A stretch of DNA of 53,703 nt from a virus: positions 1 through 53,703 of the IMG/VR virus record IMGVR_UViG_3300018939_000022; one strand, given 5' to 3'. Made by a program: the position numbers and the translations under genes. Each line of letters starts with the position of its first letter. The stretch's first letter is position 1. The notes beneath the pieces were generated by a model that was given only the letters and a program-made list of their open reading frames with translations, ran no database searches and was not told the origin of the DNA. Shown here piece after piece: positions 1-53,703 of the stretch.

Positions 1-255
1 ATGGCAGACATGGACGAGCAGAATGAGCAGTCTTGGCTTCGCGGCAACAAGGCGGCGTACCGTGCGATCATGGCGGAGTGCCTACGCAACCTCGGCCACG
101 GCGACAGGGACGCGCGCTCGTGGGCCTTAGAGCGCGCCGATGTCATCCTAGTGCTGCGTGACCTGTGCGAAAGGTACGGCGACAACGAGTGGCCCGACGA
201 TCTTCACCTCGGCGACGTGCTGAGGAAGCACTTAGAGCCGCACCTTGAGGGGTAG
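1..255 (+). CDS. Small hypothetical phage protein (84 aa)
   Basis: Intact frame starting with ATG at the first base of the window, so its ribosome binding site and any longer N-terminus cannot be seen. The product is acidic, mostly helical by composition and has no recognisable motif. It is followed after one base by the next small gene, so the two are probably cotranscribed. The four rightward genes at this end face the leftward late operon. Confidence 0.55.
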   Translation: MADMDEQNEQSWLRGNKAAYRAIMAECLRNLGHGDRDARSWALERADVILVLRDLCERYGDNEWPDDLHLGDVLRKHLEPHLEG

Positions 256-256
256 A

Positions 257-445
257 ATGGTAGGCACACAGATCAAGTGCGAAGACTGCGGCTGGCAGGG
301 TGACGAGAAGGAACTGCTTACACGGCAGTACCAACCCGACGACGATCTGGCGCACCCCGATTGGACGGAAGATGTCTGCCCTAAGTGCCAAAGCGTGCTG
401 TGGTTTCCATTAGAGGAAGGTGCCGAACAGTCATCCGCTTCATAA
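257..445 (+). CDS. Small zinc-ribbon protein (62 aa)
   Basis: Two CxxC pairs (residues CEDCG near the N-terminus and CPKCQ near the C-terminus) about 33 residues apart form a classic zinc ribbon. The start is placed at ATG 257 because a GAGGGG Shine-Dalgarno-like sequence lies just upstream (247-252); a longer frame from TTG 245 would include that site. Such single-ribbon proteins are common small phage genes of unknown role, probably binding nucleic acid or protein. Confidence 0.7.
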   Translation: MVGTQIKCEDCGWQGDEKELLTRQYQPDDDLAHPDWTEDVCPKCQSVLWFPLEEGAEQSSAS

Positions 446-463
446 TGGCGGGCGTGGAGATAA

Positions 464-679
464 ATGGCGATGGGGCAAGTGATTAACTTTCAGGACGAGG
501 TGGCACGGCCGTTAGAGAAGTTGAACGCGGCACTCAGGGACAAGATCGTCGCCGAGATCGCCGAAGACGACGGGGGCATGGATTCGATGCTCATCATCCG
601 GTTCGCGGACGCCTCCGCGCTACGCATCCGCTACGACTGGATATACGAGTTCGAGATCACCGACCCGCCTCCGCGCTAA
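464..679 (+). CDS. Small hypothetical phage protein (71 aa)
   Basis: ATG start with GGAGA a few bases upstream. The protein is acidic and ends in a DPPPR tail; the C-terminal half has an alternating hydrophobic pattern that suggests a small beta sheet. No family recognised. It lies in a run of four closely spaced rightward genes. Confidence 0.5.
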   Translation: MAMGQVINFQDEVARPLEKLNAALRDKIVAEIAEDDGGMDSMLIIRFADASALRIRYDWIYEFEITDPPPR

Positions 680-710
680 GGGTCTGCTTCGTGGCCGCGA
701 GGATTAAGTC

Positions 711-974
711 ATGCGAGTGCCAAACGCCGACGGCGAGGTAATCTTGTTCCGGGGATTGCTCGCCACGATCATCGCCTCCGGCGACTTCCACGCCGGAACG
801 GTGCGGGTGCGCGTCGAAGACGAGCGCGGCGAGGACATCACGCACCTCGCCCGCATGGGTGACACCGTGCAGGACGTGCGGCGCAGCTACGTGGTCATGG
901 AGTTAGATCGCCCCGGCTTCGACGGCCCCTTCTGCACGCCGGATTGGTTCGGTGATGCGCGGTTAGCCGGCTGA
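711..974 (+). CDS. Small hypothetical phage protein (87 aa)
   Basis: ATG start preceded by GAGG at 8 bases. Strand-rich composition and the ending FCTPDWFGDARLAG; no recognised family. It is the last gene of the rightward cluster and converges on the tail-fibre gene, with 66 bases between the two stop codons and no strong hairpin there. Confidence 0.5.
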   Translation: MRVPNADGEVILFRGLLATIIASGDFHAGTVRVRVEDERGEDITHLARMGDTVQDVRRSYVVMELDRPGFDGPFCTPDWFGDARLAG

Positions 975-1040
975 GTGCGCCGCGGCCGTGGGCGGCAGTA
1001 GTTTCAGTTCCCCTCCCGCCTCAGTGGTGTATGATCCTCT

Positions 1041-4000
1041 CTAGTCGTGGAAGGCGATGACGTGGATGATGATTGTCTGGGGGGTCGGCAGGTCGTTGAA
1101 CATCCTGATGTAGATGCCCGTGCCTTGGAAGTTACTGTTTTTCCCCCATTCCATCACCCCAACGAAACCACCCTTGTGGGGCGGCCCAGGCGGGAGTTCG
1201 GTCGAGACCTGACAGGTGTAGTTGCCGTCGGCGAACGGCGCGTCGAAGTCCACCTGATAGGTCTGGGTGCTCTGCGCCGCGAGCGTGAAAGTTTGGCGCT
1301 TGTGCTTGACGCCTCCGCCCTGCGCGACGCCCTTCAAAAACTTCACCCGCGCCGTCGTCCCGATCTCAATAGCCGACTGGTTGTTCGCGCCTAAGACGAG
1401 CGGCCGGGCGTTGTAGGTGAGGATGAGGAAGCCGTTGTTGTAAGTGTTGTTGCCGAGGCCCGCGAGCACCGACCAGCCGGCGTCGCCCGTCTTCCCCGGC
1501 AGGTCGGTCAGGAAGAAGTTGTGCGCGTAGGTGTGTCCGTGCGCGAATAACACCATGTAGTTGTTCGACCACTCGGCCGCGCCGGCCGAGTTGCTTACGA
1601 TGATGCCGGGCCGCGCCGTCGCCTGCGAGGAGTTGTAGTGCGCGAGGTTGGCGAAGTCCGTCGTCGTGGTGTCGTTGACGGCAACCGTTTTCACCTGCGC
1701 CGCGCCTTGTATGTCCGACCCGATCTGGAACTTGCTGTTCGGCGTGACGCCGATGCCGACGTTACCGCCAGACTCCGTCACGGCCGAGTCGCCGAGCGTG
1801 TTCGTGCCGGTGAACTTCGCCAGCTTGCCCGAAGTACCCGATCCACTGACGCCGGAGGACGCCGGCAGCCAGCCCGACGCGAGCTTGCCGTCGGAGCCGG
1901 CCTTCGGGATGGCGTTGGCTGCGGGCGTGGCAGTCGCCACCTCGTCACCGCCGCCGTGCTTGTGGGAGGCGGCGTGCGCGCTCGGCGTCATAGCCTGGCT
2001 GAGCATCACCGCGCCTTTGATTGAGGACGTGGCCGAGGGTAGGTCGGCCGGCTGAATCAACGGGAACACGCTGAGCGGCTGCACCACGGACGGTGAAGAG
2101 GGCGTCACCGGCAGCTCCACTTCTGCGGCGACGTATAGGCCCGCCGGGACACCGCCCGGCTGCAAGTTCAGGGCGACCACTACATTCTCGTTCAGCCCGT
2201 CCAGATCGCTTCTGGCAAGTTCGATGCTTGCCAGCTCCCCCCACTGGTCAACGGTGTCGTAAGCGACGACCACGGTGGTACGCCGGACGGATCGGCGTCC
2301 GGAGTCGGAGGCATTAGGCAGTGTGACCGGCACATTGATGGAGCCGACACGGGCCGTTATCGCCCCGATCTGGGGCGTGGGGTTGCCGTAGATCGCTCGG
2401 CTAAACGTGACCGACACCCAATCGACACTCTCGCGCCGCCCACGCGCCAAGGCTTTCACGCGCCAAGCCGTAGTAGGATTGCCCAACCCGTCAACGAGGT
2501 CGGGTATTTGCGGATCGAACCAAGAGTTCGAGTCCACGGTCGTCACGTCATGCCAGCCCGTCACGCCGCCCTGCACCTTGAAACGCTGGACGCGGTAGGC
2601 CCTTACGTCCCACTCGGCGTTGGCGTCCCACCGGAGTTGAACCCCTGCGCGCGAAGCGGACTCGACGGCGAGGCCCGCCACGTTCGCCGGCGGCGGCAGC
2701 GGCAGCACCGTGAAGGAATAAGTGTCCGCGCCCTCTAACCCCCTCGACACCCCCTTCAGACTCTCCGTGACGATCTTAAAATCGTTCGCGCCGAGCGGCG
2801 TGTTCTCCACCTCAAACGTACCCTCGCGCGTTACGGGGTCTGGCGTCACCAGGATGTTCTGGGCGGCGAAGTCGAACTCGCGGACTTCGTTCACGCCCGA
2901 CCCGGCGGACGTGCCGTTGACCGGACTGCCCCCCTGCGTCAGTGCCAACTTGAAGGTGTTCTGCGCCGCGCTGACGACGTAGTAGGGCGTGCCGGCGGCG
3001 AACCCGGCGGGCAGCGCCCCCGCCGTGAACAGCTCCACCTTCGCGCCCGCCGGGTAGCCGTGAGAGGCCGCGGTGAAGGCGTCCGTTGCGGGGTCGAAGG
3101 TGAAGGCTTTGCGAGGCCGTTTCCAATAGACCCGACCTCTCTGCGGGTGCGCGAAGGGCGCGAAGCGGACTGTGCCATGGATGTATGGCACGTGCGTGTC
3201 GTCGGGCGTGAAGCGGTCGAACTTGAGGAGCGTGACCGCCTCTGCGGGCGGCGGGGGCACAGACCAGTGCGGTATGTCGGAGACGACGCGCTGCGGCAGT
3301 ACGGCGTGGGCGTCGTCCGAGTACCAGTCGTCAACGTGCGAGCGGCCGACGAAGGCGCGGGCGTCCGCCGTCTGGTTGGGGGATAGAAACGTCTCCTTCG
3401 TGATGAAGAGTTTAAAAGGGGAGGACTCCCGCACGCCGGAAACTTCGTGCGAATAGGTGATCACGTCGCACTTGGCTGCCTTGTGCGCGTCGGCGAAGCT
3501 GCCGAGGTTCACGAAGTAGGACAGCGCGTGGAGGACGTTCATCTCCGTCTCGGCTATCCGGCTGGCGAGTGAGTGCGTGGCGACGCCGATGTGGGGCAGC
3601 GTGAGAGGGTTTTTCGGCGGCTTCGTCGGGTCTTCCCTCCGATCCGCGGCCACGGAGCGCGTCGAGAAGAAGGGATCGTCCAGATCGTCGTAAGGGACGA
3701 TCAGGTAGTCCGGCCTTCCCTCGCGCGCCAAGGGCGTCAGGCTGAACGATCTGTCAAGAATGTTCGTCCGCTTGGCAGTCTGCGTCAGATCGTAAGTGAG
3801 CGGGAAAGTGACGGCGCGGTCGGGCGTCGTCAGCACGCGGATGGCCCCGTTCACGTCCTGCCAACTCACGCCGGGCGCGCGGCGGAAGACAGCGCGGAAG
3901 GCCGCGGGTGCTGGCGTGCCTGGCGCGAAGGCCATGTGCGCGTTGTACCGTTCGACCGGGCGCGAGGGCGGGATCAGCCTCGATTGCGGGACGATCTCTT

Positions 4001-4946
4001 TCGGAACTGAGGCGTGCGACCACGAGAGGTGCAGCCCGCCAAGGGTCTCGTCCTGCCTGTATTCGACTACGATGTTGTACTCGGTGTTAGCCGCGAGCGT
4101 GACGGTTCCCGAAGACTCCCGCATCCCACCCCCGGCCCAATCGTTGACCAACTGGACGCCGTTCACCCACAGGCGGCAGGCGTCGTCGTACCTCGCGTAG
4201 AACGTCCACGCGCCCGCGTGAGGGGGCTTCACCTTCCCCGTGAACCTCGCGGAGAAGGGTGCCGCGGGAACGTCCGGGGCGGGGCTGACGTAATCCCAAT
4301 CCCTATCCAGATAAGGCTCGTTCCGGGTGTGGGCGAGGGCCGTGAGCGTGCCGTCCGCGTAGTATTGTCCGAGCAGGCCCGTGCCGGCCTCGAAGGGGAT
4401 TACGCCGGGGCAGCGGGCTTTAAAACCCATCCACGATTGACGCCAGCGGTTAAAGCGCGCGAGCGGCATCCCCTGCCGCTCCGTGGCGATGAACAGCGCG
4501 ACGAGCGCGTTATTGGCCGAGACGATCTTGGTCGGCAGGCGCACTAGGCTGCTGCCGCTGATCTCGTAATCGTGAACCTTGAGGGCGTTGATGATCCAGA
4601 GGATCGGCTCCGGCTCGTCCGTGCCTTCGGAGAGTTCCAGGGGCAGCAGCCACTCGACCCACGAGCGCCCCGCCGGGCGGAAGCCCGGCAGACCCGGTAT
4701 GAGTTCGGGCGGGCCGGACTCCACGCCGTCGTCCGAGGTGTGGTATTGCCAGTTGCGAGCACCCGCAGAATCGAACTCCGGTATTTCCCTGCCACTGGCG
4801 TAGTAGGCTTTTAGCACCCCGCCGCCCTCGCCCTTGCCGAGCAGATCGATGCCGGCGAAGCGGCTGCCGACGCGGCCGAACCACTGGCGCGCGCCGTAGG
4901 TGGCCTGCTCGCCGAAGGCGTCTATCAGGCGTGCGTAGCGGCGCAT
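1041..4946 (-). CDS. Tail tip / receptor-binding fibre protein with PA14 and FN3 domains
   Basis: A 1301-residue protein at the distal end of the late operon. An N-terminal part of about 190 residues resembles the tail-tip scaffold of long-tailed phages. Residues about 193-330 form a PA14-type beta barrel (start GTGLLGQYYADG, then an FSARFTGKVKPP strand, DDACRLWVNG, and EYRQDETLGGLHLSW). Residues about 770-860 form a fibronectin type III domain. The C-terminus carries low-complexity fibre repeats (ASHKHGGGDE, GSDGKLASGWLP) typical of side-fibre shafts, then a beta-rich tip. PA14 domains usually bind carbohydrate, so this is likely the host-recognition protein. The start is ATG 4946, directly after the stop of the upstream gene, which suggests coupling; TTG 4952 is an alternative. 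Confidence 0.85.
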   Translation of the reverse strand: MRRYARLIDAFGEQATYGARQWFGRVGSRFAGIDLLGKGEGGGVLKAYYASGREIPEFDSAGARNWQYHTSDDGVESGPPELIPGLPGFRPAGRSWVEWLLPLELSEGTDEPEPILWIINALKVHDYEISGSSLVRLPTKIVSANNALVALFIATERQGMPLARFNRWRQSWMGFKARCPGVIPFEAGTGLLGQYYADGTLTALAHTRNEPYLDRDWDYVSPAPDVPAAPFSARFTGKVKPPHAGAWTFYARYDDACRLWVNGVQLVNDWAGGGMRESSGTVTLAANTEYNIVVEYRQDETLGGLHLSWSHASVPKEIVPQSRLIPPSRPVERYNAHMAFAPGTPAPAAFRAVFRRAPGVSWQDVNGAIRVLTTPDRAVTFPLTYDLTQTAKRTNILDRSFSLTPLAREGRPDYLIVPYDDLDDPFFSTRSVAADRREDPTKPPKNPLTLPHIGVATHSLASRIAETEMNVLHALSYFVNLGSFADAHKAAKCDVITYSHEVSGVRESSPFKLFITKETFLSPNQTADARAFVGRSHVDDWYSDDAHAVLPQRVVSDIPHWSVPPPPAEAVTLLKFDRFTPDDTHVPYIHGTVRFAPFAHPQRGRVYWKRPRKAFTFDPATDAFTAASHGYPAGAKVELFTAGALPAGFAAGTPYYVVSAAQNTFKLALTQGGSPVNGTSAGSGVNEVREFDFAAQNILVTPDPVTREGTFEVENTPLGANDFKIVTESLKGVSRGLEGADTYSFTVLPLPPPANVAGLAVESASRAGVQLRWDANAEWDVRAYRVQRFKVQGGVTGWHDVTTVDSNSWFDPQIPDLVDGLGNPTTAWRVKALARGRRESVDWVSVTFSRAIYGNPTPQIGAITARVGSINVPVTLPNASDSGRRSVRRTTVVVAYDTVDQWGELASIELARSDLDGLNENVVVALNLQPGGVPAGLYVAAEVELPVTPSSPSVVQPLSVFPLIQPADLPSATSSIKGAVMLSQAMTPSAHAASHKHGGGDEVATATPAANAIPKAGSDGKLASGWLPASSGVSGSGTSGKLAKFTGTNTLGDSAVTESGGNVGIGVTPNSKFQIGSDIQGAAQVKTVAVNDTTTTDFANLAHYNSSQATARPGIIVSNSAGAAEWSNNYMVLFAHGHTYAHNFFLTDLPGKTGDAGWSVLAGLGNNTYNNGFLILTYNARPLVLGANNQSAIEIGTTARVKFLKGVAQGGGVKHKRQTFTLAAQSTQTYQVDFDAPFADGNYTCQVSTELPPGPPHKGGFVGVMEWGKNSNFQGTGIYIRMFNDLPTPQTIIIHVIAFHD

Positions 4947-4948
4947 GA

Positions 4949-5593
4949 TCAATACAGGAGCGGCCGGTGATCGAGGGTGTCGTCCGACGGGCGGAAAAAG
5001 CCCCCGCCCCGGTAGCCGCCGAAGGATTCAAGGTCGCGCTGCCCCCCACCCGTGTCGCCCCCGACCACGCCCCCGCCGGGGACAACGACCGCGCCGGAGA
5101 CCTCGGCGGCAACCGGGGCCAGCTCCTCCAAAAAGACGCTCTCGCCGCTCATCACCTTCGACGGGTCTGCGTGGTCGGCGATCAGGGTGAAGCGGGCCTC
5201 GCCCTCGTTTACCGTCAGGTGCCGGACGACGAAGTAGCCGATCTCGTCCGTGTGCCACGCGCCCCCGCCCGGCCCCGACACGGCGCGGCTGTACAGGACG
5301 GACGCGCCGTCGAGCGGGCTGACGCCGTTCTCGTCCGTCGCGCCGAACAGCCCGTCCGCGTTCTGCAACGTCATGGGGAAGCGCGCCCCGTCCCCCTGCT
5401 CGTCATCGGAAAAGATCACCTCCGGCAGCTCGCGCACCTCCGGCCCGTAGGACTGCCCCGCGACCGTCACGGCCACGTCCGAGACGTAAACCGTCGCGCC
5501 GCCGTGCAGGGTTATCCTGAACAGGTGCGCCGAGTCGAACCCGCCGGCCGCGAGGGTGGCGTCGTACTCCGGGCTTTGGCCGTCCCTTGGCAT
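4949..5593 (-). CDS. Distal tail / baseplate hub protein (214 aa)
   Basis: Lies between the tape measure and the fibre gene, the usual place of the distal tail and hub proteins. The N-terminal 150 residues are beta-rich (LFRITLHGG, VYVSDVAVTVAGQSYGPEV, RFPMTLQNADGLFG) and resemble DUF2163-like baseplate proteins. The C-terminus is glycine-rich. ATG start with GAGGGGAAG upstream. The role comes mainly from position and fold-like pattern, so the exact name is uncertain. Confidence 0.65.
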   Translation of the reverse strand: MPRDGQSPEYDATLAAGGFDSAHLFRITLHGGATVYVSDVAVTVAGQSYGPEVRELPEVIFSDDEQGDGARFPMTLQNADGLFGATDENGVSPLDGASVLYSRAVSGPGGGAWHTDEIGYFVVRHLTVNEGEARFTLIADHADPSKVMSGESVFLEELAPVAAEVSGAVVVPGGGVVGGDTGGGQRDLESFGGYRGGGFFRPSDDTLDHRPLLY

Positions 5594-5607
5594 CGTTCGC
5601 TTCCCCT

Positions 5608-8600
5608 CTAGACGGGCGCGCGCAGCGCCGATAGCCTCACGCGCGACTCCGAAGTCTCTATGATGACGCGGCGGCCCGCGCCCTGTTCCATCGCTGTCGT
5701 CACGATCCTGATCATGCCCTGGTCGTCGATGACGGCTTCGTTGTGTACGGCGATGTGGATGGGCGCGAGGTTGCCCCCAGACGCGCCGGAACCGCCCGCG
5801 GCAGGGGCGTGGAAGGCCGGGGCGGAAAACGACGGCGTGGGCGCGGTAAACGTCGGCAATGAAGGCGTCGGGGGCAGCGCAGGCATTGAAGCCGCGGGCG
5901 GGATGTTCGCGCCGCCGGAGAGGCCCGTGAGCGTGCCAGAGAGGACGCTGATCGGCACGTCGTAGGTGGCGCGCATGTTCATTCGGTTCGACTCGTCGCG
6001 GGCGCGAACCGCGTCGGCCTCCCGCGCCGCCCGTTCAAGCGTCGGCCACAGTGCGGTGTAGTGCGAGCGGGTGGCGATTGCTATTCGCTTCGTCTTGCTG
6101 TCACGAATCTGAGAGATTGATTGGTCATATCTACGCATCACCTCGTCAAAGGCGGTGCGCGCATCTCTCAGCCCTAACTGCCCCTGCTGCGCCTGCCTGA
6201 TCAAATCCCAAATCGCCGCCCCCGTGTCGTTGTTGATCTGTCCGCGCAGGGTCTCGTCGCGGCGGCGGGCTGCGTTGCGGCGCATGATCAAAGACCCCAC
6301 GACAAGCGCCCCGCCCGCGATGGCGGTAAAGGGGTTTGAGAACAAGGGCGCGAGGAACGATTTTGCGAGGAACGTCGGCGCGGCCGTGAGTCCGATCCCG
6401 GCGAGCAGCCCGCCCGCGCCCCCGATCACAGAACCGATCCCGCCGCCTCCGAGTTGCGCGCCGGCCGACGCGGCGAGCAGCGGCAGCATCGCGGCCATCG
6501 GCCCCCCCGTGCCGGGCTTCATCCCGAAGCCGATGCCGCGGAACAGATCGCCGAAGCGCATGGTCTGCGTCGCCGCGCTAAAGATTTGGCCGCCGCCGCC
6601 TCCGGAAGCTGACACGGGCGGTGCTATGTTCGGCCCGGCGAGTTCGCGGAAGATTGACGCCCCGCCCGACGGGGTGAAGCCGAGGCCCGATCCGGCCGAG
6701 CCGTTGAAGAGGGGCGTGCCGCCGGGGCCGGAGCGGCCGAAGATGCCGCCGAGGATGTTGCCGAGGTTGAAGCCACCGCCACTCTGCTGGCCTCCGCCGA
6801 GGCCACCCTGCGCGGCGAAGAGTTGGCTGAGCGCGATGCGAGCGAAGCCGGAGATCAGGTCTTTAACTAAGCCGCCGATGACGCCGAGCTTGCTAGTCCA
6901 CTTATCCAAACCACGATCAATGAAATCAAAGGTGGATTGAATGACGCCGATCCGCGCGTCGGCTATAACCTCTGTCACGCTGCGCTGCGAGGCAAGGAAC
7001 TCTAAGACGGAAGCGTTCGCGCGGTCGGCGTGGAAGATCGTCTGATCCCCCAACCTGACCTGCGCCCTGATCTGATCCTCTATCGCGTCCACGTCCGCGC
7101 GCCGGAGTGCGTTCAACTCTTCTAACAGCACGACCTGCTGGCGCAGCCCCGCATTCGCGCCCATCGTCACCGACTCGTCCTGCAAAGCGGTAAGCCGCTC
7201 GATCAACTCGATCTCTTCGTTGCGAACCCGCAAAAGCCTCCGCTGCTCCGAGAGTTGATCGTCTGCGGCCTCGCTTCTCAGATTCCGCAGCCGCCCTTCG
7301 GCCCTTTCCAAATCGGCGACGATTTCAAGCCCGCGCTCTAGACGCTCGTTGTCGGCCTCGCGGCGGATCAGTTCTATCTCGTGGATGAAGTTTCGTTGTC
7401 TGTCGTGTAACTCCTGTTCGCGGGCCATCTGCCGGTCATACATTTCCTCAACCGCGCGGCCGTAAGTAGTCGTGGTGCGATCCGTCTTAAACAGCGCGTC
7501 CGCGCCGGCAACGCCCGCACCCCCAACCAAACCCGCTTCCACCGGCTGTGCGTTCTGGCGGGCGCGGATGTCCAAAGCCCGGTTGACGAACCGCGCCACC
7601 GCGTCCGCCGGAATGAGCTGCGAGGTAGCCCCCTCCGGCCGCCCCTCCCGCCGGATGACATCGGGTAGGACTATCTGCCCCTGCGCGTCGCGGACGAGCG
7701 TTAGCCCGGCCTCGTCGCGCGAGCGTGTGACGGCGCGGCTGCGGACGTTCGCGCCGAATCTCTGCGAGCGTTGGCCGACGTGGATATGTGGCCCCGTACT
7801 CCACGGTTCCCTGCCCGTTGATGGTGTGAACGGAATCCCGCGCTCGCGCAGGTAGTCCATGAATAGCCGCCCCTCCGACGAGGCGGGATTCAAATGCACG
7901 TCTGCCGCGTTTCTATGATCCCACCCGCGGCGGTTGTGCAGCGGGGTCTGCCCGGCGCGGTAAGAGAGCATACGTCCGGTCTGACCTTTAAACCACTCAG
8001 CGATCTGGCGCATCTCGGAGAGGTTGAAACGATCTTCCTCGTCGCGGATGGCGGGTGCTTTCCTTCCACGCCCCGTCCCGCCGCCCGGTGAAGTCGTGTC
8101 TGTCGTGTCGCCGGGCGGGCGGCGGCCCCGCGTGCGGCTGTCGAAGATGTCCCAGCCCATCTCCCCCCCGCCAGTGCCCCCGGCCGCGAACAGCGCGCGG
8201 CGGTTCGTCGCCGACCGCGCAATGGTAGCGTTGAGCCGGCCGTAAGCGGCCGTGATGCTGTCGATCTCCGAGCGCATACGCTGCACGTTGGCGGCCCCGC
8301 CGAGATCGGCTTCCGGGATGCGTGCGCCTTCGGGGATGGCAGAAACGCCGCTCACCGCGCCGAGCGCGCGGATGGCCGGGTGATCGAGCGCGCCGAGCAT
8401 CAGGTTGACGCCGCGGATGACGGCGTTAACCTGCGCCTCAACCGCCGCCGTGACGATCCCGGCGATAGAGCCTCCGAAGAGGGCCATCCCGCGCAAGACG
8501 ACCTCGAAGGCGTTGCCTATCGCCTCGACCGTGTTGATCGTGTTGACCTTCGCCAACTCCCACCCTTTAAGGAGAGTGACGAAGAAGCTCTGCTGATCCT

Positions 8601-9699
8601 TGTCGGCGTTCTGAATCTCTTTGGTCAGCCGGCGGTATTCGTTCGACTGCAATTCAAGGGACTTTAAGACGACCGGGTTGCGGGTGATGAGGTCGCCGAT
8701 CTGGCGCAACAGCCCTTCGTAAGCCTGATCGTTCCCGGCCACCGCCCCCGTGTAGCTCTGCATCACCTTGTCCGCGTCGCCGACCTGCGCGGCAGACTCG
8801 ACGAGCAGCCCGTTGTAGAGGGCTTGGCGGGCCGCCGCGCCCTTCGTCTTGTCCGAGAGGTCTTCGAGGCGGAAGCCCCGCTCCTTGAGGATGACGGACA
8901 GGTTTTTCGTGATGCCGGCGTTATCAACTAGGACTGAGTTCTGATTCTTGACGCCCTCGGTCGCGCTGCGGATCGCGTCCCCGTATGAGAGCGCCTGCTG
9001 CTTTCCGAAAGCCGACGCATCCGAAAAACGCTCCATGAGCGTGATGGCCTGCGGCAGACTAAACCCCGTGGCGAGTAGGTTCTTGAGGCCGGTGGCGGCT
9101 TCACCGACCGAGATGATGCCGCCGCGAACGAAGCGCAGATTTTGGACGGCCCGCCGCGCCTCCTGCTCATCAATGCCCTTAAAGGCCGCGATGGATTCCA
9201 GCCCTTTGAAGGCGTTCTGCGTCTCGGCCGAGATGCGCGCGGCCTCGGCCGGTATCTGCCGGAGTTCGGAGATGAACGATCCGACAGCGCGGGCGGCGAG
9301 GCTGCCGAGGAAGTTCGCCCCGAATAGTTGCTTGAAGGTGACACTAATGCCGAGCGCGTTTCTGTCGGCGGCCTGTTTCTCCCGATCCAGCGAGCGGATA
9401 ATCTCGTTGGCCGACTGCCGGGCGTAGCGCACCCGCGCGTCGTTGAGCACCTTATTGCTGCGCTCCATCAGGCGCTCTTGAGTCTCGCCCTGCCTGCGCG
9501 TCTGCTCCCTGATCCGCTGGACTTCCCTTTCGGCCTTGTCGGTGGAACTGACGCGCGAGCGGTTGGCCGCCTCCGTTGACTTGGAAATGTTCGCGGCCAT
9601 CTGCGCGGTGGCGCGATCAACGTCCTTCTGCCCCCGCAACACCTCGCCGGTTTGCAGGTTCAGAACGATGTCAACGCTATATCTCTTTCCGTCGGCCAC
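5608..9699 (-). CDS. Tail tape measure protein with M15-like peptidase domain
   Basis: At 1363 residues it is the longest tail gene, immediately downstream of the tail assembly chaperone frameshift pair, as in most long-tailed phages. The N-terminus is helical and charged (heptad-like, residues about 1-120), followed by a hydrophobic patch. Residues about 555-650 hold a metallopeptidase-like module: WDHRNAADVHL gives the His...Asp pair and TGPHIHVG gives the HxH, as in M15 peptidoglycan peptidases. Residues about 1090-1140 are strongly hydrophobic, fitting a membrane-inserting segment. The tape measure sets tail length, and the enzyme module probably opens the cell wall during DNA entry. Start is GTG 9699 with AAGG upstream, 4 bases after the chaperone stop. 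Confidence 0.92.
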   Translation of the reverse strand: MADGKRYSVDIVLNLQTGEVLRGQKDVDRATAQMAANISKSTEAANRSRVSSTDKAEREVQRIREQTRRQGETQERLMERSNKVLNDARVRYARQSANEIIRSLDREKQAADRNALGISVTFKQLFGANFLGSLAARAVGSFISELRQIPAEAARISAETQNAFKGLESIAAFKGIDEQEARRAVQNLRFVRGGIISVGEAATGLKNLLATGFSLPQAITLMERFSDASAFGKQQALSYGDAIRSATEGVKNQNSVLVDNAGITKNLSVILKERGFRLEDLSDKTKGAAARQALYNGLLVESAAQVGDADKVMQSYTGAVAGNDQAYEGLLRQIGDLITRNPVVLKSLELQSNEYRRLTKEIQNADKDQQSFFVTLLKGWELAKVNTINTVEAIGNAFEVVLRGMALFGGSIAGIVTAAVEAQVNAVIRGVNLMLGALDHPAIRALGAVSGVSAIPEGARIPEADLGGAANVQRMRSEIDSITAAYGRLNATIARSATNRRALFAAGGTGGGEMGWDIFDSRTRGRRPPGDTTDTTSPGGGTGRGRKAPAIRDEEDRFNLSEMRQIAEWFKGQTGRMLSYRAGQTPLHNRRGWDHRNAADVHLNPASSEGRLFMDYLRERGIPFTPSTGREPWSTGPHIHVGQRSQRFGANVRSRAVTRSRDEAGLTLVRDAQGQIVLPDVIRREGRPEGATSQLIPADAVARFVNRALDIRARQNAQPVEAGLVGGAGVAGADALFKTDRTTTTYGRAVEEMYDRQMAREQELHDRQRNFIHEIELIRREADNERLERGLEIVADLERAEGRLRNLRSEAADDQLSEQRRLLRVRNEEIELIERLTALQDESVTMGANAGLRQQVVLLEELNALRRADVDAIEDQIRAQVRLGDQTIFHADRANASVLEFLASQRSVTEVIADARIGVIQSTFDFIDRGLDKWTSKLGVIGGLVKDLISGFARIALSQLFAAQGGLGGGQQSGGGFNLGNILGGIFGRSGPGGTPLFNGSAGSGLGFTPSGGASIFRELAGPNIAPPVSASGGGGGQIFSAATQTMRFGDLFRGIGFGMKPGTGGPMAAMLPLLAASAGAQLGGGGIGSVIGGAGGLLAGIGLTAAPTFLAKSFLAPLFSNPFTAIAGGALVVGSLIMRRNAARRRDETLRGQINNDTGAAIWDLIRQAQQGQLGLRDARTAFDEVMRRYDQSISQIRDSKTKRIAIATRSHYTALWPTLERAAREADAVRARDESNRMNMRATYDVPISVLSGTLTGLSGGANIPPAASMPALPPTPSLPTFTAPTPSFSAPAFHAPAAGGSGASGGNLAPIHIAVHNEAVIDDQGMIRIVTTAMEQGAGRRVIIETSESRVRLSALRAPV

Positions 9700-9703
9700 G
9701 TTC

Positions 9704-10123
9704 TTACGCCTTCTTCGTCCAGCCTTCTATGAACGCCTTCATCATCGCGCCCGTCTCTGCCATGTGAACCGCGAGCGCGTGTCTGTGTTCCTGCTCCCGC
9801 TTCTCCCACGCCAAGATCAATTCCCTCTCTTCGGATAGCACGTCCTTCGGATCGGAGGGGAAGCCGCACCGCCTTTCTAAGATCAGCCGCTCGACGCGGT
9901 CGCAAAATTCCGCCTCCATCTCCCGATCAACTTCGGGCGCGGCGGCCGGCCCGCGCGGACATTTGTGGCAGCCGAACTGCCCTTCGCGCCGGAGCTTCTC
10001 CTGCTGCTCCTCTGCCGTTTTTTTCAAGTCCTGACACTCGTTCGTGCCGGGACAGTCTTGAGCGCCCGTGGTGTTGTACTGGCGATCCACTCGGAAAGCC
10101 ACGGCCCCCACGAGCGCAGCTAG
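9704..10123 (-). CDS. Tail assembly chaperone T extension, made by -1 frameshift
   Basis: A 139-residue reading frame that begins in the -1 frame exactly at the slippery site ending the upstream gene and stops 4 bases before the tape measure gene. It has no plausible start of its own: upstream of the slippery site the same frame is an arginine-rich shadow of the G gene. The product carries cysteine pairs (CPGTNEC, CHKCP) and a helical charged C-terminus. This matches the lambda gpGT arrangement, in which a minor fusion protein helps load tail tube subunits onto the tape measure. The predicted fusion is 267 plus 139 residues. Confidence 0.85.
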   Translation of the reverse strand, partial: LAALVGAVAFRVDRQYNTTGAQDCPGTNECQDLKKTAEEQQEKLRREGQFGCHKCPRGPAAAPEVDREMEAEFCDRVERLILERRCGFPSDPKDVLSEERELILAWEKREQEHRHALAVHMAETGAMMKAFIEGWTKKA

Positions 10124-10923
10124 TTTTTTCTTACGGCCCTCAACTGCCGCGTGACGTGCGCCGTGACGACCGGAGCTTTGTGGTGCGCCGGCACGACACC
10201 GCCCCGGTAGCCGCGCGCCCCGATCTTGAGCCGGTCGTAGAGCGCGGCCAGATCGAAGATCAGGACGTCCTGTTTGAGCGTGCCGCCGCTGGCGACCTTG
10301 GCGAACAGCGCCAGGAACTCGTTTGCGACCTTCGCATCCGCCTTCTTCAAGGTGTGGCGCGTCACCACCTCGCGGCCGTTGGAGAGGCAGCGCAGGCGCG
10401 TTCCGGCCAACCCCAAGGACTTCCACGAGACCTTGCCGCCCGCCTTCTCGTCTTCGAGGGTTTGCGTGTAGAGGATCGCGGAGTCAACGCAGTTGCGCTT
10501 CTCGTGCGCGCCGATCAGCATCTTCCAGTCGTCGGGCTTCTCGTCTTCGTCGCCCAAACCCTCGATGTCCGTCACCACGGCGTCGAACAGCCATTCGGCG
10601 GCGGCGAGCTGCGCCTCCTCGCGCGCGAGCACGGCCCCCTCGTCCGTTTCCGTCTCACGGACTTGGCTCAGGCGGCGGACGTATTCGCGGAGGTGGTGAT
10701 CGAAGGATTTCCCCTTGGCGCACGGCTCGAAGACCAACGTGACGGACACCGCGCCGTCTTCCGTGGCGAGGATGGCGGGGATGCGCTGGCGCTCCGTGGC
10801 GTCGTATTCGGCCGGGGCTTCCGACTCGGACTCATCCGAGACTTCGTCGGCCAGTTCTAGGGGTTCGGGTGGAGGTGGGGGCTGTGTTTCGAGAGGGGGA
10901 AGATCGAGTAGTTCCGTACTCAT
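10120..10923 (-). CDS. Tail assembly chaperone G-like protein (267 aa)
   Basis: Start placed at ATG 10923 (MSTELLDLPPLETQ) because AGGAG sits 8 bases upstream; a longer frame to 10989 would run through a terminator-like hairpin. The N-terminus is proline- and glutamate-rich and disordered, followed by a mixed alpha/beta region (residues about 50-260). Position directly before the tape measure, and a slippery heptamer at its last codons, identify it as the G-type tail chaperone. It ends AAA AAC TAG, so ribosomes that do not shift stop at once and ribosomes that do shift make the fusion. Confidence 0.85.
   Translation of the reverse strand: MSTELLDLPPLETQPPPPPEPLELADEVSDESESEAPAEYDATERQRIPAILATEDGAVSVTLVFEPCAKGKSFDHHLREYVRRLSQVRETETDEGAVLAREEAQLAAAEWLFDAVVTDIEGLGDEDEKPDDWKMLIGAHEKRNCVDSAILYTQTLEDEKAGGKVSWKSLGLAGTRLRCLSNGREVVTRHTLKKADAKVANEFLALFAKVASGGTLKQDVLIFDLAALYDRLKIGARGYRGGVVPAHHKAPVVTAHVTRQLRAVRKN
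10123..10129 (-). promoter_or_regulatory. Programmed -1 ribosomal frameshift site A AAA AAC
   Basis: On the minus strand the zero frame reads GTA AGA AAA AAC TAG, which contains the consensus X XXY YYZ heptamer A AAA AAC followed immediately by the stop. After tandem slippage the next codon is CTA in the frame of the T extension. An AGGG sequence 8 bases upstream could act as a stimulatory internal Shine-Dalgarno, as known for dnaX. A CCGTGG/CCACGG stem can form about 18 bases downstream, a rather long distance. Confidence 0.88.
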
Positions 10924-10958
10924 GCTGGCCGCTCCTAGCTTGAGGCAGCAGGCGCGGC

Positions 10959-11002
10959 AAAAACGAAAAGCCGCAACCTGAACCTTCAAAGGTCAAGTTG
11001 CG
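10959..11002 (-). terminator. Rho-independent-type terminator after the secreted cargo gene
   Basis: On the minus strand an imperfect stem of about 13 bp (CGCAAC...GTTGCG at its base) is followed by GGCTTTTCGTTTTT. It lies between the secreted protein gene and the chaperone gene, so it would end the cargo transcript. Readthrough or a new promoter would be needed for the tail genes downstream. Confidence 0.55.
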
Positions 11003-11075
11003 ACTTACAGCACAGCTAAGAGGTCGCCCCGCGGTAAGGCACAGCCAAGAGCGCGGTAGTGCTATACTAACACAA

Positions 11076-11807
11076 CTAGAACGCGGCGGCGGCGTTATTT
11101 TGATCCAAGCTCAAAGAATTTTGCCCTCCCCTGATCTCCACTGGCACATTCCAGATCGCAAAGCCCCGCCGCGTACCCGACATGCCGTAAACCCAATAAC
11201 GCCCCGGCGGCACGTCCGCAAACTGCGCGCGGCCTTGAAAGTCTGTGGTCACAGAGAATTTGGTGTGTGTTCTGACGGCAAATTCGGCAGCTTCAATCTG
11301 TGCGTCGCGTGAGGTGGGGTAGCGCGACCTGATCGCGTAAGTTGATAGCACGCCGATCCCGCCGTCGGCGCGTAGGCCGGCTGCACTCATCAACTTCTCG
11401 GCATCTTCGTCTAACAGGTGGAACTCAGTACGGGCGACGGGTTGGTTCCCGCCCATCTTGTAGATGATGCCGGCCTCTATCAAGAGCGTGCCGGAGGTAG
11501 GCTGCGCGGCCGTTGTGGGTGCTAGAACTGCGGGCCTGTCACCGAAGGAAATCGCCTCTATGTTTTCAAGAGGCAGTGCGAGCGGGCTGCCGGCGACTTC
11601 AAGATGCAAAGTCTTCGCGTCGGCGCGAGAGAACGTGCCCGTGACAGTCTCGCCGCCTTTCAACGCGACGGTTACTTTGTGCGACGGCGCGGGTTGTTCG
11701 GCTACTTGAGGTTGGGGGCGGGACGGCACACGGCCGCGGGGCTGGCCCTGCGCGAAACTGTGAATAGAGAGAACGGTTGTGAAAGCCGCGGCGAGTAGAT
11801 ATTTCAT
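11076..11807 (-). CDS. Secreted protein, probable lysogenic cargo (moron)
   Basis: The N-terminus MKYLLAAAFTTVLSIHSFAQ is a good Sec signal peptide, which is unusual inside a structural operon. Residues about 45-85 (VTVALKGGETVTGTFSRADA...ENIEAISF) look like a small SH3/Sm-like strand module found in secreted bacterial proteins. The last 90 residues (TDFQGRAQFADVPPGRYWVYG) look like a carboxypeptidase-regulatory/CNA-B-like beta sandwich. It has a terminator downstream and shares a transcript with the nuclease-like gene 10 bases upstream. Function unknown; probably expressed for the benefit of the lysogen. Confidence 0.7.
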   Translation of the reverse strand: MKYLLAAAFTTVLSIHSFAQGQPRGRVPSRPQPQVAEQPAPSHKVTVALKGGETVTGTFSRADAKTLHLEVAGSPLALPLENIEAISFGDRPAVLAPTTAAQPTSGTLLIEAGIIYKMGGNQPVARTEFHLLDEDAEKLMSAAGLRADGGIGVLSTYAIRSRYPTSRDAQIEAAEFAVRTHTKFSVTTDFQGRAQFADVPPGRYWVYGMSGTRRGFAIWNVPVEIRGGQNSLSLDQNNAAAAF

Positions 11808-11816
11808 GGCGCGAGG

Positions 11817-12929
11817 TTACTCCTGATCTGATTCCGATGCTGACTCCGAGGATGGCAACTCCTTTTTCCCGGCTGCGCGCTCATAGAACGCAAGTAAACG
11901 CTTCATCTTGTCACCGTATTTGTAGATGTCGTTTAGAGAATCAATCGGTATCCGCTCCTCTTTCTTATTCTCATCGAAGATGCCAATCTGCTTGCGCGCC
12001 CGGTTGAAATGCAGGCGGGCTATCGGCTTGCGGTTGTTGTCGTCTAAGAGGATGCCCATGTAACTCTGCGTGTCGCGGTGGGCGATCCTGTCAGGATCGA
12101 CCTGCTCGCGCAAGATCGACTTGACGATGTAAAAGCCCTCCAACTCCTCCTCAGTGGTTACTACCAGCCCCCCGGCCTCTTCTGACTCTAGATCGTCCGA
12201 GACAGTCGGCGCGGCGTGTCCTGACATCGCAGACTTGAGCCTATAATCGATGCGTTCGTTGATGAGCTGATGGAAGCTCCGCGCCGTGATCTGTGCGAAG
12301 TATTCCCGCCGTCCTTGGGTTAGCGCGCCGTTGAACACCTTAGAGGCGCAGAACTTCACGAATTCGTCTGAGGGGTGCTCAAGTTGTTCGGCCAGCAGCC
12401 GCTTGATCTCGCGCGTGTACTTGAGATCGCCTGCCGTGGTCATCATCTCGTCCAAGTTGAAGGCGGGCTTGGTCAGCTTCTTTAACTCGCCAACGACCGT
12501 CTCGTTCAGGTCAAGCATATCGACCTCAAGGAATGGCTTCTCGTCCATCTTGTTCGGGGCTTCCAGATCGGTGAAGAAGCGGTACACCACGCCGTTCGTG
12601 AGCACCCCGATCTTGGCCTCGGTCGTCGCGAAGTAGCGGAACAGTTGTGAGGCGTGTTTGATATTGAGGTCTGCGCCACAATGCTTGACCTCGAATAGCA
12701 TTATGATTTGACCCTCTTTTTTAATCGCATAATCGACCTTCTCGCCTTTCTTGATGCCCACGTCCGCGATGAACTCCGGCACGACTTCCGTGGGGTCGAA
12801 GATGTCGTAGCCGAGAATCTGGATGAAGGGCATGACGAGGGCGTTCTTGGTCGCCTCTTCCGTCTGTAGCAGATCGCACAGCGCGGGAACTTTCGCGGCC
12901 AACGCTTTGAGGTGATCGATGAAGTCCAT
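11817..12929 (-). CDS. HSDR_N-type restriction-endonuclease-like protein
   Basis: A 370-residue protein like the stand-alone 'type I restriction enzyme R protein N-terminal' family (COG4748 type). The PD-(D/E)XK core is visible near residues 60-95: KVDYAIKK gives the Asp and LFEVKHCG gives the ExK. The helicase motor of true HsdR subunits is absent, and no HsdM or HsdS lies nearby. Such proteins are frequent in prophages; a defence or nucleic-acid-processing role is inferred, not shown. The C-terminus (residues about 285-345) is a small domain ending in a serine/glutamate tail. Divergent to the HNH gene. Confidence 0.8.
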   Translation of the reverse strand: MDFIDHLKALAAKVPALCDLLQTEEATKNALVMPFIQILGYDIFDPTEVVPEFIADVGIKKGEKVDYAIKKEGQIIMLFEVKHCGADLNIKHASQLFRYFATTEAKIGVLTNGVVYRFFTDLEAPNKMDEKPFLEVDMLDLNETVVGELKKLTKPAFNLDEMMTTAGDLKYTREIKRLLAEQLEHPSDEFVKFCASKVFNGALTQGRREYFAQITARSFHQLINERIDYRLKSAMSGHAAPTVSDDLESEEAGGLVVTTEEELEGFYIVKSILREQVDPDRIAHRDTQSYMGILLDDNNRKPIARLHFNRARKQIGIFDENKKEERIPIDSLNDIYKYGDKMKRLLAFYERAAGKKELPSSESASESDQE

Positions 12930-12988
12930 CTTGTCCGCCTATCGTGAGTGAGATCGGAACGAGCCGGGGCGTGGATGCTACCAGATCG

Positions 12989-12997
12989 TGCTATAAT
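12989..12997 (+). promoter_or_regulatory. Extended -10 promoter of the zinc-ribbon HNH gene
   Basis: TGC-TATAAT is a perfect extended -10 element in otherwise GC-rich DNA; no -35 is evident. Transcription would begin near 13004, six bases before ATG 13010, giving an almost leaderless mRNA. Confidence 0.6.
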
Positions 12998-13009
12998 CCT
13001 GCAAAAGAA

Positions 13010-14362
13010 ATGCTCCCGCGCCGTGCCACCGGCCGAGAGCGTGGACGAACCGATTCCGGGTTAAAGAAGATCGATCCGACGATGGATAGCTTATCACAAC
13101 CCATCACTGCACACCCTTCCCCTCTAACAGCGGCAAACTGTGAACAATGCGGGAAACCCTTCAAACCGCAGCCGCGTGGTAAGACTCGCGCACCCGCGCG
13201 CTTCTGCTCGCGGGCTTGTTACTACGCCGCAACGCCTCGCAGCCGCGAGATAAAAACTTGCCTAAAGTGCCAAGGGGAGTTTGAAGTTAAACAGAGTCAT
13301 GCCGAACGAAGGCGTTACTGCTCCTATGCATGCATGGGGGCGGCCTACAAAGAACAAACTGGCGCGGCTAACCACAACTTTAGAGGCCGCAAGCAGGAAT
13401 ACACTTGCGCGGCCTGCGGAGAGGTGTTCCAAAGCTATCCGTCCAGAAGTAAGAACCTTCGATTCTGTAGCCGTGAGTGCAGGGGGGCGGGAATAACTCT
13501 CACCTGTCAAGGCTGCGGCGTCATATACCGCAAGCCGCCCTCACGATCCGGTTCGCGCTATTGTAGTCAAACTTGCAAGCATAAGTTCGCGCGCACCAGT
13601 GCACCCTCTACCCCTCGAACAAAAGCCTGCGCACGTTGCGGAAAGTGCTTTCACGTTCCGCCCTCAGAATTTGCTAAGACTAAGTTTTGTTCTCACGCCT
13701 GCGCCTACCCACCCCGAACTATAAATTGTGAAACGTGCGGTAAGTTAATCAATCGGCCACGCCTCGCTCAAAGGTATTGCAATCGGGCTTGCGTGCCGAT
13801 CCGAAGTTTTGAGCGACCCTGCGATAGATGTGGGGAGTCATTTTTAGTGGAACCTTCGCAAGCTAATACTGCTCGGTTTTGTAGTCGAGATTGCCAAAAC
13901 CAACGAATATTAAAAGACTGTGCCTTTTGCGGGGCGATTATGGAAGTTGTTCCGACACGAGCTGATGTGCAGAGATTTTGCGATCTGAAATGCTATGCCA
14001 AATGGCAAAGCGTTTATAAAGTTGGCGAGAACAGCCCCTCTTGGACTGGCGGGAAGCGGGCTGCTTGGGCTAGAAGCCGCGTGCGACGTGGCGCGGCTAT
14101 AAAGGCAACAATCACTGAGAACATCAGTCGCACCCATGTGATATTAACTTACGGACACCACTGTTACATTTGCAATCGCGCCCTTACGCGAAGGGAAATA
14201 TCAATTGATCATGTAATCCCCCTATCTCGCGGGGGTAGCCACACCTTAGATAATCTTCGGGTATGCTGTAAGTCATGCAATTCTCGAAAGTACAATAGGT
14301 TACTCTCTGAGTTCGTCTCCCTACTCCCACTCGACTACTTCGCCCGCCGCGTCACCTCTTAG
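13010..14362 (+). CDS. HNH endonuclease with eight tandem zinc ribbons
   Basis: Eight repeats of about 35 residues each carry CxxC followed by [FY]C-(S/N/D)-x-x-C, filling residues about 45-330. They end in a canonical HNH nuclease: HCYICNRAL, ISIDHVIPLSRGG, DNLRVCCKSCNSRKYN. The ribbons probably read DNA and the HNH domain cuts, as in homing or mobile endonucleases. The gene is opposite to the late operon, lower in GC than its neighbours, has its own extended -10 promoter, and its 3' end overlaps the next leftward gene by 11 bp. These are signs of insertion as an independent element. Starts at ATG 13010 or 13082 are both possible; the promoter position favours 13010. Confidence 0.88.
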   Translation: MLPRRATGRERGRTDSGLKKIDPTMDSLSQPITAHPSPLTAANCEQCGKPFKPQPRGKTRAPARFCSRACYYAATPRSREIKTCLKCQGEFEVKQSHAERRRYCSYACMGAAYKEQTGAANHNFRGRKQEYTCAACGEVFQSYPSRSKNLRFCSRECRGAGITLTCQGCGVIYRKPPSRSGSRYCSQTCKHKFARTSAPSTPRTKACARCGKCFHVPPSEFAKTKFCSHACAYPPRTINCETCGKLINRPRLAQRYCNRACVPIRSFERPCDRCGESFLVEPSQANTARFCSRDCQNQRILKDCAFCGAIMEVVPTRADVQRFCDLKCYAKWQSVYKVGENSPSWTGGKRAAWARSRVRRGAAIKATITENISRTHVILTYGHHCYICNRALTRREISIDHVIPLSRGGSHTLDNLRVCCKSCNSRKYNRLLSEFVSLLPLDYFARRVTS

Positions 14363-14570
14363 GCTCGACCGTGCACTCGGCGGCGATGTCGGCAATGGGC
14401 GGAAGCTCGTAGCCCGGTTGGGGCGTCAGTACCCACTTCACTTCAACGACTCGGCCCTTGCCGTGCTTCTGTAGCATGTAGTGGCTGACTGCTTCCATGA
14501 GTTCGTTAGAGTCTAGGGTGAACACTTCCACTGCGTGCCCCCCTTCGTGCCCGTTGCCACTTTCGCTCAT
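14352..14570 (-). CDS. Small hypothetical tail-region protein (72 aa)
   Basis: Acidic N-terminus (MSESGNGHEGGHAVEVF) and a short alpha/beta body with a VVEVKWVLTPQPGY strand. The start is uncertain: ATG 14570 has no clear Shine-Dalgarno and TTG 14594 is an alternative. Last gene of this block before the HNH insertion; no family recognised. Confidence 0.5.
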   Translation of the reverse strand: MSESGNGHEGGHAVEVFTLDSNELMEAVSHYMLQKHGKGRVVEVKWVLTPQPGYELPPIADIAAECTVEPKR

Positions 14571-14627
14571 GGCGCACAGGATAATTCTACCCAAACGGAA
14601 AGGGCAAGGGGCGGGCTACGCGAGGCG

Positions 14628-15227
14628 TCACAGCGGCCCCGCGTACTGCCGCATCAGCACGGGGAAATTATGCCGGTTGTACCCCTGCCTCTCGACTTCA
14701 AACCTCTTCTGATCAAACCTCACTTTATGCCATGTCTCGTCAACCGGGTCGAAAAGGAAAAAGGGTAAATGTAGCCTGTGGTGGGCGCGGAATGCATTGA
14801 ACTCTTCCCAATCAATCAGACTGCGGTTGACGGGCGCGGCTTCAAACCCGACAACGGCCGAGGAGTTTTTATACCTCACATTCGCCGTCACGCCGTCCTC
14901 GGCCAAGCTGACTAAAGCCGCCTCTTCATCGATCCTCTTGAAGCCCCAATTTAAAATTGTCGGAAACGTTCCGTAAACCGTGAGCGGGGCCGTGTCCTCT
15001 GCCGACCCCGCGTCCGTCGCCGTCACAGTCACCTGCCTGAACTCGTTCGCCACTTCGAGGTAAACGACCGTGAGGAAGTCCGTGCCGTTATAGACCGTGC
15101 GGGGGCTGTCGTCGGAGAGCAGCGTGCCGGAGTTGGCCGACCACACGGCGGGCACGTCCGAGGTGAACTGCGGGATCGGAATCTCGCCGTAGCGATGAAT
15201 ACTCTTGTTGGCGGTGATGTTCGGCAT
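14628..15227 (-). CDS. Putative minor tail protein with Ig-like domain (199 aa)
   Basis: Residues about 10-95 look like a bacterial Ig-like domain (PAVWSANSGTLLSDD, VTVTATDAGSAEDTAPLTV). The C-terminal 100 residues (WEEFNAFRAHHR...FFLFDPVDETWHKVRF) resemble minor tail proteins of long-tailed phages. Placed between the tail tube and chaperone genes. A terminator-like hairpin lies just before its start and the Shine-Dalgarno is weak, so its expression may be reduced compared with the tail tube. Confidence 0.6.
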   Translation of the reverse strand: MPNITANKSIHRYGEIPIPQFTSDVPAVWSANSGTLLSDDSPRTVYNGTDFLTVVYLEVANEFRQVTVTATDAGSAEDTAPLTVYGTFPTILNWGFKRIDEEAALVSLAEDGVTANVRYKNSSAVVGFEAAPVNRSLIDWEEFNAFRAHHRLHLPFFLFDPVDETWHKVRFDQKRFEVERQGYNRHNFPVLMRQYAGPL

Positions 15228-15230
15228 CTT

Positions 15231-15265
15231 AAAAAACAGGGGCAGGGCACGTCCGGCCCCGCCCC
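15231..15265 (-). terminator. Terminator-like hairpin before the Ig-domain tail gene
   Basis: On the minus strand a GGGGC-GGGC stem (9 bp with one mismatch) with a 7-base loop is followed by TGTTTTTT. It could attenuate transcription after the tail tube genes, lowering expression of downstream tail genes. Confidence 0.55.
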
Positions 15266-15294
15266 GTTAAATCAACCTCACACGAAAGACAGTT

Positions 15295-15786
15295 TTACGG
15301 CGTGTCGGCCTTCGGGCGGCGGGGCGTTTTGGCGGGCTGCGGGGTGGGCGGTGAAGAACTTTCGCCGCTCGTCCTGGCATCGGCCAAAGGCGGCTCTGCG
15401 GAAGTGCCAGCCGTGGCGTCCGCAGTCGCGCTGGCGTCGGCCGTCCCGCCGTCTGCGGCTTCACCCGATGCCGACCCTTCGCCCGCCTCTTCGGCTTCGG
15501 GCGCGGGCATGATGACCACGCCCCCCTCGCCGGCCGTGACGCGGAACGTAGCAGGCATATTTGCGGCAGCGTCGGCCGTCGTGGCTTCCGCCCGCGCCCG
15601 CCTCTCCCTGTCCCGCTTGCGGTCGGCACGCGCCTCGGCCTCGCGCAAGTCGTGCAGGGTGACGCCTTCGGCGACTTCGATCTCGCGCGCCGGGCGGCGG
15701 CCCGCCTCCCTCCGCACCCGCGCCAGATGGTCGGCGCTAACGGTGAACTCTTTCGGCGCGACTTCCCTCTCCACCTCTTTGGACAT
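15295..15786 (-). CDS. Alanine-rich low-complexity protein after the tail tube (163 aa)
   Basis: ATG 15786 has AAGGGG at 8 bases; GTG 15792 is a weaker alternative. The N-terminal 60 residues are charged and helical, with a DRKRDRERRARAE run. The rest is a repetitive Ala/Ser/Gly/Glu tail ending in basic PRRPKADTP, likely disordered. It follows the tail tube gene by 12 bases. Function unknown; it could be a tail accessory or chaperone. Confidence 0.6.
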   Translation of the reverse strand: MSKEVEREVAPKEFTVSADHLARVRREAGRRPAREIEVAEGVTLHDLREAEARADRKRDRERRARAEATTADAAANMPATFRVTAGEGGVVIMPAPEAEEAGEGSASGEAADGGTADASATADATAGTSAEPPLADARTSGESSSPPTPQPAKTPRRPKADTP

Positions 15787-15798
15787 CAGCACACCCCT

Positions 15799-16872
15799 TT
15801 AGTTGAAGGTCACGCCGCCGTCGTTGCGGACGCGGAACAGGAAGCGCCGGCCCGTGACGGGGTCGGGCTTGACGAAGAAATCGAGGTTGAGCGTGGCGAA
15901 GCCGTTGAAGTTGCCGCGGCCGATGGTGCGGAGCTGCACTAGCGGCGCGACGACCTCGAGCTCGTGGTAGTGAGTCGCCGTGATCTTGTCGCCCCGGAAC
16001 AAATAGGTGAGGTTCGCCAGGGGCGTGCGGTTCAGTATGTAGCTGAGTTCATCGAAGTCGGTGTCGTCGCCGTAAATCTGGATTCCCGCCTCGAATCCGC
16101 GCGGCCCGCGGTTGGCGTACTTCGAGATCGTCCCCGTCGCGTAGTCGTTGTCGGCGAAAGGCGTGTCGCCGGGCAGGGTCGGCACGTCTATGTTGTTCGT
16201 GAAGTAAGCCCGGCCTGAGATCAGCCGTCCGGTCGCGGCGTAGTCGCGCGGAACGCCGTCGTTGAAGGTCACGCGACAGCCCGCCGGGTGCATGTACTCG
16301 TATTCTTCGGCTTCGGGCATCGTGAAGCCGCCGACGATGTCGCCCAGGGGTACGAAGCCCCCAAGGTTGATCAACTCGGACTCGAAGCGCACGGGGTCGC
16401 CGCCCGAAAAGATCAGCCCGAAGGAGTTGACGAGCATGGAGGGCCAGAGGAAGCGGCGGCCCCCGTCCTCCGAAACCATCGTCGTGGCGACCGGCGTAGT
16501 GCCTTCGGACTTCTTCTGCATCCCGGCCGAGGCGTCCCACACGGCCCCGGCGGAGACCACCGCGTTCGTCACCGTGCCGCCCGCGCCGCGCAGTAGCAGC
16601 CGGGCCGCCATCTGTGTGTTCGCCTTGCCGCTAACGGGGATGCGAAAAGGGGGCCAACGGTGGAGGCGCAGTTCCGTCCCGGCCCTGTCCTCATCGCCCG
16701 CGCCGATCTGATCGGAGTCGTCGATGTATTCGGGGGTGGGGACGGGGAAAGGCGCGTTGTCCATCCGCGCGCCGAGGAAGTCGGCGTCGTCCCTGGAGTA
16801 GGTAGCGAGGTCGGTTTGCCGATCTTCGGAGATCGCCACGGTCACTGTGGTGTCTAGGTATTTATCGCCCAT
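15799..16872 (-). CDS. Major tail tube protein
   Basis: A 357-residue beta-rich protein with strong Shine-Dalgarno (GAGGAGATC). It starts a group behind the head-tail completion genes and ahead of the chaperones and tape measure, the conserved position of the tail tube subunit. It is longer than lambda gpV but similar in length to tail proteins of many environmental siphoviruses. The ending (FLFRVRNDGGVTFN) has no separate Ig domain. Identification rests on gene order and composition. Confidence 0.75.
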   Translation of the reverse strand: MGDKYLDTTVTVAISEDRQTDLATYSRDDADFLGARMDNAPFPVPTPEYIDDSDQIGAGDEDRAGTELRLHRWPPFRIPVSGKANTQMAARLLLRGAGGTVTNAVVSAGAVWDASAGMQKKSEGTTPVATTMVSEDGGRRFLWPSMLVNSFGLIFSGGDPVRFESELINLGGFVPLGDIVGGFTMPEAEEYEYMHPAGCRVTFNDGVPRDYAATGRLISGRAYFTNNIDVPTLPGDTPFADNDYATGTISKYANRGPRGFEAGIQIYGDDTDFDELSYILNRTPLANLTYLFRGDKITATHYHELEVVAPLVQLRTIGRGNFNGFATLNLDFFVKPDPVTGRRFLFRVRNDGGVTFN

Positions 16873-16887
16873 CCTGATCTCCTCACT

Positions 16888-17433
16888 TCATCCCGTGTGC
16901 AACGGGTGCAGCCCGACCACCAGTTCGCCGCGCCCCCGGTGGATGACGCTCTCTCCCATGCGCCCCAACGCGACCCTCATGTGCAAGTTGTAGTGGCGAC
17001 CGATCTTCCCTATCCCGGTGAAATCGGGGTCTGAGGCCAGCGCCCACTGCACCCGCATGATTTCATCTCTCAGCCGCGCCTCCGATCCGCCCCCCTCGCC
17101 GTAGTCGTGCGAATAAAAGACCTGCACCTGATAGGTGAGTTTGGTCTGGAGGTCGTGAACGCCCGTATCCTTCTCCGGCTCGGCCCCGGCGAACGTGACG
17201 ACCCACGCGTGGATGCGCTTGTCGTCGTTCTCGTCCTTGTCGGCGTCCGAGAGGAGCGAGGCCGCCCACCGCGCCTCGTCCAAGTTCACCGGGTCTTGCG
17301 TGAGCACCTTCGCCAGAACCACGTCCGGCGCTTCCCCCTCACCTTCGACCGTGACGGCCGCCTCGATGATCTCGGCGATGCGCCCTTGCACGTCCGCCGC
17401 GAGTTTGGGGTATGCGTCGGCGTCGAACGGCAT
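16888..17433 (-). CDS. Putative tail terminator / minor tail protein (181 aa)
   Basis: Lies one gene before the tail tube, where tail terminator proteins (lambda gpU type) are found. Pattern KLTYQVQVFYSHDYGEGGGSEARLRDEIMRV fits the alpha/beta fold of that family. Its ATG overlaps the preceding stop (TGATG), so translation is coupled. Confidence 0.6.
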   Translation of the reverse strand: MPFDADAYPKLAADVQGRIAEIIEAAVTVEGEGEAPDVVLAKVLTQDPVNLDEARWAASLLSDADKDENDDKRIHAWVVTFAGAEPEKDTGVHDLQTKLTYQVQVFYSHDYGEGGGSEARLRDEIMRVQWALASDPDFTGIGKIGRHYNLHMRVALGRMGESVIHRGRGELVVGLHPLHTG

Positions 17434-17795
17434 CAGCCCTCAACCTTCTGCCCGGCCCCGTCCAAGGCGGCCCGTATGTCGGGGTCGGCCTTCCGCAAGC
17501 CTTCCTCGGCCGCGCGCCGGCCGACGTAGTCGTAGTTGCCGCCGCGCCCGCGCTTGATCCAGCCTGAGTAGTGCACGCTATCAATGGTTGCCGTCGCCCC
17601 GTCGCCCGTCACGGTAAACTCGGCCAGCCCTACGGATTCCAGATATGTGCCCGTGCGGATGACGCGCAAATCACGGATTCCGCCCTGCCACCCGTGCTCG
17701 ACCGCCGGGACAACCTCATCGCGCAGCCACGCCGGGCTGAAAGCGGCGAGGATGTCCGGGCCGATGCGATCCGTGTTCTGGGTAATCTGGCTCAC
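17433..17795 (-). CDS. Head-tail joining / tail completion protein (HK97 gp10-like)
   Basis: A 120-residue protein with the typical VHYSGWIKRGRGG segment and a helical end, as in HK97 gp10-like neck proteins. GTG start overlapping the previous stop (GTGA). It sits in the compact connector block between capsid and tail tube. Confidence 0.65.
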   Translation of the reverse strand: MSQITQNTDRIGPDILAAFSPAWLRDEVVPAVEHGWQGGIRDLRVIRTGTYLESVGLAEFTVTGDGATATIDSVHYSGWIKRGRGGNYDYVGRRAAEEGLRKADPDIRAALDGAGQKVEG

Positions 17796-18172
17796 GGTTC
17801 AGGTTCGGGGTCGGGCGGGAAGTGGCGCTTACCCGTCGGCAAGACAAACGCGCGATAAAACTGCTCGTCTGCCGCCGGCCGCGTTGAATCGTCCTGCACG
17901 GCGAGCAGTTGGTTGTTCCACACGCCGTCGTCTGAGTTTGTGATGAGCAGGTACGCCACCTCGGCGAGGCCATCGGCGAGGCCAGCGATCTCGATGTACG
18001 CGCCGGGGGCGACCCGGTTGGCGTGCGGCGGGCCGAAACCCGACGCCAGCGTGTCAATGATCGTCTTGTCGGATTTCAGGAGGTGTAGCCGCGCGTCCTC
18101 ACCTAACAGCACCTTCCGTTCGGCGTCGAAGCCGCGCGCGTAAGCCTTCGAGATTTGCGCTACCGCACTCAA
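17792..18172 (-). CDS. Putative head closure protein (126 aa)
   Basis: Starts with TTG overlapping the previous stop (TTGA), giving coupled translation. Beta-rich centre (HANRVAPGAYIEIAGLAD, AYLLITNSDDGVW) and a proline-rich tail. Position after the connector and before the gp10-like gene suggests a head-closure (stopper) role; no clear motif. Confidence 0.5.
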   Translation of the reverse strand: MSAVAQISKAYARGFDAERKVLLGEDARLHLLKSDKTIIDTLASGFGPPHANRVAPGAYIEIAGLADGLAEVAYLLITNSDDGVWNNQLLAVQDDSTRPAADEQFYRAFVLPTGKRHFPPDPEPEP

Positions 18173-18516
18173 AAGTAAGTCACCGCCGGCACGCTGTAAG
18201 ACCCGCGCGCGTCGCCGACGACTTCCGCGCCAACCGCCCCGGTCAGGCCGTAGCGGGTGCGGACGCGGTAGCGGACTTCGGCGCGCAGATCGGAGGCTTT
18301 CATCTTCACCTTGCCGTCAAGGTCGGCGTGGTTGCCCCGCACGTCCGCGTTCCATTCCTCAATGTCCGCGAGCGTGGCCGCCCACTTCGCGTCTGCCTCC
18401 CCTTGCGTCGCCCCGCCCGAAATCAGCCCGGCGACGAGGGAATAGGAGTTCTCCCCCATCACCTCGCGGGCGAGTTCGATCTGGGCCGGGGTCAGCGTCT
18501 GTGTGGGCGTGGGCAC
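18169..18516 (-). CDS. Head-tail connector protein (gp6-like, 115 aa)
   Basis: Helical N-terminus (LTPAQIELAREVMGENSYSLVAGLI) followed by a short beta part ending VRYRVRTRYG...VTYF, the pattern of phage head-tail adaptors. GTG start with AAGGGG. Second gene after the major capsid protein, as expected for the adaptor. Confidence 0.55.
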   Translation of the reverse strand: MPTPTQTLTPAQIELAREVMGENSYSLVAGLISGGATQGEADAKWAATLADIEEWNADVRGNHADLDGKVKMKASDLRAEVRYRVRTRYGLTGAVGAEVVGDARGSYSVPAVTYF

Positions 18517-18519
18517 GGG

Positions 18520-18813
18520 CTACCCCTTCACTTCTGCCTTCTTTGCGGCCTTCTTCGTCGCGCTGTTGTTCGCCTCTTCGTGGGCCTCGCCAGCCGCCTC
18601 GAACTCCCCTTCCCGGCCCTTAGCCCCGTAGGGGGCGACGCCGAAGCCGGTGATTGCCCCGCGCTCCGCGAGGCGGTCGCGCTGCGCCTTCGGCAGCTTC
18701 GAGACCTCGTCCTCGTCCGTCAGCGTGCGGGGCCGCCCCGTGATCCGGCCCTGTTCGTTTCGGACGGCGGGGACTCGCACCCCGCGCGTTACTTCTCTAG
18801 GGTCTTTCGGCAT
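18520..18813 (-). CDS. Small basic hypothetical protein next to capsid (97 aa)
   Basis: Strong GGGAGGAG Shine-Dalgarno. Highly charged, probably largely disordered, with a lysine-rich tail (ATKKAAKKAEVKG). It may be a head-completion or DNA-packaging accessory; no family recognised. Confidence 0.55.
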   Translation of the reverse strand: MPKDPREVTRGVRVPAVRNEQGRITGRPRTLTDEDEVSKLPKAQRDRLAERGAITGFGVAPYGAKGREGEFEAAGEAHEEANNSATKKAAKKAEVKG

Positions 18814-18824
18814 GACTCCTCCCG

Positions 18825-19874
18825 TTACACGCCTGCGTCAATGACCCAAACCCGCTGCTCGTCGGGGATGGGCATGGCGTTCAGTTGCGCCTCGATCCGA
18901 AGCTCGCGGCCCGTGATCTCCTCGTCGTAGAAGACCGTCACGCCCCGCGTGTCGATGCCGGCCTGCGGGAACTGGCGAACCAAGTCGTAGGCGCGCAGCA
19001 CGGGGACGAAGGCCGATGAGCCGATCCGGTTGTCCGCAGGCACGAAGGCGACGTTGCCGGCCTCAAACACCTTCGTCGAAGAGGTGGCCGTGCCGCCGTC
19101 CGTCGGCAGATCGACCGTGTCCTCGATGACGATGAACTCGAAGGGCGCACCGAGGTCGTCCTGCACGCGCTCGGCCAACTGCGCCCGCGTCATCTGCACG
19201 CCGTTGGCGAGGTCGGGCGCGTCGGCTTGGATCGCGCGCAGCGTGGCGAGGCGCAGCGCGACGCCGCGGCCCGCGCCGACCGCTTCGAGGCCGTCCTCGT
19301 ACCACGCGACCAGCTCGTCGTAGGCATTCACCCCGGCGTCGTCCCAGGCGGTCAAGGCCGTCGTGATGCGCGACGAGTCGATGCCGAACGAGGCGGCGAA
19401 GGTCTCGCCCGTCTGCGGGTGGCGCTGGGTGATTGAGCCGTTCAGCCACGCCTCGAACATGTCGAGTTCCAGCCGTCGGTAGTCCCCCAAGGCCATCTGA
19501 TCGACGCGAGAGGGGATGTCAACGGCCATCTCGCCCGCGACCAAAGCCTGATCGCCGTTGAAGCGCATCATCAGCTTCTGCATCTCCTCCTCGCCGATCA
19601 GGTCGTACATCTCAATCGGCACGATCTTGATCTGCCGGCGGGGCGGGATGCGCTTCGGGAGCAGTCGGCCGCGCTGGTTCCACTCGCGGCGGTCAGCCAC
19701 GGGGCGGAAGTCGAGCGTCGTCACGTCGTCCAAGGTCGTCGAGTTCACGTCCCGGCGGGGCATGAACCCGTTCCAGTAGAGCCGCCCCTGATCGGTGACG
19801 CTCTGCGCCTGAGCGCGCACCGTCAGCACGGCCGGGGACAGGTCTTCGATCTCCTCAATCCATGTCTTCGGCAT
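18825..19874 (-). CDS. Major capsid protein (lambda gpE-type)
   Basis: A 349-residue protein with strong Shine-Dalgarno, directly after the decoration gene and before the connector block. Features of the gpE-like HK97-fold family: RRDVNSTTLDD... N-terminal part, IPPRRQIKIVPIEMYDLI, a long spine helix around DYRRLELDMFEAWLNGSI, and a C-terminal P-domain with DEEITGRELRIEAQLNAMPIPDEQR. Mature-protein cleavage is not evident. Confidence 0.88.
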   Translation of the reverse strand: MPKTWIEEIEDLSPAVLTVRAQAQSVTDQGRLYWNGFMPRRDVNSTTLDDVTTLDFRPVADRREWNQRGRLLPKRIPPRRQIKIVPIEMYDLIGEEEMQKLMMRFNGDQALVAGEMAVDIPSRVDQMALGDYRRLELDMFEAWLNGSITQRHPQTGETFAASFGIDSSRITTALTAWDDAGVNAYDELVAWYEDGLEAVGAGRGVALRLATLRAIQADAPDLANGVQMTRAQLAERVQDDLGAPFEFIVIEDTVDLPTDGGTATSSTKVFEAGNVAFVPADNRIGSSAFVPVLRAYDLVRQFPQAGIDTRGVTVFYDEEITGRELRIEAQLNAMPIPDEQRVWVIDAGV

Positions 19875-19899
19875 GGCCTTATCTCCTCGGTAGCCCGGC

Positions 19900-20307
19900 C
19901 TAGGTGCGGGTCAGGTGAATCTTCGAACCGGCTGCGTCGAAGGCGTCGATCTCGTCGGCCGTCAGAGGGCGCCCCAGGTTGTCCTCGATCACGTCGCGGT
20001 GCGCCGTCCCGATTGTCCCGACCGTGACGGGGAACGTGCCGGCGTTGGCGGCGAGCGAATCGTTGGTCGGGCCGTCGGCGACAATCTTGACGGCCTCCAG
20101 GTTGACGCCGTAGAGCACGTCCCCCGCGCCCACCGTGTCGCCCGTCTTCTGGAAGGGCACGCCCGGCTTGAGCCGGCCGTCGGCGTCCACCTCGCCCGTG
20201 GTCAGATCGGAGATGTCCACGAAGACAACGTCCGTGGCGAGGACTTCCAGCATCGGGTAGCCGTACTGCGTGTCCTCCGCCTGCAACTCCGTGATTTGGA
20301 TCGGCAT
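19900..20307 (-). CDS. Capsid decoration protein (gpD-like)
   Basis: A 135-residue acidic protein with strong GAGGAG Shine-Dalgarno immediately before the major capsid gene. The centre (GRLKPGVPFQKTGDTVGAGDVLYGVNLEAVKI) follows the pattern of lambda gpD-like head stabilising proteins. It probably binds the capsid surface after expansion. Confidence 0.75.
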   Translation of the reverse strand: MPIQITELQAEDTQYGYPMLEVLATDVVFVDISDLTTGEVDADGRLKPGVPFQKTGDTVGAGDVLYGVNLEAVKIVADGPTNDSLAANAGTFPVTVGTIGTAHRDVIEDNLGRPLTADEIDAFDAAGSKIHLTRT

Positions 20308-20325
20308 CGGTCTCTACTCCTCTTT

Positions 20326-21060
20326 TCAGGCCGCGGCCTGTCGCTTGAAGACGGGGTTCATGTCGTCAGCCTGCTTGCCCTGATCGGCCTTCGCCGCTTC
20401 GCGCGTGCGCTTGAAAACGTCAGCCGGAGGCGCACCGCCCCCCGGCGTCGAACCCGGAACCCTCACCCCGCCCCGCTGCTCCGACGAGAGCGCCGGCAGC
20501 AGATCGGACAGCTCCGGCGTGGACTTCACCACATCCGCGAAGGGCCGCTCGACAAAGCTGTTGTCGCCCTGTTTAACCTTGGCGACGACCTCTTTCTTCC
20601 CGTCTTTGCCGTCGCGGACTTCAAGGGTCGAGAAGTCGTAAACTTTGGTCGCCAGCCGGGCGGTCTTTTCCTTGTCCCACCCCATCACCGCGCCGACCGA
20701 GTGCGCGTGCGCGGCGGCCTCTGCCGCTTCGGCCGTGGTCTTGTAGTTGTCGCGCTCGGTCTTCAAGGTGTTGAAGTCTTCGGGCTTCGTGATGCCCGCC
20801 GCCTTGACCGCCACGGCGAGATCGTGATCTGCCTTGGGGACGGCGACGTGGCCGTGCGGGATGACCTTGGCGGCGGCGAGCGCGCCCTTCGCCTCGTCAC
20901 GCTCCCGCTCTGCGGTCTGCTTCTCCGTGACGAGCTGGCGGTTGTTCGAGAGGACGGGATGATCGTCCGAGAGTTCGGGGACGTAGCGGCCCCCGACGAG
21001 TTTGTAGTGCTCGCGCAGTGCCTCCGGCACGTCGTCGAGCTTGTCGTAGATTTTCAGCAT
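20326..21060 (-). CDS. Putative capsid scaffolding protein (244 aa)
   Basis: Start set at ATG 21060 (MLKIYDKLDDVP) with GGAG at 6 bases; the longer frame to 21162 runs through a terminator hairpin. A long charged helix at residues about 40-130 (ERERDEAKGALAAAK, KTERDNYKTTAEAAEAAAHA) fits a scaffold. Residues near 200 carry GGVRVPGSTP, the same ten residues as in the winged-helix protein at 22131-22733. The C-terminus (NPVFKRQAAA) is basic. It lies between the portal and capsid blocks, the usual scaffold position. Role inferred from position and composition. Confidence 0.7.
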   Translation of the reverse strand: MLKIYDKLDDVPEALREHYKLVGGRYVPELSDDHPVLSNNRQLVTEKQTAERERDEAKGALAAAKVIPHGHVAVPKADHDLAVAVKAAGITKPEDFNTLKTERDNYKTTAEAAEAAAHAHSVGAVMGWDKEKTARLATKVYDFSTLEVRDGKDGKKEVVAKVKQGDNSFVERPFADVVKSTPELSDLLPALSSEQRGGVRVPGSTPGGGAPPADVFKRTREAAKADQGKQADDMNPVFKRQAAA

Positions 21061-21106
21061 CGGTCTCCGCCTGTTGCTGCTCCCGCGCTCCGGCGAGGTT
21101 GGCTGG

Positions 21107-21141
21107 AAAAAGAAAAAGCCCGCGCTCGAAAGCGACGGGCT
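21107..21141 (-). terminator. Rho-independent terminator upstream of the scaffold gene
   Basis: On the minus strand an AGCCCG...CGGGCT stem with a 4-bp inner CGCT/AGCG stem and a tight loop is followed by TTTTTCTTTTT. It ends the transcript of the sigma-like and small genes just before the capsid block, implying a separate promoter between 21060 and 21107 or partial readthrough. Confidence 0.7.
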
Positions 21142-21189
21142 GTAAGGCCAAGTCACTAACAAACGCGGGCGGGATGTGAATCCAAACCC

Positions 21190-21393
21190 TTATGCTTTTA
21201 TCAAATCACAGAGGTCGTCGAGTTCGTCTTGCAGGGTGTTGAACCGACGGCGCAGATCAAGGATGCGCGCCTTGACTTCCGGCGGAATGTTAGCACACTT
21301 TTCGCGGTCTGCGGGCGTGCCAGGGAATTTTTTTTCGCCCGCCTTGACCACCCTAATCGGCTGTCGGTGTGCGCTCACGGCTTCACAGAACAT
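21190..21393 (-). CDS. Small hypothetical protein (67 aa)
   Basis: Basic first half and a helical C-terminus (VKARILDLRRRFNTLQDELDDLCDLIKA) with heptad spacing, probably a short coiled coil. Overlaps the previous gene by 11 bases. Function unknown. Confidence 0.5.
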   Translation of the reverse strand: MFCEAVSAHRQPIRVVKAGEKKFPGTPADREKCANIPPEVKARILDLRRRFNTLQDELDDLCDLIKA

Positions 21394-21574
21394 CCTTCGA
21401 GGGTTCGGGTACGATCTCTAAACCGATGCCCTCGATCTCGATCTTGGCGGTAGTCAACGATTCTTCCTGATTAAACGTCCACTCGATTGACAACACGCCC
21501 TCCACCTCGCCGCCCCCGTCCGCGACGAGTTTCGTACCCTTGCGCGTGCCGTCAGAGATGATCTGAAGTTTCAC
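21383..21574 (-). CDS. Small beta-rich hypothetical protein (63 aa)
   Basis: GTG 21574 is preceded by GAGGGGG at 8 bases and follows the sigma-like gene directly. The body (LQIISDGTRKGTKLV, VLSIEWTFNQEESLTTAKIEIEGIGLEIV) is a pattern of strands seen in small phage proteins of unknown role. Confidence 0.55.
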   Translation of the reverse strand: MKLQIISDGTRKGTKLVADGGGEVEGVLSIEWTFNQEESLTTAKIEIEGIGLEIVPEPSKDVL

Positions 21575-21575
21575 G

Positions 21576-21845
21576 CTATCGCCCCCTCGCCCCCTCGCCC
21601 GTGCGGTCGTCAACCGGGGGCGGCGGCACTACCCTCACCGCTTCCCCCTCCTTCGCGATCCTCTTCAGTTCGGCAGATTTAAGGGGATCAACCCACTTCT
21701 CTCTAGCACGGTCGGGATACAAGTAGATGAATCGGATGATTCTCAACGTGCGCTTTTCTATTTGCCGCGCGCGTTCTCTTGAAACGCCAAGAACCTCTCC
21801 GACTTCGCGCAGGGTTTTACCGCCCATGCGCAGTGAATAAACCAC
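21576..21845 (-). CDS. Mini-protein with sigma-70 region 4-like helix-turn-helix
   Basis: Residues about 7-40 (MGGKTLREVGEVLGVSRERARQIEKRTLR) match sigma-70 region 4.2, which recognises the -35 element. Regions 1-3 and the rest of a sigma factor are missing. The remaining 50 residues are charged with a PPPP segment. Starts GTG 21845 or ATG 21827; neither has a well-placed Shine-Dalgarno. It precedes the capsid block in the late operon, so a role in late transcription is plausible but not shown. A small ParB- or Xre-like regulator is less likely given the RERARQIE motif. Confidence 0.75.
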   Translation of the reverse strand: MVYSLRMGGKTLREVGEVLGVSRERARQIEKRTLRIIRFIYLYPDRAREKWVDPLKSAELKRIAKEGEAVRVVPPPPVDDRTGEGARGR

Positions 21846-21855
21846 TCGTAGCGGC

Positions 21856-21908
21856 TTTGCCTCATAAGCCCTTTTTGCCTCATAAGTCGGCGGGCTGCCT
21901 CAAAAGTC
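21856..21908. repeat. Three imperfect direct repeats upstream of the sigma-like gene
   Basis: TGCCTCATAAG occurs at about 21858 and 21876 and as TGCCTCAAAAG at about 21896, spaced 18 and 20 bp. The minus-strand form is CTTATGAGGCA. They lie just upstream of the sigma-like start, so they could be binding sites, or a duplicated ribosome binding region since each contains GAGG. Confidence 0.45.
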
Positions 21909-22104
21909 ACGCCGCAGCCTTTCCGCTTCGTCGCCTCTTAGGTTCAGGGAAAGGCACTCCGCTATCCCTGAAATGCTCGAAAGAGCGGACGGACTTTTTG
22001 AGCGCGGCGATCTGCCTCTTGGCTTCCGCGATAGCCTCATCCCACTTGCTTAAATTTTTTTCCCCCGATTTGCTTAAAGTTGTGGACGCAGTTGTATTTT
22101 TCAT
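21907..22104 (-). CDS. Small coiled-coil hypothetical protein (65 aa)
   Basis: Strong Shine-Dalgarno (AGGAG, 6 bases). A central helix (SKWDEAIAEAKRQIAALKKSV) and basic tail (KRRRSGKAAA). Its start is only 26 bp from the divergent start at 22131, so the two ribosome binding sites occupy the whole gap and at least one promoter must overlap coding sequence. Confidence 0.6.
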   Translation of the reverse strand: MKNTTASTTLSKSGEKNLSKWDEAIAEAKRQIAALKKSVRSFEHFRDSGVPFPEPKRRRSGKAAA

Positions 22105-22130
22105 GTATGCTCCTTCCGTTGGAGGTGGTT

Positions 22131-22733
22131 ATGAGCAGCGACTACTGGAAAGAAGTTCTGACGACCGCAAAGGTAAGACTCTCCGAGTTGCGCGCGAGGC
22201 GCGACGAACTCGACGCGGAGCGTGAGGAAGTCAACCTCGAAATAGTGCAGTTGGAGCAGGTCGTGACGAACCTCTCGCCGCTGGTGGCTGAGCGCGCGCA
22301 AAGCCCGCTGATCTACAGCCTCATGTCCCCGCTTCCTACGAACCTCGCCGATGCCTGCCGTGAAGTTCTCAGGCAAGTCAAAAAGTACATGACCCCGATT
22401 GAGATTCGGAACACGCTTGCCGCAAGCGGGTATGACCTTAGCCAGCACAACAACCCGCTCGCGAGCATCCACGGCATTCTTAAGCGGTTGGCGGAGAGCG
22501 GCGAGGTCGAGGCACTCACACACGATCTCAAAGGTACTATGTATAGCTGGAAGAGTACGGGCGGCGTTCGCGTCCCCGGCTCGACCCCCAGTTCGGGTAC
22601 GCCCTACGACTTGCTGCCGCAGCGTCCCGCGAAGCCCGGACACCGCGCAGACCCGCCTCCCGCCGAAGGGCGAGGGCCTCTGAGGCGTCTGCCGCTGCCG
22701 CCTAAAGATAAAGAGGGGAAGAAAAGGGAATGA
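22131..22733 (+). CDS. Coiled-coil plus winged-helix (HARE-type HTH) protein
   Basis: A 200-residue rightward gene with GGAGG upstream. Residues about 15-50 form a coiled coil (LRARRDELDAEREEVNLEIVQLEQ). Residues about 72-130 form a winged helix with the HARE-HTH style core YMTPIEIRNTLAASGYDLSQ and ILKRLAESGEVEAL. The tail is proline-rich and basic and begins with GGVRVPGSTP, identical to a segment of the putative scaffold protein. Opposite to the late operon and part of an island with the tRNA and SWIM gene. Probably a DNA-binding regulator; target unknown. Confidence 0.75.
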   Translation: MSSDYWKEVLTTAKVRLSELRARRDELDAEREEVNLEIVQLEQVVTNLSPLVAERAQSPLIYSLMSPLPTNLADACREVLRQVKKYMTPIEIRNTLAASGYDLSQHNNPLASIHGILKRLAESGEVEALTHDLKGTMYSWKSTGGVRVPGSTPSSGTPYDLLPQRPAKPGHRADPPPAEGRGPLRRLPLPPKDKEGKKRE

Positions 22734-22749
22734 TGAGGAATTAGTTAAC

Positions 22750-22843
22750 GGGGGTCTGGGTGAGTGGTTTAAACCACTGGTCTGAGAAGCCAGCGACGGT
22801 GCTACCACACCGTCCGTCCGTTCAAATCGGACGACCCCCGCCA
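22750..22843 (+). tRNA. tRNA with GAG (Leu) anticodon on a serine-type body
   Basis: A complete 94-nt class II tRNA including encoded CCA. Perfect 7-bp acceptor (GGGGGTC/GACCCCC), D stem GGT/ACC, anticodon stem CTGGT/GCCAG, loop CTGAGAA with anticodon GAG, 6-bp variable stem ACGGTG/CACCGT, T stem GTCCG/CGGAC and T loop TTCAAAT. The anticodon reads Leu CUC, but the body has serine features: discriminator G73, G15-C48, A37, and D loop GAGTGGTTTAA. Leucine tRNAs normally have A73, A15-U48 and G37. By anticodon it is tRNA-Leu, by identity elements tRNA-Ser. Confidence 0.85.
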
Positions 22844-22851
22844 ACTTAGCA

Positions 22852-22883
22852 GCCACGGCGGAAGCGGTAACTTCCGCCGTGGC
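22852..22883 (+). terminator. Strong hairpin just after the tRNA
   Basis: A perfect 13-bp stem (GCCACGGCGGAAG and its complement) with a 6-base loop starts 8 bases after the CCA end. There is no following T run, so it is either a factor-assisted terminator or an RNA processing/stability element of the tRNA precursor. Confidence 0.5.
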
Positions 22884-22970
22884 ATTCAACCACACAGCCG
22901 AAGCTATGCGGCCTAAGCATCCGAAATTATAGCTTGACGCTGTGTGTTCACCAAGTGAGGAACACACGCC

Positions 22971-23225
22971 ATGTCCATCCGCGAACAGAAGGCCCGCCAG
23001 ATCATCGAGCGCGCCAACATCACCCGCAACGGCAACCTCTGGCTTGTCCCTTCCCAGTCGGGACGCGGACGCTACAAAGTTGACGCTGAGAAGCGAAGCT
23101 GCTCCTGCCCTGACTACGACTTTCGCCGCCAGCCCTGCAAGCACATCTTCGCCGTCGAGTTGATCGTCAAGCGCGGTACGATTGAAGATGTTAAATACGG
23201 AAAGACTTGGAAGCATGTTGACTAG
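22971..23225 (+). CDS. SWIM zinc-finger protein (84 aa)
   Basis: CSCPDYDFRRQPCKHIFAVE is a canonical SWIM motif (CxCxnCxH), preceded by a small strand module (LWLVPSQSGRGRYKVDAEKR). The same N-terminal module is found at the start of some SWIM-type transposases, but no catalytic domain follows here. GAGG lies 10 bases upstream, inside the loop of an 8-bp GTGTGTTC/GAACACAC hairpin that could control translation. The 3' end overlaps the portal gene tail to tail by 4 bp. Probably binds DNA or protein. Confidence 0.8.
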   Translation: MSIREQKARQIIERANITRNGNLWLVPSQSGRGRYKVDAEKRSCSCPDYDFRRQPCKHIFAVELIVKRGTIEDVKYGKTWKHVD

Positions 23226-24895
23226 GCGGCCTGCTGCGCGCCCCTCTTCTCACCCGCCGCCGAACTGTCCGGCCTTTCGGAACTGTCGGGCGCGGCCGGC
23301 GTCCCCGTAAGCTGACTCATCCTGACTCGCGCCGCTTCAATCAGTGTGTTTTCTTGATCGGTGTCCTCTACGCCCGTGGCGCGCTGCACCCGCTCTTTAG
23401 ACCAGACCCCCTTCTCCCACAGCGAGACGTACATCGTGACCTCTTCGGGCGTGACAGGCCCCGTGTCTATCCGGCAGTCGGCGTTGGCGCGCAGGGAGTC
23501 GAACCGTCCCGGCTGGCCTGAGAGCGTGGCGGCCATCGCCAGCACGGTTTCGAGCGCCCACCGGCACGCGGCGTCCACCTCGCCCTTCGTCGGGTTCAGG
23601 GAGAGGGCGAAGCCCCCGCGCGCCTGAACCCTTGAAACGCCCGTGGCCTGCGCGTCCCCCGCAATCAGCGTGTGAACCTGCTTGGACTCTTCGAGTATGT
23701 CCCGGTAGTCGGCCCGCTCGCTCCCGATGAACACGTCCACAGGCGACGGCTCACTCCGCTCGATGTAGGGCTGCTCGACGTGCTCCTTGCCTTCCCCGTC
23801 AGTCCACCTGAACCCCGTCCACGCATTGATGACGGGCGGGCCGCGCTTGATCGGGTCGGGCACGAATTTCTGTGAGCCGTCCGGTTGGGTTACGATCTTG
23901 CCGGGCAGATCGACGTTCAGGAGCGTCGTCTCGGCGAAGCCGGCGGTGTTGAGGTTGTGCCCCCTTAAGGTCTTGGCCTTGTTGAGCTGCTTGTTGCTCT
24001 GGACGATCTGCGGCGTGATGAAGGGCTTGCGCCGCATCTCGTAGATGAGCAGACGCCCGCCCAGGTCGAACGTGGCCGGCTCCGCGTCGGCCTCCCGCCG
24101 GGGCGTGGCGGAGAAAATCGACTGGTAGCTCGATTGTGGCGTGTACGGAACGGCCGGGTTGTTCTCATCCCTCAATACCTTCCAGACGGTCTCCTTCGCG
24201 TCGTTCAGGTAAGTTATCTCTGCGACTTCCTCCTCGCCGTCTTTGACCGCGAACACCCCGGCCTGGCGTCGGCTGTACGGGTCGGTCAGCACCGTGGCCT
24301 GATCGTAGGGCAGGGCCTCGACGAAGATTTTCTCTAAGGACTCTTCCAGCGGGGCGGTAGGGATCATCCCATTTTCCCCGACCTCTGCCGGCGGAATGAA
24401 GAGGCGCATCGGTGCGCGGGTCGTCTTGAGCAGCGTCTCGGTCGCGTCCTGAAAGACCTTCAGCATCCGCCGCTCGTTCCACCACACGGTCAGCGCGGCC
24501 TGCGCCTCCCGGATTAGGGCCTGCTCCTTTTCGTTCGGCTTCTCGTCCTCCGTGAGTTCGCGCCCGTCTAGGATTTCACCTTTCTTCGCCAGCGGCCTGC
24601 GGACGGTCAATGCCCACTCGATCTCGCGGCTCACCACCCCGTCGCGGTGGCCGTCCGTGATGTCGCGCACGGCGTTCTTGCTGGCGAACTCCTTTTCGAC
24701 CTTGTCGTAAGACGCCGGGTTGTTGCGGTCGCCGTCGGCCGGCTGCGGCCCCGTCCAGAATCGGCCTTTGTCGAAGTGCTCGCCGTCGTAGAAGAGGAGG
24801 TTGTCGGCCGCGCCCCACTTGTCGGCCTCTTTCTTGGCCCCCGTGACGGCCTCGGCTATCTGGCGGCGGGTCAACGTGTCGAATTGGATTCTCAT
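23222..24895 (-). CDS. Portal protein
   Basis: A 557-residue protein directly after the large terminase, its ATG overlapping the terminase stop. It has the stem and wing composition of portal proteins (alpha-helical C-terminal half with VTPEEVTMYVSLWEKGVWSKERVQR, the typical 'increase in E/Y-v' segment seen in SPP1/HK97-type portals). The dodecameric portal forms the DNA entry vertex and binds the terminase. ATG 24895 is chosen over an upstream in-frame start because of the overlap. Confidence 0.88.
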   Translation of the reverse strand: MRIQFDTLTRRQIAEAVTGAKKEADKWGAADNLLFYDGEHFDKGRFWTGPQPADGDRNNPASYDKVEKEFASKNAVRDITDGHRDGVVSREIEWALTVRRPLAKKGEILDGRELTEDEKPNEKEQALIREAQAALTVWWNERRMLKVFQDATETLLKTTRAPMRLFIPPAEVGENGMIPTAPLEESLEKIFVEALPYDQATVLTDPYSRRQAGVFAVKDGEEEVAEITYLNDAKETVWKVLRDENNPAVPYTPQSSYQSIFSATPRREADAEPATFDLGGRLLIYEMRRKPFITPQIVQSNKQLNKAKTLRGHNLNTAGFAETTLLNVDLPGKIVTQPDGSQKFVPDPIKRGPPVINAWTGFRWTDGEGKEHVEQPYIERSEPSPVDVFIGSERADYRDILEESKQVHTLIAGDAQATGVSRVQARGGFALSLNPTKGEVDAACRWALETVLAMAATLSGQPGRFDSLRANADCRIDTGPVTPEEVTMYVSLWEKGVWSKERVQRATGVEDTDQENTLIEAARVRMSQLTGTPAAPDSSERPDSSAAGEKRGAQQAA

Positions 24896-26076
24896 CCCGA
24901 ATGCACCCCGCTGAATGACTTGGTGATCTGCGGCTCGCGCGGCAGACTCAGCCACTCCGTGCCGTACCGCCCGCCGTCAATGGCGTGGTTGTCGAAGTCA
25001 ATCACCTCGTCCAAAATCTGCCCGGTTTTCTTATCCTTTTTCCAACTGTAACGCTTGGCCTCTCGCAATAGGTTTGCGCTGCCTTCGTGGATTCGGAGCG
25101 GCCTCGACTTCACGCGATCAATACTGGCCTTGACAGAACCCGGCCCTTTATACGCGCCCACGATCTTGAAGCCCGCGCGCCGTATCTCTTCAATGGTTTT
25201 CGGCTCAGCCGAGTCTGCGACGATGTATGAGGTTGCGAGTTCGGGGATTTCCTTCAACTTCTCTATCAGATCGGCTGTGGTTAATTTTGTTTGGTATAGC
25301 ATCTCACGCCAGTACAACTCGGCGTCATACAGCCGCGTTTCCGTTAGCGCGGTCGGCTCGTTGTAGCCGAAGTCCAAGCCGTAGGCGGCTGCACCCTTGC
25401 CATGGGGGTAGGCGGCATCCGTGACGGTTTTCCAGTGGGTGAAGACCCGCGTAGAACCCGAACCTATCTCTCCGAGTCCGTAAACCTTCCAGTAATCCTC
25501 GTCCACGTCGCGCAGCCTTTCGATCTCAGAGACAAGCGACTCCTCAAGAAACGGGTTGTCTCTGTAGGTGGTCACACACAGTTCGCTGTCGTCGCGCATT
25601 TCCACCTGATCGTAAATCCAAGAGAACGGGTCAGACGGGTTGTAGTCTAAGACGATCTTGTCGGTCGTTCTGAGGGCCAACTGCCGGAATGACTCAAGCT
25701 CATTCTCGTTGGCCTCGTTCAAGAACAAGACGTTGCGCTTGCGCCCCCTCACCCGCTCTGCCTGATCCACTCCGATGAACTCGAAGAGGTTGGAGCCTAA
25801 CTGATACTCGTTATTGCTTTTGTTGTGGCTCGACTCCCGGTATAAATCCAGACGGTTTAGAATCTCGAAGAAGTCGCGCATGGCGGACGCGCGGAGGGCA
25901 GGCAGAGTGTTTCGCGCGACCGTGCAGACTTCCCCCTGCGCGAGTCGCGCCCACACGAGAATGAGAAACAATAGGACGTTGTAGGTCTTCCCCGAACGAG
26001 TGCCGCCGCGCAAAGATGTGATTCGCGCGCGGGACTTGTTCAAGACGCGGAAGACCTTATTCGTCCGAATCTCCAT
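24892..26076 (-). CDS. Terminase large subunit
   Basis: Packaging ATPase-nuclease of 394 residues from ATG 26076. Walker A is GGTRSGKTY near residue 25, Walker B is VLFLNEANE near 115, and the coupling motif is near LDYNPSD. The RNase H-like nuclease has acidic residues in YGLDFGYNEPTAL, IVADSAEPKTIEEIR and DFDNHAIDGGRYG. This is the PBSX/Terminase_3-like family. It overlaps the small subunit gene by 20 bp. Confidence 0.95.
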   Translation of the reverse strand: MEIRTNKVFRVLNKSRARITSLRGGTRSGKTYNVLLFLILVWARLAQGEVCTVARNTLPALRASAMRDFFEILNRLDLYRESSHNKSNNEYQLGSNLFEFIGVDQAERVRGRKRNVLFLNEANENELESFRQLALRTTDKIVLDYNPSDPFSWIYDQVEMRDDSELCVTTYRDNPFLEESLVSEIERLRDVDEDYWKVYGLGEIGSGSTRVFTHWKTVTDAAYPHGKGAAAYGLDFGYNEPTALTETRLYDAELYWREMLYQTKLTTADLIEKLKEIPELATSYIVADSAEPKTIEEIRRAGFKIVGAYKGPGSVKASIDRVKSRPLRIHEGSANLLREAKRYSWKKDKKTGQILDEVIDFDNHAIDGGRYGTEWLSLPREPQITKSFSGVHSG

Positions 26077-26617
26077 TCGAGTCAACAATCCTCACGGTGA
26101 TATTCCTGAACAGGTCTGCGCCGTCCTTGCCGGTGTGTTCGTGCCTTTCCGACCACTCGCCCAACTCCTGCGCCGCCTGCTTCTCGTGCTCGCGCATCTC
26201 CCGCAAAAGCCCCGTATCAACGGCGTACTCTTCAACGACCTGAAAGTCTTCACCCTTCCCGATGCCCTTCACCTGCCGAACCAGAAGGCCGGTATTTCCG
26301 CCGCCCGGCACGCCTTTCAGGTTGTCGGCCCGCTGCGCGATAACTTGGCGCATCCGCTCCCACCGGTCGTTTAAGGCGTCGAGCCGATTCTGCTTTTCAA
26401 CGATGCCGCGCGCGACTAAAGCACGGCGGGTCTCTTCTTTTATCTCCACGACGCGGGCCTGAAAGCCCTTTTCCAATTTCCAGCGAGCTAAGGTACGTCG
26501 TGTAATTGACAGTTCGTCGGCAATGTTTTCGTCGGTCAGACGGTCTTCGGCCACGAGAAAAGCGGCGCGCTCTTTCTTCACAGTCTGCGGGGTGTTTTGT
26601 GTGACATTTTGTGACAT
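26057..26617 (-). CDS. Terminase small subunit
   Basis: A 186-residue protein with an N-terminal helix-turn-helix (LTDENIADELSITRRTLARWKLEKGF, residues about 30-55) and a long charged C-terminus, overlapping the large subunit gene. It recognises the packaging site on phage DNA. The Shine-Dalgarno before ATG 26617 is weak. Confidence 0.88.
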   Translation of the reverse strand: MSQNVTQNTPQTVKKERAAFLVAEDRLTDENIADELSITRRTLARWKLEKGFQARVVEIKEETRRALVARGIVEKQNRLDALNDRWERMRQVIAQRADNLKGVPGGGNTGLLVRQVKGIGKGEDFQVVEEYAVDTGLLREMREHEKQAAQELGEWSERHEHTGKDGADLFRNITVRIVDSNGDSDE

Positions 26618-26702
26618 TCAGGCTTTACGGCTACTCACTTCCTCTGCCCCACTAACCAACACCCCCTGCCTACGGGCGGCCGGTGCGGCCCGGACGCGCG
26701 CG

Positions 26703-27098
26703 TCACGCGACCCCCGCGAAGAAGTTCTCGATGCGCTCGCGCAGCGTCATTGTGTCGTCCGGCTTTTCGAGCAGCAGCACGTCGAGTTCTTTGGCCCGCA
26801 CCCGATTCATCATGTCGCGCTTCACGTGGGCCGAGAGCGCCCACACGGGAACCTGCGACACCTCCCTGATCCTCTCCACGGCCGTCCACCCGTCCACGGG
26901 ACTCATGGCGAGGTCGGTCACGATCAAGTCCCACCGCTCGTCCGCGCCCCGCCGCGCCAAAGTCTCCCCGTCCGTGACGAACTCGGCATCGAAGGCCGCA
27001 CCGCGGAAGAAGAGGCGCAGGTGCGCGACGAGGTCTTCCGCATCATCACAAAAGAGGACGCGGGGGCGGCCGTTCACCTGTAGTGCGCTTGCAGCCAT
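26703..27098 (-). CDS. Stand-alone CheY-like receiver domain
   Basis: The 131 residues make one response-regulator receiver domain and nothing else. The acidic pair is D18/D19 (LFCDDAED), the phosphoacceptor is D62 (DLIVTDLAMSP), the switch Ser is S89 (ALSAH) and the conserved Lys is K112 (LLEKP). The Thr/Ser and Lys are in the right places, so phosphorylation looks possible. No histidine kinase or output domain is nearby. It lies between terminase and lysis genes and overlaps the upstream membrane-anchored gene by 25 bp. Probably intercepts a host phosphorelay. Confidence 0.85.
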   Translation of the reverse strand: MAASALQVNGRPRVLFCDDAEDLVAHLRLFFRGAAFDAEFVTDGETLARRGADERWDLIVTDLAMSPVDGWTAVERIREVSQVPVWALSAHVKRDMMNRVRAKELDVLLLEKPDDTMTLRERIENFFAGVA

Positions 27099-27514
27099 AA
27101 GGCGAATCCGTAAATCAGGCCGAGGGCCACCGCTAGGGCTATGAAGAACTGCACGACGGGGTGGGCCTTCTTGGAAATCCAGACGAGCACGCCGCGCTGT
27201 TTTCTGTCCTCCTGGTGCTCGCGCCGCGACTGCTCGGTGTGCGCCCGCTGCGCCGCCAGCTCCTCCTGCAACTTCTCGATTTCGACGCGGTGGCGGGCCT
27301 CCTCCTGCTTCGCGCGCTCGACCATGAGCGCCTTGTGTAGTTCCTTGAGTTCGAGGTCTGAGCGGGTCAACTCCTGCACGGAGTTGGCGATCTGCAAGAG
27401 GTCGCGCTGTAGAGGCTCGATCATGTCGCGCAACATGACGACGGGCGCGAGGTGCGTCACCGCCTCCTCAATCCTGACCATCCGCGCCTCCATGCTCCGC
27501 ATCCACTCTTCCAT
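27074..27514 (-). CDS. Coiled-coil membrane protein, possible holin-like
   Basis: A 146-residue protein with a long coiled coil (residues about 5-105) and one C-terminal transmembrane helix (VVQFFIALAVALGLIYGFALWL). This resembles XhlA/hemolysin-type phage lysis accessories, and the position near the lysis gene supports that. An association with the overlapping receiver-domain gene is also possible. ATG 27514 lacks a clear Shine-Dalgarno; an internal ATG after GGAGG is an alternative start. Confidence 0.6.
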   Translation of the reverse strand: MEEWMRSMEARMVRIEEAVTHLAPVVMLRDMIEPLQRDLLQIANSVQELTRSDLELKELHKALMVERAKQEEARHRVEIEKLQEELAAQRAHTEQSRREHQEDRKQRGVLVWISKKAHPVVQFFIALAVALGLIYGFALWLQAHYR

Positions 27515-27740
27515 AGCGGTGAGGGAAATCCTTTCTGCGGCCCTTAACTGATTTGTGTTTCGGCCCCCACCGCCATAGAGTTACGCGCGCGGCGCAAGGC
27601 GTGGTCAACTCACGTCTTCGCGTCGAAGGGTCGGGCGGATGTCTTTGACCGGAATCCGCCTGGCCCGCTCCCTCCCTTCCAACGATGAAAGGGAAATCAA
27701 AAAACTGTCATGCGACCGCCCCGGAAGATGAGGGACGCGG

Positions 27741-27938
27741 TCAACACGTCTCGCACACACAACCGTATTCGGGCGGCTCGCCCTGCTTAGACACCTTCGT
27801 GTGATCGTGATCCCCGGTGGGGCTGCCCACGTTGCGCCCGCAGAAGTAGCAGCCGTCGATGCACCGCTCGCCGGGGTGCGGGCAGAACTGCGCGCCCCAC
27901 CACTGGCCCTTGTCGTTCTGTTCTGCCTGTTCGCCCAT
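27741..27938 (-). CDS. Small Cys/His-rich protein (65 aa)
   Basis: Start set at ATG 27938 with AAAGG at 7 bases. Six cysteines and several histidines (FCPHPGERCIDGCYFCG, GDHDHTK, GCVCETC) suggest one or two zinc sites. Part of the lysis-region operon; function unknown. Confidence 0.6.
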   Translation of the reverse strand: MGEQAEQNDKGQWWGAQFCPHPGERCIDGCYFCGRNVGSPTGDHDHTKVSKQGEPPEYGCVCETC

Positions 27939-27946
27939 ACAACCTT

Positions 27947-28204
27947 TCAACACCCCGCGACCGCCAACCCCGTCACCACCGACAGCGCGAACCGAGGACA
28001 GGACGATGAGTAGTCGCGGGCCGTCACTTCCCCGCCGCCCTCTGCGATCAACTCCCACTCTGCCGGGTTGTGGATTCGCTGGCGGCGGATGATCGTCACC
28101 GCGCCCCTCCGATCCGCCACCCGCTCAACCGTATAGCCTTCCGCGCCGCCGACGTGGCGGACGACATCGCCGGGCCTCAACTTATGAAAGGCGGCCTCGT
28201 CCAT
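27947..28204 (-). CDS. Small hypothetical protein (85 aa)
   Basis: ATG 28204 overlaps the lysis-gene stop. Strand-rich centre (LRPGDVVRHVGGAEGYTVERVADRRGAVTII) looks like a small SH3/KOW-type barrel. The hydrophobic C-terminus (FALSVVTGLAVAGC) is odd and could insert in a membrane. It may take part in lysis regulation, by position only. Confidence 0.6.
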   Translation of the reverse strand: MDEAAFHKLRPGDVVRHVGGAEGYTVERVADRRGAVTIIRRQRIHNPAEWELIAEGGGEVTARDYSSSCPRFALSVVTGLAVAGC

Positions 28205-29130
28205 CACCCGGCCCCCCTCGTTGACTTCCAACCGTCGAATTCGACGTCGGCCGTCTCCCGCCGCGCCGCGTTCTGAAACCTGACGGCGTTCAACTCGTTC
28301 GCCGCCCTGATAGCCACGCCCCGCAGATAGACGACGCCCGCGACGCCGACCGCGCCGACGACGGCGAAGGCCGCAATCAGCCACTTGGCGAGCGTGACGA
28401 CCGCATTGAAGACCTCGGGGTTGTCGCGCAGGAACAGGAAGGCGGCGGCGACCGAGGCCAGGGACAGCCCGCCCGTGGCCCCGGCGACTGACTTGACGAT
28501 GGCCGGCACGGAGACGGGCAGCGGGGGGATGGCCGGGATGGTCTTCTCAACCTGATCGCCAAGCGACTCGCCGGCGCGTCGCCCGATCTCTTGAATTTCG
28601 CGGTCTGCGCCCCACGGGGCGGGGGCGGGCGAATCGATGTAGGCCGATCCGACCGGCGGCGCGTCCGCGATAGACTTCGCAACGGCGCGAACCCCCGTGA
28701 CCGCAGCGGGCTTCGCCGGTATCAGCCCGTCCAGCTTCCACGGCGCGGCGTAGTCGTACAGCGACGGATCGGAGTTGACCGAGACGTGGAGGTGTTGCTT
28801 GTGGGCGTTCTTACCCGTGTACTTTTTCCAAGCCTGCGGGTTGCCCTTCTGGGTGATCCGCCCGTCGAAGATCAGGTACTTAATCCGCGTGTCTTTGGAG
28901 GCTTGCAGGGCGGCAGCGAGCTTGTGGCAGTCAACGCCCTTGGCCGGGTCGTGTGTGATGTCCATCGCCGTGACCACCCCCGCAGGGTTGGGGTTGTGAT
29001 CGCTCGCGCTGGCCTGGTGCCGGAGATCGCCCACCGTGCCGTCGCTCGCCTTGCTCCGGTTAGGGAAGGCGTCGTTGATCTGCTTCCGCAGTGTTTCGAG
29101 CGACTTAGCGAGCTGCCATTGTTTTGCCAT
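28204..29130 (-). CDS. Endolysin-like M15 peptidase with C-terminal membrane helices
   Basis: Residues 1-130 resemble M15-type phage peptidoglycan peptidases: S43-D-H45...D57 (AMDITHDP) and H113-L-H115 supply the metal ligands and base. A linker of about 80 residues is followed by two hydrophobic segments at about 211-234 and 243-270, then a short basic tail. Common endolysins lack such membrane segments, so enzyme and membrane (holin or anchor) functions may be fused. Strong GGGGAGG Shine-Dalgarno. Confidence 0.8.
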   Translation of the reverse strand: MAKQWQLAKSLETLRKQINDAFPNRSKASDGTVGDLRHQASASDHNPNPAGVVTAMDITHDPAKGVDCHKLAAALQASKDTRIKYLIFDGRITQKGNPQAWKKYTGKNAHKQHLHVSVNSDPSLYDYAAPWKLDGLIPAKPAAVTGVRAVAKSIADAPPVGSAYIDSPAPAPWGADREIQEIGRRAGESLGDQVEKTIPAIPPLPVSVPAIVKSVAGATGGLSLASVAAAFLFLRDNPEVFNAVVTLAKWLIAAFAVVGAVGVAGVVYLRGVAIRAANELNAVRFQNAARRETADVEFDGWKSTRGAG

Positions 29131-29135
29131 TACAA

Positions 29136-29327
29136 CTACCTCCCCTTCCTCGACTTCGGGGCTTCCCTCTCCCGCGCCCTCTCTTCAACGAGTTCCAGCC
29201 GCTCCCTCTCGCGCGCCGTCTCACGCAGGACGTTTTCGAGTGCCGCTATGTGCTTCATGGCCTGCGCGTCTATCTCGTCGAGCACGATGCGGAGGCGGTT
29301 GCAGTTCTCGGACAGGTCTTGGCTCAT
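29136..29327 (-). CDS. Small coiled-coil protein before the lysis gene (63 aa)
   Basis: GAGGCGAAG precedes the ATG. Nearly the whole protein is a charged helix with heptads (CNRLRIVLDEIDAQAMKHIAALENVL). It is 5 bases from the lysis gene, so it is cotranscribed. Possibly a lysis accessory; no family recognised. Confidence 0.6.
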   Translation of the reverse strand: MSQDLSENCNRLRIVLDEIDAQAMKHIAALENVLRETARERERLELVEERAREREAPKSRKGR

Positions 29328-29374
29328 GCTTCGCCTCGCCGGTCTTCGGGATGGGGGTCGCGGGGCATAGGTGC

Positions 29375-29438
29375 AAAAGAAAAACTCGCCGCAGGAGGCA
29401 GCGAGCGCGAAGGCAGGGCTGCCAGACTGACGGCGAGT
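29375..29438 (-). terminator. Rho-independent terminator upstream of the lysis block
   Basis: On the minus strand an 8-bp ACTCGCCG/CGGCGAGT stem, with a second small GGCAGCCCTGCC hairpin in the loop, is followed by TTTTCTTTT. It ends the early or middle transcript arriving from the right, separating it from the lysis and late genes. Confidence 0.7.
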
Positions 29439-29659
29439 GGGGTCGTTAGACCGGGACTCTTTTAGTTTTTAGAAGCGGGACGTTTCATCCTCATAGCTCG
29501 GATAGGCACGCCCCGCGAAAGCCTTAGTCGGCGCGGCTAACCTCCGCGCCCCGGTTTTAGGTGTGTGGCTCAGGTCGCTCAGCTGCCGCCCAGCATCCCT
29601 AGCCCGCTAGTGCTCTGACGGCCCCCGCCCTCAATGACCACAACCTAAACTCAAAAATC
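29439..29659. other. Non-coding stretch upstream of terminator
   Basis: With the terminator region this is about 330 bases without a gene. No long frame and no tRNA T-loop sequence was seen. A short direct repeat, GTCCCG, occurs twice on the minus strand within about 28 bases, and a tiny minus-strand frame (about 8 codons) follows GAGG. It could hold a promoter or a small RNA ending at the terminator; nothing decisive. Confidence 0.35.
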
Positions 29660-29917
29660 TTATCTCGCGTCTTCGGGTCGAAACCCGTAACGCTCCTGAA
29701 ACTCCCGCGCCCTCTTCTCTAAGGTCGCCCGCTGGCTCATCACCGTGCGGTACTGCCGAAGCGCGAAAGCCCTCTCATCATCGCTAATGATAACAGATTT
29801 CCCGCCCGCCGCACCCTTTTCTTCGGCGGATTTGTCTATCAGCCTGTTGCACGCCCGGCAGTAGTCGCCCACGGGCGGGTCGGGGGGCCGACAGGTGCAA
29901 GTAGGCACGGCGGTCAT
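29660..29917 (-). CDS. Small putative zinc-binding protein (85 aa)
   Basis: The N-terminus has CTC and CRAC cysteines (CTCRPPDPPVGDYCRAC), a likely zinc site, followed by a charged helix. The start nearly abuts the previous stop, suggesting coupling. Function unknown. Confidence 0.55.
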   Translation of the reverse strand: MTAVPTCTCRPPDPPVGDYCRACNRLIDKSAEEKGAAGGKSVIISDDERAFALRQYRTVMSQRATLEKRAREFQERYGFRPEDAR

Positions 29918-29921
29918 CCGG

Positions 29922-30167
29922 TTAGCGCACCTTCCCCTCGGTGGCCGCGTAGTACACCTCCACCCGCACGCACCTGTTCCCGCGCCTTTTCAGCCACCGC
30001 CAACGCTTCTCCCGCGTGTCGGTACTCTCCGGGTAGTCGTAGCCGGGGTTTTTGCAGAAGTCGCCAATGGCCCAATCGCGGCCGGGCCTGATGGTGAACG
30101 TCAGCAACTCGCCGTCGCCGTTCACGATGCCCCAAGCGCCCTCCCGCCTGCTCTGTCCGTTCGTCAT
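29922..30167 (-). CDS. Small hypothetical protein (81 aa)
   Basis: GGAGG lies 8 bases before ATG 30167. Basic, aromatic-rich protein (WAIGDFCKNPGYDYPES, REKRWRWLKRRGNRCVRVEVYY). Another frame on the same strand is longer but arginine-rich and lacks this ribosome site. No family recognised. Confidence 0.6.
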   Translation of the reverse strand: MTNGQSRREGAWGIVNGDGELLTFTIRPGRDWAIGDFCKNPGYDYPESTDTREKRWRWLKRRGNRCVRVEVYYAATEGKVR

Positions 30168-30285
30168 TTCGTTTGCCTCCTTCCGGCCTTTCCATCAAGT
30201 CTCAAAAAGTGTCGGCCCTTCCCCTCCCCTCGCGCGCCACGCGCTGCCCGTGCGAAGTGTCGGGATGGGCGCATAAACAAAGCAT

Positions 30286-30819
30286 CTATCCGCGCCCCTT
30301 TTCAGGCGCAGGCAGCTCAAGGACTCGCTGCCATTGGGCGCGATCCATTTCCATACCGTACTCATTGCGCCGGAACGCCTCTTGAATGTCGCGCTGGATA
30401 AGGAACTGCGTGTCGGGGGTTATCCGCTGCCAGTTGGCGATGAGGTAGTCAACACAACTATTCACGGCGTAGGTGGCGCGCCCCAAGCAATAACGAAACC
30501 CGTAGAAGATCATCCCCTCTGTGTTTTGGTCGAACGCATCCGCGCCGCCCCTGATACGATCTATGTGTTCCTCCGTGGACAGCCCGCCCGTAAAGTTAGG
30601 GTCGCAGCCGACGAACTTTTCCAGATCGCCCTCGCGGTATTCGGGCAGCACTTGGAAGTGCGCGACGGTGATCGAGTCGTCCAAATCTCCGCCGTAATGC
30701 TGCTCCCCTTCCGGGTCGTCAAGGCTGCAACTGCCGACGACCGAGCGGCCGATGATTTCAAGCGCGATCCGCAACCTTTCGGCGGTCTCGGCCTGTAGTT
30801 GTATGTTGCCTCGGATCAT
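30286..30819 (-). CDS. Hypothetical phage protein (177 aa)
   Basis: ATG 30819 has GGAG at 8 bases; the longer frame upstream is low-quality sequence. The helical N-terminus (AETAERLRIALEIIG) precedes an alpha/beta body with FYGFRYCLGRATYAVNSCVDYLIANW. Function unknown; early-region position suggests DNA metabolism. Confidence 0.6.
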   Translation of the reverse strand: MIRGNIQLQAETAERLRIALEIIGRSVVGSCSLDDPEGEQHYGGDLDDSITVAHFQVLPEYREGDLEKFVGCDPNFTGGLSTEEHIDRIRGGADAFDQNTEGMIFYGFRYCLGRATYAVNSCVDYLIANWQRITPDTQFLIQRDIQEAFRRNEYGMEMDRAQWQRVLELPAPEKGRG

Positions 30820-30908
30820 CTTCGTTCTCCCTGAAATCCAACTTATTTCGCCCCCCTCCTCGGCCCGGTGCGGGGCGCGGCCGAACGGGCGGGCGTAGGG
30901 GGTGGGCG

Positions 30909-31535
30909 TCACGCTAAACCCTCAAGCGTCAGCGGCTCGGAGCTGAAGCGGCCGTTCTGCACGACCGTCATCGCGCCGCGCAGGCTCGCGTGGTTGGCAT
31001 AGTGGTTCGGCACGTTCTCGAATATCTCCCGCCACGAAGCGAGCGGGCGCGTTTGCCGGTACGCCGTTACGCGCTCGAAGCACTCCTGCGCCGGGCCGAC
31101 GCCCTTCGTGCAGGGCACACCGCCCACGCCGCCCGGCTCGCGCGCGTCTAAAACCTTGTGCATCGCTCTGGCGTAGTGGCCGTCGAACTGCGGCGTCCCG
31201 CGCCCGTCTGCGGCCCCCGGCTCCACAAGCACGGTGACTTGATCGCCCACCACCGACAGCAGGCCGACGCCGACCCTCTGGCAGCGCGCGACGCCTGCGG
31301 CCCTCGGCTTTGTGCCCACGGCGGCGTAGCGCAGCCGGGTGAACAGGTCGCAGCGGTAGGCTTGGCGAATAACCGCCCCGCTCAGCGTGCGCTTCATTTC
31401 GACGGCCAGCAGTTCAGTACCCTTGCGCCCGACCAAATCAATCGTGTAGCCGACGCAGGAGACTTCGGCGTATGGAGTGAAGCCTAAGTCCCTCATCCAC
31501 TCCGACACCGGCCCGGATAAATCACGCTCAAGCAT
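30909..31535 (-). CDS. PD-(D/E)XK-like nuclease domain protein
   Basis: Residues about 20-60 have the nuclease core: a Glu in YAEVSCVG, then YTIDLVGRKG with the Asp, and LLAVEMKRTL with the ExK. The rest is alpha/beta with a helical C-terminus. The start is uncertain: ATG 31535 fits the fold start, GTG 31589 is possible. It may be a recombination-type or restriction-like nuclease, close to primase and helicase genes. Only the motif supports the call. Confidence 0.6.
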   Translation of the reverse strand: MLERDLSGPVSEWMRDLGFTPYAEVSCVGYTIDLVGRKGTELLAVEMKRTLSGAVIRQAYRCDLFTRLRYAAVGTKPRAAGVARCQRVGVGLLSVVGDQVTVLVEPGAADGRGTPQFDGHYARAMHKVLDAREPGGVGGVPCTKGVGPAQECFERVTAYRQTRPLASWREIFENVPNHYANHASLRGAMTVVQNGRFSSEPLTLEGLA

Positions 31536-31661
31536 AATCAAACGGTGGTGCGCGAATACGCGCGCAGTAACGACCCTAGAACGCCCCACCTTCTCTCACT
31601 AAAACTTTCTACCAATTCCCACCCCCAACCGGGGCCGTGCCCCCGGCCCTCTCCAAACTCG

Positions 31662-32504
31662 TCACGACGGCGCAGTGGTAGGGTGTTGCCACACTAAGTC
31701 TTTCAAGGCGGACTCAAGTAACAGCCGATCCCCTCCCCTGTTGACGAACTCCCTCAAGTCCTTCGTCGGCGGCACGTAAACGCAGTTCGTGGCGGGCAGC
31801 GCCTTTCGCAACTTCTCCGCCCCGCGGACGCCCGCCACCACGCCGCGGCTGTCCGGCCGGTCGTTGTCCGTGATGATGACGACCCTCCGCGACTTCTGCC
31901 GCCTGACGTAGCGGGCCACCATCTCGTCGCAGGCGGAGCAGGACGGCCGCCCTATCACGTCCAGCCCGATGGTCAGCGCCGCCGCCGCGTCCGTCGGCCC
32001 CTCGACGACCCACAAGACGCCCCGCGGTGCCGAGTCGGGGACGAACAGGCCGTTTCGCGATCCCCTGACCGCCCACTTGCGGCCCCGCTCGTCCCTGAGC
32101 CTGATCCCGATGATCCGCCCGGCTTCGTCCTTCATCGGGAAGGCCCACTCCCGGCCCGTCCACGCGCAGCCGACGGATCGCAGCGAGTCGGTGCGGACGC
32201 CGAGGGACATGGCGAACCCGTCCAGGTGGTAGATGTCCGTCGCGTCAAACCAGCCTTTCCACAGCCGGCCGAAATCCTGCGGCGGCCGTTCGGCCGGCGC
32301 CGCGCGCCGCTCGGGGGCGGCGGTCGGCTCTCCCGTCCGGTGCAGCCAACCGCCGAGGGCGTTCCTGCTCGGCCGGTCGCTCTCCACCCTCATGCACAGG
32401 GCCAGTCCGACCTCCGGGGCGTAGGTGCAGAAGTCGGGCTTGCCGCAGACGCGGCAGCGATCACGCTTCGTCACCCTCACCCAACGGTATCTTGTTGCCG
32501 CCAT
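31662..32504 (-). CDS. TOPRIM-domain DNA primase
   Basis: A 280-residue primase-like protein. An N-terminal zinc site (CRVCGKPDFCTY...C) near residues 17-37 is followed by a region with GRIIGIRLRDERGRKW. The TOPRIM domain shows the Glu in VVEGPTDAAAAL and the DxD-like VIITDNDRPD. It makes RNA primers for phage replication and sits 6 bases from the helicase gene. Shorter than DnaG because the helicase-binding domain is missing. Confidence 0.85.
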   Translation of the reverse strand: MAATRYRWVRVTKRDRCRVCGKPDFCTYAPEVGLALCMRVESDRPSRNALGGWLHRTGEPTAAPERRAAPAERPPQDFGRLWKGWFDATDIYHLDGFAMSLGVRTDSLRSVGCAWTGREWAFPMKDEAGRIIGIRLRDERGRKWAVRGSRNGLFVPDSAPRGVLWVVEGPTDAAAALTIGLDVIGRPSCSACDEMVARYVRRQKSRRVVIITDNDRPDSRGVVAGVRGAEKLRKALPATNCVYVPPTKDLREFVNRGGDRLLLESALKDLVWQHPTTAPS

Positions 32505-32510
32505 CGCTCT

Positions 32511-34154
32511 TCAGTGGGCCGCGTCGGGCCGCCGCCAGTTGTTCTTCGCCAGGGCGTCGATCAGCCTGCTCGCCTCGGCCATCGCCAAGTCCTTCGTCTC
32601 GTAGCCGTGCTTCCGCAACAGGTTCGCCTGCTTGATCGTGCAGAGTTTCTTATCCCACCGCCGGCAAAGCTCGGCTATCAACTGGACGCCCTGCGGGTAC
32701 GGGACTCTCGACGGGTCGATCCCCTGCTTCCTCAGTAGCGCCGCCTGCTTCTCGGTGTACTGCCGCCCGGCGTCCCACCCCCTGACCCTGGCCGGCTCGA
32801 GCTGGAAGGCGTCGAACGGGTTGATCTCGCGGGCCGAGAACTGCGCGCGCCCGATGACGTGCGCCCTCCTCGCCGCCTCCCTGAGCCTCCGCTCCTCCGC
32901 CTCGGCCCGCAGCCGCTGCTCCTCGGCGTTCAGGGCTTCGACGACATCGACGGGCCGCCCCTCGGAAGCCGCTTTGAAGAGGACGCGCTGCACGGCCTGC
33001 TCCGACACCTTCCCGCCGAGTATGTCGGCCGCGGTCATCAGCTTGTGCCGGCCGGCGTTGCCGACGAAGTCGATCACGAGGCAGGACGGCTTGCCGCTTT
33101 GCGCTATCGCCCCACGCCGCTCCGCCTCCGTCGGGAGTCCGTCAACGACGCCGGGGAGGGGCCGGGTGCTGCGGCCGACCATCTGGCTGTACAGGCACCG
33201 GGACTTCGTCGGCCGCGCCATGACCACCACCTCGACGCCGGGGTTGTCGTAGCCCTCGGTCGCCACCCCGACGTTGACGAGAATCTGCGTCGCGCCCTCG
33301 CCGAACTTCCTGAAGGTCTCGTGCCGCTGATCCTTCGGCGTCTTGCCGCACACCCAATCGGCCGCCCCCGGCCGGTGCCGGTTGAATATCTCGGCGTAGC
33401 GTTCGGCCTGCTTGACCGTGACGGCGAAGACGAGTGTGCGCCGCCCGCCGATGATGTCGAGCGTGGCCGAGACGATGCCGTGCAGGTTCTTCTCGGCCTC
33501 CATCACGGCCGCCAGATCGGCCCCGTTCAGATCGCCGGCCGTCGTGCGAATCCCCGAGAAGTCCAGCCCCTCGATTGTCACGAGCTGCTGCCCGACGGGG
33601 ACGAGCCAACCCGCCTCGATGGCGTCGAGGATTTCGTAGTCGAACGCCACGGACTCGAACACCTGGCCGAGCGCCTGCTCGTCGGCCCTGTCCGGCGTCG
33701 CCGTGACGCCCAGGATTTTCAGATCGGAGTTTTTCCGGTAGTAGTCGATGACCCGGCGGTAGCTCGGCGAGGTGGCGTGGTGCGCCTCGTCGATGACGAG
33801 CAGGTTGAAGTCGAACGGGTCGAAGCGCCTCATCCTGCCCCGGCCCGCGATCTGCGTCTGGATGGTCGAGACCACGACGGGCGACGCGCCCCACCAGTGG
33901 TTCTCCGCCGAGAGTTCGGCCATCTCCACGCTCGCGTCCAGGCCGAAGCCCTCCACGCGCTTGACCGCCTGCCAGATCAGCTCCTCCCGGTGGGCCAGCA
34001 CCAGGGCGCGGCACGGCTGCATCCGGCGGATGACCTCGGAAAAAATTTGCGTCTTGCCCGTGCCCGTCGCGGCCACGACGAGCGTGGAAGAGTGCTCCTC
34101 CCACTCCTTCAGCACGGACGAGACGGCCCGCTCCTGGTAGTCGCGCAGCCTCAT
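32511..34154 (-). CDS. SF2 DEAH-box helicase
   Basis: A 547-residue helicase whose ATG overlaps the ParB-like stop. Motifs in order: I AATGTGKTQ, II VIDEAHH, III TATPDR, VI QMVGRSTRPLPG. The C-terminal 150 residues hold two short helical repeats (QAALLRKQGID..., QANLLRKHGYE...) that may bind DNA or the primase. It belongs to the UvrB/RecG-like phage helicase group and probably unwinds the origin or repairs forks. A longer frame upstream is a shadow of the ParB-like gene. Confidence 0.92.
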   Translation of the reverse strand: MRLRDYQERAVSSVLKEWEEHSSTLVVAATGTGKTQIFSEVIRRMQPCRALVLAHREELIWQAVKRVEGFGLDASVEMAELSAENHWWGASPVVVSTIQTQIAGRGRMRRFDPFDFNLLVIDEAHHATSPSYRRVIDYYRKNSDLKILGVTATPDRADEQALGQVFESVAFDYEILDAIEAGWLVPVGQQLVTIEGLDFSGIRTTAGDLNGADLAAVMEAEKNLHGIVSATLDIIGGRRTLVFAVTVKQAERYAEIFNRHRPGAADWVCGKTPKDQRHETFRKFGEGATQILVNVGVATEGYDNPGVEVVVMARPTKSRCLYSQMVGRSTRPLPGVVDGLPTEAERRGAIAQSGKPSCLVIDFVGNAGRHKLMTAADILGGKVSEQAVQRVLFKAASEGRPVDVVEALNAEEQRLRAEAEERRLREAARRAHVIGRAQFSAREINPFDAFQLEPARVRGWDAGRQYTEKQAALLRKQGIDPSRVPYPQGVQLIAELCRRWDKKLCTIKQANLLRKHGYETKDLAMAEASRLIDALAKNNWRRPDAAH

Positions 34155-35014
34155 TTGGCACCCCGCAGCTTCTTGATTTCGGCCGGCACGAACGAGCGCC
34201 ACGCGAACTCGGAGATGAACCCCCTCCCTTTGCACAGCGAGCACTTTTTGCGGGCGTGGCCCTGGCAGGAGGTGCAGACCGCGTAAGGCGCGACGCACTT
34301 CAGGGAGGTGTAGGCGTTGTCGAGATCGGCGGCCGTCGTGTTGGTGACTTCGGCGAAGATCGCGTCGCCCTCGGCGAGCGCGTTCTTGAGTTCGGAGCGC
34401 GCCGCCGAGACGTGCGAGAGGAGGGTCTTGGCGGCCTCGGCGGCGCGATCCCACTCGAACAGGATCGCTTCCGGTATGGGGTAGCCGGTCTTATCCAGCC
34501 GCTCCGCCGGGCGTTCGGCTTTAGCCTTCGCCGCCCGCGCGACTTCTGTGACCGTCTTCTCGCCCCGCTCGATTGCGTCGATGTCTTCCGGAGGGGCGTC
34601 GCGCAGAACTTCTTTCGCGCGCTTCACGGTACGTTCGCCGACGCCCAACTCCTCCGCAGCTTGGGCGGTAGTCGTACCCCCGGCGAGGCCGCTCCGCCTG
34701 TCGCCCCCACGTTTGAGGTTGGCGATCTTAGCGGCGATCATCGCGCGCTGACTTTCGGTCAAGTGCCTCCGGCGGACGTTGGCGGAGATGATGAAGGCCA
34801 GCGGGTCGCCGTTCCCGTTGAAGTCCTTGAAGCGCGGCTCCACCCCGGCGATCTGGCAAGCCCTGTATCGGTTGCGCCCGTCGAGAACCTTCCCGTCGAG
34901 CAAGGTTATGGGCGCACGTAGCCCGTTCTGCTTAATGTCCGCCGCCAACTCGGCCAGATCGGTTTCGGGCATCATCGGGAGAATCTGGCTCAACGGATGC
35001 TCTCTGTATTTCAC
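34151..35014 (-). CDS. ParB-like protein with DnaJ-type zinc motif
   Basis: GTG 35014 has GAGG just upstream. Residues about 5-95 are a ParB/Srx domain (LDGKVLDGRNRYRAC) and residues about 95-135 a helix-turn-helix (TTAQAAEELGVGERTVKRAKEV). The C-terminus ends with CTSCQGHARKKCSLCKGRGF, which matches the DnaJ zinc repeat CxxCxGxx. Such a ParB-like protein may regulate replication or partition of the phage genome. Confidence 0.8.
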   Translation of the reverse strand: MKYREHPLSQILPMMPETDLAELAADIKQNGLRAPITLLDGKVLDGRNRYRACQIAGVEPRFKDFNGNGDPLAFIISANVRRRHLTESQRAMIAAKIANLKRGGDRRSGLAGGTTTAQAAEELGVGERTVKRAKEVLRDAPPEDIDAIERGEKTVTEVARAAKAKAERPAERLDKTGYPIPEAILFEWDRAAEAAKTLLSHVSAARSELKNALAEGDAIFAEVTNTTAADLDNAYTSLKCVAPYAVCTSCQGHARKKCSLCKGRGFISEFAWRSFVPAEIKKLRGAK

Positions 35015-35381
35015 GGCCTCACCTCTCAACGATTAGTGCTGACTAGCGATTGCGAGCCGAGCGGTAGGTAAACCTACCCCGTGTAGGCTCACCCACCAGG
35101 TCTGACTGAGCGACCGCTCGCCTCGCTGGCAGTGCCGGTTCTCTCGCACGGAGGAGCGGGGCGCTACGAACCCCGCCGGGCCGTTCAAAGGGCCACGTGG
35201 CCCTTTGAAATTTTTACGTCCTTCTGCGAGACACAGGGCCGGCGGGTTTGGCCTGGGTTGCGCCCCTGAGCGAACAACGGCGGCTTACGCGATGTTGGCC
35301 TTCACCCCTTCGGCTTCGTGTACGGCAAGTGCTACCCCAAAGGACGGACTCCGGTAATGCCGTAGCGGAGTCGGTTAAACT
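35015..35381. other. Non-coding region with inverted repeats
   Basis: About 365 bases without a supported gene. It holds GGTAGGT-AA-ACCTACC (35063-35078), a perfect 26-bp palindrome at 35184-35209, and a GACTCCG/CGGAGTC stem with 12-base loop near 35347-35372. This could be an operator, origin or terminator zone between the helicase operon and genes to the right. Origin of replication is a possibility without proof. Confidence 0.5.
35184..35209. repeat. Perfect 26-bp palindrome followed by T run
   Basis: The half TTCAAAGGGCCAC is followed directly by its exact reverse complement. Downstream on the plus strand is ATTTTT and on the minus strand a GC-rich sequence. It can act as a plus-strand terminator or as a binding site for a dimeric protein. 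Confidence 0.7.
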
Positions 35382-35738
35382 TCACGCCGCCTCTTCTTGC
35401 CGCTTCAAAGCGTTGTAGCGGTCGATCAGCGCGGAGGCGTCCCGCTTGGACAGTTCATGCGATCCCTTGTCGTAAAACTTCTGGCACTCCGTTTCGAGGT
35501 CGAGGCGGAGGTCTGCGGCGAGCCTGCGTAGGTAGCCGAGCTGCGCCGCGGACGCCAAGTCCGTCTTCTGCGGGGCCGGGCCAGCCGCAGGCGGTTGCGA
35601 CGAGTCGCCTCGATCTTCGGACTGCCCGCCGTCGGGCACGCCCTCGGCCTCCGCCAGCAGGCGCGCGAGCGAGTTGGTCGTGTCCTTCGACTGGCCGTGC
35701 AGCCTCCTCAGTTCGGCCACCAGTTGTTTCCCGTTCAT
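35382..35738 (-). CDS. Hypothetical protein (118 aa)
   Basis: An N-terminal helix (QLVAELRRLHGQSKDTTNSLARLLAEAEG), an acidic linker, and a C-terminal helical part (AAQLGYLRRLAADLRLDLETECQKFYD) resembling the short helical repeats at the end of the helicase. Early-operon position. Function unknown. Confidence 0.6.
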   Translation of the reverse strand: MNGKQLVAELRRLHGQSKDTTNSLARLLAEAEGVPDGGQSEDRGDSSQPPAAGPAPQKTDLASAAQLGYLRRLAADLRLDLETECQKFYDKGSHELSKRDASALIDRYNALKRQEEAA

Positions 35739-35783
35739 AAGATTTTCACCCTTCGGCCCCCGCCCGCGCCGGAGGCGGCGCGC

Positions 35784-36095
35784 TCACCGCCTGTCCCTGC
35801 GCTCCGTGATGATGATCTTCTTGTCCGCGACGAACATGGCGGGCGGCGAGGACGCGCCCCCGTACAGGCGCTTCGTGATCTTCCGCTCGTAAGCGCCGAC
35901 GTTGTCCGTGTACCGGTCGTCTATGTCCGACTGCCGCAAAGGGCGCTCACACTTATTCGGTCGGCGGAGGCGCGAGAGCGTGACCGTCACGCTACGCAGG
36001 GCGGAGCGCACGGCCGCGAGCCTCGACTTTTCCAGCCCGTCCGCGAACTCGATGCGGGTACGGGGAACGTCTTTCAGCATCTCTTCAAGACTCAT
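35784..36095 (-). CDS. Hypothetical protein (103 aa)
   Basis: GGAAGGG upstream of ATG. Basic, with an N-terminal helical part and a C-terminal strand part (AMFVADKKIIITERRDRR). Cotranscribed with neighbouring small genes. No family recognised. Confidence 0.6.
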   Translation of the reverse strand: MSLEEMLKDVPRTRIEFADGLEKSRLAAVRSALRSVTVTLSRLRRPNKCERPLRQSDIDDRYTDNVGAYERKITKRLYGGASSPPAMFVADKKIIITERRDRR

Positions 36096-36101
36096 CGCTT
36101 C

Positions 36102-36368
36102 TTACCCTTCCACCTTCCGCTCGGCGCGGATGCCTTTCAGACCGTACTCTTTTTTCAGGACGTGGAGGGCCGTGTCGTCGTACCTGCCCGACGCCATCTC
36201 GTCGAACACGACCGTCAGCGAAAGCCCGCCGCCGAGTTCTTCGGGGAAGCCAACCGCCCTGACGTTGCGGACGCCGCAGTACGCACCGATCTCGCGCTCT
36301 AAAACCGCCCCGGCGAACTCCGCCTCGTCCAGCCCCGGCCCCTTCAGTCGAATCCTCTCAGTCGGCAT
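36102..36368 (-). CDS. Hypothetical protein (88 aa)
   Basis: ATG 36368 has GGAGG at 9 bases. Alpha/beta composition (VRAVGFPEELGGGLSLTVVFDEMASG). First of three small genes transcribed leftward; no family recognised. Confidence 0.6.
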   Translation of the reverse strand: MPTERIRLKGPGLDEAEFAGAVLEREIGAYCGVRNVRAVGFPEELGGGLSLTVVFDEMASGRYDDTALHVLKKEYGLKGIRAERKVEG

Positions 36369-36712
36369 CTGCTCTGCCCTCCGTCTCATGTTGTCGCCGG
36401 GGGAGGCCGCGAACCCTCCCGTTATGTCCCGACCTCCCCCGGCCCCGTCAGCGCGCCCCCCGTGCCTTCGCGTTTAGCAGGGGCGCGCGACCCCGGAAAC
36501 TTTCGCGCCGGCCCTCTCCGTGTCTTGGCGTGTAGGAGGCGGGCCGGGGGGTGAAAATCCATGTCATTCAAGTCAATGCTGCAAAGAACGCGGGCAACGT
36601 CACGCACGAATCCCCGCTCTAGCCGCGCCGCAAACTTGAACCAAGCGTTCACCGATCCAACGCGCACACGGTACGGCGACCGCGAGATAGTCAAATACCG
36701 TATGCTCGGATG
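36369..36712. other. Non-coding region left of the LAGLIDADG gene
   Basis: About 340 bases without a convincing gene. An 11-bp inverted repeat (GCCGGGGGAGG at 36396-36406 with its complement at 36433-36443, 26 bases apart) lies near the left edge. A leftward frame here has no credible start or composition. The right part, up to 36712, is less GC-rich and may be part of the mobile endonuclease unit. Confidence 0.4.
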
Positions 36713-36721
36713 TGGTAAAAT
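36713..36721 (+). promoter_or_regulatory. Extended -10 promoter of the LAGLIDADG gene
   Basis: TGG-TAAAAT, 7 bases before ATG 36729. Transcription would start near 36728, giving an essentially leaderless mRNA. No -35 element is evident. Confidence 0.55.
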
Positions 36722-36728
36722 GCTTCGT

Positions 36729-37313
36729 ATGACAACCTTTGATTTCAGCGACTTCACTGATGAAGCCTTCGCCGCCTACCTCGCGGGCTTCACCGACGGT
36801 GAGGGCTACATCGGCATTGAGCCGACCACGCGGAAAGGCGTCAGCGTCGTCCGCATCATCCTCGCCAACTGCGTCCCCGAAGTCCTGCGGGGCATTCAGG
36901 CGCGGCTTGGATACGGAGCCATCAGAAGTCAACAGTTCAAGCCTCACTGGCGTGAGCGATTCACCCTTTCCGTCACGAATATGCGCGACTGCGAATCCTT
37001 CCTCAGAACGACTCTTCCCTATCTGCACATCCTGCACATCAAACACGGCGTCGCCCTTGACGCCCTCAAGCGGATTGAAGAGGCGCGGACTAAACAAGCG
37101 GCGAAAGCCAAACGAAACGACGCGATAAGAGCCGCAGCCCAAAGCGGCGAGCGGCGCAAAGACATAGCCGTTAGATTTAATCTCAGCCCTCAAGCCATCT
37201 CCCGAATCTGTGAAGGGCATAGGTGGCCCTCTGAACAGTCCCGCGTCGCCAAACTGCGGAAGCGGGATGAGCGCGGTTTGTTCGCCCCGATTAAGCATTC
37301 CCCGTCACCTTGA
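36729..37313 (+). CDS. LAGLIDADG-type homing endonuclease-like protein
   Basis: A 194-residue protein with one LAGLIDADG motif at residues about 12-25 (FAAYLAGFTDGEGYIGIE), so it should act as a dimer. The C-terminal 60 residues hold a helix-turn-helix (RRKDIAVRFNLSPQAISRICEGHRWP) used for DNA recognition. Rightward, opposite to the surrounding operon, with its own promoter, and overlapping the 3' end of the cytosine methyltransferase gene by 23 bp. No Shine-Dalgarno before ATG 36729, which agrees with leaderless translation. Confidence 0.85.
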   Translation: MTTFDFSDFTDEAFAAYLAGFTDGEGYIGIEPTTRKGVSVVRIILANCVPEVLRGIQARLGYGAIRSQQFKPHWRERFTLSVTNMRDCESFLRTTLPYLHILHIKHGVALDALKRIEEARTKQAAKAKRNDAIRAAAQSGERRKDIAVRFNLSPQAISRICEGHRWPSEQSRVAKLRKRDERGLFAPIKHSPSP

Positions 37314-38601
37314 CGATGCGATCACCGATCCACTTGGCGACGTTCACACAGACAGCATTCCCAAGCTGGCGGTAACGCGCCGAATCTGACATCGAAACCC
37401 TCTCACCCTTTTCGTTGACACCCCATGCAGTGAAATCGTCTGGAAATCCCTGAAGCCTTTCGCACTCGCGCGGGGTGAGGCGCCGAACGCCGACGCCCTG
37501 ATAACTGTGTGACGCGCCGGAGCGCAGAGCCTTCGCCGTGTCCGTCGGCGTCAGTTGGCCCGACTTGTTTTCGTGCCAGCCGACGAGCATCTGAGCTTCC
37601 ATCGCCGGGTCTGAGTTGTTGTGCTGATTGCTCCGCAGGCAGGGTGCGACAACGAACGTCTCCGTGTCGCCGTCCATGCGCTCGTTGCTTGTTGAGAGGG
37701 ACGTTTCAACGTCCCTCTCCCCGAAGTTGTTGGCGGCGACGATGTGCCCCGACTGCGCGGCGTTGTCGTCAGGCCCGCCCGCGAATGTGTCGATGGAATT
37801 ACAAACGGCGAGCGTGCGGTTGGCCGTCAGGCTGCGCGTTCGCCCCGGCTTGTCTTCGAGCCATGAGCGGGCCTTGCCTCTGAATGAGGTGTCTCCGCTA
37901 CTCCCGGCCTGCCAGTCGAAGGTGTAAGGCTCGCCGTCGCCTCCAATGCCGCCCTGAGCGTCGGCGGCAACTCCCGGCCGCGCTTCTCCGCGCGTCGGAG
38001 GATTCCACGGCACGCTTTCGCGCTCAAAAAGTATTTCGGCGCAACTTCCGTCTCCAAGACTTCCGACAAGGAACACACGGCGGCGTCGCTGTGCCACTCC
38101 GTCAAACTGAGCGTCAAACACCCGCCACGCGACGCGATACCCGATTTCTGTAAGGCCAGCGAGGACGGTCTCAAAGTCGCTAACCTCTTCCACTTCCCAT
38201 TCACCACCTTCCACCGCGTCAGGCGGCGGTTCGACGGGACTCCAAGAGGAGAGAAGGCCGGGGACGTTCTCAACGACAACCCATCGCGGCTCAAGGCCCG
38301 CAACAATTCGTAGAGCCTCAAACCACAGCCCTGATCGCTCTCCGCCCAAGCCCGCGCGCTCTCCGGCCACAGACAGGTCTTGGCAGGGGAATCCGAAGCA
38401 AACAACATCGACTGGCTCAAGTTGCGAGACCTCCACGTTCGTCACGTCGTCAAACCTTCTGGCCTTCGGGAAGTGCCGCGCCAGCACGGATCGGCAGTCG
38501 GCCTCTATCTCGACTTGCCACAGGCCGCGCATCCCGGCCCGCTCGAAGCCGAGATCGAAGCCCCCCACCCCGGCGAACATTGATCCGAAAGTCAGCACCA
38601 T
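37291..38601 (-). CDS. C5 DNA cytosine methyltransferase
   Basis: A 436-residue enzyme with motif I FAGVGGFDLGF (residues 8-18), motif IV GFPCQDLS with the catalytic Cys near residue 73, motif VI VVENV near 110, motif VIII QRRRRVF near 170, and motifs IX-X at the C-terminus (RQLGNAVCVNVAKWI). A 150-residue target-recognition region lies between VIII and IX. No restriction endonuclease partner is adjacent. It probably protects phage DNA against host restriction. Confidence 0.95.
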   Translation of the reverse strand: MVLTFGSMFAGVGGFDLGFERAGMRGLWQVEIEADCRSVLARHFPKARRFDDVTNVEVSQLEPVDVVCFGFPCQDLSVAGERAGLGGERSGLWFEALRIVAGLEPRWVVVENVPGLLSSWSPVEPPPDAVEGGEWEVEEVSDFETVLAGLTEIGYRVAWRVFDAQFDGVAQRRRRVFLVGSLGDGSCAEILFERESVPWNPPTRGEARPGVAADAQGGIGGDGEPYTFDWQAGSSGDTSFRGKARSWLEDKPGRTRSLTANRTLAVCNSIDTFAGGPDDNAAQSGHIVAANNFGERDVETSLSTSNERMDGDTETFVVAPCLRSNQHNNSDPAMEAQMLVGWHENKSGQLTPTDTAKALRSGASHSYQGVGVRRLTPRECERLQGFPDDFTAWGVNEKGERVSMSDSARYRQLGNAVCVNVAKWIGDRIVKVTGNA

Positions 38602-38670
38602 TCAGCCTTCACTCCCCGCGCGCGTGTAAGTGCCTCAAGCCACTACCCCCGAAAGCCCTACCTTCTCTCA

Positions 38671-38766
38671 CTAACCTACCCCTTCGTGCCTCCTGACGGC
38701 GTAGAACAGGACGGCGACGAGGAAGACTTCGATGAGGAGTGCCCAGACTGATACATCCGTCGTCAT
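38671..38766 (-). CDS. 31-residue single-span membrane peptide
   Basis: A very short frame, MTTDVSVWALLIEVFLVAVL and a short end FYAVRRHEGVG, is preceded by GAGG at 8 bases. One transmembrane helix with a basic cytoplasmic-side tail. It is cotranscribed with the cytosine methyltransferase. Function unknown; small membrane peptides of phages can affect lysis or superinfection. Confidence 0.5.
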   Translation of the reverse strand: MTTDVSVWALLIEVFLVAVLFYAVRRHEGVG

Positions 38767-38850
38767 GGCGTAACCTCATTAGGCGGTCAGCCGCGCAGCT
38801 TTGAGCGACAGATCGGACTCGACTTCGTTGCCCCATGCGTCCGCGAGACG

Positions 38851-38859
38851 TGATAAAAT
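38851..38859 (+). promoter_or_regulatory. Extended -10 promoter of the second HNH gene
   Basis: TGA-TAAAAT, 6 bases before ATG 38866. The expected transcription start falls on the A of the start codon. No -35 and no Shine-Dalgarno are visible. Confidence 0.55.
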
Positions 38860-38865
38860 GGCGCA

Positions 38866-39438
38866 ATGAAACAGTGCTCGAAGTGCCTCCAAAGAAAGCC
38901 GGAAACGCGAGAGTTTTTCCCTCCACACAAGCAGTGCAAGAACGGTCTTGCCCCCGTCTGTAGGGATTGTTTTGCTGCGTACCAGCGGCAGTGGAAGGCT
39001 GCGAATAGGGAGCGGTTGAGTACCCGCCGAAGGGATTTGTATGCTCAGAAGCACGCCCCGAAGAGAGCAGAGCAAACCCGCCTGTTGAAAGATTCTCAGC
39101 CGCTTCGATTCAGGGCTTCGATACTGCGACAGGGAATGAGGGAGAGGGCGCGCGAACGCAGCCTGCCCTTCGATAGCAAATTCTTCACCAACGATTACTT
39201 GATGGGCTTGATCCGCAGTACGCCGACCTGTGAGTGCTGCGGCTGCGCCATCAACTACGATTATAAAAGCGGTGTCCGTCAAAACGATTCTCCGTCTATT
39301 GACAGGTTCAACCCTTCAGAGGGCTACGTCGCGGGGAACGTCACTCTGATATGCTGGCGGTGTAACAACCTGAAACGTGATGCGACTCCTGAAGAGCTGG
39401 AGATGGTCGCGCGGTGGATGCGCTCAAAGCCTCTCTAA
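38866..39438 (+). CDS. HNH endonuclease with N-terminal zinc ribbon (190 aa)
   Basis: N-terminal zinc ribbon (CSKCLQRKPETREFF...CRDCFAAY, residues 4-40), a basic linker, then an HNH fold: CECCG, SIDRFNPSEGYVAGNVTLICWRCNNLKRD. This arrangement is common in mobile phage HNH endonucleases. Rightward with its own promoter, and its 3' end runs 98 bp into the end of the MT-A70 methyltransferase gene on the other strand. Confidence 0.88.
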   Translation: MKQCSKCLQRKPETREFFPPHKQCKNGLAPVCRDCFAAYQRQWKAANRERLSTRRRDLYAQKHAPKRAEQTRLLKDSQPLRFRASILRQGMRERARERSLPFDSKFFTNDYLMGLIRSTPTCECCGCAINYDYKSGVRQNDSPSIDRFNPSEGYVAGNVTLICWRCNNLKRDATPEELEMVARWMRSKPL

Positions 39439-40051
39439 TGTCGCGCCCGTCCAAGTCGTTCCCGAACTGATCCCACCCCTCGACCCTCTGCCGCGCGAAT
39501 AACTCGACGCGGGGAACGTCGCCCATGAGTTGCACGATGCGGCTACGTACTTCTTCGGGCTTTTCGCTGTGGCGGGAAACCGGCGAAACAACTATTTGCT
39601 TGACGGACTTGCTGATGCGTTGCGGTCGCCCGCGCCGCCCCAAAAGCACGATCTCCGCGTTGCCGCGCGTCCAGCGTCCGAGGCCGCCGAAGATGTCGAA
39701 CGCCTGCTCCGCGCCGCGTGGCAGGCGTCGGCCCTGCCGCGCCGCCGCGCCGCGGTTCTGTTTTATCCACACGAAAGCGCAGGTAACGTATTCAAAGCCC
39801 CAAGCTGCGATCACGTCGAAGGCCACGGGAAGCAGCGGGAGAGTCGCCCACATGAACAGCGTGCAGTCGGGCGCGGCGAGTTCTCTGACGGGCAGGGCTT
39901 TGATTTCTGCCGCCGACATGGTGGGATACGGGCAGCCACCCCGATACGCACACTTCCCGCTCGGAGGCGCGGCCACGTTGTAACTCCACGGCGGATCGGC
40001 GTAGATGACCGAATACCGTTTCACCGCCCCGTCTTCGTAGTAACTCTTCAT
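39341..40051 (-). CDS. MT-A70-type adenine methyltransferase
   Basis: A 236-residue enzyme from ATG 40051 (GGGAG at 7 bases). The catalytic motif is DPPW (VIYADPPWSYN, residues about 16-25) and the core continues with LFMWATLPLLP, FVWIKQNR and PRVELFARQRVEGWDQFGND. The last 20 or so residues lie opposite the HNH gene, beyond the normal family end, suggesting that an insertion changed its C-terminus. Adenine N6 methylation of DNA is the likely function. Confidence 0.9.
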   Translation of the reverse strand: MKSYYEDGAVKRYSVIYADPPWSYNVAAPPSGKCAYRGGCPYPTMSAAEIKALPVRELAAPDCTLFMWATLPLLPVAFDVIAAWGFEYVTCAFVWIKQNRGAAARQGRRLPRGAEQAFDIFGGLGRWTRGNAEIVLLGRRGRPQRISKSVKQIVVSPVSRHSEKPEEVRSRIVQLMGDVPRVELFARQRVEGWDQFGNDLDGRDIREALSASTARPSPALQESHHVSGCYTASISE

Positions 40052-40130
40052 TGCCGTCTCCCGCCGCGCCGCGCCGTGGGGCGTCAGACCCTCGCCTTCC
40101 GCCGTCCGGTGCGGCGGTCGAAGAGGGGTT

Positions 40131-40511
40131 TTAAGGGGAGTGGGGAGAGGGAGCGTCAGACTTGGCATCAGAGGGCTTGCCGGCCGCGGCGGGACGACAG
40201 AGGCTTTGCAGCCAGCGCGCCGTCTCCTCGCACTCGCGGTCAAAGTCCTCGTCGGTCTTGCCGAGGAACGTGCGCTCGTACCAGATTTCAAGGGCGGCCC
40301 GCCGCGTCTCAGCCCACCGCTTGATCGCGCCGAGCGTGATCCAGAACAGGGCGCGGAACTCGCCGCCGTGGGCCGACGTGACGACGTGCCAGCAGGCGTA
40401 TGTGTAGGTCGAAACCCGCGTGCTCCGCGACAGCGATTCGACCGCCCGCCGCTTCGCCCACTCGTGCATCCTCTGATTAGGCGGGTTGGTCGCTTCGTCA
40501 ATTTTCGGCAT
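40131..40511 (-). CDS. Hypothetical protein (126 aa)
   Basis: GGGAGAGG precedes ATG 40511. Helical, aromatic-rich (WAKRRAVESLSR, FWITLGAIKRWAETRRAALEIWYERTFLG) with a disordered proline/serine tail. Located between two methyltransferase genes. No family recognised. Confidence 0.6.
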   Translation of the reverse strand: MPKIDEATNPPNQRMHEWAKRRAVESLSRSTRVSTYTYACWHVVTSAHGGEFRALFWITLGAIKRWAETRRAALEIWYERTFLGKTDEDFDRECEETARWLQSLCRPAAAGKPSDAKSDAPSPHSP

Positions 40512-40564
40512 CGTTTCACCTCTCCCGGTGCGCCCCCTCGGAAGGCGGGGGGCGGTTAAAAGTC

Positions 40565-41206
40565 TTAGGTAGAATGGGGAGAAAGACCCTCTGGGGTGGC
40601 GTCAGAGTCCCCGCGTCCCGCGCCGGGGAAGAGAGTGGTTTGCGCGCTCTCGACCTTGCGCTCGACGGTGCAGATGGTGTCGTTGTGGCCGACGCCGTGG
40701 CACACCAGGAGTAGTTCGATAATCTCGAAACCCCGGTGAAGCCCCATGCCCATGCTGTTCCAGCCGAAGGAGAGCACCACACCGCCGACCGGCATCATCC
40801 CGGCGAGCGTGTTGCGTTCGGGATGCCAGTTCGTTTTCATGGCGTCGTGTCGCCCCATCTTCAAGCCGACGCCTTCGTAGCACTCTTTGATTTGCCGGGG
40901 GCTGTAGGGCGGATCGAAGAGCGCAAGATCGGGCCGCGCGCCACTGTTGCGAAGGCGGACGAGGAACTCATCGGCCATCAGGTGCGAGTCGGCGGCTGTC
41001 TCCGGGTTCAGATCGTTCGTATAGGTGGCGAGCCGCTTGTTACGCGCGAACGGGTCAACGGATACTTTCGACTGCGCGAGGTACTTGCGGACGAGCGCGC
41101 GGATCGGCGGTATGTCAAAGGTGTTCTTAGACGGCATCGCCCACACGCGCCGCATAGGTATCTGCGCCGTGCTGGCGTACTCGACTTGTTCGAGAACTGC
41201 GCTCAT
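40565..41206 (-). CDS. DNA adenine methyltransferase (DPPY type)
   Basis: A 213-residue protein with the N6-adenine/N4-cytosine methyltransferase motif DPPY (LALFDPPYSPRQIKECY, near residue 97) and a region with VDPFARNKRLATYTNDLNP that corresponds to the SAM-binding part at the front. The order of motifs and small size fit orphan phage methyltransferases. Start ATG 41206 or TTG 41215. It is the third methyltransferase in 4 kb. Confidence 0.85.
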   Translation of the reverse strand: MSAVLEQVEYASTAQIPMRRVWAMPSKNTFDIPPIRALVRKYLAQSKVSVDPFARNKRLATYTNDLNPETAADSHLMADEFLVRLRNSGARPDLALFDPPYSPRQIKECYEGVGLKMGRHDAMKTNWHPERNTLAGMMPVGGVVLSFGWNSMGMGLHRGFEIIELLLVCHGVGHNDTICTVERKVESAQTTLFPGAGRGDSDATPEGLSPHST

Positions 41207-41308
41207 AAAATTCAACCTACCGGCACTGTCTGCGCCCGCCCCTATTCCGCTGAATCCGCCCCCGCCCCCGTTGCCTCACCCGCCCCTCCTGTGGTTGAAT
41301 GCGCGGTC

Positions 41309-41437
41309 ATGGGACACTCAGATAAAGGGATCATCCTCGGCGGCGACGGCTGCACAGACACCATCTGGCCCGACTGTAAAGGGATCATTCAGACCGGCGA
41401 CGGATACCTCGGCACGATCTTGACCGGCGGCGATTAG
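41309..41437 (+). CDS. Possible 42-residue glycine/aspartate-rich peptide
   Basis: A short rightward frame in the gap between two leftward genes. It contains three similar units (GIILGGDG, GIIQTGDG, GTILTGGD). No Shine-Dalgarno is visible, so expression is uncertain. The internal repetition makes it more than a random frame, but it is unproven. Confidence 0.35.
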   Translation: MGHSDKGIILGGDGCTDTIWPDCKGIIQTGDGYLGTILTGGD

Positions 41438-41446
41438 GCCGCGCGC

Positions 41447-42142
41447 TCACCCCTCACCCGCCACTTCCGCCCGCATGACAGAGGCCGACGCGAGATTCAT
41501 AGCCCTGCGCGCCTTCCTAAGTAGCCGCGGCTCGTCGAAACGGCGGAACGTCTGCATGGCTTCGAGCGCGAAGCCTTCGGCCTCGTAGAATCGCTTCTCG
41601 CCTATCAACACTTCCGCCGTAGATAAGTTGACTTCTGCCGCCTTGACCGGCTTATCCGCGAACAGCGCACGCGCCTGATCGAACAAATCATGCGCCTCGT
41701 CAAAGCGGCCGAAGCGGGCCTTAAGGAGCGCGAGGTTGTTCAGGGCGCAGCCCGCCTCTTCGCGCTGTTCGTCCGTTCGGAGCTGGTAGTCGATCCCGGC
41801 CTGAAACTCGATAAAGGCGCGGTCTATCAGATCGGGGTTGCCGGCCGCGGCGTCCTTGTAGAGCGCGCCGCGCGTCATGTGGAACCAGCCGCGCTGGCGG
41901 TTGCTCCCCGCGTCGATGCGGGGGACGAACTGATTCAACAGCCCCAAACCTTCGGCATACCGCCCATCGGCGGCCTCCACCTTGGCGGCGAGGATCACGG
42001 CGTCTATGTCGCCGGCACCGACGAGCGGGGCCAATACTTTGCGCGCCCCTTCAATGTCCGACCGCGAGAGCAGTGAGGCAGCCAGGGCGCACTGGTCGCT
42101 TAAAAAGTCGGGCGCGTTTTTAAGTGTTTCCGTCGCGATCAT
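41447..42142 (-). CDS. TPR-repeat protein (231 aa)
   Basis: Helical pairs with TPR-type residues through most of the protein (LAAKVEAADGRYAEGLGLL, ALNNLALLKARFGRFDEAHDLFDQA, AEVLIGEKRFYEAEGFALEAM). GGAAGGGA lies 8-11 bases before the ATG. TPR proteins bind peptides of partner proteins. In this position near the control region it might act as a regulator or cargo; divergent from a small secreted protein. Confidence 0.7.
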   Translation of the reverse strand: MIATETLKNAPDFLSDQCALAASLLSRSDIEGARKVLAPLVGAGDIDAVILAAKVEAADGRYAEGLGLLNQFVPRIDAGSNRQRGWFHMTRGALYKDAAAGNPDLIDRAFIEFQAGIDYQLRTDEQREEAGCALNNLALLKARFGRFDEAHDLFDQARALFADKPVKAAEVNLSTAEVLIGEKRFYEAEGFALEAMQTFRRFDEPRLLRKARRAMNLASASVMRAEVAGEG

Positions 42143-42189
42143 CTGTAGAATCCCTTCCGACTACCGAGGTCTGTTGAGGTGAACCCCTG

Positions 42190-42429
42190 ATGAAACGACT
42201 ACTGCCCTTGCTGCTCGCCCTTGCCCTCTGCGCCCCCGCCTCCGCCGGCACGATGTATCCCGGCTACGGCCCCTGCTACCCCGAAATCCACGACGACTGC
42301 CCGCCCCCGTGCCAACCCGGCGTCGATTGCCCCGACGACGACGGCGGGACTCAGTCGGCGTCCGCCGGAGAGGGCGAACTGAGCCATGCCGCGCTCGATC
42401 TTCTCCGCGCCGTGCTGGCCCTCTTCTAG
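42190..42429 (+). CDS. Small secreted cysteine-rich protein (79 aa)
   Basis: MKRLLPLLLALALCAPASAG is a signal peptide with a probable cleavage after ASA. The mature part is acidic with four or five cysteines (YGPCYPEIHDDCPPPCQPGVDCPDDDGG), likely disulphide-bonded. GAGG lies about 10 bases upstream. Only a short convergent gap separates it from the next leftward gene. Probably lysogenic cargo. Confidence 0.6.
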   Translation: MKRLLPLLLALALCAPASAGTMYPGYGPCYPEIHDDCPPPCQPGVDCPDDDGGTQSASAGEGELSHAALDLLRAVLALF

Positions 42430-42432
42430 TCC

Positions 42433-43005
42433 TCAGACCGCCTGCCTAGCTTTCTTGTCGCCGATCATCGGCACGCCCGACGCCTGCGCCTCCTTGCGGC
42501 GTATTTCGGCGTCGATGAGCGCCATGCCCTGCTCCGCGTGCGTCCACAGGGACGCCAGTTCGTCGCGAATTTTGTTCAGGTCGTTGATGCTCATCTCGCC
42601 CTGCTGCCTGCCGCCCGCTTCGGAGATCGCCGTCGCGACGTGGAGGTTGATCTCCGCGAGCGTGCGCTGAATGTCTCCGCGCCCGGCCGACCCGTTCAGG
42701 CATCGCCGCGCCCACCTCACGGCCCCGTGCGCCAACTCCAGCGACAGCGGCGGGTCGCACCGCTCCGCCAGGTCTATCTCCGCGCGCTTGCGGATGACTT
42801 CGTAGTAGGCCGCGACTAAAGAGGGGCTGCCCGATCCGAACTCGCCCAGCGGCTCGCATATCCGGTAGGCCATGTTCGGCGTCACGCGCAGGACTTCGGC
42901 CAACTCCTCGCCCCTCTTGAGCCACACGCTGTTGCGGTGGATGAAGGCACGGCGGAGGTCGTCGTTTCCGGGGTTGTCGGCTTGGACGATGACTCTGATG
43001 TGCAC
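42433..43005 (-). CDS. Putative early regulatory protein (190 aa)
   Basis: Located two genes downstream of the Cro-like gene, where early regulators occur. A helix-turn-helix is possible around residues 30-55 (WLKRGEELAEVLRVTPNMAYRICEPL) but it is not a clear match. The rest is helical and charged. The start has no Shine-Dalgarno; an AT-rich region (TTTTAT, 7 bases upstream) might serve as -10. Function unknown. Confidence 0.55.
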   Translation of the reverse strand: MHIRVIVQADNPGNDDLRRAFIHRNSVWLKRGEELAEVLRVTPNMAYRICEPLGEFGSGSPSLVAAYYEVIRKRAEIDLAERCDPPLSLELAHGAVRWARRCLNGSAGRGDIQRTLAEINLHVATAISEAGGRQQGEMSINDLNKIRDELASLWTHAEQGMALIDAEIRRKEAQASGVPMIGDKKARQAV

Positions 43006-43116
43006 GATAAAATTCCGTAAAAAGCGCGTACCGTTTTTAAGCCGTTTTACCCTTCGTCTCTGCTAACTTCCCATCGCGCCGTCCGTGGGCGGCGCTCCCC
43101 TCCGTAGGGGAGGGGG

Positions 43117-43371
43117 CTATACGGCGTCGTCGGGGAACGCCCACGCAGACTTCGGCACGCCGGCCGTCCAGCACGATGCGTGCGCCCCGCGGGATTTATT
43201 GCCCGCGCTGTAGCCAGCGAACACCGCCCCGGCTTCGAGGTCTGCCATAGTCAGCAGCCGCCCGCAGACGCGGCACGGCTCGCCCGCGTACATGGGTAAA
43301 ATGAGCCGGCGCGCACGCTCTTTCGAGAGCGTCAGAAAGTTTTCGTCCGTTTGGTCGTGTGTTGCGCTCAT
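43117..43371 (-). CDS. Small zinc-binding phage protein (84 aa)
   Basis: CRVCGRLLTMADLEAGAVFAGY followed by HASCW provides CxxC...HxxC ligands of a small zinc domain, a pattern I associate with short conserved phage proteins. It lies immediately after the Cro-like gene in the leftward early operon. Function unknown. Confidence 0.6.
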   Translation of the reverse strand: MSATHDQTDENFLTLSKERARRLILPMYAGEPCRVCGRLLTMADLEAGAVFAGYSAGNKSRGAHASCWTAGVPKSAWAFPDDAV

Positions 43372-43382
43372 GGGGGCGTCCC

Positions 43383-43619
43383 CTACGCGGCGCGGGCGTT
43401 TGACGGCCTCTCGCGCTGCGGCTCACGGCCCACCGCAGAAACGGGGACTCCCAAGTATTTGGCGAGCTTGGCGCGGATTTCCGGGTACACGAACGTGTAG
43501 CGGCGGTGGATGACGCGCGAGACGATTTCCGGGGTCGCGTTCCACTTCCGCGCCAGCCCCGCCACAGTGTCGCCCCGCTTCAATATCTCGACCTTGATTT
43601 CCAGAGCTGACAGTGCCAT
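43383..43619 (-). CDS. Cro-like DNA-binding protein
   Basis: A 78-residue protein with a helix-turn-helix (TVAGLARKWNATPEIVSRVIHRR, residues about 18-40) and a C-terminal helix (AKLAKYLGVPVSAVG) like Ner/Cro-type phage regulators. Strong AAAGGAG Shine-Dalgarno. It is the first gene of the leftward early operon, divergent from the CI-like gene, with a palindromic operator-promoter between. Probably switches the phage to lytic growth. Confidence 0.8.
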   Translation of the reverse strand: MALSALEIKVEILKRGDTVAGLARKWNATPEIVSRVIHRRYTFVYPEIRAKLAKYLGVPVSAVGREPQRERPSNARAA

Positions 43620-43660
43620 TCTCGACTCCTTTACGTGCCTGCTATTGCAGGCTGCGTATA

Positions 43661-43689
43661 AGCATATAGTACATCCTGTACTAAGTCAA
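43661..43689 (-). promoter_or_regulatory. Leftward early promoter with palindromic operator
   Basis: On the minus strand TTGACT (43684-43689), 17 bases, then TATGCT (43661-43666). The whole spacer is the palindrome TAGTACA-GGA-TGTACTA. A repressor bound here would block RNA polymerase completely. It drives the Cro-like gene. A near-identical promoter-operator lies at 46185-46213. Confidence 0.85.
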
Positions 43690-43701
43690 GGGGCAATATT
43701 C

Positions 43702-44211
43702 TTGTCTCAAAATGGCAAAGGCGAGGGCAGGACGGGGCGGCCCCCTAATCCTGTCCCTGACGACTCATTTGGCGGGCAATTGCGGGCGGCCAGAAAAGCG
43801 GCTGGATATGCCAGTGCTCAGGCATTTGCAGATGATATTCCAGTTGAACGCCCTACCGTGAATAGGTGGGAAGGTAACAAGGTCACACCGCCGCCGCTTG
43901 CGTTAGTACGGATCAATCAACTGTTAGGTACTGACTTTCCGATCCCGAAATCTTCACGTAAAGCAGCGGGCGCAGCTAAGAAAACAGCAACTAAGCAACG
44001 GCAGAGTACAAAGGCGGCAAAGAAAAAACGGCCATCCACGCCTAGTCAGCGGAGGCCGACTGCCCCCGGACTTGTCCACCCCGGCGATCCTGAGACAACC
44101 AAACTAACGCCCGACCAACAGGCGAAGTATGATCGCGTTATCGAGCGCACACGCAAGAAGCACATCGACGCGGGTCTAATCAAAGGGGATCAAGGGGACG
44201 TAGAAGAATAA
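43702..44211 (+). CDS. CI-like repressor with Xre helix-turn-helix
   Basis: The start is set at TTG 43702 with AAGGGG at 8 bases; a longer frame to 43510 overlaps the Cro-like gene and operator. Residues about 25-75 form an Xre-type domain (GGQLRAARKAAGYASAQAFADDIPVERPTVNRWEGNK). The C-terminal half is lysine-rich and disordered, without the S24 self-cleavage domain of lambda CI. It is followed after 10 bases by an ImmA-type metalloprotease gene, so repressor removal by that protease is likely. Confidence 0.85.
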   Translation: MSQNGKGEGRTGRPPNPVPDDSFGGQLRAARKAAGYASAQAFADDIPVERPTVNRWEGNKVTPPPLALVRINQLLGTDFPIPKSSRKAAGAAKKTATKQRQSTKAAKKKRPSTPSQRRPTAPGLVHPGDPETTKLTPDQQAKYDRVIERTRKKHIDAGLIKGDQGDVEE

Positions 44212-44221
44212 GGGGTGTGGC

Positions 44222-44683
44222 ATGTTATCCCTCGCCAGAAAGTTTCGACGGCAGATCAAGGGGTGGAATCGGAGGCCGCTAACCGAGGATGACTTTCATC
44301 GGCTGCGCGAGAGATACGGCGTGGCTCTCTCCGAAGAGGATTCGGAGGATATGATCTGGAAGGGCATCTATACCGTCATAGACGGCGTGCCGACCATCAT
44401 CATCAACGCAAAGCTAAAAGGGCTTGAGAGGTTGTGGACTCTCTTCCACGAACTCGGCCATCACCTCTTACACTCGCCAGCAACCTGTTTTTTCTCTGAG
44501 GATACAGTCAGAAAAGCGCAGTCCGAGGCCAACGTGTTCGCCGCCATCGCCCTCATCCCCGAAAAGTACGTCCGCCAGATGTACCTTTGGGAACTCTACG
44601 ATTGCGACGAGTTCGCGGCCAAGCTGTTCCAGATCAGGCTTGAGGTTTTCGAGAGATACGAGAAGAAACAACCTTTGACTTAG
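44222..44683 (+). CDS. ImmA/IrrE-type metallopeptidase
   Basis: A 153-residue zincin with the motif HELGH (TLFHELGHHLLH, residues 75-86), as in the M78/DUF955 family. The family includes ImmA proteases that cleave phage and ICE repressors after DNA damage. AAGGGG lies 8 bases upstream. Direct coupling behind the CI-like gene supports that role. It is small and complete, without an extra DNA-binding domain. Confidence 0.88.
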   Translation: MLSLARKFRRQIKGWNRRPLTEDDFHRLRERYGVALSEEDSEDMIWKGIYTVIDGVPTIIINAKLKGLERLWTLFHELGHHLLHSPATCFFSEDTVRKAQSEANVFAAIALIPEKYVRQMYLWELYDCDEFAAKLFQIRLEVFERYEKKQPLT

Positions 44684-44696
44684 AAACAACTTAATC

Positions 44697-45503
44697 ATGG
44701 ACAAGTGGCAAACGAGGCGCATCCTCATCCTCGGCACGACCTACCCCTCGCACTCACAGAAGTACACGGAGACGGTCTGCACCGGCGGCCTGTTTGAAGA
44801 CACCCTCCAGATGTGCCGGCTGCATCCCGTTCCCCAACGCTATCTAGAGGCTCAACACCGCGTCCATAAATTCCAGTGGATAACGGCGCGCGTTATGAAG
44901 CACGATACTGACCCGCGCCCTGAAAGTTACCGCATCGATCCGCAGTCAATCGAGCCGCAGGAAAAACTATCGGATCACGATGAGCGCCGCCGGCTGTTGG
45001 AAGAGTCGCCCAACCTCTGCCGCTCGGTTGAGGAGTTGTTTGAACACTACGAAGGTCACGGGATGTCCCTGGGGATCGTCGTGCCGGAAAGCATTCTGGA
45101 TTGTTCGGTTGAGATGAGGCGCGAGTCGGAGCGCGAGGCGTGGCAAAATAAGGAGCGTGCGCGGGCGTTACAGGAGAGACTGTTCGGGGAAAAGCCCAAG
45201 CCCCTTGCCTTCCCCGAAGCGCAGTTCTTCGTTCGGTGGAAGTGCCAAGAGCCGGACTGCCCCACGCACAACATGAGCATACTTCAGTGGGGCATCCACG
45301 AACTCTACCGCAAGTACAACGATCCCGAAGTCGCTAAGGAGAAGGTGTTACAGAAGATGCGGCAGGAATTGAACGAGGGGGAAAAGGACATTTTCCTTTT
45401 TCTCGGCAACTTCCGCACGATCATGTACAACTTCGGCCTGATGGATTCCTACTCCGCACCGGCTAGGGCAGCGAACAAAGATCAGTTCAGCCTCTTCCGC
45501 TGA
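44697..45503 (+). CDS. Conserved unknown protein with zinc site, DUF488 neighbour
   Basis: A 268-residue protein. The N-terminus RRILILGTTYPSHSQKYTETVCTGGL and the later KFQWITARVMKHDTDPRPESYRIDP are features of a conserved family I have seen beside DUF488 genes. Residues about 180-195 hold a likely zinc ligand set (CQEPDCPTH). It follows the protease gene by 13 bases without a good Shine-Dalgarno. The 3' end overlaps the convergent DUF488 gene by 17 bp. Function unknown. Confidence 0.7.
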   Translation: MDKWQTRRILILGTTYPSHSQKYTETVCTGGLFEDTLQMCRLHPVPQRYLEAQHRVHKFQWITARVMKHDTDPRPESYRIDPQSIEPQEKLSDHDERRRLLEESPNLCRSVEELFEHYEGHGMSLGIVVPESILDCSVEMRRESEREAWQNKERARALQERLFGEKPKPLAFPEAQFFVRWKCQEPDCPTHNMSILQWGIHELYRKYNDPEVAKEKVLQKMRQELNEGEKDIFLFLGNFRTIMYNFGLMDSYSAPARAANKDQFSLFR

Positions 45504-46059
45504 ACCGGAACCGCGCGGGGTGAATGAAGGCCGTTTCTTGCAGAGAACGCAGCGGCGACCCCAGGCGGCGGAACGGCCGCATGTCCTCAGACGTGGCTAG
45601 TGGTAAGTGTACGGCGCTCACCCTACGATCCAGCCTCATCAAAAACTCAATCAGCACTGACCTGTGACAGTGTTCGGGTAAACGCTCGTAGCACGTGAGG
45701 CACGCGGGCCGACCTTTTTCGACGGCGAGGCGCACGTACGAGTACAGTTCCTCGACGGCTTCCGGGTGCGCCACAAGATGCTCCCGGTAACGCCCCAAAC
45801 ACTCTTCTGCGCTGGCGGTCGTCTTCCTGATGGACGCGGGGTTGCCCGCTGCCGCGACGTGAATGTAATCGATCCCGCCGCGCGCCAGCCCGTCACCAAG
45901 CGGCCCTTTGATGAAATCCGGCCGGTTACTCCACGGCTTCTCCCGAACGTCAATGACTGCGCCTGCGCCCGCCCGTTGCAGCTCGCGGACGTAGGCGGCG
46001 AGGTTAAGGCCCTGATAGCCGAGCGTGAAAACTCGCATAGGTGTCTCGGTCGCAAACAT
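45487..46059 (-). CDS. DUF488-family protein
   Basis: A 190-residue protein with the DUF488 hallmarks: N-terminal MRVFTLGYQGLNLAAYVREL, IDVREKPWSN and the C-terminal cysteine/histidine motif ACLTCYERLPEHCHRSVLIEFL. The family's activity is unknown. Start chosen at ATG 46059 with AAGGA close by; ATG 46038 would fit the family start (MRVFTLGY). Leftward and convergent with the preceding gene; its promoter probably overlaps the 46192 operator. Confidence 0.85.
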   Translation of the reverse strand: MFATETPMRVFTLGYQGLNLAAYVRELQRAGAGAVIDVREKPWSNRPDFIKGPLGDGLARGGIDYIHVAAAGNPASIRKTTASAEECLGRYREHLVAHPEAVEELYSYVRLAVEKGRPACLTCYERLPEHCHRSVLIEFLMRLDRRVSAVHLPLATSEDMRPFRRLGSPLRSLQETAFIHPARFRFSGRG

Positions 46060-46184
46060 TATCCTTCGCGCCCCTTTTTGTCTAGGCTTATGTTTCCGCT
46101 GCCATTCCACCTCTGTACCAGCCACAGCAGCAACCTCTGAAAACTGAAGTGAAGCCTCTCCGCGAATTATTCTACATTCTCCGC

Positions 46185-46213
46185 TTGACTTAGTACAAGA
46201 TGTACTATATATT
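46185..46213 (+). promoter_or_regulatory. Rightward promoter with the same palindromic operator
   Basis: TTGACT (46185-46190), 17 bases, TATATT (46208-46213). The spacer is TAGTACA-AGA-TGTACTA, differing in one base from the operator at 43667-43683. It would start transcription near 46220 and drive the right-hand accessory operon up to the integrase. On the other strand TTGTAC (46193-46198) and TAGAAT (46169-46174) could form the DUF488 promoter, also covered by the operator. Confidence 0.85.
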
Positions 46214-46277
46214 GTTCACATCCTGCACAGGCAGGCACGAACCGCTAAACACCCTCAGACGAGAAAGGCCGGACCCG

Positions 46278-46802
46278 ATGGACAGCGCAGGGCAGACGAA
46301 GGAAAGGCAAGCCGCCGGGACTGAGAAGGCCGCACGGTGCGAATCGCGCGGCACACCTTTCGGCTACTACTGCGACACGCACGACCGCTACCTCGCCGAC
46401 TGCTGGGCGGAGCGCGGGGCCGCCGCCGCCGGGGAGTCGGAAGTCAGGCTTTCGGTGCAACTGCTGGCGGGGGCGCGCTCCGTCACGACCGCCGAAGGCC
46501 ACCTGCTCCAGCGGTTCGGGGCGATCTGGCACGGCTACGTGAAACTCGACGACAGCGACCACACGACGGGCGGCGATGTCATCATGGACGCCGACCGCCG
46601 GTTGGTTAAGTTCCCCTCCGCATCCGCCGCGTACGTCGCCTGCTTGAAGGAGCGCATGAACTCTGAGCGCAAACGCGCGCTGATCCCGTGCGACCCGCGG
46701 TACACCGAGCGCGGCCGATACTGCGACGCCCACAACCGCTACCTGAGCAAATGCTTCGAGGCCCGCGCCGCCATCCGCAAAGCAACGGAGGTTCAGCCGT
46801 GA
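46278..46802 (+). CDS. Protein with duplicated Cys/His motif (174 aa)
   Basis: First gene of the right accessory operon. Two copies of C-x(8-10)-YCD-x-H-x-RYL-x-x-C flank a central alpha/beta part: residues about 20-45 (YYCDTHDRYLADCWAERGA) and about 137-160 (RYCDAHNRYLSKCFEARAA). They probably bind zinc. GAAAGG lies upstream of ATG 46278. Function unknown. Confidence 0.65.
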   Translation: MDSAGQTKERQAAGTEKAARCESRGTPFGYYCDTHDRYLADCWAERGAAAAGESEVRLSVQLLAGARSVTTAEGHLLQRFGAIWHGYVKLDDSDHTTGGDVIMDADRRLVKFPSASAAYVACLKERMNSERKRALIPCDPRYTERGRYCDAHNRYLSKCFEARAAIRKATEVQP

Positions 46803-47074
46803 CTACACAACAGCCCGCCGCCGCAACCGACCAACTGAGGAGAAGCGCCGAAGTCCGGCACGCCGACGATCTGAGGCCGGGCGACCGCGTTCAGGTCTCC
46901 GAACTGCGCGGTCTTGAATGGCATACGGTAATCGAGGCTAACAACTTCTGGGTTCGCACCGAGGAAGTGCCGACGGGCTTCCGCCGCGCCTTCGTGGTGG
47001 ATGTGCAGAGGCAGGGCGAGTGCGAGAGCTGCCGGGCGCAGGACGGCACGCCGCACAACAAGAATTGCGGTTGA
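46799..47074 (+). CDS. Small protein with C-terminal zinc knuckle (91 aa)
   Basis: GTG 46799 overlaps the previous stop (GTGA) with GGAGG at 8 bases. A small barrel-like part (LRPGDRVQVSELRGLEWHTVIEANNFWVRTE) is followed by a Cys/His end (CESCRAQDGTPHNKNCG). Function unknown. Confidence 0.65.
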   Translation: MTTQQPAAATDQLRRSAEVRHADDLRPGDRVQVSELRGLEWHTVIEANNFWVRTEEVPTGFRRAFVVDVQRQGECESCRAQDGTPHNKNCG

Positions 47075-47143
47075 GTCCCCCCGCCCCCCGCGTCCGTGAC
47101 ACGGCCCGCGTCGGTTTGAACGCTTAAGAGGAAGAAGAGAGAA

Positions 47144-47644
47144 ATGGGACTCGGCATAACGGCTCACGAAAAACTCGCCTTCATTTCCCCGAAGGACGAA
47201 GCGGACGCGGCGCGGCTTGAGCAAGAATACGAGGACGGCGAGAACGGCGTGATCAAGATTTGGATCAGCCGCGACTTTCCCCGCGCGGCCGACAAGCTAG
47301 CCGACGGGGCGTTCTACCGCTCCGAAGGTAAAGACTTCCGTTTCCGTGCCGGCGCATACAGTTCCTACAACCGTTGGCGCGAGAGCCTTGCGCGCATGAT
47401 CGGCGAGACGGCACGCCGCTTCTGGAACGATCCCCGCCCCGGCCCGTTCGTGGAACTCATCAACTTCTCTGACTGCGAAGGCGTGATCGGCCCGGAGACG
47501 AGCGCAAAGCTGGCGCGTGACTTTCAGGAGTACGCCGAACGCGCCGAACGGTTCCGCGGCGAGGCCGACTGGCTGACGACCTACCAAAACTTTCGCAAGG
47601 CGTTCGAGCTGGCCGCGGGCGGCGGGTGCGTCCGCTTTCACTGA
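47144..47644 (+). CDS. Conserved hypothetical phage protein (166 aa)
   Basis: AGGAAGAAGAG lies before the ATG. It contains a well-formed alpha/beta pattern with FRFRAGAYSSYNRWRESLARMIG and VELINFSDCEGVIGPETSAKLARDF, which I recognise as recurrent in phage and bacterial hypothetical proteins. No function is known to me. Confidence 0.65.
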   Translation: MGLGITAHEKLAFISPKDEADAARLEQEYEDGENGVIKIWISRDFPRAADKLADGAFYRSEGKDFRFRAGAYSSYNRWRESLARMIGETARRFWNDPRPGPFVELINFSDCEGVIGPETSAKLARDFQEYAERAERFRGEADWLTTYQNFRKAFELAAGGGCVRFH

Positions 47645-47703
47645 CGCCCGCCCTTAGTTGACCGATGCCCTACTCCTCTTTCACCAAACCGAGGAAGCAC
47701 CGC

Positions 47704-47997
47704 ATGAGCCGCGGCGCGGGGCCGAACAAGGTGGGCAAGCGGACGAGGCTGTGGCAGAGGGTTCGCAGGGGTCTTAAAGCCGCGTTCGCCGCGATGGGCA
47801 TCACCCGCTGTGAAGTGTGCGGCACGGACGAGAATCTAGGCTTCGCCCATGCGAAGAAAAGGCGTCACTTGGAGAGCGAGGCCGACTGGCGCGAGGTCGC
47901 GTTGCTGTGCAACCGGGATCACGACGCGCTGGAGCTGTTAGGCGAAGAGAAGATGATGTCGGCGATAAGGGCAATCATTCAGCGGAGGCAGATATGA
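47704..47997 (+). CDS. Small HNH-type protein (97 aa)
   Basis: ATG 47704 has GAGGAAG at 8 bases; an upstream ATG at 47665 has none. The body has CEVCGTDENLGFAHAKKRRH, then LLCNRDHDALELL, an HNH/treble-clef arrangement (CxxC...H...C...H). Probably a nicking or structure-specific nuclease, or a degenerate one. Confidence 0.75.
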   Translation: MSRGAGPNKVGKRTRLWQRVRRGLKAAFAAMGITRCEVCGTDENLGFAHAKKRRHLESEADWREVALLCNRDHDALELLGEEKMMSAIRAIIQRRQI

Positions 47998-48257
47998 GCG
48001 AAGAAACCAATCATGCGCCGGTTTCGGTCTGCATCGTCGCGGCCGAGTTGATGGACTTGCCGGACAACATCGAGGACGGCATCCGCGAAGACGGCACCAT
48101 TGGTGACACGGTGTTTGAGACTCACTACTGCGAGATCGATCACCTCATCATGGGCGACGGTTACTTGCGCGTGATAGCCGACAACGACTTCACAGACGTG
48201 GAGACGCGCATCCCCTTCGAGATGCTAGAGGCGGCCGGCTGGCAGCGCGTCGGTTGA
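47994..48257 (+). CDS. Small acidic hypothetical protein (87 aa)
   Basis: ATG overlaps the previous stop (ATGA) with GGAGG upstream. Very acidic (LPDNIEDGIREDGTIGDTVFET, IADNDFTDVETRIPF). Acidic small phage proteins sometimes mimic DNA, but nothing here proves it. Confidence 0.6.
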   Translation: MSEETNHAPVSVCIVAAELMDLPDNIEDGIREDGTIGDTVFETHYCEIDHLIMGDGYLRVIADNDFTDVETRIPFEMLEAAGWQRVG

Positions 48258-48288
48258 GGCACTACCGAAAGATTTTAGCGAGGGCGGA

Positions 48289-48810
48289 ATGAACTGGCGA
48301 CGCATACACAGGGCGCATAGGGCCGGGCGCGAGCTCGCGGATCGCCACTACTCGCGGCAGAAGCCGGGGACGCCGCAGTTCGTCAAGCCGGGCAGTTGCC
48401 TCGTGCTGCACGCGCCCGGCCCGGCCTTGTGGGTTACGTCAGCCCCTTACGCGCGGTTCGTGCGGCACGAGTGGGCGGGCGCGTGGGAGTGTTCGACGTT
48501 TCGGAACGAAGGCCGGTTGCCGTCGTCCGACTTGATCGTGGAGGCCGTCGCGGCGACGCGCGCCCACTACGGCGAGCCGCCCGCGCTCGGCATGATCACC
48601 TTCGTTGACCCGCAGCGGGTGGCCGGCTTCTTCGTCCGCACCCCGCGGGGCCGGGAACTGCGCTGGGGCTACTCATTCTGGAAGGCCGGCTTTGTGTTTT
48701 GCGGCTGGACGAGGGGCTTGAAGTACGCGCTCAGGCTCGCCCCGGAGGCGATGCCGCTACCCCGTCAGGCCGTCGGTTCGCAACTGAGGTTGCTAGAGGC
48801 GGTCACCTAA
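48289..48810 (+). CDS. Conserved hypothetical phage protein (173 aa)
   Basis: GAGGGCGGA precedes the ATG. The sequence ADRHYSRQKPGTPQFVKPG, ALWVTSAPYARFVRHEWAGAWECSTFRNEG and GMITFVDPQRVAGFF is characteristic of a protein that recurs in phage genomes. It may be a GNAT-like fold, but I cannot name a function. Confidence 0.7.
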   Translation: MNWRRIHRAHRAGRELADRHYSRQKPGTPQFVKPGSCLVLHAPGPALWVTSAPYARFVRHEWAGAWECSTFRNEGRLPSSDLIVEAVAATRAHYGEPPALGMITFVDPQRVAGFFVRTPRGRELRWGYSFWKAGFVFCGWTRGLKYALRLAPEAMPLPRQAVGSQLRLLEAVT

Positions 48811-48893
48811 CACACCCACGCCCCGCCCGACCCTAGAAAGACCTGAAAGCATGTCGAACGAACAGACCAAACGAGCCATAGCCAAAGCCCCGC

Positions 48894-49133
48894 GTGACGA
48901 AAGACCCCGCCGGGGGTTACTGGGTTGCGTCTAACCGGATCGGCGTGAAGCCGCACCACGTCACCGCGGACTTCCTCAACTGCGACTGCGAAGGCCACGC
49001 GCGCACGGGCATGTGTTACCACATAGCGGCGGCACGGATGGCGTGGGAGGCGTCGGCGGGGTTCGAGGCTTACTACGCGGTGAGGGCGAAGGAGCGTCCG
49101 AGGTCAGCTTCGAGGAGGCGACGGCGGGGTTAA
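48894..49133 (+). CDS. SWIM-type zinc-finger protein, N-terminus possibly frameshifted
   Basis: CDCEGHARTGMCYHIAAARMAW is a SWIM motif (CxCxnCxH), preceded by GGYWVASNRIGVKPHHVTADF. The only in-frame start is GTG 48894, without a clear ribosome site. Upstream in another frame, ATG 48851 (MSNEQTKRAIAKAPRDE) looks like the natural N-terminus of this family. A one-base shift separates them, so the gene may be frameshifted or truncated. Confidence 0.6.
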   Translation: MTKDPAGGYWVASNRIGVKPHHVTADFLNCDCEGHARTGMCYHIAAARMAWEASAGFEAYYAVRAKERPRSASRRRRRG

Positions 49134-49164
49134 TGCGCCTTGGCGCGCGGAGGGTGAAGGGCTT

Positions 49165-49518
49165 ATGGAGCAACACGAAATCGACGAAATCATCTACGAC
49201 GAACTCGGCATGGCGGGCGCAATGGTCTCCGGCTCGAAGAGGGCGAGGCCCGGCCAAGAGGTCGTCTGGAACGCCAACCTGATCCTCGACGGGCCAGGCA
49301 AGTGCTGGTTCGGTGACGTTGACCTGATTCAATCCGCCGACGCCCTCCAAAGGATCGCCGAACGCACGGGCCGCAAGGTTTACGTTCTGCGCGAACACGA
49401 CGCGCGCTTCGAGACCGAAAAGAACCCCCGCCTTGAGAGGGCCGTCCGCACCTTTGAGCCTTCCAGCGCCGCGGGACGGGGGAACACGTCGGACGCCCCA
49501 CCGGCCCCCTCCGCATAA
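49165..49518 (+). CDS. Hypothetical protein (117 aa)
   Basis: GAAGGG precedes the ATG. Helical N-terminus (EIDEIIYDELGMAGAMVSG), strand part (EVVWNANLILDGPG) and a disordered, serine/proline-rich tail. No family recognised. Confidence 0.55.
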   Translation: MEQHEIDEIIYDELGMAGAMVSGSKRARPGQEVVWNANLILDGPGKCWFGDVDLIQSADALQRIAERTGRKVYVLREHDARFETEKNPRLERAVRTFEPSSAAGRGNTSDAPPAPSA

Positions 49519-49562
49519 CCCTCTGACGACTCAGCCGCACCGCCCGAAGGGAGAGAACCGCC

Positions 49563-49910
49563 GTGCCGATGGACAGATCACGCTACCCCGACAGGTGGGA
49601 AGAGTTCAGCCGCTACATCCGTTTCGACCGGGCGGGCGGATTCTGCGAGTGGTGCGGCGCGGAGAACGGCAAGCCCCACCCGGTCACGGGTTCGCGCGTC
49701 GTGCTCACGGTCGCCCACCTCGACTACGCCGGGGGCGTCTGTGATTGCGAGGCGCGGACGGGCCGCAAGTGCGCCGAGAAGGGCCACGTTCGTGCCCTCT
49801 GTCAGCTTGAGCATCTTCGGATCGACGTGCCCCGGCACAGGTTCAACGCGCGCCGCACGCGGGCGGCCAGAGCGGGCCAGATATGGCTCGGAGACTTGGA
49901 GGCAAGATGA
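49563..49910 (+). CDS. HNH endonuclease-like protein with altered zinc site
   Basis: A member of a common phage HNH family: MDRSRYPDRWEEFSRYIRF, CEWCGAENGKPHPVTGSRVVLTVAHLDY and ALCQLEHLRIDVPRHRFNARRTR. The usual second zinc pair CQxCH reads CQLEH here, so one cysteine is replaced by Glu. An inserted segment GGVCDCEARTGRKCAEKGH might supply another ligand. GTG 49563 (GGGAGAG at about 9 bases) or ATG 49569 is the start. Confidence 0.75.
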   Translation: MPMDRSRYPDRWEEFSRYIRFDRAGGFCEWCGAENGKPHPVTGSRVVLTVAHLDYAGGVCDCEARTGRKCAEKGHVRALCQLEHLRIDVPRHRFNARRTRAARAGQIWLGDLEAR

Positions 49911-50275
49911 GCAAAATAAACAAGACGCTTTTGCGTAGAGTCCGCAACCACATCCTCGCCGAACCGCGCCGGTACAACCAGAGGAAGGCCGCCGAGAGAG
50001 TTTCAAAGCGCACATCGTCGTGCTGCACGCGGGCCTGCATCGGCGGGTGGGCCGACATGCTCGAAGGCGACGACGTGCGGAAGCCCGGCGACGTTGACCT
50101 GGACAGGGCGGCAGAGAAGTTGGGCTTCAACGACCGCCAAGCAGTGACCGTCTTTTACGGGGACTGGCCGAAAGAATTCGAGGCGGCGTGGAAGGACAGC
50201 ACGCCCCGCGACGTGGCCGCGCGCCTAGCCGCCGACTACATCAACCGCATCATCAGGACGGGAGAGGTCACATAG
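49907..50275 (+). CDS. Hypothetical phage protein (122 aa)
   Basis: ATG 49907 overlaps the previous stop, with GGAGG upstream. Basic N-terminus (LLRRVRNHILAEPRRYNQRK), a double Cys section (SCCTRACIGGWADMLEG), then a helical acidic part. I recall this as a recurrent phage protein without assigned function. Confidence 0.6.
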   Translation: MSKINKTLLRRVRNHILAEPRRYNQRKAAERVSKRTSSCCTRACIGGWADMLEGDDVRKPGDVDLDRAAEKLGFNDRQAVTVFYGDWPKEFEAAWKDSTPRDVAARLAADYINRIIRTGEVT

Positions 50276-50311
50276 CACCCCCGCGCCTGACACACGGAAA
50301 GGGGTGAGCTG

Positions 50312-50671
50312 ATGGGCGAAGAGAGAGAAGCGGCGGGTGTGATGAGTGCGGAAGAGTTAGCTGCAATGGAAGGAGACTACCTAGTCGAACTCGCCTTCCA
50401 GTTGTACGCGCGGGCGTGCGATCCCCGGTGCTCAGAGGAGTTGCATAACCGGGCGATGCAAATGAAGGGCGAAGTCGCTCGCCGTGTCACCGCCCTGCAC
50501 CATGAGCGCGAGGCGAGGGAGAGGGCCGTTGAAGAGGAGCGGGAGGCGTGCGCTCTCATCGCGGAAGGCGCGTTCAACGACCCGGCTTGGCATCAATACT
50601 ACAGGCAGGCCGCGCATGCGATTTCTAGCGCCATCCGCGACCGCGCCGCCACACAGGAGACTAAGCCGTGA
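50312..50671 (+). CDS. Helical hypothetical protein (119 aa)
   Basis: AAAGGGG precedes the ATG. Charged helix with alternating Arg/Glu (LHHEREARERAVEEEREACALIAEGAF) and helical ends. No family recognised. Confidence 0.55.
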   Translation: MGEEREAAGVMSAEELAAMEGDYLVELAFQLYARACDPRCSEELHNRAMQMKGEVARRVTALHHEREARERAVEEEREACALIAEGAFNDPAWHQYYRQAAHAISSAIRDRAATQETKP

Positions 50672-50710
50672 CTGACGGCGCGCGGGGTGCGGGAGCAGGA
50701 GGGGCAGACG

Positions 50711-50914
50711 ATGCTTAAAGATATGCTCGACCGACGAAAATTGTTGACGAAGTACCGCGACCAGATGGTGAAGGAGCCGAACTCTAGCTGGCTTGCGCCC
50801 GTCATCTGCAAACTCAATGAGGAGATTGATGGTCAGACGGCGGCGATTGAAAAGGCCATTAAAGACGGAAGGGCGTCGGTAAAAGACTTGTTCCTACTCC
50901 TTGATCACACGTAA
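50711..50914 (+). CDS. Small helical hypothetical protein (67 aa)
   Basis: AGGAGG lies upstream of ATG 50711. Helical throughout (MLKDMLDRRKLLTKYRDQMV, ICKLNEEIDGQTAAIEKAI). Function unknown. Confidence 0.6.
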   Translation: MLKDMLDRRKLLTKYRDQMVKEPNSSWLAPVICKLNEEIDGQTAAIEKAIKDGRASVKDLFLLLDHT

Positions 50915-50962
50915 CGACGCCCGGTAGTGGCCGCCCGGCGGGGTGGGGAGAGGCACGGGGTA

Positions 50963-51154
50963 ATGACTATGGCAATCAGGACGTTGCGGCAGGCGATCAA
51001 AGAAGGGCTTGAGTGGCAAGAACTCAACGGCGACCCGGACGCCACGGACTCTGACGCGCTTGACGGTCTGATGGACGAATGCGGCCAAGACGCGAGCGGG
51101 TCGTGTTCGATGGCCGGCTCGGAGTATTGCGACTGGGAGTGTCCATTTTCATAA
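50963..51154 (+). CDS. Small acidic cysteine-containing protein (63 aa)
   Basis: ATG 50963 or 50969, with GGGG upstream. The C-terminus has closely spaced cysteines (ECGQDASGSCSMAGSEYCDWEC), perhaps a metal site. Function unknown. Confidence 0.5.
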   Translation: MTMAIRTLRQAIKEGLEWQELNGDPDATDSDALDGLMDECGQDASGSCSMAGSEYCDWECPFS

Positions 51155-51276
51155 AGGCTTCGCCCGCCGCAGTCGGACTCACGGAACTCTGCGCGAGGGG
51201 GCGGGGACTTAATTAAGGTGTAAGGCTATGGGGCAGTCGGAAGTTGAACTACTGAAGCGGGGCGGGGGTGAGTCAT

Positions 51277-51483
51277 ATGGGTGCGGGTGAGTTGGCGGGG
51301 GTCATAGACGCCGCCCTTGAAATTTCCGAGCGGGAGGAGGAAGATGCCCGGCACATCCTCAAGCTCCTGCGTTCGGGCCGAGACTCGGAAGCCTTGGAGC
51401 GTACCAAGGAATTTCTCAAAGAATACTACGGGGGCGGTGATGACGCAGAATCGCGTGATAGAACTCATCCGGGTGTCCACTGA
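51277..51483 (+). CDS. Small acidic protein overlapping the integrase start (68 aa)
   Basis: GGGGGTGA lies before ATG 51277. Acidic helical protein (ISEREEEDARHILKLLRSG) that overlaps the integrase start by about 44 bases. Genes in this position can encode recombination directionality factors, but this one lacks a helix-turn-helix and the role is unproven. Confidence 0.5.
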   Translation: MGAGELAGVIDAALEISEREEEDARHILKLLRSGRDSEALERTKEFLKEYYGGGDDAESRDRTHPGVH

Positions 51484-52969
51484 GGAGCAGGCCGCGGACT
51501 CCCGCGCGTCTATACCCTCGCAGCGGGCCGTCAACCGCGAGACCGAGCGCCGGTACGGCCTGACCATAGTGCGCTCGGTTAAGTTCTGGGACGTGTCCGG
51601 CACGTCCGTTCTGCTCTCGCCGGAAGTCCAGGAGGTCTTGCGCCTCATGGAAAGCCCGGACATCCACGGCGTCGTCGCCCGCGAATTCTCCCGCGTGATG
51701 AGGCCCGAAAACTACGCCGATTTTGCGCTGTTGCAAGCCTTCGTTGACACCCGCACGCTGCTTTATTTGCCGGACGGCCCGATAGATTTCGCCAGCAGAT
51801 CGGGCCGGATGCTGGGGACGATGCAGGCCGTATGGGCGGGCATCCAGCGGATCGACTTCTTGGAGTTAACTTGGAATGCCAAGGAGCAAATGCGCGGCCG
51901 GGGGCAGAACGCCAACGGCCGCGCGTGTCTGCCCCTCGGGGTCAGCTACGATCCCGCGTCGGGCTTCCGCTACACGCCCGACGCGGAGAAGGTACGGGAC
52001 GCCGTCCGCCTGATGCTGGCCGGCAACCTCAGCTACCGTGACGTTGGCCGGCGGGTCGGCGTCAACGAGAACACCCTGAAGGGGGCGGTCAGGAACCCGA
52101 TTTACAAGGGCTGGCGGGTGATAGACAAGAAGCGCGATCCTTCCCCGCAGGCGAAGCGCGTCCGGCCGGACGGCAGGCAGGGCGACCGGCCTAAAATCCC
52201 GCGCCCGGCGCACGAGGTGATCCGCGTCAGGGTCATCGACGAGCCTTTAATTTCGGAGGCCGAGTTCGACCGCCTGCAAGTGATGCTCGACGCCAAGAGG
52301 CGGGCGCATTGGAAAACCGACCCCGGATACCTGCTGACCTACAACGGCCTGCTGTTTTGCACCTGCGGCCAAATCTACTACGCCAAAAGAGTCCGGTGCG
52401 GCTACTACCGCTGCCGGGGGCGGGCGGAACTGAAGACCCAATGCCGCGCCCCCTACATGCGGCGCGACCTCTTGGACTCGGCGCTTGACCGCCTCTTCGC
52501 GGAGCGGCTGACCGACCGGGGCTTTTTAACGGAGGCGGCGAAGGAGCTGGCCCGCCGCTCCGCGCAGCCGGACGCGGGCCGGGCGGAGAGGCTGCTCAGG
52601 CAGTTGGACTCGCTCTCGGCGCGCCGCGAGAGAATCCTGGACGCCTACTTCAACGAGGGACTCATCACGCCCGCGGAGAGGGACGAGAGGCTGCGGGTGG
52701 TGGACGCGGAGTTGACTACCACGCGCTCGTCTCTGGAGGGCGGGCGACCCGCGCCGGAGGTGTCGGCCAGAACGCTCGCCAGCCTGTTCCGACCCTTCCG
52801 CCGGTTCGCACAACTCCCGCGGCCCGCGAAGCGGAAGTTGCTCCTGGCGCTCGCGCCGGAAGTCCGAGTGCGCGACTATCGGGTGGAGAGTCTGGGGCTG
52901 AGGTGGGGCGGGAGCAGCGTCCACCGCACAGCGGCCACTACGGCAACTGGGCGCCCAACCCCGCGATGA
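51440..52969 (+). CDS. Large serine integrase
   Basis: A 509-residue recombinase. The catalytic serine is in LIRVSTEEQAADSRASIPSQ near residue 12, followed by a resolvase domain (REFSRVMRPENYADFALLQ). A recombinase domain (residues about 150-260), a zinc ribbon (FCTCGQIYYAKRVRCGYYRCRGR...C, near 295-335) and a coiled coil (residues about 370-430) complete the family layout. Start at ATG 51440 with GGGGGCGG. The last 15 or so codons, including the stop, are host sequence beyond the attachment site, so the excised phage encodes a different C-terminus. Confidence 0.93.
   Translation: MTQNRVIELIRVSTEEQAADSRASIPSQRAVNRETERRYGLTIVRSVKFWDVSGTSVLLSPEVQEVLRLMESPDIHGVVAREFSRVMRPENYADFALLQAFVDTRTLLYLPDGPIDFASRSGRMLGTMQAVWAGIQRIDFLELTWNAKEQMRGRGQNANGRACLPLGVSYDPASGFRYTPDAEKVRDAVRLMLAGNLSYRDVGRRVGVNENTLKGAVRNPIYKGWRVIDKKRDPSPQAKRVRPDGRQGDRPKIPRPAHEVIRVRVIDEPLISEAEFDRLQVMLDAKRRAHWKTDPGYLLTYNGLLFCTCGQIYYAKRVRCGYYRCRGRAELKTQCRAPYMRRDLLDSALDRLFAERLTDRGFLTEAAKELARRSAQPDAGRAERLLRQLDSLSARRERILDAYFNEGLITPAERDERLRVVDAELTTTRSSLEGGRPAPEVSARTLASLFRPFRRFAQLPRPAKRKLLLALAPEVRVRDYRVESLGLRWGGSSVHRTAATTATGRPTPR
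52912..52935. other. Right attachment site (attR), approximate
   Basis: Here the integrase frame meets the host peptidase frame. The conserved peptidase segment HSGHYGNW starts at base 52927, while upstream residues (EQRPP) do not match the family well. The crossover therefore lies within about 52912-52930. The exact core cannot be read without the left junction. Confidence 0.6.
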
Positions 52970-53703
52970 CGCTCGCGCGCCTCATCAGTTCGATGAAGGA
53001 CGACCGGGGCCGCGTGACCATCGCCGGATGGTACGACGACGTTGAGCCGCTGGGCGAAGCCGAGCGTCGCGCCATCACGGAAGCCCCGGCCTACGACGAA
53101 GAACTCAAAAAACAGCTCGGCATCGCCCGACCCGAAGGCGCTGGCAAGTCGCTCCTCGAACTCATCAACGAACCCTCGCTCAACGTCAACGGCATCTCGG
53201 CGGCCGAGACGGGCGCGCTCTCGCGCAACGTCATCCCCACGCACGCCACGGCCGCGCTCGACCTGCGTCTCGTGCGCGGCAACGACCACCGCCGCCAGGT
53301 CGAGAAGCTCATCGAGCACGTCCGCCGCCAGGGCTTCCACGTCATAGACCGCGACCCGACCGACGAGGAGCGCCTGAAACACCCGCTCATCGCCCGTGTC
53401 ACGCAGCGCGGCGGCGGCTACAACGCCGAGCGCACGCCGATGGACTTGCCCGTCTCGCGCGCCGTCGTCGAAGCCCTTCAGACGACGGTTTCACAGCCGG
53501 TCGTACTGATGCCCACGCTCGGCGGCAGCCTCCCGCTCTCGATCTTCCGCGAGCACATCGGGGCCGTCACCATCACCGTCCCCATCGCCAACCACGACAA
53601 CAACCAGCACGCCGAGAACGAGAACATTCGTCTGCAAAACCTCTGGGACGGTATCGAGACGATGGCCGCGCTGATGACACTTAAGCTGCCCGCCGCGCGC
53701 TGA
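52921..53703 (+). pseudogene. C-terminal part of host M20-family metallopeptidase, split by prophage
   Basis: 260 residues read in frame from PPHSGHYGNWAPNPA to a natural stop. Family features are visible: HSGHYGNW in the dimerisation domain, IPTHATAALDLRLVRGND, PTLGGSLPLSIF, and a C-terminal metal-binding His in NHDNNQHAENENIRL. The N-terminal catalytic half, with the other metal ligands, is missing and must lie beyond the left prophage end. M20 enzymes are about 450-520 residues, so roughly half is lost. Excision would restore the gene. Confidence 0.88.

What the first reader, a model, noticed from the sequence alone, without database searches (positions are those of the whole stretch)
22750..22843. 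tRNA with leucine anticodon GAG on a serine-type body
The fold is complete, yet G73, G15-C48, A37 and the D-loop GAGTGGTTTAA are serine tRNA features, while the anticodon GAG reads leucine CUC. The loop CTGAGAA equals the serine GGA loop CTGGAAA with bases 35 and 36 exchanged. Seryl-tRNA synthetase does not read the anticodon and LeuRS needs A73, so this tRNA could put serine at CUC, a common codon in such GC-rich genes. Alternatives are an uncharged decoy or a regulatory RNA. The tRNA body and anticodon are seen; mistranslation is inference.
Basis: partly seen in the sequence, partly recalled or inferred. Interest (0 to 1): 0.82.

Follow-up and report, generated by a model that had tools for sequence, protein, structure and literature searches.

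The report
Phage serine tRNA with leucine anticodon
This virus of bacteria carries an intact transfer-RNA gene whose body is built to be loaded with serine but whose anticodon reads leucine codons, so if it is made it should sometimes put serine where leucine belongs; such a tRNA is known from Candida yeasts, but I found no report of one from a phage.

Summary
The only tRNA in this 53.7-kb phage contig (22750-22843, +) is complete: every stem is paired and CCA is encoded. Its body is serine-type and its anticodon is GAG (Leu CUC/CUU). With the anticodon masked, a Ser covariance model gives 77.4 bits and a Leu model 25.1; three real tRNALeu(GAG) controls give the reverse. All 182 comparison tRNALeu have A73 and 181 have U48; the window has G73, C48 and the serine variable-arm geometry. 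A37 is not a serine sign, and the GGA-swap origin is not favoured. The whole 17-nt anticodon arm equals that of phage tRNALeu(UAG) except base 34, while D-arm, variable arm and T-arm are those of phage tRNASer(UGA). It is therefore a chimera. CUC was not reassigned: CTC positions align to Leu in homologues. Most likely SerRS charges it and it competes weakly with host tRNALeu, giving occasional Leu-to-Ser errors; benefit, expression and host are unknown. It is very rare: one further structurally intact case (viral, CAG) and a few degraded ones in 2.9 million viral contigs and 84,980 genomes. New variant of a known kind (Candida tRNASer-CAG, Streptomyces tRNAProX).

The parts
22750..22843 (+). 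tRNA gene, Ser-type body with Leu anticodon GAG, CCA encoded
   Evidence: ARAGORN; Rfam RF00005 52.5 bits; Ser CM 77.4 vs Leu CM 25.1 bits
22757..22776 (+). D-arm TGGGTGAGTGGTTTAAACCA (positions 8-26), serine-type
   Evidence: the exact 20-mer is found in 25 tRNASer(UGA), 2 tRNASer(GCU) and no other Leu tRNA in the collected set
22777..22793 (+). anticodon arm CTGGT-CTGAGAA-GCCAG (27-43), Leu-type
   Evidence: identical to phage tRNALeu(UAG) arms of L325 and L367 except base 34
22784..22786 (+). anticodon GAG (reads CUC, CUU)
   Evidence: centre of a 7-nt loop
22794..22815 (+). variable region: C44, 7-bp stem, C48, no unpaired base before 48 (serine geometry)
   Evidence: geometry in 155 of 167 Ser with a measurable stem, 0 of 106 Leu; C48 in 184/208 Ser, U48 in 181/182 Leu
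22816..22832 (+). T-arm GTCCG-TTCAAAT-CGGAC
   Evidence: identical 17-mer in phage tRNASer(UGA) L254
22840..22843 (+). discriminator G73 and CCA end
   Evidence: G73 in 187/208 Ser, A73 in 182/182 Leu
22852..22883 (+). 13-bp hairpin directly 3' of the tRNA, no U-run; possible transcription end
   Evidence: fold, z = -4.56, 0 of 200 shuffles as stable
22131..22733 (+). upstream ORF ending 17 nt before the tRNA (from the internal ATG of ORF 22080-22733); no family hit
22971..23225 (+). downstream small SWIM zinc-finger protein, same strand
   Evidence: Pfam PF04434 1.5e-9

Best explanation
A phage-borne chimeric tRNA: a serine-acceptor body derived from a phage tRNASer (most likely the UGA isoacceptor) carrying a leucine-type anticodon arm with anticodon GAG. 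If transcribed, host SerRS should charge it with serine, LeuRS should reject it (G73), and it should read CUC and CUU in competition with host tRNALeu(GAG), putting Ser at a small share of Leu codons. Shown: gene, structure, isotype conflict, likely origin, no codon reassignment. Inferred: transcription, charging, decoding. Unknown: whether the phage gains anything.
For: Ser CM 77.4 vs Leu CM 25.1 bits with anticodon masked, with correct controls. HMM agrees. G73, C48 and variable-arm geometry are Ser and essentially absent in 182 Leu. Published bacterial Ser determinants G73, C72, G2-C71, R4-Y69, large variable arm and G30-C40 are all present; Leu needs A73, and G73 is an anti-determinant against LeuRS (PMC9976931). 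The tree places it among tRNASer(UGA). The anticodon arm is one seen in intact phage tRNALeu(UAG). Paired acceptor and T-stem that differ from the closest relatives (L308) by compensated changes argue against simple decay (sequences).
Against: No expression, charging or proteomic data. No sigma-70-like promoter found in 21800-23300. No close viral relative was found, so conservation of the gene cannot be tested. CUC plus CUU make up about 31 of 1000 codons, so efficient misreading would be costly. C11-G24, a minor E. coli Ser element, is G11-C24 here (but this is normal in this phage tRNASer class).
Confidence: 0.6

Rival explanations
1. A recent evolutionary accident: tRNASer recombined with or mutated towards a tRNALeu arm in a phage, little expressed or poorly used, on its way to loss. 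No function.
For: Rare and scattered: one further structurally intact viral case (L125) and several with broken acceptor stems (L117, L085; L080 and L095 look similar). No visible promoter. CUC is common in the phage's own genes.
Against: All stems are paired, CCA is encoded and conserved tRNA bases are intact, unlike the degraded cases; but decay needs time to show.
Confidence: 0.27
2. Decoy or defence-evasion RNA: the altered anticodon arm absorbs or escapes an anticodon nuclease, without decoding as its main role.
For: Phage tRNAs with altered anticodon loops that evade host nucleases are reported; NGA serine tRNAs are cleaved at GA inside the anticodon and mycobacteriophages avoid them (PMC10264068).
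Against: A changed anticodon cannot replace a cleaved tRNASer. The loop is a normal decoding loop of phage tRNALeu. No nuclease partner identified.
Confidence: 0.07
3. It is a working tRNALeu: the host LeuRS accepts G73, so CUC is read correctly.
For: Anticodon and anticodon arm are Leu-type; host unknown.
Against: All 182 comparison tRNALeu have A73 and 181 have U48. Leu CM is 52 bits below Ser CM. No bacterial clade with such a tRNALeu appeared in the 84,980-genome scan.
Confidence: 0.04
4. Assembly or sequencing artefact in the anticodon arm.
For: A single metagenomic contig; no reads available.
Against: Both strands of the arm agree (5/5 paired). Two junctions within 17 nt, or several base errors that keep pairing and give a known arm, are unlikely. 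Both flanks are one minus-strand late-gene module.
Confidence: 0.02

Closest known systems
Candida CUG-clade tRNASer(CAG)
   Same: serine body, leucine anticodon, charged by SerRS; the CUG-Ser2 version also has A37 (PMC11415595)
   Different: eukaryotic, reads CUG, drove codon reassignment; here anticodon GAG, in a phage, and no reassignment
Streptomyces/Kitasatospora tRNAProX family with ProRSx
   Same: bacterial tRNA with the wrong anticodon for its body, shown to mistranslate (PMC10365949)
   Different: proline body, partner synthetase next to it; no synthetase hit among the ORFs scanned here
Phage tRNASer(UGA) with D-arm GGTGAGTGG..AAACC
   Same: body: D-arm, variable arm, T-arm, G73
   Different: anticodon UGA and U31-A39
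Phage tRNALeu(UAG) such as L325 and L367
   Same: 17-nt anticodon arm except base 34
   Different: body with A73, U48 and Leu D-arm
L125 viral tRNA (Ser body, anticodon CAG)
   Same: intact acceptor, G73, CTCAGAA loop, U31.G39, Ser CM 82.2 vs Leu CM 45.2
   Different: different anticodon, different D-arm, CCA not fully encoded, unrelated contig

Membership tests
tRNASer (serine acceptor) | G73 discriminator | tested here: met
   G73; 187/208 Ser and 0/182 Leu
tRNASer (serine acceptor) | long variable arm, one base before and none after its stem, C48 | tested here: met
tRNASer (serine acceptor) | isotype model prefers Ser | tested here: met
   77.4 vs 25.1 bits
tRNASer (serine acceptor) | G1-C72, G2-C71, R4-Y69, G30-C40 determinants | tested here: met
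   all present in the sequence against the list of PMC9976931
tRNASer (serine acceptor) | C11-G24 | tested here: not met
   G11-C24, as in this whole class of phage tRNASer; a minor element
tRNASer (serine acceptor) | serine anticodon | tested here: not met
   GAG; SerRS does not read it
tRNALeu | A73 | tested here: not met
   G73; 182/182 Leu have A73
tRNALeu | Leu anticodon and anticodon arm | tested here: met
   GAG; arm as L325/L367
Mistranslating (chimeric) tRNAs | body and anticodon of different amino acids in an intact tRNA | tested here: met
Mistranslating (chimeric) tRNAs | wrong amino acid shown in protein | not testable with these tools
   needs charging assay and mass spectrometry
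Codon-reassigning tRNA (Candida type) | CUC positions correspond to Ser in homologues | tested here: not met
   CTC aligns to Leu 53%, Ser 3%, like CTG
tRNA-dependent lysogeny tRNA | tyrosine integrase with attP overlapping a tRNA, phage tRNA of the same isotype | tested here: not met
   integrase hit is a large serine recombinase; attP not located

The most novel reading that the evidence does not exclude
A phage keeps, under selection, a dedicated sense-codon mistranslating tRNA that inserts serine at leucine CUC/CUU codons during lysogeny or infection.
Probability: 0.2. Interest if true: 0.82.

Novelty: new variant of a known kind. Interest (0 to 1): 0.52.

Why it matters
Natural tRNAs with mismatched body and anticodon are known in yeasts and in some Streptomyces, where they cause deliberate mistranslation. 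I found no report of a phage carrying one for a sense codon (paper searches; most subscription papers are not held). If it works, phages can bend the code of their hosts beyond stop codons, and the tRNA is a small, easily tested unit. It also warns that anticodon-based annotation calls this tRNA 'Leu'.

Tried and rejected
Origin from tRNASer(GGA) by swapping bases 35/36: disfavoured, body similarity lower (best 49 of 77, versus 61 for UGA and 58 for GCU; only 14 GGA in the set). Origin from tRNASer(UGA) by deleting U34 and inserting G: possible, but the arm match to phage tRNALeu(UAG) is simpler. Origin from tRNASer(GCU) by two substitutions: possible, body fits less well. tRNATyr body: rejected (all Tyr A73; Tyr HMM 8.6 bits versus Ser 29.7). 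CUC reassignment: rejected. Attachment-site relic: unlikely, the serine recombinase lies 28 kb away and no second copy of the tRNA sequence is in the window. Similar DNA in phage and plasmid records: none. Close phage relatives: terminase relatives are at most 49% identical and none of the loci held has a tRNA. A D-arm pattern was first run with wrong spacing; it happened to collect the tRNASer(UGA) set that proved useful. Relatives of the upstream ORF: none found.

Full report
WHAT IS THERE. The window is a 53.7-kb virus record from IMG/VR, of unknown completeness. It holds a tailed phage: terminase, major head protein, DNA methyltransferases, helicase, and a large serine recombinase near the right end. 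ARAGORN finds one tRNA, 22750-22843 on the plus strand, anticodon GAG, confirmed by Rfam at 52.5 bits. It lies on the plus strand inside a minus-strand late-gene block, between the gene after the terminase (23222-24955, probably portal by position) and the block leading to the head protein (18825-19874). Its plus-strand neighbours are an ORF ending 17 nt upstream and a small SWIM zinc-finger gene downstream. A 13-bp hairpin follows the tRNA at 22852-22883 (z -4.56); no sigma-70-like promoter was seen.

BODY VERSUS ANTICODON. I collected 208 tRNASer, 182 tRNALeu and 78 tRNATyr from bacterial genomes and viral contigs and parsed them. All 182 Leu have A73 and 181 have U48; none shows the geometry 'one free base before the variable stem, none after'. 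The window has G73, C48 and exactly that geometry, as most Ser do. Profile HMMs with the anticodon loop masked score the window 24.5 bits as Ser and nothing as Leu; in five-fold cross-validation all 108 controls fell on the correct side. Covariance models built here with masked anticodons give Ser 77.4 and Leu 25.1 bits. Real tRNALeu(GAG) in L200, L203 and L207 give Leu 78-80 and Ser 36-43; real phage tRNASer give Ser 78-89. A tree without the anticodon puts the window inside the Ser half, next to tRNASer(UGA). The isotype/anticodon conflict is therefore solid.

ORIGIN. Leaving out the anticodon arm, the best body matches are phage tRNASer(UGA), led by L308 (61 of 77 positions). The 20-nt D-arm is identical in 25 tRNASer(UGA) and 2 tRNASer(GCU), and the T-arm 17-mer recurs only in tRNASer(UGA) L254. 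These counts carry sampling bias, because one scan picked UGA tRNAs and another GCU and Tyr tRNAs. The anticodon arm CTGGT-CTGAGAA-GCCAG equals that of phage tRNALeu(UAG) in L325 and L367 except base 34. U31.G39 occurs in 16 of 182 Leu but 3 of 208 Ser, and loops CTNAGAA with A37 are common in phage tRNALeu. L325 carries both a tRNASer(UGA) with this D-arm and a tRNALeu(UAG) with this anticodon arm, so both would-be parents can sit in one phage. Arm exchange plus U34G is the simplest account; step-wise substitution is not excluded, since a Ser(UGA) arm such as L152's differs outside the anticodon only at base 39.

WHAT IT PROBABLY DOES. Bacterial SerRS recognises the variable arm and acceptor stem and ignores the anticodon; leucine identity in E. 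coli depends on A73, and G73 is listed as an anti-determinant against LeuRS (PMC9976931). The window has every listed bacterial Ser determinant except C11-G24, which this class of phage tRNASer also lacks. So, by established rules, it should be serylated and should read CUC and CUU. This step is inference. CUC has not been reassigned: in six gene families, residues aligned to the window's CTC codons are Leu 53% and Ser 3%, like CTG codons (Leu 42%, Ser 0.6%), whereas Ser codons align to Ser in about a third of cases. CTC and CTT together are about 31 per 1000 codons (ORF set chosen by length, some frames may be wrong), so even low misreading would touch many proteins. The tRNA is therefore either weak, restricted in time, or without use. 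I give about 0.6 to a serine-charged tRNA able to mistranslate, 0.27 to a functionless accident, and the rest to decoy, true Leu tRNA or artefact.

HOW RARE. The exact combination GAGTGGnnnAA-N9-CTGAGAA gave 52 chance hits and no other tRNA in 2.9 million viral contigs. Broader patterns in viral contigs and in 84,980 genomes found the following Ser-body/Leu-anticodon tRNAs. L125: viral, CAG, acceptor intact, G73. L117: viral, GAG, acceptor mismatch, C73. L085: Micavibrio MAG, AAG, two acceptor mismatches. L108: Chloroflexi MAG, CAG, T73, alone among 400 Chloroflexota. L080, L095 and L110: Bacteroidales, AAG, A73, poor acceptor. These were found because the pattern looks for them; among about 1,600 other tRNAs surveyed no further clear Ser-body/Leu-anticodon case appeared. 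The kind recurs but is very rare and mostly degraded, which fits both accident and short-lived use.

COMPARISON. The nearest natural analogue is tRNASer(CAG) of the Candida CUG clades; the CUG-Ser2 form also has A37 (PMC11415595). Streptomyces tRNAProX shows that bacteria keep mistranslating chimeric tRNAs, there with a partner synthetase (PMC10365949); none was seen among the ORFs scanned here. Phage tRNAs with changed anticodon loops that evade nucleases (PMC10264068) and tRNA-dependent lysogeny (PMC10865867) are alternatives considered; neither fits well. It works, on paper, like a mistranslating tRNA; membership in that class needs charging and protein data.

Noticed in passing
L380, L425, L430 (viral contigs): tRNACys(GCA) with a long, serine-like variable arm and D-arm GGTGAGTGG..AAACC but U73, the Cys discriminator: type-II-shaped tRNACys in viruses.
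   Followed up: no
L125 3014-3101: Second structurally intact viral tRNA with Ser body and Leu anticodon (CAG), also U31.G39 and A37; clusters with L108 from a Chloroflexi MAG.
   Followed up: partly
L080, L095, L110: Bacteroidales contigs with Ser-like tRNA bodies, anticodon AAG, A73 and poorly paired acceptor stems; probably relics.
   Followed up: partly
window 22852-22883: Very stable 13-bp hairpin straight after the tRNA, without a T-run.
   Followed up: partly
window 21190-23225: Lower-GC stretch among the late genes with a sigma-70 region 4-like small ORF (21576-21845, -) and a plus-strand cassette (ORF, tRNA, SWIM protein); looks like an inserted accessory segment.
   Followed up: partly
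Viral loci with tRNA arrays (e.g. L302, L321, L325): Inner anticodon arm GGTCT-NNN-AAGCC with U31.G39 recurs across many phage tRNA isotypes (Met, Trp, Val, Ile, Phe, Leu).
   Followed up: no
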